Shown here: piece after piece, positions 1-42,547 of the stretch | Layout of the letters: every line of letters starts with the position of its first letter | How positions within the stretch are numbered: the first letter of the stretch is position 1 | Assembly (NCBI GenBank): GCA_020850355.1 | Contig: JADZEX010000074.1 | Location: forward strand, 1-42,547 | Length of the DNA stretch: 42,547 bases | Origin: Fimbriimonadaceae bacterium | GTDB taxonomy: Bacteria > Armatimonadota > UBA10988 | Reading direction: 5' to 3' | Position numbers and translations under genes: made by a program | Notes under the pieces: model-generated | Told to the model about the DNA's origin: nothing | What the model saw: the letters and a program-made list of their open reading frames with translations, nothing else | Databases searched by the model: none

Positions 1-1151
1 CTGACGGCCGGGATGGAGGCCGGGTTGCCGATCTGGCCAAGCGCCAGCACCGCCGAGTAGCGGGTACCGAGATCCGGGTCGCGGGTCAGGTCGCCAATCT
101 GCGCCAACTGCGTCGGGTCGCTGGGCGCCAGCCGCCCGAGGGCGGTGGCGGCCTGTTCGCGGACCGCTTCGATGGGATCGCGCAGCGCGGCGATCAGCCG
201 CGGCACCCCGGCGGCGGCGCCGATCTGGCCCAACGAGACCGCCGCGGCTTCGCGGACCTCCCGGTCCTTGTCGTCCATGTTGGCCAGCAAGGGGTTGAGC
301 GCCTGCGGGGCCTTGACCTTGCCGACGGCGTAGATGGCCGCCAGGCGGACCAGCCGGTGCTCGTCGGCGAACAGCGCCAGCAGCGGGTCGCCAGCCTGCA
401 GGTCTTCCAGCTCGCCGAGCGCCTCAGCGCTGTGGCGGCGGGTGAACGGGGACTTTTCGGCCAGCGCGGCGATCAGCGGCTGGACCGCGGCCGCGCCCAT
501 CGCCACGAGGGCGTCGCGGGCCGCCAGGCGGACTTCGGTTTCCTTGACACCCAAGGCGCCGATCAGCGCGGGCACCGCGCGGGTCGTCTTGAGCTGCCCC
601 AGGGCCCGCGCGCAGCCGACCTTCTGAGTCGGCGTGCCGCCCTTGACCGCACCGATCATCTCGGGCACCGCGACCATACCGATCCGGATCAGGGCGCTGG
701 TGGCGTTGGTCCGCACGTCTTTGTCGGGACTCGTCAAGGCGCCGTCGATCAGCGGGCGGGCCGCCGGCTTGCCCATCCGACCGAGCGCCTCCCCGGCGGC
801 CGCCCGGACCGGCAGCTCCAGGTCGCTCAGGAACTCGACCATCGCGCCGGCCGCAGCTTCGGCCAGGGTCAGGTGGTGCCCCTCGATCTCGACCACTTCG
901 AGATCGCCGAGCAGGGTCGAGGCGGTTCGGATGGCCATGAACTTGGCGTGGTTGGTGCCGTCCTTGAACTGCCGCGCGAGGCGCTTCTTGAGGATCAGCT
1001 TGCGGGTCGCTTCCACCGCCGGCCGGGTCATCGGCTGATGCGCGATGACGTGGGCCATGCGGCTGAGCACGATGCTCCGGCCAATCGCCCAGGCCAGCAG
1101 CACGGCGACCAGGGCGACGGTGACTTTGGTGGAGGTCGACCACTTCTTCAT
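1..1151 (-). CDS. HEAT-repeat protein with N-terminal membrane anchor (3' end cut by window edge)
   Basis: The frame starts at an ATG at 1151 and stays open for 383 codons to the left edge, so the C-terminus is missing. It begins MKKWSTSTK, followed by a hydrophobic stretch (about residues 10-30) that fits a signal anchor or uncleaved signal peptide. From about residue 90 onward the protein is a row of helical repeats of roughly 30-40 residues with the HEAT/PBS-lyase pattern (VRxAAAxALGxxG...AVxPLIxAL), for example VRAAAGEALGRMG, VREAAAVSLGQIG and VREQAATALGRL. Such repeats make a curved scaffold for protein binding. The partner is unknown, and the anchor suggests the repeats lie at the membrane or in the periplasm. 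The gene has its own promoter (TATAAT box) and is divergent from nadA. Confidence 0.88.
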   Translation of the reverse strand, partial: MKKWSTSTKVTVALVAVLLAWAIGRSIVLSRMAHVIAHQPMTRPAVEATRKLILKKRLARQFKDGTNHAKFMAIRTASTLLGDLEVVEIEGHHLTLAEAAAGAMVEFLSDLELPVRAAAGEALGRMGKPAARPLIDGALTSPDKDVRTNATSALIRIGMVAVPEMIGAVKGGTPTQKVGCARALGQLKTTRAVPALIGALGVKETEVRLAARDALVAMGAAAVQPLIAALAEKSPFTRRHSAEALGELEDLQAGDPLLALFADEHRLVRLAAIYAVGKVKAPQALNPLLANMDDKDREVREAAAVSLGQIGAAAGVPRLIAALRDPIEAVREQAATALGRLAPSDPTQLAQIGDLTRDPDLGTRYSAVLALGQIGNPASIPAV

Positions 1152-1173
1152 CGAGTACCTCAAGCGCGCGGCG

Positions 1174-1203
1174 ATTATACGCTGCCGCCCCGGCCGCCGT
1201 CAA
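1174..1203 (-). promoter_or_regulatory. Sigma-70-type promoter of the HEAT-repeat gene
   Basis: On the minus strand, TTGACG (1203-1198) is followed after 18 bases by a perfect TATAAT (1179-1174), 22 bases ahead of the ATG at 1151. It is the best -10 match seen in the window. Confidence 0.7.
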
Positions 1204-1245
1204 CGCGGCGGCCGGCCGGGCGCTCCGGGCCACTTCGGCGCGGCT

Positions 1246-1260
1246 GACAGATTTCCTGTC
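1246..1260. repeat. Short inverted repeat upstream of nadA
   Basis: GACAG (1246-1250) and CTGTC (1256-1260) flank the five bases ATTTC. It sits 60 bases before nadA in the divergent spacer. It could be an operator half-site pair, but a 5-base arm is weak and it does not match the NiaR or NrtR operator sequences as I know them. Confidence 0.25.
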
Positions 1261-1320
1261 GCGCCTCATGAAAGATTCACGGATGGGCCGGGTTCGCTCC
1301 TGTGAGACCTGGAGCGAGAA

Positions 1321-2418
1321 GTGACGATGCTGCTGCAGACGCCGATCCCGCAAGACTACCTGCGGCTTCCCAGCGGCTCCCTGGACGACCGGATCAGCGC
1401 CGCCAAAGCCGCCTTGGGCGACCGCTTGACCATCTTGGGGCACCATTACCAGCGCGACGATGTGATTCGCTACGCCGACTTCACCGGTGACTCGTTGAAG
1501 CTGGCGCAGCTCAGCCAGAGCCGCCCGCAGGCCGACTACATCGTCTTCTGCGGCGTCCACTTCATGGCCGAGGGCGCCGACATCCTCTCGCAGCCGCACC
1601 AGCAGGTGGTCCTGCCGGACCTCTCCGCCGGCTGCTCGATGGCCGACATGGCGCACCCCGACGACGTCGAGGAGTGCTGGGACGCGCTCACCGCGCTGCT
1701 GCCGGAGCAGACCCTGGTGCCGCTGACCTACGTCAACAGCGCGGCGCGACTGAAGGCCTTCGTCGGGCGCCACAGCGGCTGCGTCTGCACCTCCGGCAAC
1801 GCCGACAGCATCGTCGCCTGGGCGCTGGAGCAGGGCCACAAGTTGCTCTTCTTTCCCGACCAGCACCTCGGGCGGAACACCTGCTACAAGCTGGGCATCC
1901 CGCTCGAGCAGATGCTGGTCTGGGACCCGCGCCAAGAACTCGGCGGCAACTCGCCGGAGCAGTTGGCCGCCGCCCGCGTGATTCTCTGGCAGGGCTACTG
2001 CTCGGTCCACAGCCGGATCCTGCCGGCGCATGTCGCGCGGGTGCGGGCGGCGCACCCCGGCGTCCGCGTGCTGGTGCACCCGGAGTGCCCCTTCGAGACC
2101 TGTCAGGCCAGCGACGCGATGGGTTCGACCGAGTACATCATCAAGCAGGTGCAGAGCGCGCCGGCCGGCACCAGTTGGGCGATCGGCACCGAGATCCACC
2201 TCGTCTCGCGGCTCGCCCGGCGGCATCCCGAGCAGACCATCGTGCATCTCGACGACTGCGCCTGCCAGTGCGCCACGATGTACCGGATCAGCCCGCAGCA
2301 CCTCTGCTGGTGTCTGGAAGAGCTGCTGGCCGGCCGGGTGCCGAACCGCATCACGGTCGACCCGGAGACCACCCTCTGGGCAAAGATCGCCCTGGACCGG
2401 ATGCTGGAGCGCTCCTGA
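1321..2418 (+). CDS. nadA: Quinolinate synthase NadA
   Basis: NadA condenses iminoaspartate with dihydroxyacetone phosphate to make quinolinate, the second step of de novo NAD synthesis, using a [4Fe-4S] cluster in the cytoplasm. The 365-residue protein fits the family length and carries its motifs: GHHYQRDDV (residues 40-48), DSLKLAQ, FCGVHFMAE (76-84), SAGCSMAD (102-109), the SGNAD turn (158-162), HPECPFE (253-259) and a terminal CACQCATM. Cys105, Cys227 and a cysteine of 313-317 are the likely cluster ligands by analogy with three-cysteine NadA proteins. The GTG start at 1321 has GGAG six bases upstream (1311-1314); an ATG at 1327 is the alternative. No nadB or nadC is next to it in the window. 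A lipoprotein-length spacer of 47 bases separates it from the L,D-transpeptidase gene. Confidence 0.97.
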   Translation: MTMLLQTPIPQDYLRLPSGSLDDRISAAKAALGDRLTILGHHYQRDDVIRYADFTGDSLKLAQLSQSRPQADYIVFCGVHFMAEGADILSQPHQQVVLPDLSAGCSMADMAHPDDVEECWDALTALLPEQTLVPLTYVNSAARLKAFVGRHSGCVCTSGNADSIVAWALEQGHKLLFFPDQHLGRNTCYKLGIPLEQMLVWDPRQELGGNSPEQLAAARVILWQGYCSVHSRILPAHVARVRAAHPGVRVLVHPECPFETCQASDAMGSTEYIIKQVQSAPAGTSWAIGTEIHLVSRLARRHPEQTIVHLDDCACQCATMYRISPQHLCWCLEELLAGRVPNRITVDPETTLWAKIALDRMLERS

Positions 2419-2465
2419 GCCACGGCGCGGGAGGTGGCGCGGCTGGCGCGGCGTACCGCGCGGGT

Positions 2466-3050
2466 ATGCTGCGACGCCTGCTGCTGGCGAGTCTCCTGGC
2501 GTGCTGCGGTCTGGTGGTGGCTGCCGCAACCAGTTCGCCGCGGCCGGTCGACCGGATCGTTGTCAACAAGTGGAACAACACCCTGAAGGTGTACCGCGAC
2601 GGCCAACTGGTCTGGCACCTGCGGGTCGCCACCGGCACTGACCGGTCGACCCCGGTGGGGCAGTTCAAGGTGATCCAGCGCTGGCCCGTCGACCGCCTTG
2701 GGCGCGGGCCCTACGGCACGCACTGGCTGGGTCTGAACACCCTCGGCCGGCAGCAGCGTGGGCGGATCGGGATCCACGGGACCAACGAACCGGCGAGCAT
2801 CGGCAAGTACGCCTCGCACGGCTGCGTGCGCTGCCGTAACGCCGACATCGCCCGGTTGTACGCCCTGACGCCGCTCGGGACCGCGGTTTGGATCATCGAC
2901 CAGGCGGTCCGCCCCGAGCCTGTCGGCCCGGCCCGACCGGCGAGCGGCCGCGCCGGCCGCCGGCCCGGCCTGGCCACCGTCGAGGAGCCCACCGTGACCA
3001 GCAGCAGCCCGCCGGTGGTGCTCGCGCCGAGCCTGGAGGAGCGCCAGTGA
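2466..3050 (+). CDS. Exported L,D-transpeptidase (YkuD domain)
   Basis: L,D-transpeptidases form 3-3 crosslinks in peptidoglycan or attach proteins to it, in the periplasm or wall. The 194-residue protein starts with a clear signal peptide (MLRRLLLASLLACCGLVVAAA). The YkuD domain follows at about residues 27-145, with the diagnostic IHGTN (His104) and SHGCVRCRN (His118, Cys120 nucleophile, Arg122). The last 45 residues are rich in Pro, Ser, Arg and Ala and are probably disordered. The frame is open upstream, but the signal peptide marks ATG 2466 as the start. Its TGA overlaps the ATG of the next gene by one base (TGATG), so the two are probably translationally coupled. Confidence 0.95.
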   Translation: MLRRLLLASLLACCGLVVAAATSSPRPVDRIVVNKWNNTLKVYRDGQLVWHLRVATGTDRSTPVGQFKVIQRWPVDRLGRGPYGTHWLGLNTLGRQQRGRIGIHGTNEPASIGKYASHGCVRCRNADIARLYALTPLGTAVWIIDQAVRPEPVGPARPASGRAGRRPGLATVEEPTVTSSSPPVVLAPSLEERQ

Positions 3051-4027
3051 TGAGCCGACCGCAGGTCGTGATCGCGAAGGCCTTCCCGGCCGACCTCGTG
3101 GCGCAGTGGCTGCCCGACTGCAGCATCGACCAGGGACCGGCCGACTGCGAGTGGTCACGGCAGGAGCTGCTGCCCCGCCTGGCCACGGCCGACGCGCTGA
3201 TCTCGTGGGCCTTCAATCGGATCGACCGCGAGCTGCTGGCGGCCGGGCCGCGGCTGCGGATCGTCTCGTTCCTGGCCATCGGCACCGACAACTTCGACCG
3301 GCCGGCGATGCAGGCGGCTGGGGTCTGGGGGACCCACGTCCCCGGCGCCTTCGCGGGCGCCGCCGCCGAGGTCGCCGTCGGACTCATGCTGCTGGTGCTG
3401 CGGCGGCTCGGCGAGGCCGAGCGCTATGTTCGCGCCGAGCGCTGGCAGGCGCCCTGTCCCGGTCTGTTCGATGGGCCGTGCCTCGAGGGTAAGCGGCTCG
3501 GTCTGCTCGGCTGTGGGCAGATCGGCCGCCGCGTGGCGCGCGCCGCGGCCGGCTTCGGCATGGCCGTCTCGTACCACGACCAGCAGCGCCTCGCGGCCGC
3601 CGACGAGCAGTCGTTGGGGCTGACCTGGCGACCGTTCGACGAACTGCTGGCGAGCAGCCAGGTGCTCTCGCTGCACGTCCCGCTGACTCCGGCCACGCGC
3701 CACCTGATCGACGCCGCGGCGTTAGCCCGCTTGCCACGCGGCGCGGTGCTGATCAACACCAGCCGCGGGCCGGTGGTCGACGAACCGGCCCTGCTGGCGG
3801 CGCTCGACAGCGGCCAGCTTGGCGGCGCCGGCCTGGACGTCTTCGAGTTCGAGCCGCGGGTGCCGGCCGCGCTGCTGGCCCGTGAGAACGTGGCTCTGCT
3901 GCCCCACCTCGCGGGCGGCTCGAGCGAGGCCCGCCGGGCGGCGCAGACGACCTGTCTGCAGCAGGTCGCCGCGGTGCTGGCCGGCGCCGCGCCAGCCTAT
4001 CCTGTGGTGCGGCCGGGAGCGGCTTGA
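3050..4027 (+). CDS. D-isomer-specific 2-hydroxyacid dehydrogenase
   Basis: This NAD(P)-dependent dehydrogenase reduces a 2-keto acid or oxidises a D-2-hydroxy acid in the cytoplasm; the exact substrate cannot be read from the sequence. The 325-residue protein has the family's two-lobed architecture, a Rossmann nucleotide loop GLLGCGQIGRR (151-161), the NTSRGPVVDE segment with catalytic Arg239, the acid Glu268 in LDVFEFEP and the base His286 in LLPHLAGG. The N-terminal lobe (1-100) is less conserved. The start overlaps the stop of the transpeptidase gene. Glyoxylate/hydroxypyruvate reductase or SerA-like activity is possible; no ACT domain is present, which argues against a regulated SerA. 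Confidence 0.92.
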   Translation: MSRPQVVIAKAFPADLVAQWLPDCSIDQGPADCEWSRQELLPRLATADALISWAFNRIDRELLAAGPRLRIVSFLAIGTDNFDRPAMQAAGVWGTHVPGAFAGAAAEVAVGLMLLVLRRLGEAERYVRAERWQAPCPGLFDGPCLEGKRLGLLGCGQIGRRVARAAAGFGMAVSYHDQQRLAAADEQSLGLTWRPFDELLASSQVLSLHVPLTPATRHLIDAAALARLPRGAVLINTSRGPVVDEPALLAALDSGQLGGAGLDVFEFEPRVPAALLARENVALLPHLAGGSSEARRAAQTTCLQQVAAVLAGAAPAYPVVRPGAA

Positions 4028-4052
4028 CAGGCGGTCGCGGCCTGCCTAGACT
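4024..4052 (+). promoter_or_regulatory. Sigma-70-type promoter of gcvH-lipM
   Basis: A consensus TTGACA (4024-4029) is followed after 17 bases by TAGACT (4047-4052), 30 bases before the gcvH ATG. The -35 box overlaps the stop codon of the preceding gene. GGAG at 4070-4073 is a suitably placed ribosome binding site for gcvH. Confidence 0.72.
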
Positions 4053-4082
4053 CGCGGCATTCCTGCCGCGGAGTAGATCACG

Positions 4083-4469
4083 ATGCTGGTGCCCGACAAT
4101 CGCCGCTACCTGCCCTCGCACGAATGGTGTCTGCTGGACGGCGACGAAGCCGTGCTGGGGATCTCCGATTTCGCGCAAGACCAGCTCGGCGACATTGTCT
4201 ACGTCGAGTTGCCCGCGGTTGGCGCCACCGTGACCGCTGGCCAGCCCTTCGGCAGCATCGAGTCGGTGAAAGCCGCCGAGGATCTCAACAGTCCTTTGAG
4301 CGGCGAGGTGGTGGCGGTCAACGACGCGGTGGTCGACGCCGTCGACACGATCAACCGCGACCCCTACGGCGCTGGCTGGCTGCTGCGCATCCGACCGGCG
4401 GACCTGTCGGAGGCCGCCAGTCTGCTCGATGCGGCGGCCTACACGGCGGCCTGCGAGGCCGGCCATTAG
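4083..4469 (+). CDS. gcvH: Glycine cleavage system H protein
   Basis: GcvH is the small lipoyl carrier that shuttles the aminomethyl group between the P, T and L proteins of glycine cleavage. In some bacteria it is also the first acceptor in the lipoyl-relay pathway. The 128-residue protein is full length and shows the family marks: YLPSHEWCLLDG near the N-terminus, GISDFAQDQLGDIVYVELP (26-44), and the lipoyl site SIESVKAAED with the modified lysine at Lys63. The C-terminal DPYGAGWLLRI motif is also present. The P, T and L genes are not in the window. It has its own promoter and runs directly into lipM. Confidence 0.97.
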   Translation: MLVPDNRRYLPSHEWCLLDGDEAVLGISDFAQDQLGDIVYVELPAVGATVTAGQPFGSIESVKAAEDLNSPLSGEVVAVNDAVVDAVDTINRDPYGAGWLLRIRPADLSEAASLLDAAAYTAACEAGH

Positions 4470-5241
4470 GCCGCGGCTGTACCTCACGCCGCCCTGGCCG
4501 GCCGCGGCCAACATGGCTTTCGACGAGCACCTGCTGCAGACCGTCGCGGCCGCCGGCCCGGCCGTGCGGGTCTACGCCTGGCAGCCGGCGGCCCTCTCGC
4601 TGGGCTACGGCCAACCCGTCGCGGAGGTCGATCGGGGCGCCTTGTCCGCCGCTGGCGGGGACCTCACCCGTCGCCTGACCGGCGGCCGGGCAGTGTTGCA
4701 CGAGACCGACGAGATCACCTACAGCGTGGTGGTGGAGGCGGGTCGGCTGAACGTCGGGCGGTCGGTCAGTCGGGCCTACGCGCTGCTCTGCGAGGGCCTG
4801 CTGAGCGCCTTACGGGCGGTTGGCGTGCCGGTCGAGTGGCAGGTTGGCAGCGGCCCCGCGGCGGGGCCGGAGCGGGATCCGGCCTGCTACGCGGCGACCA
4901 TCGGCGGCGACCTCAGTGTCGGCGGGCGGAAGCTGGTCGGCAGCGCGCAGTGCCATCGCTTTGGGGGCATCCTGCAACACGGCGCGGTGCCGCGGCGAGT
5001 CGACCGCGCCCGGCTCGACCGGCTGCTGCGCCGCCCGAGCACGGCGCGGCAGCCCTGGACGAGTCTCTCCGAGCTGGATCTGGCCGTCTCGCCGGCCGAC
5101 TTCGCGAGCGCCCTGGCGACGGGTTTCGAGCCGCTGTTGGGGGCCGTCGCCGAACCGACCGAGCTGACCGCCGCGGACCAGGCGGCGATCGCCGAACTAG
5201 CCGCGAAGTACGCTTCGGAAGCCTGGTTGGCGCGGATCTGA
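4429..5241 (+). CDS. lipM: Octanoyltransferase, LipM type (lipoate-protein ligase A family)
   Basis: LipM moves octanoyl from acyl carrier protein to GcvH, the first step of lipoate synthesis. The 270-residue protein has the family opening W-x4-NMAFDEHLL (23-36), LSLGYGQ, the signature RRLTGGRAVLHE (81-92) and ITYSVV. The variant GGRAVLH, together with PACYAA (Cys153) and GGRKLVGSAQ (Lys168), is the LipM pattern with a catalytic cysteine rather than the GGGAVYH pattern of ATP-using lipoate ligases. The start at 4429 overlaps the gcvH end by 41 bases. The next ATG (4513) would cut the conserved N-terminal helix, so it is unlikely, but no good ribosome site precedes 4429. LplA or LipL function is the alternative. 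Confidence 0.88.
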   Translation: MRRPTRRPARPAIRPRLYLTPPWPAAANMAFDEHLLQTVAAAGPAVRVYAWQPAALSLGYGQPVAEVDRGALSAAGGDLTRRLTGGRAVLHETDEITYSVVVEAGRLNVGRSVSRAYALLCEGLLSALRAVGVPVEWQVGSGPAAGPERDPACYAATIGGDLSVGGRKLVGSAQCHRFGGILQHGAVPRRVDRARLDRLLRRPSTARQPWTSLSELDLAVSPADFASALATGFEPLLGAVAEPTELTAADQAAIAELAAKYASEAWLARI

Positions 5242-5300
5242 CGGCCCGGCCGAGAGGATTCGTAGGGCCCGCGTGACTTCCCCTCGGAGGGGCCGGGTGT

Positions 5301-5349
5301 TATCATGCGGTTGCTGACCGATGCGCATCCGGCGAACCAGTGAAAGGGA
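5301..5349 (+). promoter_or_regulatory. Candidate -10 box and ribosome binding site of purF
   Basis: TATCAT (5301-5306) is preceded by TGT, giving an extended -10 form. AAAGGGAG (5342-5349) lies four bases before the ATG at 5354 and decides that start over an upstream in-frame ATG at 5321. No convincing -35 box is seen. A CCCCTCGGAGGGG inverted repeat lies immediately upstream (5280-5292). Confidence 0.5.
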
Positions 5350-5353
5350 GCCC

Positions 5354-6919
5354 ATGGGGCCGCTCCACGCGGACGTTGGTAGTGCGGTTGACCGGCTGGA
5401 AGACCGGCCGGTCCACGAGTGCGGCGTGTTCGGGGTCTGGGGCGAGGGCCTCGACGTCGCCCGCTTGACCTACTTCGGTCTGTTCACCCTCCAGCACCGG
5501 GGGCAGGAGTCTGCCGGGATCGCCGTCTCCGACGGGCAGGAGGTGGTGATCCATAAGCAGATGGGTCTGGTCAACCAGATCTTCGATGAGGCCACCCTGT
5601 CCCGCCTGCGCGGCCACCTGGCGGTCGGCCATGTGCGTTACTCGACGACCGGCTCCAGCGTCTTGCGCAACGCCCAGCCGATCTTGATCGGCGACCACGA
5701 CCTCTCGCTGGCGTTGGCCCACAACGGCAACCTGGTCAACTCCGACGAGCTGCGCGCCGAACTCGAACGCCGCGGGGTGCGCTTCAACGCCACCAGCGAC
5801 AGCGAAGTGATTGCCCGCCTGCTGCATCGCGAATTGGCGTTCCACACGCCCATCGAAGACGCCATGGTGAAGCTGATGGGGCAGATCCAGGGCGCCTACT
5901 CCCTGGTTGTGATGACCGAGTCCGAGCTGATCTGCGCCCGCGACCCGCACGGTCTGCATCCGCTCTGCATCGGTCGCCTCGGCGACCTGGGCTATGTCGT
6001 CGCGTCCGAGACCTGCGCCCTCAACGCCGTCGGCGCGAAGTACGTCCGCGAGGTCGACCCCGGCGAGATCTGCATCATCGACGAGGATGGCCTGCGCTGG
6101 CACCAGGCGGCGCCCTCGCCGCGAGCGGCGATGTGCATTTTCGAGACGATCTACTTCGCCCGTCCCGACAGCCACATCTACGGGCGCTCGCTGCATATCG
6201 CGCGGCGCCAGATGGGCGAAGTGCTGGCGCAGGAGAGCCCGGCCCAGGGCGACGTCGTGATCCCGGTGCCCGACACCGGTACGCCCGGCGCCATCGGCTA
6301 CGCCGCGGTCAGCCACCTGCCGTTCGACATGGGTCTGGTGAAGAGCCGCTACATTCAGCGCACCTTCATTCAACCCGACCACCGCCAGCGCGAGATGGGC
6401 GCCAAGCTGAAGTACACGCCGATCCCCGAGACCCTCGCCGGTCGCCGGGTGGTGGTGGTCGACGACAGCATCGTCCGCGGCACCACCACCCGCAAGCTGG
6501 TGGCCCTGCTGCGCGAAGCCGGCGCGCGGGAGGTGCACTTGCGGATCTTCTCGCCGCCGATCAAGTGGCCTTGTTTCTACGGCATCGACATGGCCACCCG
6601 CGACGAGCTGGTGGCGTCCAACCACAGCGTCGACGAGATTCGTGAGATGGTCGGCGCCGACAGCCTGGGCTACCTCTCGACCGACGGCCTGGCCCGCGCG
6701 CTGGGCGTCAGCTCGAAGCACTTCTGTTGGGCCTGCCTGACCGGCCGCTACCCGATTCCCGTGCCGCGGCACCTCCGCGAGGCCAAGAAGCTCGACGGCG
6801 CCTGCGCCAGCCTGGAAGACGGCAACTGGGAGCGGGAGCCGGTGCTGGTGCAGTTTGAGCATCTCGAAGAAGATCCCGGCGTGCTGGCCGCGGAACTGCT
6901 CACCGAACCCGGCGACTGA
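5354..6919 (+). CDS. purF: Amidophosphoribosyltransferase PurF
   Basis: PurF catalyses the first committed step of purine synthesis, converting PRPP and glutamine to phosphoribosylamine. The 521-residue protein has an N-terminal class-II glutaminase domain whose nucleophile is Cys23 in HECGVFGV. It is preceded by a 22-residue leader, as in PurF enzymes that mature by propeptide cleavage. Other marks are QHRGQESAGI, GHVRYSTTG and NGNLVN, and a phosphoribosyltransferase domain with the PRPP loop VVVVDDSIVRGTT. Cysteines in AMCIFE, WPCFYG and the FCWAC pair fit the [4Fe-4S] cluster of the Bacillus-type enzyme. The start at 5354 is chosen for its ribosome site. It stands alone, with no other pur gene nearby. 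Confidence 0.97.
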   Translation: MGPLHADVGSAVDRLEDRPVHECGVFGVWGEGLDVARLTYFGLFTLQHRGQESAGIAVSDGQEVVIHKQMGLVNQIFDEATLSRLRGHLAVGHVRYSTTGSSVLRNAQPILIGDHDLSLALAHNGNLVNSDELRAELERRGVRFNATSDSEVIARLLHRELAFHTPIEDAMVKLMGQIQGAYSLVVMTESELICARDPHGLHPLCIGRLGDLGYVVASETCALNAVGAKYVREVDPGEICIIDEDGLRWHQAAPSPRAAMCIFETIYFARPDSHIYGRSLHIARRQMGEVLAQESPAQGDVVIPVPDTGTPGAIGYAAVSHLPFDMGLVKSRYIQRTFIQPDHRQREMGAKLKYTPIPETLAGRRVVVVDDSIVRGTTTRKLVALLREAGAREVHLRIFSPPIKWPCFYGIDMATRDELVASNHSVDEIREMVGADSLGYLSTDGLARALGVSSKHFCWACLTGRYPIPVPRHLREAKKLDGACASLEDGNWEREPVLVQFEHLEEDPGVLAAELLTEPGD

Positions 6920-6984
6920 CCGCCGGCAGGTGCCGCCGGCCCGGTCGCCAACAGCGCTCCGTGCGCTCCGCGCCGGAGACCCCG

Positions 6985-9324
6985 ATGCTCACCTCGATGG
7001 CGCTCTGCCTGCTGCTGGCGACGCCCTGGTGGGACGACTTCCCGACCACGGTGCAGACGTCCGACCCGGCGGTGGCCGACGCGGTCGGCGCCAGCAGTGT
7101 GCTCTGCGGGCTGGCCGATGATCCCTGTTGGGGCATTCCCGCGGCGCGGGTGCGCGAACTTTGGCTGGCGCCCCGCCGCGCGGCGCTGGCTGGCCGCGAC
7201 CGCGTGCTGCTGTCGTGGGTCGAGACCTTTGGCACCACGCAAGCCTATGCCGTCGCGTTGCGCCGCGGGCCCGACGGCAAGCTCGTCGGCTCGCCCGGCG
7301 ACCCGACGCTGCCGCCGCCGGTCTACAACCACTGGAGCTGGCAGCTCTACCAACCGGGGCCCGACCTGCTGGTGCGGTGGCTCGGGCTGGGCTCTTACCT
7401 GGACGCCGAGGAGTGGCTCGGGCCCTGGACGCGACACCACCCGCGGTACGGCGTGGCGCCCTTCCGTTACCCGGACGGCCGCCCCGCCAGTGGCCTCTTG
7501 CGGCCCGGCGATCCGTCGTCGCACCGGCTCTACGACGCCGCCTGCGCCAAGGACATTCGCGGTGAGCTGCAGGTCGACTGGCAGATCAACGACGGCGCGC
7601 AGGGCCGCCCGCAGCCCGACCTGGTGGCGGTCACGACCCCGCCGGGCGAGCGGCGCGCCAGCGGCTTCAGTTACGGCAAGGACCCGGCCTGCCCGCACTG
7701 GATCGACTACGCCGCAGCCTCGGCGCGCTACCTGGTGGATGCTGGGATGCGCGGCGTCTGGGCCGACAACTTCAGCGCCTGGGACGGCTTCGGCAACCCG
7801 CCGCTGCGGCACGCCTTCGGCGACTGGGCCGTTGCCGGCTTCCGCGACTGGCTGCGCGCGGCCGGCCAGCCCGTGGTCGCCGATTACGACGTCCGGGCGG
7901 CCCTCCGCCGCCTCTGCCGGGAGCGCTTCGGTGGGGTTGACGAGCAGCTCAACCACCCGGCCTGGCGTGACCCGCGCTGGCTCGACGAGCCACTCTGGCG
8001 CCAGTACCTGTGCTACCAGCAGGCGACCGGCCGGCAAGCCCTGCAACGCTACCACGACGCCCTGCAGGCTGCCGCGCGGGAGCAGGGGATCGACGACTTC
8101 GGGATCCAGGGCAACGACATCCCGATCTACGCCTTCGGGATGCCGCGGCCGAGCGCGCTGGAGATGGTCAGCACCGAGCTCTCGCCCGGCTGGAACCTGC
8201 TGAGCGGCCCGCGTGGTCTCGGGCTGCCGCCGCGCGGGCGGCTGGGGCCGGTGATCCGCCTGGCCCGGGTCCACGCCGCCAGCCGCTTTGTGCATGTCTG
8301 GTACTACCTCGAAGGTCCGGGCGAGCCGTTCCGCGGGGATGCCGCACTCGGCCGGGTGCTTAGTTACGAGTTGCTGGCCAACCACGCGATGATCCAGGCC
8401 TACCCCAGCAACGCGCGGGTGCCGGGCACCAACGCCACCCACGCCGAGGTCAACCGCTGGATCGCCGCGGTCCGCCCAGTCTGGGGCGACCGCCAGCCGC
8501 TGGCACAGATTGGGCTGCTCTACTCGCCCGACAGCCAGTTGGCAGCGATCACGCCGGGCGGCTGCGTCGACTTCGCGGCGCAGCGCCACAGCTTCGACCT
8601 GTTGGGCTGGGGCACACTGCTGAGCGAACGGCAGGCGCAGTACGAGGTGCTGCCCGCGTGGGACCTCACGGCGGCGCGCCTGGCAGGGCTGCAGGTGCTG
8701 CTGCTGCCGTCGGTGGAGTGCCTCGACCCAACGGCGCTGCGCGAGGTGCTCGGCCCCTGGGTCAGCGCCGGCGGGCGACTGGTGGTCAGCGGCCTGTGCG
8801 GCGGTCGGCTGCCGGCCAGCGGAGCGCTGGAGCGCCGCCCCGATGGTTGCCCCGAGCTGACCGCGCTGGCGGCCGCCCCCGGGCGCGGCGCGGTGCTGCG
8901 GCTGCCGGCGCGGGGGTTCGAGTATTACCAAACCGCGCCCGCGGCGCGCCGGCTGGAGCCCTGGCAGCACGACCTGGAGGCGGTGGTGGCAGCGGCTGGA
9001 GAGGTCGCTGCGGGCCTGCCGCGCGAGCTGGAGGTGGTGCTGTACCACTCGCCAAGCCAACCGCGGCTGTTCGTCGAAGTGGCCAACCTGGCCTGGGCCG
9101 GCACGCCCGCAGCCGCACCCGCGCCGCAGACCGTGACCCTGCGGCTGACCGCCCCGGGCCGGGCCGTGGGCGAGCTGCGCGCCCGCCTGCTGTCGCCCAC
9201 CGCCCCCACGGCGGCGCTGCCGGTCCGGCAGGAGGGGGCCGCGCTGCTGGTGGGCCCGCTGACTGTGGAGCAGTACGGTTCGGTGGTGATCGACAACTGG
9301 CGCACCCCGGGAGGGCCGCTGTGA
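6985..9324 (+). CDS. Secreted glycoside-hydrolase-like protein (TIM barrel plus GATase-like domain)
   Basis: The 779-residue protein starts with a short signal peptide (MLTSMALCLLLATPWW). The first 470 residues look like a (beta/alpha)8 glycosidase barrel, with runs such as GMRGVWADNFSAWDGF and YYLEGPGEPFRGD. Around residues 550-620, the segment with LLLPSVECLD, LGPWVSAGGRLVVSG resembles the glutamine-amidotransferase-like domain of GH42-type beta-galactosidases, followed by a beta-rich C-terminus. I do not recognise a defined GH family, and the catalytic acids cannot be assigned with confidence. The ATG at 6985 has GGAG at 6975-6978; a GTG at 6961 is the alternative. Its TGA overlaps the GTG start of the next gene, so the two are probably one operon. 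Confidence 0.75.
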   Translation: MLTSMALCLLLATPWWDDFPTTVQTSDPAVADAVGASSVLCGLADDPCWGIPAARVRELWLAPRRAALAGRDRVLLSWVETFGTTQAYAVALRRGPDGKLVGSPGDPTLPPPVYNHWSWQLYQPGPDLLVRWLGLGSYLDAEEWLGPWTRHHPRYGVAPFRYPDGRPASGLLRPGDPSSHRLYDAACAKDIRGELQVDWQINDGAQGRPQPDLVAVTTPPGERRASGFSYGKDPACPHWIDYAAASARYLVDAGMRGVWADNFSAWDGFGNPPLRHAFGDWAVAGFRDWLRAAGQPVVADYDVRAALRRLCRERFGGVDEQLNHPAWRDPRWLDEPLWRQYLCYQQATGRQALQRYHDALQAAAREQGIDDFGIQGNDIPIYAFGMPRPSALEMVSTELSPGWNLLSGPRGLGLPPRGRLGPVIRLARVHAASRFVHVWYYLEGPGEPFRGDAALGRVLSYELLANHAMIQAYPSNARVPGTNATHAEVNRWIAAVRPVWGDRQPLAQIGLLYSPDSQLAAITPGGCVDFAAQRHSFDLLGWGTLLSERQAQYEVLPAWDLTAARLAGLQVLLLPSVECLDPTALREVLGPWVSAGGRLVVSGLCGGRLPASGALERRPDGCPELTALAAAPGRGAVLRLPARGFEYYQTAPAARRLEPWQHDLEAVVAAAGEVAAGLPRELEVVLYHSPSQPRLFVEVANLAWAGTPAAAPAPQTVTLRLTAPGRAVGELRARLLSPTAPTAALPVRQEGAALLVGPLTVEQYGSVVIDNWRTPGGPL

Positions 9325-10319
9325 GCTTGCCGCGGGTCTTGATCACCGACTTCCTGGCCAGCGAACCGGAGCTGGAGCGGGCTGAGCTGGCCGGTGTGGC
9401 CGAGGTCGAAGTGTGTGCCGCGGGCCACGAGCGGGAGCTGGCGGCGGTGCTGCCGCTGGCCGACGCGCTGATTGTGTGGCACGTGATCCAGATCGGCCCG
9501 GCCAGCATCGCGGCGCTGCCGCGCTGCCGGGTGATCGTGCGGGCGGGAGTTGGCTACGACAATGTCGACGGCGTCGCCGCCGCGGCGCGGGGCATCCCGC
9601 TGGCCAATGTGCCCGACTACGGCACCGAGGACGTCGCCGACCACGCCGTCGCGCTGGCCCTCAGCCTGATCCGCAAAGTGCCACGCGCCGCCGCCGACCT
9701 GGCCGCCGGGCGGTGGGAGTGGCGACAACTCGCCCCGGTGCCGCGGTTGCGGGGGTTGCCGGTGGGCCTGGTCGGCCTCGGCCGCATCGGCACCGCCGCC
9801 GCACTGCGCTTCAAGGCGTTTGGCTGCGATGTCGCGTTCGTCGACCCGTACCGCCCCGACGGCGCCGACAAGGCCCTGGGGCTGCGGCGCTGCGAGACCC
9901 TGGCGGAGTTGCTGGGGAGCAGCCAGATTGTGTCGCTGCACGTGCCGCTAACGGCCGAGACCAGGAGACTGATCGACGCCGCCGCGCTGGCCCAGATGCG
10001 GGACGACGCGGTGCTGGTGAACACCGCGCGGGGTGGGGTGGTCGACACCGCGTCGGTCGCCGCGGCCCTCGCGGCGGGGCGGCTGAGCGGGGTTGGGATC
10101 GATGTCCTGCCCCAGGAGCCGGCCACCGTCGCGGATCCGCTCTATGCCGGCTGGACCGCCGGCGCGGCCTGGCGGGAGCGCGTGATCCTGACCCCCCACG
10201 TGGCCTGGTACAGCGTCGACGGGCTGGCCGAGATGCGGCGCAAGGCCGCCGTCACCGTCCGCCGCGTGCTGCTGGGCCAGCCGGTCCGCAACATCGTCAA
10301 CGGCGTCAGTCCAGGCTGA
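9321..10319 (+). CDS. 2-hydroxyacid dehydrogenase, CtBP-like
   Basis: A second member of the D-2-hydroxyacid dehydrogenase family, 332 residues, with all catalytic positions: Rossmann loop GLVGLGRIGTA (149-159), NTARGGVVD with Arg237, IDVLPQEP with Glu266 and LTPHVAWYS with His293. The tryptophan next to the histidine and the RAGVGYDNVD motif are typical of the C-terminal-binding-protein branch. The GTG start overlaps the stop of the hydrolase-like gene (GTGA), which suggests a role in using a sugar acid released by that protein; this is inference from position only. The last 14 bases overlap the 3' end of the opposing TPR gene. Confidence 0.93.
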   Translation: MSLPRVLITDFLASEPELERAELAGVAEVEVCAAGHERELAAVLPLADALIVWHVIQIGPASIAALPRCRVIVRAGVGYDNVDGVAAAARGIPLANVPDYGTEDVADHAVALALSLIRKVPRAAADLAAGRWEWRQLAPVPRLRGLPVGLVGLGRIGTAAALRFKAFGCDVAFVDPYRPDGADKALGLRRCETLAELLGSSQIVSLHVPLTAETRRLIDAAALAQMRDDAVLVNTARGGVVDTASVAAALAAGRLSGVGIDVLPQEPATVADPLYAGWTAGAAWRERVILTPHVAWYSVDGLAEMRRKAAVTVRRVLLGQPVRNIVNGVSPG

Positions 10320-11070
10320 GGTCGCCCGCCTCCGCCGCGTCGGTGCCAGGTACTGGGATCAGCAGCTCGCCGCGCGCCGTGGCGGCCAGCCAGTCGTCCA
10401 CCAGCCCGAGCCCGGTGTCGCAGGCGCGAGCCGCCTGGTAGACCGCCAGGGCGCCCTCGCGGTCGCCGAGCGCCAGCAGCGCCTGGCCGAGGTGATGGTG
10501 CGCCAGCAGATTGGTCGGGTCGAGCGCGACGGCCTCGGCGGCCAGCTCGCGGGCGCGTTGCCAGGCCCCCAGCCGCAACGCGCTGCGGGCGGCCCGCTCC
10601 AGGTCGATGGCTCCGACCTGCGGCGCGGTGGCGACCGGGATCGGGGCGGCCGGCTCGTCCACCGCGACTGCCGCGGGCACCGGCCTGGCGGGCCCGGCGC
10701 GAAGCAGCTCGTCGACGTGGTCGACCCAGCTCTGGACCAGGCCAAACGGATCACTGCCGGCGGCCGCGGCGGCGAAGGCTGCGCGCGCTTCGTCCAAGCG
10801 GTCCTGCCGGAGCCGCACCTGGCCGAGGTAGAAACAGGCCGGCCCGTGGGTCGGGTCGAGCGCCAGGGCATCGCTGGCAGCGGCTGCCGCGCCGTCCAAG
10901 TCCTCGCGATAGAGCCGCTCGCGGGCCGCCGAGACGTGGGCCCCCAACCGCGGATCGGGGCGGGTCAGGTCGGGCGTGACGACCAGTCCAGCCGCCGGCG
11001 GGCGCGGCGGCGGTTCCAGCAACTCAGCACAAAAGCGGCGCAGCGAGCGCCACCAGGGCTCGGTGGGCAT
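10306..11070 (-). CDS. Tetratricopeptide-repeat protein
   Basis: A 254-residue soluble protein with no signal peptide. After a Pro-rich segment (about 18-45), two helical repeat blocks are visible. The first, about 50-110, contains AASDALALDPTHGPACFYLGQVRLRQDRLDEA. The second, about 165-225, contains ELAAEAVALDPTNLLAHHHLGQALLALGDREGA. These carry the TPR pattern of small and large residues with the A-LDP loop. They are separated by a Pro/Ala-rich linker (about 128-155). Such proteins bind partner proteins; the partner is unknown. The ATG at 11070 is the first Met after a long open upstream frame that lacks repeat homology. It is divergent from the SRPBCC gene and its tail overlaps the preceding gene. 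Confidence 0.8.
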   Translation of the reverse strand: MPTEPWWRSLRRFCAELLEPPPRPPAAGLVVTPDLTRPDPRLGAHVSAARERLYREDLDGAAAAASDALALDPTHGPACFYLGQVRLRQDRLDEARAAFAAAAAGSDPFGLVQSWVDHVDELLRAGPARPVPAAVAVDEPAAPIPVATAPQVGAIDLERAARSALRLGAWQRARELAAEAVALDPTNLLAHHHLGQALLALGDREGALAVYQAARACDTGLGLVDDWLAATARGELLIPVPGTDAAEAGDLSLD

Positions 11071-11145
11071 ACTCCTGAGAGTCCCCGCAGGGCCGCTCTG
11101 TTGCGGCCAGCGGCGCAGCGTGCTAACCTGCCGCCGGAGAGTTCG

Positions 11146-11616
11146 ATGCCCGAGGTCCGCAACCGCACCGTGATCGCCGCGCCGCTGGCGACAGTCTGGC
11201 AGTGCGCCCAGGATGTCGAGGGCCTCGCGCCATTCATCTCCGATGTCGAGAGCATCACCGTTGCCGAGCGCGTCGAGACGGCCGAGGGCCTGGAAACGGT
11301 CACCTCCTGGGTCGGCCTGCTGCCCGAGTTCCGCCGCAAACTGCACTGGACCGAGAAGGACTGGTGGAACACGGCCGCGCGGACCTGCCGGTTCGAGCAG
11401 CTCAAGGGTGACTTCGACGCCTATGGCGGCGACTGGCTGTTCAGCGCCGAGGGCGCCGGCACCGCGGTCGAGCTGATCGTGCGTTACGAGTACGACGTGC
11501 CGCTGATCGGTCCGCTGCTGCGCAAGCTGGTTCTCAAGAAGGTGCAGCAGAGCGTCGACCGCATTCAGGAAGGCCTGCAGCGTCGCGCCAGCGAGGCGGC
11601 CGGTCAGCCCTCGTAG
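11146..11616 (+). CDS. SRPBCC-fold (RatA/COQ10-like, START superfamily) protein
   Basis: The 156-residue protein matches the polyketide-cyclase/ligand-binding SRPBCC fold from end to end: an opening VRNRTVIAAPLATVWQCAQDVEGLAPFISDVESI, a strand-rich middle with WVGLLPEFRRKLHWTEKDWW, and a long C-terminal helix with PLLRKLVLKKVQQSVDRIQEGLQ. Family members bind hydrophobic ligands such as quinones or lipids. The ligand here is unknown. TGCTAACCT at 11120-11128 could be an extended -10 box. The last 13 bases overlap the end of the opposing UroD-like gene. Confidence 0.85.
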   Translation: MPEVRNRTVIAAPLATVWQCAQDVEGLAPFISDVESITVAERVETAEGLETVTSWVGLLPEFRRKLHWTEKDWWNTAARTCRFEQLKGDFDAYGGDWLFSAEGAGTAVELIVRYEYDVPLIGPLLRKLVLKKVQQSVDRIQEGLQRRASEAAGQPS

Positions 11617-12749
11617 CGCCCTTCGTGCTGAATCACGCTCATGATGGCCCGCAGCCCCGAGAGGCGTGAGCCGGGGTTGATGCTCCCTGCGGTGGCGATG
11701 ATCAGCCCGCCGTCGGCGGCACAGCCGGCAATGTCCCGGCGCACCTCCCAGGCGATCTGCTCGTCGGTCCCACGGGCGAAGGTCCAGGGCGCCAACTGGC
11801 CATGGATCACGCACCGCGGCAGCGCTGCGCGAATCTCCTGCACCGTGATGGTCGGGCCGAAGTTGGCGCCGTTCAGGCCAACCTCGTGGAGCAGCGGCAT
11901 GATGTGGCCCATCGCCGAATCCGAATGCTGGTAGCGCGTGTCGTTGGGGCCGGGGGCAAAAGTCTCGAACACCCGGCGCAGGATCGGCTGGCCGAAGAAG
12001 GCGTAGAGGTCGTAGTTCAGCATCGCGCTGTTGTCGTCGGCGAAGCTGAAGCCGCGCCGGTCAGGGGTGCCGCTGACTTCGTAGAACAGCCGGGTCATCG
12101 CGATGATCCGGTCAGCTAGCAGATCGCGGAAGCGCGCCGCCAGCTCCGGGGCGTCGAGGCAAAGGTAGATCAGGTTCTCGACGCCGTAGATGCTCATCGC
12201 CGCGGTGACCGGCCCGCGCAGGTGGCCGCCCAGCCGTGGCCGCCGGCCGTACTGCTCGTGCAGCCGGCGGCACTCGCTCTCCCAGTTGGCGGGGAACAGC
12301 GCGCTGTAGAGGTCGCGACCCTCGACCCGGTCGAGCAGTTGCTCCAGCTCGCGGGGGGTGTGGGCGGCCTCGAGCACCCACGCCGTGCCGCCAACCACGC
12401 GGATCGGCGACTCGAACAGGTCGGTGATCCCGCGTACGCCGGGGAAGTGGCTGTCGGCCGGCGGCCGGTCGTCTTCCGGGAAGATCCGCCGGCCGATCAC
12501 CGCCTCGGCCTTGTCGTTGTAGGCGACCCGCAGCGACTTGTCGACCTGGTACGGGTCGTGGATCTCGGTCGTGCCGTCGTCGGGCTCGGGCAGCCCCAGC
12601 TCGTTCAAGATGCAGGTCGCGGTCGGCCGGATGCCGAGCGGGACCTGCGGCTTGGCCGTCGAGAACGGCTTGCCGTGGCTGGCCGCGTCGTCGGTCCAGA
12701 AGCGCTCCAGATCGACCGGGAAGAGGTGCGTGCTGCGGGGATCACTCAT
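11604..12749 (-). CDS. Uroporphyrinogen decarboxylase-like (URO-D superfamily) protein
   Basis: A 381-residue protein of the UroD/cobalamin-methyltransferase superfamily, recognised from its barrel segments: RIFPEDDRPPADSHFPGVRG, GHLRGPVTAAMSIYGVENLIYLCLDAPELAARFRDLLADRIIAM, FSFADDNSAMLNYDLYAFFGQPILRRVF, HSDSAMGHIMPLLHEVGLNGANFGP and a C-terminal GGLIIATAGSINPGS. True HemE decarboxylases are about 345 residues and start with an RxPVW motif, which is absent. This is more likely one of the UroD-like methyl-transfer or unknown-substrate proteins that are abundant in polysaccharide-using bacteria. The start overlaps the end of the sialidase-like gene by four bases (ATGA), making a two-gene operon. 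Confidence 0.85.
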   Translation of the reverse strand: MSDPRSTHLFPVDLERFWTDDAASHGKPFSTAKPQVPLGIRPTATCILNELGLPEPDDGTTEIHDPYQVDKSLRVAYNDKAEAVIGRRIFPEDDRPPADSHFPGVRGITDLFESPIRVVGGTAWVLEAAHTPRELEQLLDRVEGRDLYSALFPANWESECRRLHEQYGRRPRLGGHLRGPVTAAMSIYGVENLIYLCLDAPELAARFRDLLADRIIAMTRLFYEVSGTPDRRGFSFADDNSAMLNYDLYAFFGQPILRRVFETFAPGPNDTRYQHSDSAMGHIMPLLHEVGLNGANFGPTITVQEIRAALPRCVIHGQLAPWTFARGTDEQIAWEVRRDIAGCAADGGLIIATAGSINPGSRLSGLRAIMSVIQHEGRYEG

Positions 12750-13789
12750 GCGCGGTTCTCATCAGCCCGCGATGATACAACCGATTGGCCGCCGCGGGCC
12801 GGCAACTCGGCCAGCGTGAAGCTGGTCAGCAGGATTTCGGCGGCTCCGCCGCGGTCGCGGTCGTGGACGGCCCAGACGGTCCCCGCGGCGACGCAGGCGT
12901 CGGGGTAGCTGACCGCATCCCGCGGGTCCAGCACCAGCGGCGGCGACCAGCTCGCGCCCTCGTCCTGCGAGCGGCAGGCCACAATCGCCGTGCGGCGCTG
13001 CGAGTCGGGGCTGTTGAGCAGCAACCAGGAGCCATCTGCGAGGCGCCGGATGAAGAAGCGGCTGCCTGGATTGGCGATCCTGGTTGGGCTGGCCGGCGAC
13101 CAGGTGAAGCCACCGTCGGGCGAAGTAGCCTGCCAGATCACGCCGGCACCGGTCCGGATGAACATCCGCAGGCCCCCGTCGGAGATCTCAAGCAGCATGT
13201 TCTCCAGCGCCCAGGGCGGGGCCTGGACCGCGCCGTGGAGCTGCCAGGTCTGGCCCTGGTCGGGCGACAGCGCGGCGCCCTGCAACTGCGTGTCACCGGC
13301 AAACCAGCGCGGCACCGGCTCCAGCGCCAGGGTCACCGGCAGCGCCCAGACCCCGCCCCGCAGGACCGTCGGCTTGTTCATGCGGAGGGCATAGGGGGCC
13401 TCGAAGCCGAGCCGGTGCTCGGCACTCCAGGCCAGCTCGGCGGCGTCCGGGTCGACACAGCGGCGAGCCCAGACGTCGTGCCGGGCGGTCGCCTGATTGC
13501 CACGGTTGTAGATCAGCCAGAGCGTGCCGGTGGGGTCGAGCCAGAGCGTCGGATCGAAGGCCCGCGTGCCGTCCGACCAGGGCGCGGCCAGCACCTCCGG
13601 CGTGGTCCAAGCGGCGGCTGCCTCGTCGCGGTGGCAGAGGTAGACGGTGTTGGCGACGTCTGGCTCGCGGTCGCCGCCGCTGAAGAACGACACGAAGAGC
13701 CGCCCCGCCGCGGTCCGCTCGACGCCGGGGATGCCTGCCCACCGCTGTCCGATTTGGGCCGCCGTGGCGACCACCGCGGGTCCTTCCAT
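12746..13789 (-). CDS. Sialidase-like BNR/Asp-box beta-propeller protein
   Basis: The 347-residue protein is a six-bladed-propeller candidate with three Asp boxes of the form S-x-D-x-G-x-T/S-W: SPDQGQTW, SPDGGFTW and SQDEGASW. Its N-terminal segment IPGVERTAAGRLFVSFFSGGDREPD matches exo-sialidase-like proteins of the BNR-2 group. Sialidases cleave terminal sialic acids, but many propellers of this kind act on other sugars or have no known substrate. No signal peptide is visible at the annotated start, so it may be cytoplasmic. CAGGAG lies six bases before the ATG at 13789. It is the first gene of an operon with the UroD-like gene and diverges from the multicopper oxidase gene. Confidence 0.85.
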   Translation of the reverse strand: MEGPAVVATAAQIGQRWAGIPGVERTAAGRLFVSFFSGGDREPDVANTVYLCHRDEAAAAWTTPEVLAAPWSDGTRAFDPTLWLDPTGTLWLIYNRGNQATARHDVWARRCVDPDAAELAWSAEHRLGFEAPYALRMNKPTVLRGGVWALPVTLALEPVPRWFAGDTQLQGAALSPDQGQTWQLHGAVQAPPWALENMLLEISDGGLRMFIRTGAGVIWQATSPDGGFTWSPASPTRIANPGSRFFIRRLADGSWLLLNSPDSQRRTAIVACRSQDEGASWSPPLVLDPRDAVSYPDACVAAGTVWAVHDRDRGGAAEILLTSFTLAELPARGGQSVVSSRADENRA

Positions 13790-13891
13790 GCCAACTCCTG
13801 GCGACCGTCAGTTCGCCGCCAGCCGGCCCGATCCTCGGCACGGCCCCGGCGACCGGCAGACAATAGAGGAGCCTTCGGTCATTATTAGCAC

Positions 13892-15367
13892 ATGGGAACT
13901 GCCAAAGAACAGCAAGGTGCCTGCGACCGCCCACCTTCGCGGCGGGACTTCTTGCGGCTGGGGAGTGGGCTGGCGGTCGCCGGGGCGGCTGGCCTGGTCG
14001 GTTGCGGCGGCGGCGGCGGCGGTGGTGGGGGTGGCGGCGGGGGCACGCCCGGCAACTACACGCTACGGGCGCAGTACGGCGAGCTGATGGTGGGCGACCA
14101 GATGCTGCTGCTGCCGCACTACGGGAGCCTGCCCGGTCCGGTGGTCCGCACGCGGCCCGGGGCGACGCTGCGGATCACCGTGCAGAACGACTTGCCGAGC
14201 CACCTCGGCGAGGACGACGAGCCGATGGCGATGCGCCGCTCGGGCGGGCGACACACCACCACGCTGGCGACCACCAACCTCCACACCCACGGCCTGGAGG
14301 TCTCACCGACCGGCCAGGCCGACAACGTCTTCGTGCATGTCGAGCCGGGCCAGACCTTCGAGCACGTCTATCAACTACCGGGCGATCATCCCAGCGGCAC
14401 GTTCCTGTACCACCCGCATGTTCACGGATCGACGGCGCAGCAGATCATGGCCGGCATGGGCGGAGCGCTGCTGGTGGAGGGCGGGCTGGACGAAGTGCCC
14501 GAGATCCGGGCCGCCCAAGACCAGGTCCTGTTGGTCAACGAGCTGCGACTGACGGCCGAGGGCCACCTCGCCAGCTTCCTGGACGGCTGGGCCCGGCGCA
14601 ACGCGCTGACGCTGCGGACGGTCAATGGCGAACTGCGGCCAAACTACCGCTGCAGCCCGGGTGAGCTGCTGCGGCTGCGGCTGATCAACCTCTCGGTGCA
14701 GGACTACCTGCGCCTCTCGCTGGGCGGTGATCCCTTCTACCTGCTGGCCCGTGACGCCCACAACCTGGCGGCCCCGCGGCCCCAGAGCGAGCTGCTGCTG
14801 ACTCCCGGCCAGCGCGCCGACGTGCTGGTGCGGTTCAACAGCCCCGGCATCTACCCGCTGAGCGCCGAACCCTACGACCTGGGGTACGGTGGGCTGCTGA
14901 CCTCGACGCTGCTGGCGACCTTCGAGGCAGCCGGGCCGCGCCGGCCGATGCCGCTGCCGAGCAGCCTGCCCCAGGAGTCGCGCCGACGACCGCTGGCCGG
15001 TCGCCCGGTTGCTGCGCGCCGCGAGGTGGTCTTCGGGATCGGCTCCGGAGGGTACGTGATCAACGGGCAGTTCTTCTCCGAGTCGCGGGTCGACTTCGAG
15101 ATCGGCCGCGGCAATGTCGAGGAGTGGACGCTGAGCAATCTGACCGGCGAGGACCACCCGTTCCACATCCATGTCAACCCGTTCGAGGTCTTCGAGATCA
15201 ACGGCGCGGCGGTCGAGCCGTACTATGTGGACACGGTGAACGTCCCGCGTGGCGGCTCGGTGCGCTTCCGCTCCGAGTTCCTCGACTTTACCGGCAAGTA
15301 CCTGCACCACTGCCACAACGCCTTTCACAGCGACATGGGCATGGCCTCGCTGGTGCGAGTCACCTGA
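13892..15367 (+). CDS. Multicopper oxidase, Tat-exported lipoprotein
   Basis: Multicopper oxidases couple one-electron oxidation of a substrate (metal ion or phenol) to reduction of oxygen to water. All four copper motifs are present: NLHTHGLEV, YHPHVHGST, HPFHIHVNPFE and HHCHNAFHSDMGM, the last with an axial Met for the type-1 copper. The N-terminus has a twin-arginine signal SRRDFLRLG (Arg17-Arg18) and a lipobox LVGC (Cys38). Directly after the lipidated cysteine comes a run of 13 glycines and then the first cupredoxin domain. At 491 residues it is a three-domain, CueO/CotA-size enzyme. The ATG at 13892 lacks a strong ribosome site (GAGGAG is about 16 bases away). The substrate cannot be told from sequence. 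Confidence 0.95.
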   Translation: MGTAKEQQGACDRPPSRRDFLRLGSGLAVAGAAGLVGCGGGGGGGGGGGGGTPGNYTLRAQYGELMVGDQMLLLPHYGSLPGPVVRTRPGATLRITVQNDLPSHLGEDDEPMAMRRSGGRHTTTLATTNLHTHGLEVSPTGQADNVFVHVEPGQTFEHVYQLPGDHPSGTFLYHPHVHGSTAQQIMAGMGGALLVEGGLDEVPEIRAAQDQVLLVNELRLTAEGHLASFLDGWARRNALTLRTVNGELRPNYRCSPGELLRLRLINLSVQDYLRLSLGGDPFYLLARDAHNLAAPRPQSELLLTPGQRADVLVRFNSPGIYPLSAEPYDLGYGGLLTSTLLATFEAAGPRRPMPLPSSLPQESRRRPLAGRPVAARREVVFGIGSGGYVINGQFFSESRVDFEIGRGNVEEWTLSNLTGEDHPFHIHVNPFEVFEINGAAVEPYYVDTVNVPRGGSVRFRSEFLDFTGKYLHHCHNAFHSDMGMASLVRVT

Positions 15368-15388
15368 CCCGCGCACCGCGCCGCGGTG

Positions 15389-15394
15389 TATCAT
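15389..15394 (+). promoter_or_regulatory. Candidate -10 box (TATCAT) before corA
   Basis: GTG-TATCAT-GGCGG sits 22 bases before the chosen corA start, in the 48-base gap after the multicopper oxidase. No clear -35 box is visible. The same TATCAT with similar flanks precedes purF and murD. Confidence 0.35.
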
Positions 15395-15415
15395 GGCGGC
15401 GATGGGAGCGGCCCG

Positions 15416-16459
15416 ATGGGTGATCCGCAGCCGTCCGTCTCGTTGGCACCGGGGACCGCGGTCTACACCGGCCGGACCGCCACCGGGGACGTCACGGTCT
15501 GGGCGGCCGACTACGATGCCGAGAGCTTCGAGCAGTTGGAGCTCGACCAGGTGGAGGACTGCCAGCGCTTCCTGGACAGTGCCGCGCCGACCTGGCTGCG
15601 GGTCGATGGGCTCCACAACGTTGCGGTGGTCGAGCGGCTTGGTGAGCTGTTCGGGCTGCATCCGCTGGTTGTCGAAGACATCGTCAACGTCCAGCAGCGC
15701 CCGAAGCTGGATGACTACGGCAGCTACCTGTTCCTGGTCTTCCGCCTGGCCCGCCGGACCCCAGACGGCGTGCGCTTCGAGCAGGTTGCGGTGGTGCTGG
15801 GTGGGAGTTGGCTGCTGTCGTTCCAGGAATCGACCACCTCGGACTTCGGTCAACTGCAGGAGCATCTGGAGGCCGGCCGCCCGCGGATCCGGACCCTCGG
15901 TCTGGACTACCTGGCCTACCGTCTGCTGGATGTGGCGGTCGACCAGTACTTCGGCGTGCTGGAGACCGTCGGCGACCGTATTGAGGAGCTGGAAGACCAG
16001 CTCCTGGCGCGCTTCGACCCGCATCTGCTGAACGAGGTGCAGGCGCTGAAGCGCGACCTGATCGCGATGCGTCGCTCGGTCTGGCCGCTGCGCGAAGTGG
16101 TTGCCCAGCTCGACCGCGGCGACTCCGATCTGGTGCGGCCGGCCACCCGGCTCTACCTCAAGGACCTGCACGACCACACCATCCAGGTCGTCGAGATGAT
16201 CGAAACGGAGATCGAACTGCTCGGCGGCCTGCATGACCTCTACCTGAGTCTGGTCAGCAACCGCACCAACGAGGCGATGAAGGTGCTGGCGATGATCGCC
16301 ACGGTGTTCATGCCGATGAGCTTCATCGCCGGCGTCTACGGGATGAACTTCCAGAACATGCCGGAGCTCGGGTGGCGCTATGGCTACTATGGCGCGTTGA
16401 CCATCATGGGCGGGCTGGCGCTGAGCATGGTGCTCTGGTTTCGGCGGCGGGGCTGGTGA
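15416..16459 (+). CDS. corA: CorA-family magnesium/cobalt transporter
   Basis: CorA forms a pentameric channel for Mg2+ and other divalent ions in the inner membrane. The 347-residue protein has the long cytoplasmic funnel domain, including LFGLHPLVVEDIVNVQQRPKLDDYGSYLF, then the helical stalk (RRSVWPLREVV...HTIQVVEMIETE). Two C-terminal membrane helices follow, with the hallmark YGMNF after the first (MIATVFMPMSFIAGVYGMNF) and a basic end WFRRRGW. The ATG at 15416 is preceded by GGGAGC (15404-15409); an in-frame GTG at 15386 would add ten poorly conserved residues. It lies between the multicopper oxidase and the BSP peptidase genes. Confidence 0.95.
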   Translation: MGDPQPSVSLAPGTAVYTGRTATGDVTVWAADYDAESFEQLELDQVEDCQRFLDSAAPTWLRVDGLHNVAVVERLGELFGLHPLVVEDIVNVQQRPKLDDYGSYLFLVFRLARRTPDGVRFEQVAVVLGGSWLLSFQESTTSDFGQLQEHLEAGRPRIRTLGLDYLAYRLLDVAVDQYFGVLETVGDRIEELEDQLLARFDPHLLNEVQALKRDLIAMRRSVWPLREVVAQLDRGDSDLVRPATRLYLKDLHDHTIQVVEMIETEIELLGGLHDLYLSLVSNRTNEAMKVLAMIATVFMPMSFIAGVYGMNFQNMPELGWRYGYYGALTIMGGLALSMVLWFRRRGW

Positions 16460-16475
16460 GGATGGGAGAGACGTC

Positions 16476-17132
16476 GTGACGAAGTGGTGGCTCGTTGGGG
16501 TGCTGTTCTGGGGCGGCGGTGTGGTGCAGGCGGCTGACGCGCCGCCCCCTCCGCTGACCATCCAACTGGTAGTGGAGGTGCCCGAGCTGCAGCAGTGGGC
16601 CGAAGCGGGCCGCGACCTGATGCTGGAGTGGTACCCGCGGATCGTGCACCTGCTCCCGACCAAGGGCGGGCTGGCCCCCAAGAGCATCACGCTGCGCATC
16701 AAGAAGTCCGAAGAGGGCGTCGCCTACACCGCCGGCAGCGAGGTGGTGGTCTCGTCGCACTGGCCGTTGAAGCACCCCGGCGACAGCGGTCTGCTGGTCC
16801 ACGAGCTGGTCCATGTGGTGCAGGGCTATCCGGCCTACCAGCCCGGCTGGCTGGTCGAAGGGATCGCCGACTGGCTGCGCTGGGGGATCTACGAGCGCAA
16901 GCCGCTGGAGTGGTTCGCCGTGCCGCCCGGCGAGAAGGGCTACGAGCGGGCCTACCAGGTGACCGCCGGGTTCCTGCTCTGGCTGGAGCGCGACCAGGCG
17001 CCGGGCATCGTGGCGCAGCTCCACGCCGCGCTGAAGGCGCGGCAGTACGACGCCAAGCTCTTCGAGCAGCGCACCGGCCAGACCCTCGACGCCGTCTGGA
17101 CGGCCTACGTGGCGGCCCGCAAGGCGACCTGA
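16476..17132 (+). CDS. Secreted metallopeptidase of the basic-secretory-protein (BSP) family
   Basis: The 218-residue protein starts with a signal peptide (residues 1-20, ending VVQAAD). It contains the zinc-binding HELVH (His109, Glu110, His113) followed by VVQGYPAYQPGWLVEGIADWLRW, in which Glu128 is a likely third ligand. This arrangement (HELVHVVQ, GWLxEGIADWxRW) is that of the basic secretory protein family, first known from plants and widespread in bacteria. The family is held to be peptidase-like, but substrates are unclear. The GTG start has GGGAGAG upstream, and the gap to corA is only 16 bases. Confidence 0.88.
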   Translation: MTKWWLVGVLFWGGGVVQAADAPPPPLTIQLVVEVPELQQWAEAGRDLMLEWYPRIVHLLPTKGGLAPKSITLRIKKSEEGVAYTAGSEVVVSSHWPLKHPGDSGLLVHELVHVVQGYPAYQPGWLVEGIADWLRWGIYERKPLEWFAVPPGEKGYERAYQVTAGFLLWLERDQAPGIVAQLHAALKARQYDAKLFEQRTGQTLDAVWTAYVAARKAT

Positions 17133-17187
17133 GCCGCCGCGGGAGGGAGGCCGCGAGGCGAGGCGAAGGGGCCAGCGGAGTGCTCTG

Positions 17188-18954
17188 ATGCAGCGCTATG
17201 CCATCCTCGCCGGCCTGCTGGTCGGCGGTCTGTCCGCCCAGCAACCGCCGCTGTCGCTGGTCGACTTCGCGGCGGCCGATCTGGCGCCACGTTTGTCGTT
17301 GCAGTCGCCGGCCGAGGTGCAGACGCAAGTCGTCGACGGCCCCGCCGGCAAGGCGCTGCAGGTCAGCATCGCGCCGGGCACCAGTGGTTACCCGGGCCTG
17401 ACCATCGCCGCGCCGGGCGGGGCCTGGAACCTGGCGGCCTACGGCCGGGTGCAGACCAAACTGACCAACCTCGGCGCCACGCCGGTGACTTTGGCGGTGC
17501 GCGTCGACAACGATGGCGACTGGCAGCAGAACCCGTGGAACAGCGAGAACTGCCAGCTCGCCGCGGGTGCCAGCGCGACCTGCACGATCACCTTCGGCTG
17601 GTCGTGGGGCAACCGCGGCTACGCCCTCGATCCGGCCAAGGTGGTGCGCCTGCTGATCTTCACCACCAAGCCGAAAGAGCCGGTCTCGTTCCGGGTCGAT
17701 AGCGTCGCGGCGATCGGTCAGCCGGGTGACAAGCCGGCGGGGCAGCTCGACCTGCGTCAGCCGGCCGGCGGCCAGTTGCTGCCGGCGGCGGCCGCGGTAC
17801 CGGCCGGCGGCAAGGGACTCAGCGTCGCCGCGCCGGCCGGCACGCTGTGGGACCTCTCCAACGCGGCCGAGGTGGCCTTTGTGCTGCACAACCCCGGACC
17901 GCAACCGGCGCAGGTGACCTGCCGGGTCGACAACCGCTGGGCCAACCCGACCGCCAACAGCGTCGGCCGCAGCGTGACCATCGCGGCCGGCACCGAGCAG
18001 ACCGTGGTCGTGCCGTTCGCGCCGACGACGCCCTGGAACGGCAACGACAAGGCCGCCGGGTCGCAGTTCAGCAACGACACGGTGGCGGCGGTCACGGTGC
18101 TCAGCGACCGTCCGCTGGAGCTGCGCCGCGCCACCGCCCAGGCCGGAGCGCCAGCGACCGTGCCGGAGTGGGTCGGCCAGCGGCCGCCGGTGCCAGGCGA
18201 CTGGAAGCTGACCTTCGAGGACCAGTTCAACGGCCCGCAGGTCGACTTGACCCGGTGGACGCTGCCGGCGGCCGAGCAGGCCAGTATCTGGGACGCCAAC
18301 GCCACCGAGGTGGCCGAGAACGCCAGCGTTGCCGACGGCTGCCTGCGCCTGAAGTGCGAGGTCCGCAGCGGCCCGCCAGCCACCGACCCGAAGTTGCGGA
18401 GCCGGAAGTACCGCACCACCGTGGTCACCACCTTCGACAAGTTCGCGCAGCGCTACGGCTACTTCGAGTCGCGGATGAAGCTGCCGACCACGCTGGGGCT
18501 CTGGCCGGCGTTCTGGATGATGCCCGACCGCGGCCCGACGGCCGGGGAGTGGTGGAAGCGGCAGGACACCAAGAACGGCGGTATGGAGATCGACATCCTG
18601 GAGTCCCTGGTGCGCTTCGGCCCCTTCCGGACCAACATCGCGGCGCACTGGGACGGCTATCAGAAGGACCACCAATCGCTCGGCAGCGAGCGGATCTACT
18701 ACCGGCCCGACGCCCAGGGCTACGTCACCAGTGGGCTGCTCTGGGAGCCCGGCAAGCTGAGCTGGTACCTCAACGGCGAGCTGGTCGGAGTGTGGGCCAA
18801 CGAGCGGGTCGGCAGCCTGCCCGGCTACCTGCTGTTGACCCTCCCAACCGGCGGCTGGGGCACCTACGGCAACATCGCCGCCGAGAAGCTGCCAGACACC
18901 TACGACATCGACTGGGTGCGGGTCTGGCAGCACGACGCCTGGGCGGTGCGGTAG
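17188..18954 (+). CDS. Secreted GH16 endoglucanase/agarase-like protein with two N-terminal beta domains
   Basis: GH16 enzymes cleave beta-1,3/1,4-glucans, agar, carrageenan or xyloglucan. The 588-residue protein has a short signal peptide (MQRYAILAGLLVGGLSAQ), two beta-sandwich domains related to each other (about 20-180 and 190-325, both with VRVDN/CRVDN and W(N/D)L segments, probably carbohydrate-binding), then a GH16 catalytic domain (about 340-588). The active-site motif E-I-D-I-L-E places nucleophile Glu467, Asp469 and acid/base Glu472. Supporting marks are FEDQFNG, RYGYFESRMKLP, LWPAFWMMPD and a terminal IDWVRVWQ. The substrate class cannot be told. The 55-base gap to the BSP gene has a GC-rich, purine-rich sequence with GGGAGGGAGG. 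Confidence 0.92.
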   Translation: MQRYAILAGLLVGGLSAQQPPLSLVDFAAADLAPRLSLQSPAEVQTQVVDGPAGKALQVSIAPGTSGYPGLTIAAPGGAWNLAAYGRVQTKLTNLGATPVTLAVRVDNDGDWQQNPWNSENCQLAAGASATCTITFGWSWGNRGYALDPAKVVRLLIFTTKPKEPVSFRVDSVAAIGQPGDKPAGQLDLRQPAGGQLLPAAAAVPAGGKGLSVAAPAGTLWDLSNAAEVAFVLHNPGPQPAQVTCRVDNRWANPTANSVGRSVTIAAGTEQTVVVPFAPTTPWNGNDKAAGSQFSNDTVAAVTVLSDRPLELRRATAQAGAPATVPEWVGQRPPVPGDWKLTFEDQFNGPQVDLTRWTLPAAEQASIWDANATEVAENASVADGCLRLKCEVRSGPPATDPKLRSRKYRTTVVTTFDKFAQRYGYFESRMKLPTTLGLWPAFWMMPDRGPTAGEWWKRQDTKNGGMEIDILESLVRFGPFRTNIAAHWDGYQKDHQSLGSERIYYRPDAQGYVTSGLLWEPGKLSWYLNGELVGVWANERVGSLPGYLLLTLPTGGWGTYGNIAAEKLPDTYDIDWVRVWQHDAWAVR

Positions 18955-18996
18955 GGCAGCTTTCCGGCCCCGTGGCGCGGCCTGGGTGGGAGAGCC

Positions 18997-19596
18997 ATGG
19001 ACGGTCCTGCGGAAGTCGTGCTGTTGACCGGCTTCGGCCCGTTCGGCCCGCATCGGCAGAACCCGACGGAGGTCCTGGCGCGGGAGCTGGACGGGCAGCG
19101 GGTGGCCGGCCGGCGGGTGGTCGGGCTGGTGCTGCCGGTGGTCTACGGCGAGGACACCGCGCTGGTGGAGGAGGCGTTGGCCACCTGGCAGCCGGCCGCC
19201 GTGCTGGCTCTCGGCCTGGCCGCCGGCTCGCCCGATCTGCGCGTCGAGCGTCTGGCGGTGAACCTCAGCATGACGGAGCAGGCGGGTGAGGAGCTGCCCA
19301 TCGTGGCGGATGGCCCGGCGGCTTACCTCGCCAGCAGCGACCCCATCGCGGTCGCCGCCGCCATCGTCGCCGCCGGCTGCCCGGCCCACGCGCATACCTT
19401 CGCCGGGACCTATCTCTGCAACCACGTCTTCTACCAGACGCTGCACCACGTCGCGAGCCGCTCACCGGGTCTGCCGGTGGGGTTCCTGCACCTGCCCTAC
19501 GCCCAGGAACTGGAGCGCGCCGATCCGGCGGCGCCAGCGCTGCCGCTCGCGCTGCTACGGACCGGCGTCCTCGCGGCGCTGCGCGCAGTCGTCTGA
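18997..19596 (+). CDS. pcp: Pyrrolidone-carboxylate (pyroglutamyl) peptidase
   Basis: Pcp removes N-terminal pyroglutamate from peptides in the cytoplasm (family C15). The 199-residue protein has TGFGPFG (11-17), the LRVERLAVN segment with catalytic Glu84, AGTYLCNHVFYQTL with nucleophile Cys141, and VGFLHLPY with His165. The complete triad indicates an active enzyme. It is slightly shorter than the usual 205-220 residues. GTGGGAGAG lies just before the ATG at 18997. Its stop is one base from the stop of the opposing large secreted protein gene. Confidence 0.93.
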   Translation: MDGPAEVVLLTGFGPFGPHRQNPTEVLARELDGQRVAGRRVVGLVLPVVYGEDTALVEEALATWQPAAVLALGLAAGSPDLRVERLAVNLSMTEQAGEELPIVADGPAAYLASSDPIAVAAAIVAAGCPAHAHTFAGTYLCNHVFYQTLHHVASRSPGLPVGFLHLPYAQELERADPAAPALPLALLRTGVLAALRAVV

Positions 19597-19597
19597 G

Positions 19598-22500
19598 CTA
19601 CGGCCCGAGCAGCCAGTCGTCGAGGTACCAGGTGGTGCCGAAGTGGTTCACGCCGAAGCCGGCGTGGAGGTACGGATCGGGCCCCAGCAGCCCAATCACG
19701 ACCTTCTCGACGGTCAGGTCGACGCCCGGGTAGAGCTTCTCGCAGGCCGCCTTGAGGTCGATCCCGGCGTCGTGCCAGCGGTCGTCGGCGCTGAAGCCTG
19801 GCAGCTCGCTGAGGAAGCGCTGGTTGTCGCCGACCTCCACGCCGCCGTTGAGCTTGACGACATGGTAGACCCCGCGGATCAGCAGGTAGAGGTTGAGCCG
19901 CGCCGCCGCCGGCACGCGGTAGCGGAACTTCAAGTTCGGGCGCTCGGCCAGCCGGAAGGGCGTGTCGAGCATCTGCACCGCGAACTTGCCGCCGCTGGCC
20001 AGGTTGGTGACAGCCAGCGCGCCGCCCCCCTCGCCGCTGCGGTCAAGCTTCAGCGGCGTGCGCGGATCGGCCGGGCGACAGGCGCCAATGCCGCGGCCGA
20101 AGTCGTTCTGTAGGCCGTTGCCGCCAACCTCGCCGGGATTCGCCGTCGCCTGCAGCGCGCCGATGTCCGGCAGCGCCACGCGCGGCGGAAGCTGCTCGTA
20201 CCAGACCTTGACCCGGCTGACCATCACGCCGTTGTTGACCCCGAAGACGGCGACCTTGCCGCTGGTGAGGCTGCCGTCGTCGGGCACGTCGAACAGCTCA
20301 TGGTCGTCGACGCTGGCCTTGATCCGGCCGCCGGCCTTGCGTAGCACCAGGTGGAACCAGTGGCGGTGGAACTTGGTGAGCCCCTCGCCCTGCGGTCCGG
20401 TGTGTTCGAAGCGCGCCTCGGGCTTGGTGTTGACGGCGATCTCGCGGCCTTTGCGGTAGAGCATCGACGCGGTGTTGTTGCGGCCGGCGTAGACCAGCGT
20501 CAGGCCCGACAGGACGTCCTTGCCGTCGCCCCCGAGGGTGATGCAGAGGTCGCTGGGGTGCAGGTAGTAGGGCGGGCCGGGCATGTCCATGCGGATGGCC
20601 AGGTAGGCCTCAACCTGCACGTCGCCAGCGTAGTCCTGCTTGCTCCAAATCAGGGGGTGCAGATCGTTGAAGCCGCCGAAGAACGACCAGCGCGGGTCGC
20701 ACTTCCAGCGGTTGATGGTCTCCCAGGTGCCCTTGGCGACGTACCACTCCCAGGGCGCCTTGACGAAGGTGGTGTCGAACATCTGGCTGGCCCGGGCATC
20801 GACGCGGTCGAGTTCGAGCTGCGAGCTGATGCCGCTGATGGCGGCGTGCAACCCGCTGGCCGCCTGCGGCCGCTGGTCGAGGTGACCGAGCACGCACTCC
20901 TCGTCTTTGTAGACCAGCAGGTAGCGCCCGCGCCGCGCGAAGGTGATCGCCTCGGCGCCCGCCACATCGAACGCCGCGCGTTTGACGGCCTGGCCGCCGA
21001 GTTCGATCTGGCCCAGCAGCCGGGTCGAGTTGGCCTTGTCCTGCGCCAGCACCAGGGCATAGCCGCCACCGTCGGCGTCGTTGGGGTTGGGGGCGGCGCC
21101 GCCCCCGCTGCCGATCACCTCGGCCGGGCCGCCGCCGCCACCGACCGGGTCGAGCGGTGGCGCGCCCGCCGCCGGCGCCCCTGCCGCTGGGGCGGCCGGC
21201 TGGGCTGCGGCCGCCCGTTCGCCGGGCCGCACGCCAGCCAGCACCAGGCGCAGACTGCGGGCTTCCTTGCCGAACAGCGCCGGCTGCACGCTCATCTGGC
21301 TGTCGCCGTGGAACTCGCCGCGGTGCCAGAAGACGCCCCGCCGACTGGCCGACTGGGCGACCTCCCAGTTGCCCGCGGCCGAGGCCCAGTCGGCCATGGT
21401 GTCCTCACGGGTGAACTGCGCGGTGAACTCGATAGGCGCTGGCGGCGGCAGGAAGTCGACCGCGAGCTGGTCGAACTCGACCTTCCGGCTGCCCAACAGG
21501 CCGACCTTGCCGCTGGTCAGCTCGGGCTCGAAAGACTCGAAGACCGGCACGTCACCGACCCGGGCCCGCAGGAAGCCGCGGTGGCACTCCAGGCTGAGCT
21601 GATGCCACAGGTCGCGCCGGAAGCCGACCGCGACCTCCCCGAGCGGGGTCTCGGCGCCGTCGCGCACGCGGACCAGTTGGAGCCGGTTGCGATAGGCCGC
21701 TGGCGCGGAGGAGTCGCCCCAGCGCAACAGCAGATAGTTCTTGGCATCCTGCCAGCACGCCGCCAGGCCAATCCCGCCACCGCTGGGCGCCCGCGCGACG
21801 ACCTTGGCGCGGTAGTCGGCCCAGCCGGTCGAGCCGGTCACGGCCAGCCCGTCGCTGGCGTCGAGTACCCGCAGGCCGGGGTCGAGCAGCCCGCTCCCGG
21901 CACGCTGCTCCTCCCAGGAGCCGCTGACCGCCTGCCAACGGCCGCTGCTGCGGCCGGCGAAGCTGTCGACGACATTCTCACAAGCCTCGACCTCGACATC
22001 GTCGAAGTCGGCGAAGGTGACGCCCTCGGCCCACAGGCCGACCTGCCCCTGGCCGAACAACGGCGAATCGGCCGCCAACGCCGGCAGTCCATCGATGCTG
22101 GCCTGGATGTGATTGTCGACGACCTCGACGGTCAGCCGGTACCACTGGTCATGGGCCCAACCCCCCGGGGCCACGGCGAGCACTTCCAGGCGCCCGTCGC
22201 GCACCGCCACGAGCTGCCGCTCGCCACCGCCGCTGCCCGAGGCCCAGCGCAGCGCGAGGTAGTTCTGCGGGTCCTGCAAGTAGAAGCAGAGCCCCACGGC
22301 GCCCTGTCCCGCCGGCCGCACCGACGCCGCGAAGCGGTAGTTGTCCCAGAACCAGGTCCCGCTGGTGGCCAGCCCCTCGCCCTTGACCACCGCCGCCCGG
22401 AAGGCGAACGGGTTGCTCGACAGCGCCGCCTGCGGGCCGCCCTTCTGGTTGGCGTCGGCCTCGCTGACGCCGGTCGCCACCCAGTTGCCGAGGCGCGGCT

Positions 22501-23014
22501 CCCACTCGCTCTTGGCGTCGGCGGCGCGCATGAAATCGTCGTGGAAGAAGACCGGTTCGGTGGCCTGTGCGGTGAGCTCGGTAATGCTCAGCTTCGGGCT
22601 GCTGACGCCGACTGCCACCCCGCCGGCGGGCAGGCTGTCGTCGTAGGCGGCCAGCCAGACCTCGCCGTTCACCAGCACCCGGATCCGCCAGCGCTCGCGG
22701 CAGAGTGTCACGCGCAGCGGTTGCTCGCTGATCGGCGGCCGTTCGTTGGTCAGGCCCAACAAAACCTCACGGCCGTCGGCGGTGCGCCGCACCAGCCGCA
22801 GTTGCAGGGCGCCGAACTGGGCCGCATAGTGGGCGCCGTCGGCGGCGACATCGAACCGCAGCTCGGCCAGCCCATCGCCCGGCCACTCCGGGTCGGCGCC
22901 GACCACGCAGCGCAGCTTGTACTGCTCGCCGCCGGCGTCCTCAACCGGTTTGACCTCCACCGCCGCCGCGAGGGCCGTCGTCAGCAGAGCCAGCCAGCAG
23001 ACGTGTCGATGCAA
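19598..23014 (-). CDS. Large secreted protein with four lectin-like (concanavalin A-fold) repeats
   Basis: The 1138-residue protein starts at a TTG with a strong ribosome site and a signal peptide (MHRHVCWLALLTTALAAA). Four related units begin at about residues 158, 349, 530 and 746. Each has an opening D/FxxxxW and GNW/GSW/GTW (FMRAADAKSEWEPRLGNW, SFAGRSSGRWQAVSGSW, FTREDTMADWASAAGNW, FVKAPWEWYVAKGTW), then GLxxxxQDxxNYLxLRW and W..L.VE...G.I.A..DG. This resembles the DUF1080/LamG-type concanavalin A-like fold that binds or cleaves glycans. Units 2 and 3 are followed by a low-complexity Ala/Pro/Gly linker (about 601-650). The C-terminal 180 residues look like another beta domain. No catalytic acids can be assigned. 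A short N-terminal unit (30-150) may be a degenerate fifth copy. Confidence 0.82.
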   Translation of the reverse strand: MHRHVCWLALLTTALAAAVEVKPVEDAGGEQYKLRCVVGADPEWPGDGLAELRFDVAADGAHYAAQFGALQLRLVRRTADGREVLLGLTNERPPISEQPLRVTLCRERWRIRVLVNGEVWLAAYDDSLPAGGVAVGVSSPKLSITELTAQATEPVFFHDDFMRAADAKSEWEPRLGNWVATGVSEADANQKGGPQAALSSNPFAFRAAVVKGEGLATSGTWFWDNYRFAASVRPAGQGAVGLCFYLQDPQNYLALRWASGSGGGERQLVAVRDGRLEVLAVAPGGWAHDQWYRLTVEVVDNHIQASIDGLPALAADSPLFGQGQVGLWAEGVTFADFDDVEVEACENVVDSFAGRSSGRWQAVSGSWEEQRAGSGLLDPGLRVLDASDGLAVTGSTGWADYRAKVVARAPSGGGIGLAACWQDAKNYLLLRWGDSSAPAAYRNRLQLVRVRDGAETPLGEVAVGFRRDLWHQLSLECHRGFLRARVGDVPVFESFEPELTSGKVGLLGSRKVEFDQLAVDFLPPPAPIEFTAQFTREDTMADWASAAGNWEVAQSASRRGVFWHRGEFHGDSQMSVQPALFGKEARSLRLVLAGVRPGERAAAAQPAAPAAGAPAAGAPPLDPVGGGGGPAEVIGSGGGAAPNPNDADGGGYALVLAQDKANSTRLLGQIELGGQAVKRAAFDVAGAEAITFARRGRYLLVYKDEECVLGHLDQRPQAASGLHAAISGISSQLELDRVDARASQMFDTTFVKAPWEWYVAKGTWETINRWKCDPRWSFFGGFNDLHPLIWSKQDYAGDVQVEAYLAIRMDMPGPPYYLHPSDLCITLGGDGKDVLSGLTLVYAGRNNTASMLYRKGREIAVNTKPEARFEHTGPQGEGLTKFHRHWFHLVLRKAGGRIKASVDDHELFDVPDDGSLTSGKVAVFGVNNGVMVSRVKVWYEQLPPRVALPDIGALQATANPGEVGGNGLQNDFGRGIGACRPADPRTPLKLDRSGEGGGALAVTNLASGGKFAVQMLDTPFRLAERPNLKFRYRVPAAARLNLYLLIRGVYHVVKLNGGVEVGDNQRFLSELPGFSADDRWHDAGIDLKAACEKLYPGVDLTVEKVVIGLLGPDPYLHAGFGVNHFGTTWYLDDWLLGP

Positions 23015-23019
23015 CCGCG

Positions 23020-23025
23020 TCCTCC
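23020..23025 (-). promoter_or_regulatory. Shine-Dalgarno site that fixes a TTG start
   Basis: GGAGGA on the minus strand (23025-23020) lies five bases before TTG at 23014. There is no in-frame ATG or GTG that would keep the signal peptide, so this site decides the start of the lectin-repeat protein. Confidence 0.7.
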
Positions 23026-23035
23026 GAGGCCTCGG
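23024..23035. repeat. Perfect 12-base palindrome at the start of the lectin-repeat gene
   Basis: CCGAGGCCTCGG reads the same on both strands and directly abuts the ribosome site of the minus-strand gene. It could be an operator or an mRNA hairpin near the start codon; nothing else supports either. Confidence 0.45.
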
Positions 23036-23142
23036 TGGTTCACCATTACCCCAAACGACAGGCGACACCGCCAGGTTCGTTCGCTGACAGATTACCAGAG
23101 GCGTAGCGACCTGGCAGCCGGCCACCCCAGCACGACGGGCTC

Positions 23143-23277
23143 CGACCAAGCGGACGGGTCGAAACTCGTTTGGCTTGCCGGCCGGGACTGGGATGAACCG
23201 CTCATGCCCGGTCTCCAGCATGGCCGGCAAGCTTCGCGGAGGACCATCCGCCTTCGCCGGCGAAGCAACCGGCGGAT
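23143..23277. other. Structured intergenic region with nested inverted repeats
   Basis: The spacer between the two divergent genes (23015-23331) holds no convincing gene. It has a large imperfect hairpin at 23173-23232: outer arms of 11 perfect bases (23173-23183 with 23222-23232), then GG/CC, GAC/GTC, GGG/CCC and ATGA/TCAT pairs to a five-base loop at 23197-23201. A second hairpin has 7-base arms 23246-23252 and 23271-23277, with a 12-base palindrome TTCGCCGGCGAA (23253-23264) between them. A weaker CGACC/GGTCG pair lies at 23143-23161. It may be a structured mRNA leader or a DNA element; I match it to no known riboswitch. Confidence 0.6.
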
Positions 23278-23331
23278 CGCGATCAGCTGGCGCCGGAAGC
23301 GCGGTGGACACAGCAGGAAAGGCGAAGTCGG

Positions 23332-25500
23332 ATGCTTGACCATCGAGGTATTGCAGCCACCTGCACAGTAAGGGTGCAGCAGTACTGCCTGACCTGCTTC
23401 GCGGGATTGCTGGCACTACTGCTCGGTAGCGCTCGTCCACTCTATGGTGCCACTCACATTGTATGCATTGGCACTGCGTTCTTCGCCGACCCGGCTATCC
23501 CTGCGCGGCAGTATGCCGGCCAAGATGCTGAGGTGTTGGCGGCGCTATGGAGATTGGGGTACCCGCAGTCCAAGGCCCCGGTTGTTGTAGCGAATGGTAC
23601 CATGGCGTCAGCGCGAACACCAAGGCGATTGACAATACTCCGAGATCTCACCGCGGCGCGTGAGGACATGAGTCACGGCGACACATTGATAGTGTACTGG
23701 TCCGGACTAGCATGCGAAAGCAATGGCGACAGCTACCTGCTTGCAGAAGATAGCGACGTGGGCAGGCTCGCCTCTACTGCTGTCACGAGCGACGACTTGA
23801 CCCGGTCTCTGCGGGGCTTTCGTGGAGCCCAGATCCTGTTGATGTTAGATATCCATTCAGTTGACACCCGTGACGCAAGCAAGGCACCCGTGCTTGCTGC
23901 CTCAACTGTCGCTGCTGTTACAAGTGCGCTGTCTAACGCAATCGCGGAAACAAACATAGTAGCAAGCATTGTATTCGCATGTGCGACGGGAGAACGAACC
24001 CAGGATGACGCCGCAAGGGGATTGGGACTCTTCTGCAGCGGGCTGGTTGACATGCTTGCTGATGCATCTTCTGCAAGCACACAGGAAGTGTCGGCTAGCG
24101 AGATTGTCAGGCGATGGCGCGGAGCCGCGGATCGCTGGAGAACGATCGACCGGGAGAGTGTGCCAACGCCCATCCTCTGCGCGGCCTCTCCTGGCGAGGT
24201 GCATATTGCCATGCCACTTGTACTTGATCGAGCTAGACGGCATGATGTGACGTTGGTCCGGCAGGTTGGATCGCTCTCAGTATCGGCAAACTGCGACAGT
24301 ATGGCTGTTGTGATCAACAACTATCAGATTGGTACTGTGCACGCGCCATGGCCAGTCCGGCTTGTTGTTCCTATTGGCGCGATGTCCAGCACTGGAAGCC
24401 ACGCTGGCCGGACGCCTGCGACGGAGCGTATTGAAGTGGCATTTGGTGAGCAAGAGTCAGTTCATCTCAATCTGGTTAGCTTCCCGGCTCTGAAGATCAG
24501 GTTGGCCCAACCGGACACGCTAGTCGAGTTGGATGGAGAGGTTATCGGCTCTGGTGGGCCTGACTGTCCAATCGATGTTGCGTCGATCGAGCCTGGGACA
24601 CACTCGATTCGTGGGTTCAAACCTGGTCTACTGTCCTCTGCTAGAGAGTTTCTAGTTCAACCCGGTGTGGACGCGGTTGAGCTGCTGTCGCTCGATGCTC
24701 CTGGCGCGGTCGTCGTTGGCGTTGATAAGGGGCCGGCTACGGTTTTGATTGATGGTGTTAGCGTTGGTCGTACGGGAATGGGCGTTGGTGTCATGGTCGG
24801 TTCTCTTGAGCCAGGCGAGCGCCGAGTGGATATTTCAGGTCCTGGTATTGCAGTGTCGTTCTTGGTTTCGGTCCGGTCTGGTGGCTGTGAAGTCGTCTCA
24901 GTCGCGGGAAGCGGTTCTGACGTCCGGGTCACGCTTGGCGCCGATGTTCCTGGCTCGGTGCGACATATTGGTGAGCACATCGTTGGGGATGGAGAGACTA
25001 TTGATAGTATTGCACGTGGTTACTGCATGACGGTGTCTGAGTTGGTTCGACTCAATGCGTGGCTGGAAGCTGGCAGAGCCGTTGTGGGGACAGCCCTTTC
25101 AGTCTACTCGCTGGCGAATCTTGTCTCTCCTGGCATCGTTCGTAAGGATGGTCTGGCTGTCGTTCAGCCGGCCGGCGAGGATGCTTTGGGCTCGGGTCCT
25201 GTTGGTTCTTCGGCCAAGAAGGTGGCTAGTGTCAGGCCTGAGGTTCGTCGGGCCTTCAATGTTAAGGGCGCGGTTGGCCGGCTCGGTGTTGTAATTCACG
25301 ACGGCGCGTTTATCTTTCGGCAATGTGACACGAAGTCCTCTGTGCTGTATGTTTGTCCAGGTGGTACGCGATTGTGCCTGCGCTCGCAGTTGGGTGTGTT
25401 TTACAGTGTGCTGATGATTGATGGGTCTGTGGGCTTTATACACAGCGAGACTGTCAGACTAACGAATACTGACTTGGTACAGAAGGGGACTCGTCGGTAG
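23332..25500 (+). CDS. Exported pseudo-caspase (C14-like) with PEGA repeats, LysM and SH3 domains
   Basis: The 722-residue protein has a signal peptide (hydrophobic about 18-38, ending PLYGA). A caspase/metacaspase-type domain (about 40-270) follows, recognised from HIVCIGTAFF, YAGQDAEVLAALW, GDTLIVYWSG, YLLAEDSD, the LLMLD strand (169-173), and FACATGERTQDDAARGLGLFCSGLVDML. The catalytic SGHG is SGLA (Leu126), and the LDxCHSG motif is LDIHSV (172-177), so both dyad residues are missing. After this come three PEGA-like beta units (about 312-380, 384-446, 458-512), a LysM domain (547-592, HIVGDGETIDSIARGY) and a bacterial SH3-like domain (652-711). LysM and SH3 suggest peptidoglycan binding. 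Base composition is much lower in G+C than its neighbours. The ATG at 23332 is used; a GTG at 23371 would give a more standard signal peptide. Confidence 0.8.
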   Translation: MLDHRGIAATCTVRVQQYCLTCFAGLLALLLGSARPLYGATHIVCIGTAFFADPAIPARQYAGQDAEVLAALWRLGYPQSKAPVVVANGTMASARTPRRLTILRDLTAAREDMSHGDTLIVYWSGLACESNGDSYLLAEDSDVGRLASTAVTSDDLTRSLRGFRGAQILLMLDIHSVDTRDASKAPVLAASTVAAVTSALSNAIAETNIVASIVFACATGERTQDDAARGLGLFCSGLVDMLADASSASTQEVSASEIVRRWRGAADRWRTIDRESVPTPILCAASPGEVHIAMPLVLDRARRHDVTLVRQVGSLSVSANCDSMAVVINNYQIGTVHAPWPVRLVVPIGAMSSTGSHAGRTPATERIEVAFGEQESVHLNLVSFPALKIRLAQPDTLVELDGEVIGSGGPDCPIDVASIEPGTHSIRGFKPGLLSSAREFLVQPGVDAVELLSLDAPGAVVVGVDKGPATVLIDGVSVGRTGMGVGVMVGSLEPGERRVDISGPGIAVSFLVSVRSGGCEVVSVAGSGSDVRVTLGADVPGSVRHIGEHIVGDGETIDSIARGYCMTVSELVRLNAWLEAGRAVVGTALSVYSLANLVSPGIVRKDGLAVVQPAGEDALGSGPVGSSAKKVASVRPEVRRAFNVKGAVGRLGVVIHDGAFIFRQCDTKSSVLYVCPGGTRLCLRSQLGVFYSVLMIDGSVGFIHSETVRLTNTDLVQKGTRR

Positions 25501-25720
25501 GCACACGGTGTGGCACGGGTGTGTTAGGCTGGAATGTGGCAGCTTCGGTATTGCCTGAAGCGTGTTTGTGTGTGTGTCTCGGTGGTTGTCATCCAGACTC
25601 CGAAAGGGTTTGTTGTCTGTCGCTGGTCGGTGGCGGTGTGCTGTCCATCGCGTCAGTTCGGGCTTGACGTGATAGCAGTCCTCGCAGTCAGCGCCGGGCC
25701 GCGAGAGCTGAGGCGCGGCG
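25501..25720. other. Intergenic stretch without a recognisable gene, G/T-skewed
   Basis: The 288-base gap before leuC keeps the lower G+C of the pseudo-caspase gene for about 170 bases. It is rich in G and T on the plus strand, including GTGTTTGTGTGTGTGTCTC near 25561-25580. High G+C returns around 25680. Short open frames here show no protein-like pattern. Confidence 0.5.
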
Positions 25721-25749
25721 TTGCCGGATCCCTGCATCGGGGCTATACT
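25721..25749 (+). promoter_or_regulatory. Sigma-70-type promoter of leuCD
   Basis: TTGCCG (25721-25726) is followed after 17 bases by TATACT (25744-25749). GGAGGAG (25776-25782) is a strong ribosome site six bases before the leuC ATG. A GGGCC...GGCCC pair in the 40-base leader could form a small hairpin. Confidence 0.68.
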
Positions 25750-25788
25750 GCCTGACGGGGCCTGTCGGGGCCCGCGGAGGAGACCGTC

Positions 25789-27102
25789 ATGGGCATGACC
25801 ATGACCGAGCAGTTGCTGGCGCGCGCCGCCGGACGGGACGCGGTCAGGGCTGGTGAGAACATCTGGGTCGACGTCGACGTGCTGATGACCCATGACGTCT
25901 GCGGGCCGGGCACCATTGGCATCTTCAAGGAGCAGTTCGGCGCCGGCGCCAAGGTTTGGGACCGCCACAAGGTGGTGATCATTCCCGACCATTACATCTT
26001 CACCGCCGACCAGAAGGCCCTCCGCAACGTCGACATCCTCCGCGACTTCGTGCGGGAACAGGACCTGCCCTACTACTACGACGTCGGCGGCGACCGCTAC
26101 AAGGGCGTCTGCCACATCGCCCTGCCCGAAGAGGGGCACACCCGGCCGGGCGAAGTGCTGATCGGCACCGACAGCCATACCTGCACCGCCGGCGCCTTCG
26201 GCGAGTTCGCCACCGGGGTCGGCAACACCGATGCCGGGTTCATCCTGGGCACCGGCAAGACCTGGCTGAAGGTCCCGCCGACGATGCGCTTCGAGTTCAA
26301 CGGCGAGTTGCCGCCGTACCTCATGGCGAAGGACCTGATCCTGCAGGTGATTGGCTCCATCGGCTTCGACGGCGCGACCTACAAGGCGATGGAGTTCGTC
26401 GGCGAGGGCGTCTTCGGGCTGAACATCGAAGAGCGCATGACGCTCTGCAACATGGTGATCGAGGCCGGCGGCAAGAACGGGGTGATCGCGCCCGACGAGG
26501 TCACGCGGCAGTACGTCGGCGAGCGCACCCGGCGGGCCGGCACGAAGCAGACCTGGAGCGAAATCCAGGACACCGCTGACGGCGACTACTGTCACGTGCA
26601 GGCGTTCGACCTCAGTCGCCTCGAACCGTCGGTCGCCAAGCCGCACCGGCCCGACAACCTGGCGCTGGCGCACGAGTTGCGCGGGACCCGGCTGGACCGG
26701 GCCTACATCGGCAGTTGCACCGGCGGCAAGATCACCGACTTCCTGGCCGCGGCGCGCATCTTGCAGGGCAAGGAAGTGCGCATCGACACCTTCATCGTGC
26801 CGGCCACCACCGAGGTCGCGCGCGGGCTGCACGAGCAGCGGGTCGGCGGCCAGACGCTCTTCGAGATCTTCGAGAGCGCCGGCTGCCGGATCGGCCAGAG
26901 TAGTTGCGCCGCCTGCCTCGGCGGGCCAATCGACACCTTCGGCCGGCTCAACGAGCCGCTGCGCTGTGTCAGTTCGACCAACCGCAACTTCCCTGGTCGG
27001 ATGGGCCACAAAGAGGCCGAGGTCTTCCTGGCCTCGCCGCTGACGGTCGCCGCTTCGGCGGTGACCGGCGAGCTGACCGACCCGCGCGAGGTGCTCAGCT
27101 AA
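25789..27102 (+). CDS. leuC: 3-isopropylmalate dehydratase large subunit
   Basis: LeuC carries the [4Fe-4S] cluster of isopropylmalate isomerase in leucine synthesis. The 437-residue protein has aconitase-family motifs: VLMTHDVCGPGTI, FTADQK, GEVLIGTDSHTCTAGAFGEFATGVGNTD, and the three cluster cysteines Cys310 (YIGSCTGG), Cys373 and Cys376 (SSCAACLGG). At 437 residues, with separate leuD, it belongs to the shorter LeuC2/homoaconitase-like group of archaea and many bacteria rather than the 466-residue E. coli type. Methanogen-type homoaconitase or citramalate-pathway isomerase use is therefore possible. leuD follows after one base. Confidence 0.95.
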   Translation: MGMTMTEQLLARAAGRDAVRAGENIWVDVDVLMTHDVCGPGTIGIFKEQFGAGAKVWDRHKVVIIPDHYIFTADQKALRNVDILRDFVREQDLPYYYDVGGDRYKGVCHIALPEEGHTRPGEVLIGTDSHTCTAGAFGEFATGVGNTDAGFILGTGKTWLKVPPTMRFEFNGELPPYLMAKDLILQVIGSIGFDGATYKAMEFVGEGVFGLNIEERMTLCNMVIEAGGKNGVIAPDEVTRQYVGERTRRAGTKQTWSEIQDTADGDYCHVQAFDLSRLEPSVAKPHRPDNLALAHELRGTRLDRAYIGSCTGGKITDFLAAARILQGKEVRIDTFIVPATTEVARGLHEQRVGGQTLFEIFESAGCRIGQSSCAACLGGPIDTFGRLNEPLRCVSSTNRNFPGRMGHKEAEVFLASPLTVAASAVTGELTDPREVLS

Positions 27103-27103
27103 C

Positions 27104-27667
27104 ATGGAAAAGCTATTTCGCGGCCGCGCTTACGTCGTCGGTGACGCCGTCGACACCGACCAGATCATCCCGGCGGAGTACCTGGTCTACAACCCCAGCG
27201 ACCCCGAGGAACGCCGCTTCTTTGGCAAGTACGCCCTCTGCGGCGTGCCGCCGGCGCAGGCCGGGCTGCCGCAGGGGCAGGTCCCGTTCGTGCCCGAGGG
27301 CGCCTTCAGCAGCGAGTTCGCCATCATTGTGGCCGGCAGCAACTTCGGCTGCGGCTCGTCCCGCGAGCACGCCCCACTGGCCATCGGCGAGGCTGGCGTG
27401 AAGCTGGTGATCGCCGAGTCCTACGCCCGGATCTTCTTCCGGAACGCGGTCAACGGAGGCTACCTGTTGCCGGCCGAGGCGGCCGAGCGGCTGATCGACA
27501 AGGTCCAGACCGGCGACGAGCTGGCGGTCGACCTGGAGGCCTGCCGGGTCGACAACCTCACCCGTGGCGAGAGCTACGCGCTCTTGCCGCCGGGTGACAT
27601 CCTGCCGATCTTGGAAGCCGGGGACGTCTTCGAGTACGCCCGGCGGGCCGGGATGATGGCACGCTAA
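27104..27667 (+). CDS. leuD: 3-isopropylmalate dehydratase small subunit
   Basis: LeuD is the swivel-domain subunit that completes the active site with LeuC. The 187-residue protein has the family opening GRAYVVGDAVDTDQIIPAEYL, the substrate loop AGSNFGCGSSREHAP (Cys83), and the segment IAESYARIFFRNAVNGGYLLP. All expected motifs are intact. The insert around residues 27-65, including KYALCG, is typical of the short LeuD2 group. The start is one base after the leuC stop, so the pair is co-translated. The stop overlaps the stop of eutC on the other strand by four bases. Confidence 0.95.
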   Translation: MEKLFRGRAYVVGDAVDTDQIIPAEYLVYNPSDPEERRFFGKYALCGVPPAQAGLPQGQVPFVPEGAFSSEFAIIVAGSNFGCGSSREHAPLAIGEAGVKLVIAESYARIFFRNAVNGGYLLPAEAAERLIDKVQTGDELAVDLEACRVDNLTRGESYALLPPGDILPILEAGDVFEYARRAGMMAR

Positions 27668-28416
27668 CCGGCCAGCCGCGGGTCTTCCTTGACGCTCACG
27701 CCACTCGCCTGGGCGGCGCGCAGTTGGGCGGCCAGCGCGACAATCCGGCGAGCGGCCAACGGTGGCGGCGTGCCGCGGTCGTGAATGTTGCTGACCAGGT
27801 TGCGCTGCGCGTCGGTGTCGCCGGGGCGCGGCTGCCAGGCGAGGTAGGCCGACAGGCTGTCGGCGGTCGACAGGCCGGGCCGCTCACCGATCAACAGCAC
27901 GACCACCGCCGGCTGCAGCAGGCGGCCGACCTCGTTGAGCAACCCGACTCGCGCGTGGCGGACCACGAACGGCTGGCCGAATCGCCAGCCCTGGTCCGTC
28001 GCGAGGTCGGCCAGCAGGGGCAGCAGCCGTGGGCCCTGGCCGGCCAGGGCGGCCACCGAGAGGCCATCGCCGAGCACCACCTGGAAGTCGGCCCCGGCCG
28101 GGCAGCGCTCCCGCAGCACCGCCTCGGCGACCGGGCCGAAGCGCCGCCCGAGGTCCGGCCGGCGCAGGTAGGTGGCCTTGTCGGGCGCGGCGCTGCAAAC
28201 CTCGAACAAGCCGTAGCGCTGGATCAGCGCGGCGCCGAGATGCTGCTGCAACTCGAGTTCGCCCCACACGGCGTCGACCGCGGCGGCGTGGTCACAGCGC
28301 AGGGCCAACTGCGTCGCGGTCCGGTAACCATCGCCCGCGCCGCCGACCAGGCAGCGCGCGGGCGTCCGCGCCAGCAGGGCCTGCAACCGCGCGGCTGGGG
28401 TGGCCGGATCGCTCAT
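27664..28416 (-). CDS. eutC: Ethanolamine ammonia-lyase light subunit
   Basis: EutC is the small subunit of the coenzyme-B12-dependent enzyme that splits ethanolamine into acetaldehyde and ammonia. The 250-residue protein has the diagnostic segments KATYLRRPDLGRR, VVLGDGLSVAA, IGERPGLSTADSLSAYLAWQPRPG and RNLVSNIHDRG, and is shorter than the 295-residue E. coli protein mostly at the N-terminus. Its ATG at 28416 overlaps the eutB stop by four bases (ATGA), so the two subunits are translationally coupled. The reactivase EutA and the shell proteins are absent from the window. Confidence 0.95.
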   Translation of the reverse strand: MSDPATPAARLQALLARTPARCLVGGAGDGYRTATQLALRCDHAAAVDAVWGELELQQHLGAALIQRYGLFEVCSAAPDKATYLRRPDLGRRFGPVAEAVLRERCPAGADFQVVLGDGLSVAALAGQGPRLLPLLADLATDQGWRFGQPFVVRHARVGLLNEVGRLLQPAVVVLLIGERPGLSTADSLSAYLAWQPRPGDTDAQRNLVSNIHDRGTPPPLAARRIVALAAQLRAAQASGVSVKEDPRLAG

Positions 28417-29816
28417 CGGGCGGCCTCCGCGGCGGCTTCCAGGCGGGGCAGCAACGGCAGCAGGGCCGTGGCCGCGGCCTCTGGCGGCCCGTGCGGCACA
28501 GTCTGCTGGTACCACTGCGCAAACTCCGGCGCCGGCCGCAGGTTAAACAATCGTCGCACCGCCAGGGCGTCGTGGTAGCTGGTGGTCTGATAGCTCAGCA
28601 TCACATCGTCCCCGGCCGGCACGCCCATGAAGTAGTTGCAGCCGGCCGCCGCCAGCAGCAGTTGCAGGTTGTCGGCCGAGTTCTGGTCGGCCACTGCGTG
28701 GTTGGTGTAGCACACATCACAGCCCATCGGCAGGCCCAACAGCTTGCCCAGGAAGTGGTCCTCCAGCCCGGCGCGGGTGATCTGCCGCTCGTCGTAAAGG
28801 TACTCCGGGCCGATGAAGCCGACCACCGTGTTGACCAGCAGCGGGTCCAACGCCCGCGCCACGGCGTAGGCCCGCGCTTCGCAGGTCAACTGGTCGATGC
28901 CGCCGTGAGCCTCGGCCGACAGCGCGCTGCCTTGCCCGGTCTCGAAGTACATCACCTGCGAGCCCACCCACTCCACCGGGCGCGTGGCGTGGCTCGCCAG
29001 GACGGCCTCGCGGCCTTCGTGCAGCAGCGCCAGGTTGATCCCGAAGGCGGCATTGGCCGCTTGCGTGCCGGCGACCGATTGGAACAGCAGGTCCACCGGC
29101 GCACCAGTCTCCAGGGCTGCCAACTGCGTCGTGAGGTGCGCCAGCACGCAGGTCTGGGTCGGCACGCCGAGGGTCGTCACCAGCCCGTCCAGCGCGCGGA
29201 GCAGCGCCGCCACGCCGGCGACGCTGTCACCGGCCGGGTTGACCCCGACGACGGCATCGCCGCAGCCATAGAGCAGGCCCTCGGCGGCGGCCAGCAGGAT
29301 GCTCGGCAGGTCGTCGGTGGGGTGGTTCGGCTGCACCCGAATCGCCAGCACGCCGGGCTCGCCGAGCGTGTTGCGACAGCGCGTGACGACCCGCTGCGCC
29401 GCGGCGATGGCCACCAGATCGCGGTTGCTGCAGAGCTTCGCCACGGCCGCGGCGACTTCCGGGGTCAGCGCGCGTGGCAGCCAGGAGGGCAGACTGCGGC
29501 TGGCGGCGCCGCGCAGCAGCCAGTCCCGTAACTCGCCGACGGTGAGCGAGGCCAGGTGCCCGAAGGCGTCCTGGTCCAAGGAGTCGACGATCAAGCGGCT
29601 GACTTCGTCCTGATCCGGGTCGAGCAGCGGCCGGGCGACCAGGTCGGCCAGCCGCAGATCGGCCAGGGCCAACTTCGCGGCGACGCGCTCGCGCTCGGAG
29701 CGGGCCGCCAGCCCGGCCAGTTCGTCGCCCGCCTTGGCCTCATTGGCGCAGGCCAACAGCGTCCGCAGGTCGGCGAAGTGGAAACCCTCGCCCCGGACGG
29801 TTGCGCGATAGGCCAT
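28413..29816 (-). CDS. eutB: Ethanolamine ammonia-lyase heavy subunit
   Basis: EutB is the catalytic subunit that binds ethanolamine and adenosylcobalamin. The 467-residue protein is full length and matches the family throughout: the opening VRGEGFHFADLRTLLACANEAKAGDELAGLAA, LCSNRDLVAIAAAQRVV, RVQPNHPTDD, GLLYGCGDAVVGVNPAGDS, LFQSVAGTQAANAAFGINLALL, QVMYFETGQGSALSAEAHGGIDQ, CDVCYTNHAVADQNSADNL and AAGCNYFMGVPAGDDVML. It is the first gene of the eutBC pair and is divergent from murD. No B12 riboswitch was recognised upstream. The acetaldehyde would need a dehydrogenase encoded elsewhere. Confidence 0.97.
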   Translation of the reverse strand: MAYRATVRGEGFHFADLRTLLACANEAKAGDELAGLAARSERERVAAKLALADLRLADLVARPLLDPDQDEVSRLIVDSLDQDAFGHLASLTVGELRDWLLRGAASRSLPSWLPRALTPEVAAAVAKLCSNRDLVAIAAAQRVVTRCRNTLGEPGVLAIRVQPNHPTDDLPSILLAAAEGLLYGCGDAVVGVNPAGDSVAGVAALLRALDGLVTTLGVPTQTCVLAHLTTQLAALETGAPVDLLFQSVAGTQAANAAFGINLALLHEGREAVLASHATRPVEWVGSQVMYFETGQGSALSAEAHGGIDQLTCEARAYAVARALDPLLVNTVVGFIGPEYLYDERQITRAGLEDHFLGKLLGLPMGCDVCYTNHAVADQNSADNLQLLLAAAGCNYFMGVPAGDDVMLSYQTTSYHDALAVRRLFNLRPAPEFAQWYQQTVPHGPPEAAATALLPLLPRLEAAAEAAR

Positions 29817-29860
29817 TGGCGACTCCTGGCGCTAGTGTGTCGCCAGCACGGGCACTGGTG

Positions 29861-29866
29861 TATCAT
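29861..29866 (+). promoter_or_regulatory. Candidate -10 box (TATCAT) before murD
   Basis: TATCAT lies 22 bases before the chosen murD ATG, in the 72-base divergent spacer with eutB. No good -35 box was found. The TATCAT includes part of an ATG at 29865 that is a second in-frame start candidate. Confidence 0.4.
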
Positions 29867-29888
29867 GCCGCCAGAGGTATGGCGCACG

Positions 29889-31262
29889 ATGCCCGAGGCG
29901 ATCCAGGCGCAGCGAGTGGCGGTCTGTGGTGGGGGCTACACCGGCCAGGCGATCACCCGGGCCCTGCGCCGGCTGGGCAAGACCGTGGTGGTCACCGACA
30001 GCCGCCCGGCGGCCGAGCTGACCGCGGCGGCGCAGATTCTGGCCGACCTCGGGGCCGAGTTCCACGCTGGTGCGCACGACCCGGCTGTGATCGGAGCCTG
30101 CGACCTGGTCGTTACCTCGCCCGGCGTCTCGTGGCGCGAACCGGCCCTGGAGGCCGCCCGGGCGCGGGGTGTGAGGGTCTGGGGCGAGCTCGAGTTCGCC
30201 GCCCGCCTGACCGCCGCCAAACTGGTCGGAATCACCGGCACCAAAGGCAAGACCACCACCTCGGCGCTCACCGCGCTGATGTTGGATGCTCCCCTGGCCA
30301 ACGCCGAGGCCTACTCCTCGAAGGGTACCCCACTGACTGAGCTGGTCAGCAACAGCCCCGAGATGCCCTTGGTGGTGACCGAGATGTCGAGTTACCAGCT
30401 CGACCGCATCGACGCCCTGCGGCCCTGGGTCGGCGCGCTGCTGAACATCGGTGAGGACCACATCGAGGAGCACGGCAGCCTGGCGGCCTATGCCGCGGCG
30501 AAGGCCAACCTGTTTCGCAACCAGGCCGGCGACGACCGCGCCGTCTACAACCACGACGACCCGCGGGTACGCCCGATCGGCGAGGCGCTGACCGTCAGGC
30601 GGTTGCCGTTCAGCCGGCGCGAGTCGCTGGCGGCGGGGGTCTGGTCCGACGAGGCCGGCATCGTCACGCAGTTGCCGGCCGCCCTCGGTGGCCTGAGCGG
30701 CCGGCTGCTGCGCTGGGATCAGGTCAGCCCCGCCTTGCGGCTGCAACGGCCGAGCCTGCTGGCGGCCTGCGCCATCGCGCTGGCCGCTGGCGCCGATCCC
30801 GCGGCCATCGGTGCCGTGGCCGGCCAGTTCGCGGGCCTGCCGCACCGCATGGAAATCGTCCGGAACTGGCACGACCTGACCTTCGTGAACGACTCCAAGG
30901 GCACCAATCCGTTGGCCACCGAGAACGCGATCCGGCAGAGTCCGGCGCCGGTGGTGCTGATCGCGGGCGGTCTCACCAAGGGTGTCGACCTGAGCGTGCT
31001 GCGCGAGCCGTTTGGGCTGCTGCGAGGGCTGGTGCTGATCGGTCAGGATGCGCCCCTGCTGCGGGCGGTCGCCGAGCAGGCCGCCGTGTCACAGGTCCGC
31101 GCTGCCGCCACGCTGGAGAGCGCGGTCGAGGCGGCGCTCGAGCTGGCCACGCCGGGCGACTGGGTGGTGCTCTCGCCGTGCGGCGCGAGCTTCGACATGT
31201 TCCGCGACTTCGCTGACCGGGGCGATCAGTTCAAGGCCATCGTGCAGCAGTTGCCGGCCTGA
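29889..31262 (+). CDS. murD: UDP-N-acetylmuramoyl-L-alanine--D-glutamate ligase
   Basis: MurD adds D-glutamate to the peptidoglycan precursor in the cytoplasm. The 457-residue protein has an N-terminal UDP-binding domain, the ATP loop GITGTKGKTTT (114-124), VTEMSSYQLD, LNIGEDHIEEHGS, the HRMEIV...VNDSKGTN segment with the Mur-ligase ligand-binding pattern, and a C-terminal domain ending LSPCGASFDMFRDFADRGDQFK. All are standard. The start at 29889 precedes an N-terminal beta strand QRVAVCGGGYTG; an ATG at 29865 is possible. The usual division-cell-wall neighbours (murC, murG, mraY, ftsW) are not in the window. Confidence 0.96.
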   Translation: MPEAIQAQRVAVCGGGYTGQAITRALRRLGKTVVVTDSRPAAELTAAAQILADLGAEFHAGAHDPAVIGACDLVVTSPGVSWREPALEAARARGVRVWGELEFAARLTAAKLVGITGTKGKTTTSALTALMLDAPLANAEAYSSKGTPLTELVSNSPEMPLVVTEMSSYQLDRIDALRPWVGALLNIGEDHIEEHGSLAAYAAAKANLFRNQAGDDRAVYNHDDPRVRPIGEALTVRRLPFSRRESLAAGVWSDEAGIVTQLPAALGGLSGRLLRWDQVSPALRLQRPSLLAACAIALAAGADPAAIGAVAGQFAGLPHRMEIVRNWHDLTFVNDSKGTNPLATENAIRQSPAPVVLIAGGLTKGVDLSVLREPFGLLRGLVLIGQDAPLLRAVAEQAAVSQVRAAATLESAVEAALELATPGDWVVLSPCGASFDMFRDFADRGDQFKAIVQQLPA

Positions 31263-31294
31263 GCGACGCGCAACGCCAGCGCCACAAGCGGCTC

Positions 31295-31300
31295 TTGACA
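31295..31300 (+). promoter_or_regulatory. Perfect -35 box in the sigma-factor leader
   Basis: TTGACA (31295-31300) lies in the 188-base gap before the sigma-factor gene. The sequence 17-18 bases downstream (GACAGAA) is a poor -10 match, so the promoter is uncertain. No other gene is seen in the gap. Confidence 0.35.
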
Positions 31301-31450
31301 GCGGCCGGCCGCCATGCGACAGAAGCTCCGTGACTGTTGCGTGACGCGGCGGTGGCAGGTGCTGACCAAGCCCTTGCCAAGTTGCTACCTCAGCGTGCGC
31401 GGTGCGGTCTGGCCGCCAGACCAACCGCCCGCGGCACTGCGAGAACTACC

Positions 31451-32326
31451 ATGCTGCAGGAGTGGACCGATCCGGATCAGGGGCAGCCGCGAGGGTTGCT
31501 GCCGCTGGATTGCCGCCGCACCATTCAGCGGGCGCCCGGCACGGGCCGGCTGCTCAGCCGCGACGAGGAGCGCGATCTGGCCCAGCGCGTGCAACGCGGC
31601 GACGCCGTCGCGCGGCAGGCCTTCATCGAGTCCAACTTGCGGCTGGTGCTGAGCATCGCCCGCCACTACCTCGGCCGGGGCGTCTCCCTGGCCGATTTGG
31701 TGCAAGAGGGCAGCATCGGGCTGATCCACGCTGTCGACCACTTCGACTGGCGGAAAGGCACTCGATTCAGTACCTGCGCCACCTTGTGGATCAAGCAAGC
31801 GATCCTCCGCGCGCTGCCCGGCCTGCGCCACCCGATCCGGATCCCGAGCCGGCTGCTCCGCGAGGTCGGCGCGCTGGAGGCGGCCACCGAGATGCTGACG
31901 CAGCAACTGCAGCGGCCGCCGACGGCCCGCGAGCTGGAGGCCTACTGCGCCGCCGACGTCACCAGCATTGCCGATCTACGGAGTCTGCCGCTGGACGCCG
32001 TGTCGATCGACGGGTCGGACGAAGATGGCCGCCGCGGGCTGGGCGAACTGCTGGCCGACCCGGCCAGCAGCGGTCACGAGGAGCGCATTCTGGGCAACCT
32101 CGGGCTGCCGGGGCTGGAACAGGCGCTGCAGTGTCTCAGCGAGCGCGAGCGGCAGGTGCTGACGCTGCACTACGGCCTGGGCCGCTTCCGCGAGCACACC
32201 CTCGGCGAGATTGGCCATCTGCTGCATCTCTCGCGGCAAAGGGTGCGCCAGATCGAGGCACTGGCCCTGCGCAAGCTGCGCCAGCAGGTGCCGCGCGACC
32301 GCGACGACCGCCGGGCCTCGGCCTGA
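31451..32326 (+). CDS. RNA polymerase sigma factor of the sigma-70 (RpoD/RpoS-like) family
   Basis: The 291-residue protein has the sigma domains in order. Region 1.2 is at about 33-50 (LLSRDEERDLAQRVQRGD). Region 2 is at about 55-120 (FIESNLRLVLSIARHYLGRG, ADLVQEGSIGLIHAVDHFDWRKGTRFSTCATLWIKQAI), including the -10 recognition helix. A degenerate region 3 follows, then region 4 at about 225-280 (LSERERQVLTLHYGLGRFREHTLGEIGHLL, SRQRVRQIEALALRKLR). It lacks the long region 1.1, so it is an alternative group-2-like factor rather than the housekeeping RpoD. The promoter specificity cannot be told. The ATG at 31451 is the first Met that fits; an earlier in-frame start at 31337 would add a non-homologous extension. 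Confidence 0.9.
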   Translation: MLQEWTDPDQGQPRGLLPLDCRRTIQRAPGTGRLLSRDEERDLAQRVQRGDAVARQAFIESNLRLVLSIARHYLGRGVSLADLVQEGSIGLIHAVDHFDWRKGTRFSTCATLWIKQAILRALPGLRHPIRIPSRLLREVGALEAATEMLTQQLQRPPTARELEAYCAADVTSIADLRSLPLDAVSIDGSDEDGRRGLGELLADPASSGHEERILGNLGLPGLEQALQCLSERERQVLTLHYGLGRFREHTLGEIGHLLHLSRQRVRQIEALALRKLRQQVPRDRDDRRASA

Positions 32327-32332
32327 GGGTCC

Positions 32333-32752
32333 TCAGAACCCGTTGCCCGCGAAGCCCTTGCCCGCCTGCGACGCCAGCAGCATGTCGTTGAGTTCCTGCG
32401 CAATCGCCGTCATGAACTCCATCGAGCTGGCCTGCAACGGGTTCGACTTGTACTGCGCGGTGGCCTTGTCGATCAAGCCGCCCAGCCGTAGCCGCAGGAT
32501 CTGCTGGAACTGCTGTCCCGAGTCCGGGAGCGCTGTCAGGCGCTGTTTGGCCTCACCCGCGAACCAGTCGAAGAAGGCCGGCAACTGGCTGCGGTCAGCC
32601 GCCGCCTTGCCCAACATGCCGTTGCTCTCGGTGAGCAGCAGGCTGAAGCCCTCATCGAAGCGGTCGACCAACTGCATCTGACGGTACGACATGCCGCCCA
32701 GCACCGCCAGCAGGGCGATCCCTGCCAGCCAGGCCTTCACTCGCCAGGTCAT
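32333..32752 (-). CDS. Hypothetical membrane-anchored protein
   Basis: The 139-residue protein is not recognised. It starts with MTWRVKAWLAGIALLAVLGGMSY, a single hydrophobic segment that fits a signal anchor or signal peptide. It then has a helical, charged region (about 25-139) with no cysteines and a Gly-rich end KGFAGNGF. It resembles small exported helical proteins of unknown function. It faces the sigma-factor gene tail to tail, six bases apart, and is transcribed divergently from the next region. A four-helix sensor or adhesion-like role is pure speculation. Reading frame and codon use look like a real gene. Confidence 0.6.
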   Translation of the reverse strand: MTWRVKAWLAGIALLAVLGGMSYRQMQLVDRFDEGFSLLLTESNGMLGKAAADRSQLPAFFDWFAGEAKQRLTALPDSGQQFQQILRLRLGGLIDKATAQYKSNPLQASSMEFMTAIAQELNDMLLASQAGKGFAGNGF

Positions 32753-33030
32753 CAGCAGCTACCTCTCAGACTCATCCGGCTGTCAGTTTCGCGGCGGCGG
32801 CGCGCCGTTACACTGCGCGGCCTAGTCGCGGCCCGGCGGGCGTCACCCGAGCGCGCCGGCAACGGGCAGCCCGACTCGCCGCCGGCCGGCTGCATTTCGT
32901 TGCCGTTACAGGAGGCGCAAATCCCGATTTCCGGCGATGATCCTGGCGCGGCGGATCTGCCGCGGGTAGCGCCCGGCGTGCTAAGATACCGCGTTGTCGC
33001 TCGGCGACGCGTTGGCAGAGGTGGAGCTCG
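32753..33030. other. Intergenic region with a divergent promoter
   Basis: No gene is seen here. TGCTAAGAT (32979-32987) is an extended -10 box for the plus-strand 79-codon gene. A GGCGC...GCGCC inverted repeat (32946-32974) with an inner GCGGC/GCCGC pair lies just upstream. A TTACACT near 32809-32815 may be a second -10-like box. Confidence 0.4.
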
Positions 33031-33270
33031 ATGTACATCTACGCGCTGGGATACCGTAACCCCTACCAGGGTGATAAGCCGTTCGTGCTGTTCCTCGCCG
33101 CGCAGCGGCTGCTCCGGCGCGATGAGGCGTTGGCGGCGGCGGTCGAAACGGTGCGCAACGACTCGTTCGGCAACGAGTGGGTCGACGCGGTGTCGCAGGG
33201 CGCGCTGTGCGGGCCGCTGGAGGTCGACGGCAACCTGCCCCAGCCGACGATTGCGGTGGTCGTGGACTGA
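33031..33270 (+). CDS. Small hypothetical protein (79 residues)
   Basis: The protein begins MYIYALGYRNPYQGDKPFVLFLAAQRLL. It is not recognised and has no membrane segment or metal motif. It is mildly acidic and ends in a hydrophobic strand (TIAVVVD). GGTGGAG lies five bases before the ATG at 33031, and a promoter-like TGCTAAGAT precedes it. This spacing, and codon use like the neighbours, support a real gene despite the small size. It faces the FmdB-type gene tail to tail with six bases between stops. Confidence 0.6.
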   Translation: MYIYALGYRNPYQGDKPFVLFLAAQRLLRRDEALAAAVETVRNDSFGNEWVDAVSQGALCGPLEVDGNLPQPTIAVVVD

Positions 33271-33276
33271 CCACGG

Positions 33277-33501
33277 TCAGCGGTGGCAACAACACCCGGC
33301 GCCGCACCCGTGGCCGGCTGCGGCAGGCGCGCTGGAGCTCGACTTCGGTCCGGCGACGGCCGCGGCGAAGGTCGAGAAGACTCGCTCCGTTTCGTGTGAA
33401 CCACATTCGGGGCACTCGTGGCCGGAGCGCTCGGCGTCGCGCTTTTGCAGCAGCGTGAAGACCTGCTCGCAGCCGGCGCACTTGTACTCGAAGAACGGCA
33501 T
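33277..33501 (-). CDS. FmdB-family zinc-ribbon protein
   Basis: The 74-residue protein has the FmdB/CxxC regulatory protein pattern: a near-N-terminal MPFFEYKCAGCEQVF (Cys8, Cys11) and HECPECGSHE (Cys30, Cys33), which together bind one zinc. A Ser/Ala-rich region and a Cys/His-rich tail HGCGAGCCCHR follow, typical of this family. The role of these proteins is not settled; the name comes from a formamidase-linked regulator. It is the first gene of a minus-strand series after which the BON, DedA, MtaB and TrxR-like genes lie upstream. The stop of the BON gene is 15 bases before its start. Confidence 0.9.
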   Translation of the reverse strand: MPFFEYKCAGCEQVFTLLQKRDAERSGHECPECGSHETERVFSTFAAAVAGPKSSSSAPAAAGHGCGAGCCCHR

Positions 33502-33516
33502 CGCTGACTCCTTTGC

Positions 33517-33978
33517 CTAGGCCAACACCTGCAAGCGGTTGACCACCTCCCGCTGCGGCGCCAGGCCGACGGCGACCCGCGCCGCCATCACCCCGCCGGG
33601 CACATCGGGCGTGCGGCCAGCCAGAAACACTGTACCACCCCTGGCGGTGACGCGGATCAGATTGCTGTTGGTGCCCGGACAACGCCGCAGCCGCGTCGCG
33701 ACTGCCCCGGCCAGCGTCTCCGCAGCCAGGCTGCGCGTCGCCGGCGGTTGGTCCGGCCAGGGCCGGTGGATCCGCATCTGCAGGGCGATCCGCGCGGTGC
33801 TCAGCACATCGCCGGCGAACTGGAACTCCCAGCCCGGCATCGCCTGCAACAACCAGCGCAAGCGCTCCTCGCCGCCGGCTGCCGTCACCGCCTCCAGGAC
33901 CTCGTCCTTGTCGGCCGGGAAGGGCACCGCGGTCAGCAGGCCGTCGAGCCGCGCCAGCAGACCTTCGTCGACGCTCAC
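33517..33978 (-). CDS. DUF2795 and BON-domain protein
   Basis: The 153-residue protein has an N-terminal segment (about 10-60, LLTAVPFPADKDEVLEAVTAAGGEERLRWLLQAMP) that matches the DUF2795 pattern. It is followed by a C-terminal half (about 85-153, including LIRVTARGGTVFLAGRTPDVPGGVMAARVAVGLAPQREVVNRL) that reads like a BON domain, which binds phospholipid or protein partners at the cell envelope. No signal peptide is present. Its GTG start at 33978 overlaps the DedA stop (GTGA). The domain assignments are by eye and moderate; the coupling to a membrane protein gene agrees with an envelope role. Confidence 0.72.
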   Translation of the reverse strand: MSVDEGLLARLDGLLTAVPFPADKDEVLEAVTAAGGEERLRWLLQAMPGWEFQFAGDVLSTARIALQMRIHRPWPDQPPATRSLAAETLAGAVATRLRRCPGTNSNLIRVTARGGTVFLAGRTPDVPGGVMAARVAVGLAPQREVVNRLQVLA

Positions 33979-34634
33979 GACGACTGCGCCTCCGGGCTGG
34001 CCGCGGTGGCGGCGGCGTGGCGGCGCTTTTCGAGCCGTACGTGCAGCCAACTCGGCAGCACCGAGAGGACGATCACCAGGAGGACCAGTCCCAGGAAGAA
34101 GTGGTCGAGTTGCTCCGGCGTCAGGATGTTCTTGAAGAAGGTGCCGACGCCCCAGCCAACCCAGGTGGTGGTGTTGACCCACAGCAGGGCCCCGAAAAGG
34201 TCCCACCAGAAGAACTTGCGGTAAGGCATCGGGGCGGCGCCGGCCACAATCGGCGCGAAGGTCCGCACGAACGGCATGTAGCGCGCCAGGATCACGGTCT
34301 TTACGCCATGCCGCTCGTAGAACGCCTGCGCGGCGAGCAGGTGCTGCCGCTTGAAGAACCGCGAGTCCTCGCGGGCGAACAGCTTCGGGCCGGTCCACCG
34401 CCCGAACCAGTAGCCCGTATTGTCGCCGGCCACCGCCGCCACCGACAGCAGCAGCGTCAGCAGCACCGGATCCAGCAGACCCTTCGAAGCCACCAGCCCG
34501 GCGGTCATCAGGAGGCTGTCGCCCGGCAGGAAGAACCCGAAGAACAGGCCAGACTCGGCAAACACGATGCAGAACAACCCGACGTAGCCGGCCTGGCGGA
34601 CCAGGTCCTCGAGGGCGATGCCAAAGAAACTCAC
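33975..34634 (-). CDS. DedA-family inner-membrane protein
   Basis: DedA/SNARE-associated proteins are inner-membrane proteins, some of which flip phospholipids such as undecaprenyl phosphate. The 219-residue protein has the family motifs FFGFFLPGDSLLMTAG near the first helices, AGDNTGYWFGRWTGPKLF, and the conserved ARYMPFVRTFAPIVAGAAPMPYRKF (the R-F/Y-x-P-x-x-R-T-x-x-P motif). Several hydrophobic segments follow, with a basic C-terminal tail. The GTG start at 34634 has GGAGGC upstream (34641-34646) and overlaps the mtaB stop. It is coupled at its other end to the BON gene. Confidence 0.93.
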   Translation of the reverse strand: MSFFGIALEDLVRQAGYVGLFCIVFAESGLFFGFFLPGDSLLMTAGLVASKGLLDPVLLTLLLSVAAVAGDNTGYWFGRWTGPKLFAREDSRFFKRQHLLAAQAFYERHGVKTVILARYMPFVRTFAPIVAGAAPMPYRKFFWWDLFGALLWVNTTTWVGWGVGTFFKNILTPEQLDHFFLGLVLLVIVLSVLPSWLHVRLEKRRHAAATAASPEAQSS

Positions 34635-36049
34635 GAAACTGCCTCCGCTCTGACGTTGGCCTCCGGCGCCACCTGCAACTGCTCGCCATCCCACCCGCCG
34701 ACGGTCACTTCGACCTCGGCTCCCAGCGGCCCGGACCAGGGCACGGTCATCCGCAAGTAGTCGCGGGTCAGTCCGCGTCCGCCGGCGTCGTCGTGCGCCT
34801 CGAGCAGCACCGTCACCCGCCGGCCCACCCGGCGCCTCGCGAAACGGGCCCGCAGCTCGGTCCGCAGGGCCAGCAGCTCGCGCACCCGCGCCTGCTTCTC
34901 CGCCGGCGGCACATCGTCGGTCAAGGCCGCCGCGGCGGTGCCGGGTCGGGGCGAGTAGGGGAAGACGTGCAGGTCGGCCAGCGCCAACTCCTCGACCAGC
35001 GCCACCGTCGCCGCGAACTGGGCCGTCGTCTCGCCAGGATAACCGACCAGCACGTCGGTGGCCAGGGCGAGGTCGCCCAGGGCCGCCCTGGCCTGGGCGA
35101 CCAGCTCGCGGAACCGGCGCACCGTGTAGCCGCGCCGCATCGCCCGCAGCACGGCGTCGTCACCCGCCTGCAGCGGCAGGTGGAGATGCTCGCAGACTGG
35201 CGGCAGGTCGGCCAGCAGGCCCCACAGGTCGGGGCCGATGTCGAGGGGCAGCAGCGAGCTGAGGCGCAGGCGGGCCAGGCCGGGCAGGCCGGCCAGGGCG
35301 GTCAACAGATCCTGCAACGGCCGGTGCCGCGACCCGCGCCGGTGCGGGTCGTCCCAGCCGTAGGCCCCCAGGCGGATGCCGCAGAGCACCAGCTCGCTGG
35401 TGCCCTCTACCAGCCGGCGGCGGGCCTCGTCAACCACCGCGGCCAGCGGCCGCGAGCGGTGCCCGCCGCGCACCTGCGGCACGATGCAGTAGCCGCAGAC
35501 ATGCTCGCAGCCGTCCTGCACCTTCAGCATCGCGCGCACCCGCCGCGGTGCCGCCGCAGCCGGTGATGCCGGCGGCAGCAGTCCGAGCGCGCGGCGCCGG
35601 CGCAGCTCCAACAGCACCGCCGCGGGGAGCGTCTCGCGGTCGCGCGTGCCGCGGACCACCTCGACCTCAGGCAACGCCTCGAAAACCGCCCGGCCGACGC
35701 CCGCGGTGTAGCACCCGGTCACCGCCACCACCGCCTCAGGATGCTCCGCCGCCAGGCCGCGGACCAGCTTGCGGGCCTTGCGGTCGGCCACCAGCGTCAC
35801 TGTGCAGGTGTTCACGACGTAGGCGTCGGCCGGCTGGCCGTCGGCCACCACCGCGCAGCCGGCAGCCCGGAACGCGGCCGCCAGGTGGTCGCTGTCTGCC
35901 TGGTTGACCTTGCAGCCAAGCGTCCGGAAGGCGACCCGAAAGCCGCCGCCGGCGAGGTCAGGCGGGGGGCTGGGGGACGACGTCGAAATCGTGGAACTCC
36001 TTGCCCTTCTCGATGGACAGAATGTCGAGCGCCACGGCCGCGCCCTCAC
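34631..36049 (-). CDS. mtaB: tRNA t6A37 methylthiotransferase MtaB (start uncertain)
   Basis: MtaB is a radical-SAM enzyme that adds a methylthio group to t6A37 of tRNAs, using two Fe-S clusters. The N-terminal UPF0004 domain has three cluster cysteines, LGCKVN (Cys46), VVNTCTVT (Cys82) and TGCYTAG (Cys113). The radical-SAM site is C-x3-C-x2-C in CEHVCGYC (Cys181, 185, 188), and the C-terminal TRAM-like part is present. Homology begins near FRVAFRTLGCKVN, about residue 37. Between the homologous region and the GTG at 36049 I see no ATG, GTG or TTG in frame, so the real start is either 36049 (overlapping the TrxR-like gene by 92 bases) or a non-standard codon. MiaB proper is less likely given the LGCKVNQ form. 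Confidence 0.87.
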   Translation of the reverse strand: MRARPWRSTFCPSRRARSSTISTSSPSPPPDLAGGGFRVAFRTLGCKVNQADSDHLAAAFRAAGCAVVADGQPADAYVVNTCTVTLVADRKARKLVRGLAAEHPEAVVAVTGCYTAGVGRAVFEALPEVEVVRGTRDRETLPAAVLLELRRRRALGLLPPASPAAAAPRRVRAMLKVQDGCEHVCGYCIVPQVRGGHRSRPLAAVVDEARRRLVEGTSELVLCGIRLGAYGWDDPHRRGSRHRPLQDLLTALAGLPGLARLRLSSLLPLDIGPDLWGLLADLPPVCEHLHLPLQAGDDAVLRAMRRGYTVRRFRELVAQARAALGDLALATDVLVGYPGETTAQFAATVALVEELALADLHVFPYSPRPGTAAAALTDDVPPAEKQARVRELLALRTELRARFARRRVGRRVTVLLEAHDDAGGRGLTRDYLRMTVPWSGPLGAEVEVTVGGWDGEQLQVAPEANVRAEAVS

Positions 36050-36515
36050 CCGCAGCGATCACGGCCTGGGTCTTGTGCTTCCGCGCCGTCCAGCCCAGGG
36101 CGTAGACCTTGTCCAACGAGGTGCGTCCGTCGCGGTCGACCAGTACCACGCCCTGCTCGTCGCGGGCCAGGCCCAGTTGATCGACGAGTTCGCGCTTGGA
36201 GCCGATGGCCAGCACCAGATACCGCCCGCGGCTCGCGCCGTCGGCAGTCTGCACCGTGAAGCCAGCGGCAGCGGCCGCCAGCCCGGTCACCTCGGCCTGC
36301 CGCAGCACGGCGCCCTGCGCGCTGACCTGCTCGCGCGCGACCCGCTGAAACTCACTGCCGCTGATCGCGGGGATCCCGAGGTAGTTGTAGACCATCGCCC
36401 GGTGCATCGGGGTGCCATCGACGCCGCACACCTCGACGCTCAACCCGCACTTTGCCAACAGCAGCGCCGCGCTCAGGCCGCCAGGCCCATCGCCCACCAC
36501 CAGCACATCCTGCAT
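35958..36515 (-). CDS. FAD-dependent thioredoxin-reductase-like protein lacking the redox CxxC and NADPH domain
   Basis: The 185-residue protein starts with a dinucleotide fold VLVVGDGPGGLSAALLLAKCG (4-24). It continues with the TrxB-like FAD region, including VYNYLGIPAISGSEFQRVAREQ, LVLAIGSK, and a final DKVYALGWTARKHKTQAVIAAGEGAAVALDI that corresponds to the C-terminal FAD-binding motif. Compared with TrxB (about 310 residues) the whole NADPH domain with its CATC pair is absent, so it cannot reduce thioredoxin in the usual way. Intact reading of both ends suggests a genuine small family rather than a pseudogene. The ATG at 36515 has a GGAGG site upstream. It heads the mtaB-dedA operon. Confidence 0.85.
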   Translation of the reverse strand: MQDVLVVGDGPGGLSAALLLAKCGLSVEVCGVDGTPMHRAMVYNYLGIPAISGSEFQRVAREQVSAQGAVLRQAEVTGLAAAAAGFTVQTADGASRGRYLVLAIGSKRELVDQLGLARDEQGVVLVDRDGRTSLDKVYALGWTARKHKTQAVIAAGEGAAVALDILSIEKGKEFHDFDVVPQPPA

Positions 36516-36651
36516 CTCTGCGCTCCTCCATCGTCTCAAGCGGTTATTATGGGGCCGTTGTGGTCAGGCGTCGACGCTCCTGGCCGCGTGACACCGGCGA
36601 CCCGAGCAGGCGGCCTGACGCGGCCCGGGCCGTCCCGAGGGGATCCAAGCG

Positions 36652-37824
36652 ATGCGTATCACTGCTGTCGAGACCCACGTCTGTCACTGTTACCGCGCCA
36701 ACTGGGTGTTCGTGCGCGTGCTCACCGACGAGGGCCTGCACGGCATCGGCGAGGCGACCCTCGAGATGCGCGAGCCGACCGTCGCCGCGGCGGTCCACGA
36801 GCTGGAGCGCCACCTGATCGGGCGCGACCCGCACAACATCGAGGCCATTTGGCACGAGGCCTACCGCGACAGCTACTGGCGCGGCGGGCCGGTCTTGATG
36901 ACGGCCCTCTCGGGAGTCGAGATGGCGCTCTGGGACCTCAAAGGCAAGGCCCTCGGGGTGCCTGTCTGGCAGCTCCTCGGCGGCCAATGCCGGGACCGCG
37001 TGCCGTGCTACGCCAACGGCTGGTTCGCCCCCGCGAAGACCCCCGCGGAGTTTGCCGCCAAAGCCAAGGTGGCGGTCGCCCAGGGCTTCCAGGGACTCAA
37101 GTGGGACCCCTTCGGCAGCGCCTACCGCACCATCAGCAAGCCTGACCTGCGCCAGGCGGTGGCCTGCGTGCAGGCCGTCGCGGAGGCGGTCGGGCCAGCG
37201 GTGAACATCCTGATCGAGGGCCACGGCCGGTTCGACGTGCCGACCGCCATCCGGATCGCGCACGCGCTGGAGGACTTCGACATCACCTGGTTCGAGGAGC
37301 CGATCATGCCCGACCATCCCGAGGGCATGGCCGAGGTGGTCCGCCGCAGCCGGGTCCCGATTGCCGGCGGCGAGAGGCTCTACAGCCGCTGGGACGCGCG
37401 GACCTACCTGGAGCAGGGCTGCGCCGACATCCTGCAGCCCGACGTCAGCCACGTCGGTGGGGTCGGCGAACTGAAGAAGATTGCCGCGATGGCCGAGACC
37501 TACAGCCGGATGGTCTGCCCCCACAACCCCATCGGCCCGGTCGCCAACGCCGCCACGCTGCACCTGGCGGCCTGCGTCCCGAACTTCTGGCTGCTCGAAA
37601 CGATGAACACCGACGTGCCCTGGCGGCGCGCGGTGACCACCGAGCAGGTCTACTTCGAAAACGGCGAAATGCTCGTTCCGACGGCGCCCGGGCTGGGGTT
37701 GGACCTGAACCTGGAAGCGATTGCCGCGCACCCCTATGAGCAGCGTAACCTGCGGCACTACGTCGGCACGCTGACCGCGATCCGGCCGCCCGACGCGGTG
37801 GGGTGGTTTGTCGGGCAGGAGTAG
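36652..37824 (+). CDS. Mandelate racemase/enolase superfamily sugar-acid dehydratase (galactonate dehydratase-like)
   Basis: Members remove water from acid sugars after proton abstraction next to a carboxylate. The 390-residue protein has the enolase-superfamily capping domain and barrel: SGVEMALWDLKGKALGVPVWQLLGG, GLKWDPFG (Lys150), metal ligands Glu189 (ILIEGHGRFD, with His191), Glu215 (WFEEP) and Glu241 (AGGERLY), and catalytic His291 in CPHNPIGPV. The pattern is like D-galactonate dehydratase (DgoD) with E-x-H instead of D-x-H at the first ligand, so the precise acid is open. It stands alone with the two 2-hydroxyacid dehydrogenases elsewhere in the window as possible partners. The ATG at 36652 has GAGGGG about ten bases upstream. 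Confidence 0.92.
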   Translation: MRITAVETHVCHCYRANWVFVRVLTDEGLHGIGEATLEMREPTVAAAVHELERHLIGRDPHNIEAIWHEAYRDSYWRGGPVLMTALSGVEMALWDLKGKALGVPVWQLLGGQCRDRVPCYANGWFAPAKTPAEFAAKAKVAVAQGFQGLKWDPFGSAYRTISKPDLRQAVACVQAVAEAVGPAVNILIEGHGRFDVPTAIRIAHALEDFDITWFEEPIMPDHPEGMAEVVRRSRVPIAGGERLYSRWDARTYLEQGCADILQPDVSHVGGVGELKKIAAMAETYSRMVCPHNPIGPVANAATLHLAACVPNFWLLETMNTDVPWRRAVTTEQVYFENGEMLVPTAPGLGLDLNLEAIAAHPYEQRNLRHYVGTLTAIRPPDAVGWFVGQE

Positions 37825-37877
37825 CTGCGCAGCGGACCGAATGCCGCGGTCGGGCGGCCGGTGGAGACCACGGACCA

Positions 37878-39118
37878 TGCTGCACTATCTCGGGCTGCGA
37901 GGCATCGGCCCGGCCCCCGAACTGGACCTGGAGTTCGGCGACCGGCTCAACCTGCTGACCGGTGACAACGGCCTGGGGAAGAGCTTCGTGCTGGATGTGG
38001 CCTGGTGGGTCCTGACCCGCACCTGGGCCCGCCGGATGGTGGTGCCGCGCGTCGGCGCCACGAAGCCGACGATCAGGTTCGGCTACGGCAAGCGGACGGC
38101 TGGCGACTTGGATGGCGAGAGCCAGTTCAGCCGCGAGAAACAGGCTTGGACAGTCCAGCGCGGCCGGCCGGCAGTGCCGGGTCTGGTGCTCTACGCGCAA
38201 GTCGACGGCGGCTTCGCGGTGTGGGATCCGGCGCGCAACTACTGGCGCGACGCAGACCGCAGCCGTCCGGCCGCCTACCACCTGGCGGCGGCCGAAGTCT
38301 GGGAGGGCAACCGGCAGTGTGAGGGGTTGATCCGCGACTGGGCCTCCTGGCAGCGCGAGCAGGGCGACCGCTTCCGGTTGTTGCGGGCGGTGCTGGAGCG
38401 GCTCTCGCCGTCGCCGGAGGAGACGCTGCAGCCGGGCGACCTGGTGCGAATCCTGGCCGACGACCCGCGCGACTACCCGACTCTGCGGATGCCTTACGGC
38501 GAGGACGTCGCCGTGGTCCATGCGTCCGCGGGCATGCGGCGGATCCTCGCGCTGGCCTACTTGCTGGTGTGGGCCTGGCACGAACACCGCCTGGCGGCGG
38601 AGCTGCGCGGCCAGCCGGCGAGCAACGAGATCATCTTCCTGGTCGACGAGATTGAGGCCCATCTGCATCCGCAGTGGCAACGGCGCATCGTGCCGGCCTT
38701 GTTGGGGCTGTTGACCACCCTCACCGATCACGCCGACGCGCGGGTCCAACTGCTTACCGCGACGCACTCGCCGCTGGTCCTGGCCTCGGCCGAAGACGAC
38801 TTCGATCCAGCGCAGGACCGGCTCTTCACCTTCGACTTGCAGGACTCCGCCGTGCGGGTGATCGACGACGGCTTCGCGGCGCGTGGCACGGCCGACAACT
38901 GGCTGACCTCGGCTGCCTTCGGACTGCGCTCGGCGCTGGGCTCGGTGGAGCAGGAGCAGCTTCTCAGCGACCTTTCGATGGCCTCGCTGCAACCGGACCT
39001 GACGCGCGAGCAGTGGACGGCCCTCCGGCAGCGGCTGGCGGAGTCGTCGCTCGCCGAGACCGATCCGGCGCGGGCCCGTTGGCATGCCCTGGGCGTCCGG
39101 CGAGGATGGCTGGAATGA
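37878..39118 (+). CDS. AAA ATPase of a Septu-like defence cassette (PtuA-like)
   Basis: The 413-residue protein is an SMC/OLD-type ATPase: an opening strand LRGIGPAPELDLEF, Walker A GDNGLGKS (29-36), an ABC-type signature-like SAGMRR (217-222), Walker B EIIFLVDEIEAHLHP (251-265, Asp257, Glu258) and the H-loop TATHSPLVL (295-303). The gap between A and B (about 200 residues) is shorter than in SMC proteins and fits PtuA and related defence ATPases. It would sense or control cleavage by its partner. The next gene starts within its stop (ATGA), and it encodes an HNH nuclease, which is the PtuA-PtuB arrangement. No reverse transcriptase or other retron part is adjacent. A general AAA_21 ATPase is the alternative. 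Confidence 0.82.
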
Positions 39119-39699
39119 TCCGCGTGCAACTCGCTCCAGAACCCGCGTCCTTCGACCGGCAGGTTCGGCAGCCCGGGCAGCAGGCCCTGGCCAGGTACCA
39201 GGCTGCCCTGGCCGCCGGCCGGCGGGCCAGCCTACGGCCGCTCTGGACCCGTTGCCTGGACGACCTGATGGCCGGCTACCACCAGGTCTGCGCCTACGCC
39301 TGCCTGTTCATCGACCGCGTTGCCGGCGGACGGAGCGTGGAGCACTTCGCGCCGAAGTCCCAGGCACCGGAACTCGCCTACGAATGGACCAACTACCGGC
39401 TGGTCTGCACCCGGATGAACGCCCGGAAGTGCGACTACCAGGATGTCCTGGACCCCTTCGAAGTCGAGGACGGCTGGTTTGTGCTCGATGAGATCGAGTT
39501 TCGGGTGCACCCGGCGCCAGGGCTGCCCGCGGCGCTGCGACAGGGCGTCGAGGCGACGATTCGGCGGCTCCATCTGAACGACGGGGACATCTGCCGGACT
39601 CGACGGGAGCACTTTGAGGACTTCGGCCAGCAGCCCGAGCTGTTGCGCAAGTACAGCCCCTTCGTGGCCCGTGAAGCGGTGCGCCAGGGCTGGATCTAG
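39115..39699 (+). CDS. HNH endonuclease of a Septu-like defence cassette (PtuB-like)
   Basis: The 194-residue protein has an HNH core: a Cys pair in VCAYACLF (Cys59, Cys63), SVEHFAPKSQAPELAYEW (His77), TNYRLVC (Asn93, Cys98) and MNARK (Asn102, Lys105). The EHFxPKS...YxWxNxRLVC...N..K spacing is that of PtuB and of related HNH proteins, which cut nucleic acid during phage infection. In most relatives the zinc site has a C-x2-C before N; here it is C-x2-M, so one zinc ligand is changed. It starts in the stop of the ATPase gene, so the two are one operon. Nuclease activity is predicted from the intact His-Asn-Asn residues. Confidence 0.82.
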   Translation: MIRVQLAPEPASFDRQVRQPGQQALARYQAALAAGRRASLRPLWTRCLDDLMAGYHQVCAYACLFIDRVAGGRSVEHFAPKSQAPELAYEWTNYRLVCTRMNARKCDYQDVLDPFEVEDGWFVLDEIEFRVHPAPGLPAALRQGVEATIRRLHLNDGDICRTRREHFEDFGQQPELLRKYSPFVAREAVRQGWI

Positions 39700-39717
39700 G
39701 GAGTAGGACCAACTAGG

Positions 39718-40662
39718 ATGCGCCTTCTGATGTCGTACTTCGGTCTCAGCGTGGCTGCCGCCACGGGGCTTGGTTATGTGGGCGGGCCGTGGCTGTCGGC
39801 CGTCTACCTGGTGCTGGCCTGGCTGGCGGTCTCGGCCGTCGGGGCCTGGGCGACGCTGCATCCGCCGACCATTCCGGTGCGCCGACGGTGCCTGCCGGTG
39901 GGGTTCGAGCCGCGGGAGATCCACTTCTGGGCGGCCGACGGCACGCCGCTGGCCGGGTGGCACTTCAGCACCGCGCAGGTCGCTGCGATTGGGGTGGTGA
40001 TCCTGGGGCACGGTGCCTTCGAGAACCGGCTCGGCGTGATCGACTGCCTGCCGCAGCTCAACGCGTTGGGCTGGGAGGTCGTCTCGTTCGACTTCCGGGC
40101 CCGCGGGCAAAGCGGCGGGACGCACTCCACGATTGGCTGGTACGAGGGTGACGACTATGTCGCGGCGGCGGCCTGGGCGCGCGAGCAGCGGCCGGGCTTG
40201 CCGGTGGTGCTGCTCGGTTACAGCCAGGGCGCCTCGGCGGCGTTGTTGGCCGGAGCGCGCGACCCGCAGATCGATGGCCTGATTGCCGATAGCCCCTACG
40301 ACCGTCTGGACCGGGCGCTCGACCGCCATCTGCGGACCTTCTTCTGGATTGCCAGCCCGGTGCTCGGGGCGCCGGCGCGCTGGCTGATTGCGCGCGGCCT
40401 GGGGGTGCCGCTGCCCGAGGTCTCGCCGCTGGCCGCGGCGCCACGCCTTGCGGGGCGGCAGGTGCTGCTGATCCATGGCAGCCGCGACTTCATGTGCGAG
40501 CCGGCCGGCGCGGAGCGCATCGCGGCGGCGATTGGGCCGAGTGTGGAGTTCTGGATGGTGCCGGGCGCCCGCCATACCAGGGCTCGGCGGCGCCTGCCGC
40601 AGGAGTACTGGCAGCGCGTGGCGGCGTTCCTGGAGCGCGTCGCCGCCACGAGAGCAGCGTGA
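39718..40662 (+). CDS. Alpha/beta-hydrolase with N-terminal membrane segment
   Basis: The 314-residue protein starts with two hydrophobic stretches (about 3-24 and 24-47, LMSYFGLSVAAATGLGYVGG, AVYLVLAWLAVSAVGAWATL), so it is probably anchored in the membrane. A canonical alpha/beta-hydrolase domain follows: oxyanion-side LGHGAFENR, FDFRARGQSGG, nucleophile elbow LLGYSQGASA (Ser about 163), acid LLIHGSRDFM (Asp about 255) and base GARHTR (His about 286). This resembles the small BEM46/YqkD-like exported or anchored esterase/peptidase group. The substrate is unknown. It overlaps the next gene by four bases (GTGA). Confidence 0.9.
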   Translation: MRLLMSYFGLSVAAATGLGYVGGPWLSAVYLVLAWLAVSAVGAWATLHPPTIPVRRRCLPVGFEPREIHFWAADGTPLAGWHFSTAQVAAIGVVILGHGAFENRLGVIDCLPQLNALGWEVVSFDFRARGQSGGTHSTIGWYEGDDYVAAAAWAREQRPGLPVVLLGYSQGASAALLAGARDPQIDGLIADSPYDRLDRALDRHLRTFFWIASPVLGAPARWLIARGLGVPLPEVSPLAAAPRLAGRQVLLIHGSRDFMCEPAGAERIAAAIGPSVEFWMVPGARHTRARRRLPQEYWQRVAAFLERVAATRAA

Positions 40663-41441
40663 GCGGCGACAGCCTGGCCGGCCAGCGCGTGCTGGTGACC
40701 GGCTCCAGCCGCAACACCGGCCTGGGCCTCGCGCTGGCCTTCGCCCGGCAGGGCGCCCGGCTGATGGTCCACGGCTCCGACCCGGCCAACGTGACGCGCG
40801 CCGTGGCGGCCGTCCGCGAAGCCGGTGCCGAGGCGGTCGCCGCGGTCGCCGATCTCGGCACCGCCGACGGTGTCGAGCAGCTCTTCGCGGTTGTCGACGC
40901 CGGTCTGGGCGGGCTCGACGTGCTGGTCAACAACGCCGTGCATCTGGGCGTCGGGCCGACCTTCGTCGACATCGCCGACGATCTCCTAAGCGCGGTGCTG
41001 GAAGTCAACCTGAAGGGCTACTTCCGCTGTGGGCAGCAGGCGGCCCGCCGGATGATCGCCGCGGGGCGGGGTGGGGCGATTGTCAATATCAGCTCCAACA
41101 CGGCCGACCGGCCGGTCCGTGGGCGGAGTGCCTACTGCGCCTCGAAGGGTGCCATCGACGCCCTGACGCGGGCGATGGCGGTCGACCTGGCACCCCATGG
41201 CATCCGCGTCAACACCGTCGCGCCGGGCTATATCTGGACCGACCGCTGGGAGCAGATCGGCGACGCCTGCGCCGCCCGGCGCCGCGCCAACATCCCACTC
41301 GGCGAACCAGCCACCGCCGCCGAGGTGGCCGCCGCGGTGCTCTACTTCGCTGGCCCGGCGGCCGGCAACGTGACCGGCGCCCGGCTGGTGGTCGATGGCG
41401 GGGTGATGGTGCAGTTGGTGCCGGCGGATTGTGACGGGTAA
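40659..41441 (+). CDS. SDR-family oxidoreductase
   Basis: A 260-residue short-chain dehydrogenase/reductase. The nucleotide site is TGSSRNTGLGLA (about 13-24), followed by the DLG, the VNNAV segment, the catalytic serine in NISSNTAD, and Y-x3-K in SAYCASKGA, with a C-terminal RVNTVAPGYIWTD and VVDGGVMVQL. All catalytic residues are intact. It is closest to the FabG/gluconate-dehydrogenase type, but substrate and function are unknown. The GTG start at 40659 overlaps the stop of the alpha/beta-hydrolase gene; it is followed after two bases by the kinase-like gene. Confidence 0.92.
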   Translation: MSGDSLAGQRVLVTGSSRNTGLGLALAFARQGARLMVHGSDPANVTRAVAAVREAGAEAVAAVADLGTADGVEQLFAVVDAGLGGLDVLVNNAVHLGVGPTFVDIADDLLSAVLEVNLKGYFRCGQQAARRMIAAGRGGAIVNISSNTADRPVRGRSAYCASKGAIDALTRAMAVDLAPHGIRVNTVAPGYIWTDRWEQIGDACAARRRANIPLGEPATAAEVAAAVLYFAGPAAGNVTGARLVVDGGVMVQLVPADCDG

Positions 41442-41443
41442 CC

Positions 41444-42349
41444 GTGCTGGACGTTGCGACGGCCCTGGTAGCCACGATTCCGGTACTGGCCGCGGCGCGC
41501 CACTGCTGCCTCGCCCCGCTGAGCGACGTGATCAGCCTCAACAACCACAACTTCCGCGTCGCCGCTGACGGTCACGTCTACTTGCTGCGCTTGGCCTCTG
41601 AGCATGGTCGCTGGCTCGGCATCCGGCGGGCCGAGGAAGCGGCGGCGGCCCGCGCGGCGGCGGCCGCGGGGGTGGCGCCCGAGATGGTCTGGAGCGACGC
41701 GCAAGGCAACCACTTGCTGACCTGGCTGGAAGGCCGGCACTGGCAAGCGGCGGATTTCGCTGACCAGGCCAACCGCCAGCGCCTGGCGGCGGTGGTGCGC
41801 CAACTCCATGCGGTGCGCGGCGTCGCGGCCAATGGCCGGGTCGGCGATCGGATCAATGCGCTGCTGGTCAGTGCTGCGGAGTTGGGGCTGACCCTCCCCG
41901 CAGAGGTCGCCGCCTGCCGCGCGCAGGTGCGAGCCTTGGAGGAGGCGCGGCGAGCGGACCCGCGGTGGGCCGAGGGACTTTGCCACAATGATCTCTGGGC
42001 CAACAACTTCCTGGATGATGGCGAGCGCCTGTGGCTGGTCGACTGGGAGTTCGGCGGCCTGGGCGACGGCCTCTACGACGTGGCGACGCTCTGCCGGGCG
42101 GGTGGCTTCAACGACACTCAGCAGCAGGAGTTCTTGCTGTGGTGCGGCTACCGGGAGCGGGATTGGGACCAGCTGCAGCAGATGCAGACCGTGGTCGCGA
42201 TGTTCGAGGGTTGCTGGGCGCTGGTGATGCACGCACTCCGGGGCAGTGCGGGCTTCGACTATCTGACTTCGGCGCAGAGCACATTCCGCCGGCTGGCCCC
42301 CGCGCCGTCGCCCGTTGGCGCTGGGTCGTCCGGCGCGGAGGTAAGGTGA
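41444..42349 (+). CDS. Aminoglycoside/choline phosphotransferase-family kinase
   Basis: The 301-residue protein has the protein-kinase-like fold of the APH/choline kinase group. It has an N-lobe with DGHVYLLRL, the catalytic loop LCHNDLWANNFL (His181, Asn182, Asp183), and the metal-binding LVDWEFGGLGDGLYDVATL (DWE in place of DFG). The HNDL...N and DWE forms, and the acidic WE, are more like choline/ethanolamine or LicA kinases than antibiotic-modifying enzymes. The substrate is unknown. The GTG at 41444 lies two bases after the SDR stop. Its stop overlaps the start of the next gene (TGATG), making an at least four-gene operon from 39718. Confidence 0.85.
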   Translation: MLDVATALVATIPVLAAARHCCLAPLSDVISLNNHNFRVAADGHVYLLRLASEHGRWLGIRRAEEAAAARAAAAAGVAPEMVWSDAQGNHLLTWLEGRHWQAADFADQANRQRLAAVVRQLHAVRGVAANGRVGDRINALLVSAAELGLTLPAEVAACRAQVRALEEARRADPRWAEGLCHNDLWANNFLDDGERLWLVDWEFGGLGDGLYDVATLCRAGGFNDTQQQEFLLWCGYRERDWDQLQQMQTVVAMFEGCWALVMHALRGSAGFDYLTSAQSTFRRLAPAPSPVGAGSSGAEVR

Positions 42350-42547
42350 TGCCGACGACGGTCCAGCCGCAGATCCACGGGGCTGCAGTCCACGGCGCCC
42401 GACCCGGCCATCCGGTGCTCTACGCCATGGCCGCGACCGGTGAGCGGCCGTTGACCTACGGCGTCGACGGCCGGCCCGACGGGCTTGCCGTCGCCGCCGA
42501 GAGCGGCCCGCTCACCGGGAGCTGCGCCCCTGCCCGCCCCGATGCGC
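42349..42547 (+). CDS. Alpha-galactosidase-like protein, N-terminal part (cut by window edge)
   Basis: Only 66 codons are visible. They begin MPTTVQPQIHGAAVHGARPGHPVLYAMAATGERPLTYGVDGRPDGL and run on through a Ser-Gly-Pro-Leu-Thr-Gly turn. This is an Ig-like He_PIG-type module, with the phrases GARPGHPxLY and ATGERPLTY and a GLPxGL-like turn. I associate the phrases with the N-terminus of bacterial GH27 alpha-galactosidase-type proteins. The catalytic domain is outside the window, so the family call is an inference. The ATG overlaps the stop of the kinase-like gene. Confidence 0.6.
   Translation, partial: MPTTVQPQIHGAAVHGARPGHPVLYAMAATGERPLTYGVDGRPDGLAVAAESGPLTGSCAPARPDA

Follow-up and report, generated by a model that had tools for sequence, protein, structure and literature searches.

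A gene in the window (the whole 42,547-nucleotide stretch of DNA that was analysed) encodes a caspase-fold protein in which both catalytic residues are replaced, and in which the degenerate caspase domain is joined to a C-terminal half homologous to part of a cell-wall peptidase. The reading that we favour, and to which we give about an even chance, is that two families of surface enzymes were combined in this lineage into a chimeric pseudo-orthocaspase, which would be exported, directed to the wall and able to bind but not to cut.

Gene architecture and the caspase-fold domain

The reading frame opens with ATG and is intact, as had been noted in a preliminary description of this DNA; it runs for 722 codons, giving a product of 722 amino acids (Table 1). 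That description placed the exported caspase-fold protein at 23332-24135; these limits hold for the caspase part but not for the gene as a whole, which ends at 25500. The product comprises, in order, a signal-like N-terminus, a caspase fold of the C14 orthocaspase type, PEGA, a weak LysM and SH3, so that the proposed fusion to PEGA, LysM and SH3 units is borne out, with PEGA above its cut-off, LysM below it and SH3 recognized through aligned relatives. The same N-terminal layout, with a signal-like segment leading into the first caspase strand, is seen in the C14 paralogues, and the protein is predicted to be exported. The scan that returned the weak terminator hairpin found four such patterns against 1.8 expected by chance. 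On the opposite strand, an open reading frame at 19598-23440 is divergently transcribed and encodes a large protein with weak lectin-like matches and weak matches to 3-keto-disaccharide hydrolase; as this frame overlaps the pseudo-caspase gene, its true start probably lies inside the listed frame.

Table 1. Features of the pseudo-orthocaspase gene, in window coordinates
Feature	Position	Strand	Basis
Pseudo-orthocaspase chimera gene (C14-like, PEGA, LysM, SH3)	23332..25500	+	Open frame, homologies, lowest GC in sampled genome
Signal-peptide-like N-terminus, ~residues 1-40	23332..23451	+	Read from sequence by eye; adjoins first caspase strand
Caspase-fold domain, residues ~41-280, catalytically degenerate	23452..24171	+	BLAST to C14 paralogues, NCBIfam, structure model, fold matches
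D65, aligned with S1-pocket aspartate (putative equivalent of Asp95 of TbMC2)	23524..23526	+	Retained; invariant in alignment; equivalence taken from motif
L126-A127 at catalytic His-Gly (SGLA for SGHG)	23707..23712	+	Alignment with C14 paralogues and homologues
D173, aligned with S1-pocket aspartate (putative equivalent of Asp211 of TbMC2)	23848..23850	+	Retained; invariant in alignment; equivalence taken from DxC motif
I174-H175 at catalytic Ala-Cys (LDIH for LDAC)	23851..23856	+	Alignment with C14 paralogues and homologues
PEGA domain, residues 387-428	24490..24615	+	Pfam PEGA, over cut-off, E 9e-7
Degenerate LysM, residues 549-575	24976..25056	+	Pfam 15.1 bits, below cut-off 20.9
Bacterial SH3, residues 640-717	25249..25482	+	Homologous to SH3 of own-genome NlpC/P60 peptidase
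Possible intrinsic terminator hairpin	25542..25561	+	Pattern scan; ~40 bases 3' of stop codon; weak

The assignment of a caspase (C14) fold, also made in the preliminary description, is supported from several directions. The best BLAST matches are C14 proteins of a same-family genome (E down to 4e-19), and C14 proteins of the same genome are found at E 3e-16. The Pfam C14 model (PF00656) does not report the domain in the 722-residue protein, and the NCBIfam model caspase_w_EACC1 (EACC1-associated caspase) covers residues 43-262 at E 6.6e-7, under its own cut-off; a profile built from the caspase-domain family recovers metacaspases of known structure (E 4e-13) and MALT1. An AlphaFold2 model of residues 30-300, built with an input alignment of 13 C14 homologues from viral contigs, reached a pLDDT of 79.8 and a pTM of 0.83. 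Foldseek returned MALT1, GSU0716 and metacaspases as the best matches to this model, and VIA-align gave Z-scores of 22.2 with Arabidopsis metacaspase 4 and 22.1 with GSU0716. The predictor had been given an alignment made up of C14 proteins, so its model counts as support for the caspase fold and not as independent proof. Taking homology and predicted fold together, we assign the domain to the Peptidase C14/caspase-fold family. As to the p10 domain of metacaspases, residues C-terminal of the caspase domain match PEGA in Pfam. The protein matched none of the PADLOC defence models.

Loss of the catalytic dyad and retention of the pocket aspartates

Leucine (L126) and histidine (H175) occupy the positions of the catalytic histidine and cysteine, so the His-Cys dyad of an active orthocaspase is absent. 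The codons concerned are CTA GCA for L126-A127 and ATC CAT for I174-H175. Each motif differs by more than one base change, and a change from cysteine to histidine by itself takes two, so a single sequencing error does not explain the loss. Among 55 homologues from the same phylum that have both motifs, a set containing a few near-duplicate rows, the dyad is kept in 51, and the other four read HF, HT, QA and HA; the Leu-His pair occurs in the window protein alone among the aligned homologues. The replacement of both residues thus stands as first described. Five other C14 proteins of the same genome score over the cut-off, all with the dyad intact. Elsewhere in the phylum, two C14-like relatives from another family (L091 and L092, in genomes G166 and G150) have Gln-Ala and His-Thr at these positions, and dyad loss therefore recurs in the phylum.

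It was also considered whether the protein could still be catalytically active through a displaced dyad, such as one formed by His175, which sits at the cysteine position, and Cys128, which lies two residues past the histidine position. The alignment argues against this, as no shifted dyad occurs in any of the 55 homologues, including the four with non-standard residues, and the swapped C128/H175 arrangement has no counterpart among them. We consider a displaced dyad highly improbable.

The two aspartates that align with those of the S1 pocket are retained. Judged by motif, they are the counterparts of TbMC2 residues that hold basic substrate residues, and published pseudo-orthocaspases keep the acidic pocket aspartates (PMC6426788). 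The caspase domain as a whole is less well preserved: of 20 near-invariant caspase columns the window protein keeps only 9, and it has proline at the position of the conserved Gln278; the homologue with the next lowest count, which also lacks the cysteine, keeps 70% of these columns. The S1 pocket itself may therefore be altered. With a p20-like domain, a substituted dyad and retained S1 aspartates, the protein is, as judged from the alignment, a pseudo-orthocaspase, and its caspase domain should be without peptidase activity.

Origin of the C-terminal half and history of the gene

The PEGA domain is probably flanked on both sides by further PEGA-like repeats, recognized by eye; a model of this region from the single sequence had a pLDDT of 41.7 and was discarded. 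Beyond it, the LysM and the linker align with a LysM-SH3-NlpC/P60 protein encoded by another genome of the family, and residues ~611-717 match the linker and SH3 of its counterpart in the window protein's own genome (G000:C1, L037), to which the SH3 domain is 54% identical (E 2e-21). Pfam does not report an SH3 domain in the window protein itself; seven of nine aligned SH3 relatives match Pfam SH3_3, and SH3_4 matches also occur among the relatives. A tree of SH3 domains places that of the window protein with the copies from its own genome and from the same family (support 86/87). Both comparison proteins contain an NlpC/P60 domain, assigned by Pfam in the own-genome protein and by sequence in the other. 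The window protein stops just past LTNTDLVQ, where the linker to the NlpC domain starts in the NlpC/P60 protein, and no NlpC/P60 remnant was found 3' of the stop codon; the protein is thus not itself an NlpC/P60 peptidase. On this homology, we trace the C-terminal half to the lineage's cell-wall peptidase of LysM-SH3-NlpC/P60 type, of which it represents the LysM, linker and SH3. With the caspase dyad replaced and the NlpC/P60 domain missing, neither parental catalytic activity is expected. This derivation was not part of the preliminary description, and nor were the unusual composition and the rapid evolution of the caspase part described below.

The caspase-domain branch is the longest in the 55-row tree (2.86 against a median of 0.57), its position within the main group of 37 rows being unsure, whereas the SH3 domain has an unremarkable branch of 0.57, that of the NlpC/P60 copy being 0.96; the acceleration is therefore specific to the caspase part. 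No full-length orthologue was found in 251 genomes of the phylum, three of the same family included, and a scan of genome contigs returned only a LysM match, so long-term maintenance of the gene is unproven. The GC content at third positions (GC3) is 0.56, compared with 0.84-0.91 in the five other C14 genes of the genome and ~0.9 in neighbouring genes, and within the 325 kb sampled from the genome the four 1.5-kb windows of lowest GC all fall in this gene. The first half of the gene is strand-symmetric at third positions, and the second half is rich in T and G on the coding strand, a bias that runs past the stop codon to ~25650; the low-GC stretch as a whole spans 23332-25650.

These features leave two live rivals for the history of the gene. 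It could be a decaying duplicate of little or no function, in which catalysis and codon bias are gone but no stop has yet arisen. The long caspase branch, degenerate motifs, weak LysM, low GC3 and missing orthologues all fit such a course, and bacterial mutation is described as AT-biased in one study (PMC2936535), from which unselected genes should drop in GC. However, drift of GC3 from 0.9 to 0.56 should create stops, and the chance of 722 stop-free codons at the gene's base composition is ~1e-12. The SH3 domain, with its ordinary branch, also differs from the own-genome NlpC/P60 copy mostly at third positions (62, 73 and 35% identity at codon positions 1, 2 and 3), a pattern expected under selection on the protein, although it may partly reflect constraint on the NlpC/P60 copy. 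We regard decay as unlikely.

The alternative, which we rate as rather unlikely but slightly better than decay, is recent horizontal gain from an unsampled relative of lower GC, where both the fusion and the replacement of the dyad would go back further and perhaps be conserved. It would account for a composition that departs from that of the genome over the whole gene and slightly beyond, and the gene neighbourhood of leuCD is not preserved in relatives, which also makes synteny there uninformative. Yet the SH3 domain is closest to the NlpC/P60 protein of its own genome and groups with its family, albeit with the modest support given above; the halves differ at third positions, for which one donor offers no simple explanation; and there is no plasmid or phage match and no tRNA within the window. 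A mobile element was rejected on these last grounds, together with the lack of any Rfam hit and the metabolic neighbours.

Possible role and comparison with known systems

Under the favoured chimera, an exported orthocaspase with PEGA domains would have been joined to the LysM-linker-SH3 half of the peptidase, and the exported product would reside in or near peptidoglycan. Its caspase-fold domain could bind basic-residue peptides or partner proteins without cleaving them, and act as a decoy or a scaffold towards wall proteins or the active orthocaspases that the genome encodes. The earlier suggestion, that the domain has been retained for binding or sensing, is plausible, although none of the genomes covered has an orthologue that would show long-term retention. 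More specifically, we tentatively suggest, as a possibility that we hold with considerable doubt, that a protein from two enzyme families, having lost both catalytic functions, is kept as a wall-anchored binder; it might, for instance, be a decoy through which exported orthocaspases are buffered or positioned. If so, the union of a dead caspase domain with the wall-binding half of a peptidoglycan peptidase would point to structural or regulatory functions beyond the cytoplasm, alongside five intact-dyad relatives in the same genome.

As the preliminary description noted, pseudo-caspases are known from both eukaryotes and bacteria. A survey of bacterial orthocaspases counted 858 pseudo-orthocaspases among 9,994, nine tenths of them in Alphaproteobacteria and Cyanobacteria (PMC6426788). 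Most descriptions of such proteins come from phototrophs, and it is in that context that they have been discussed. A second survey found Planctomycetes to be one of the groups in which the dyad is poorly conserved (64%), and also reported metacaspases joined to FGE-sulfatase or to a domain that putatively binds peptidoglycan (PMC3501461). Like the published pseudo-orthocaspases, the window protein has a p20-like fold with both dyad residues substituted and the pocket aspartates kept. The dyads named there are YS, YA, FS, QC, HA, YY, YN, YG and HG, whereas here the pair is Leu-His; those proteins, mainly cyanobacterial or alphaproteobacterial, have no extra domains or TPR or trypsin-like ones (PMC6426788), unlike the PEGA, LysM and wall-peptidase SH3 found here.

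Closer to hand, the C14-PEGA-FGE-sulfatase proteins encoded in this genome and its family share the exported C14 domain, often followed by PEGA, but their His-Cys pair is intact and they bear FGE-sulfatase or other domains, with LysM or SH3 in none of those scanned. One same-family genome (G002) has a large orthocaspase expansion, with 20 C14-type matches (loci L044-L057, L059, L061, L063 and L073), several joined to FGE-sulfatase and PEGA domains. The LysM-SH3-NlpC/P60 peptidase shares LysM, linker and SH3 with the window protein, from which its NlpC/P60 domain is absent. In eukaryotes, c-FLIP(L) and TbMC4 are inactive relatives of caspases that work together with active ones (summarised in PMC6426788); for the window protein, pairing with an active paralogue would be an analogy only. 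We found no description in the open-access literature of a C14 domain with PEGA, LysM and SH3, or of a Leu-His pair. Dead caspases are thus an already known class, to which this protein appears to add a new combination of domains.
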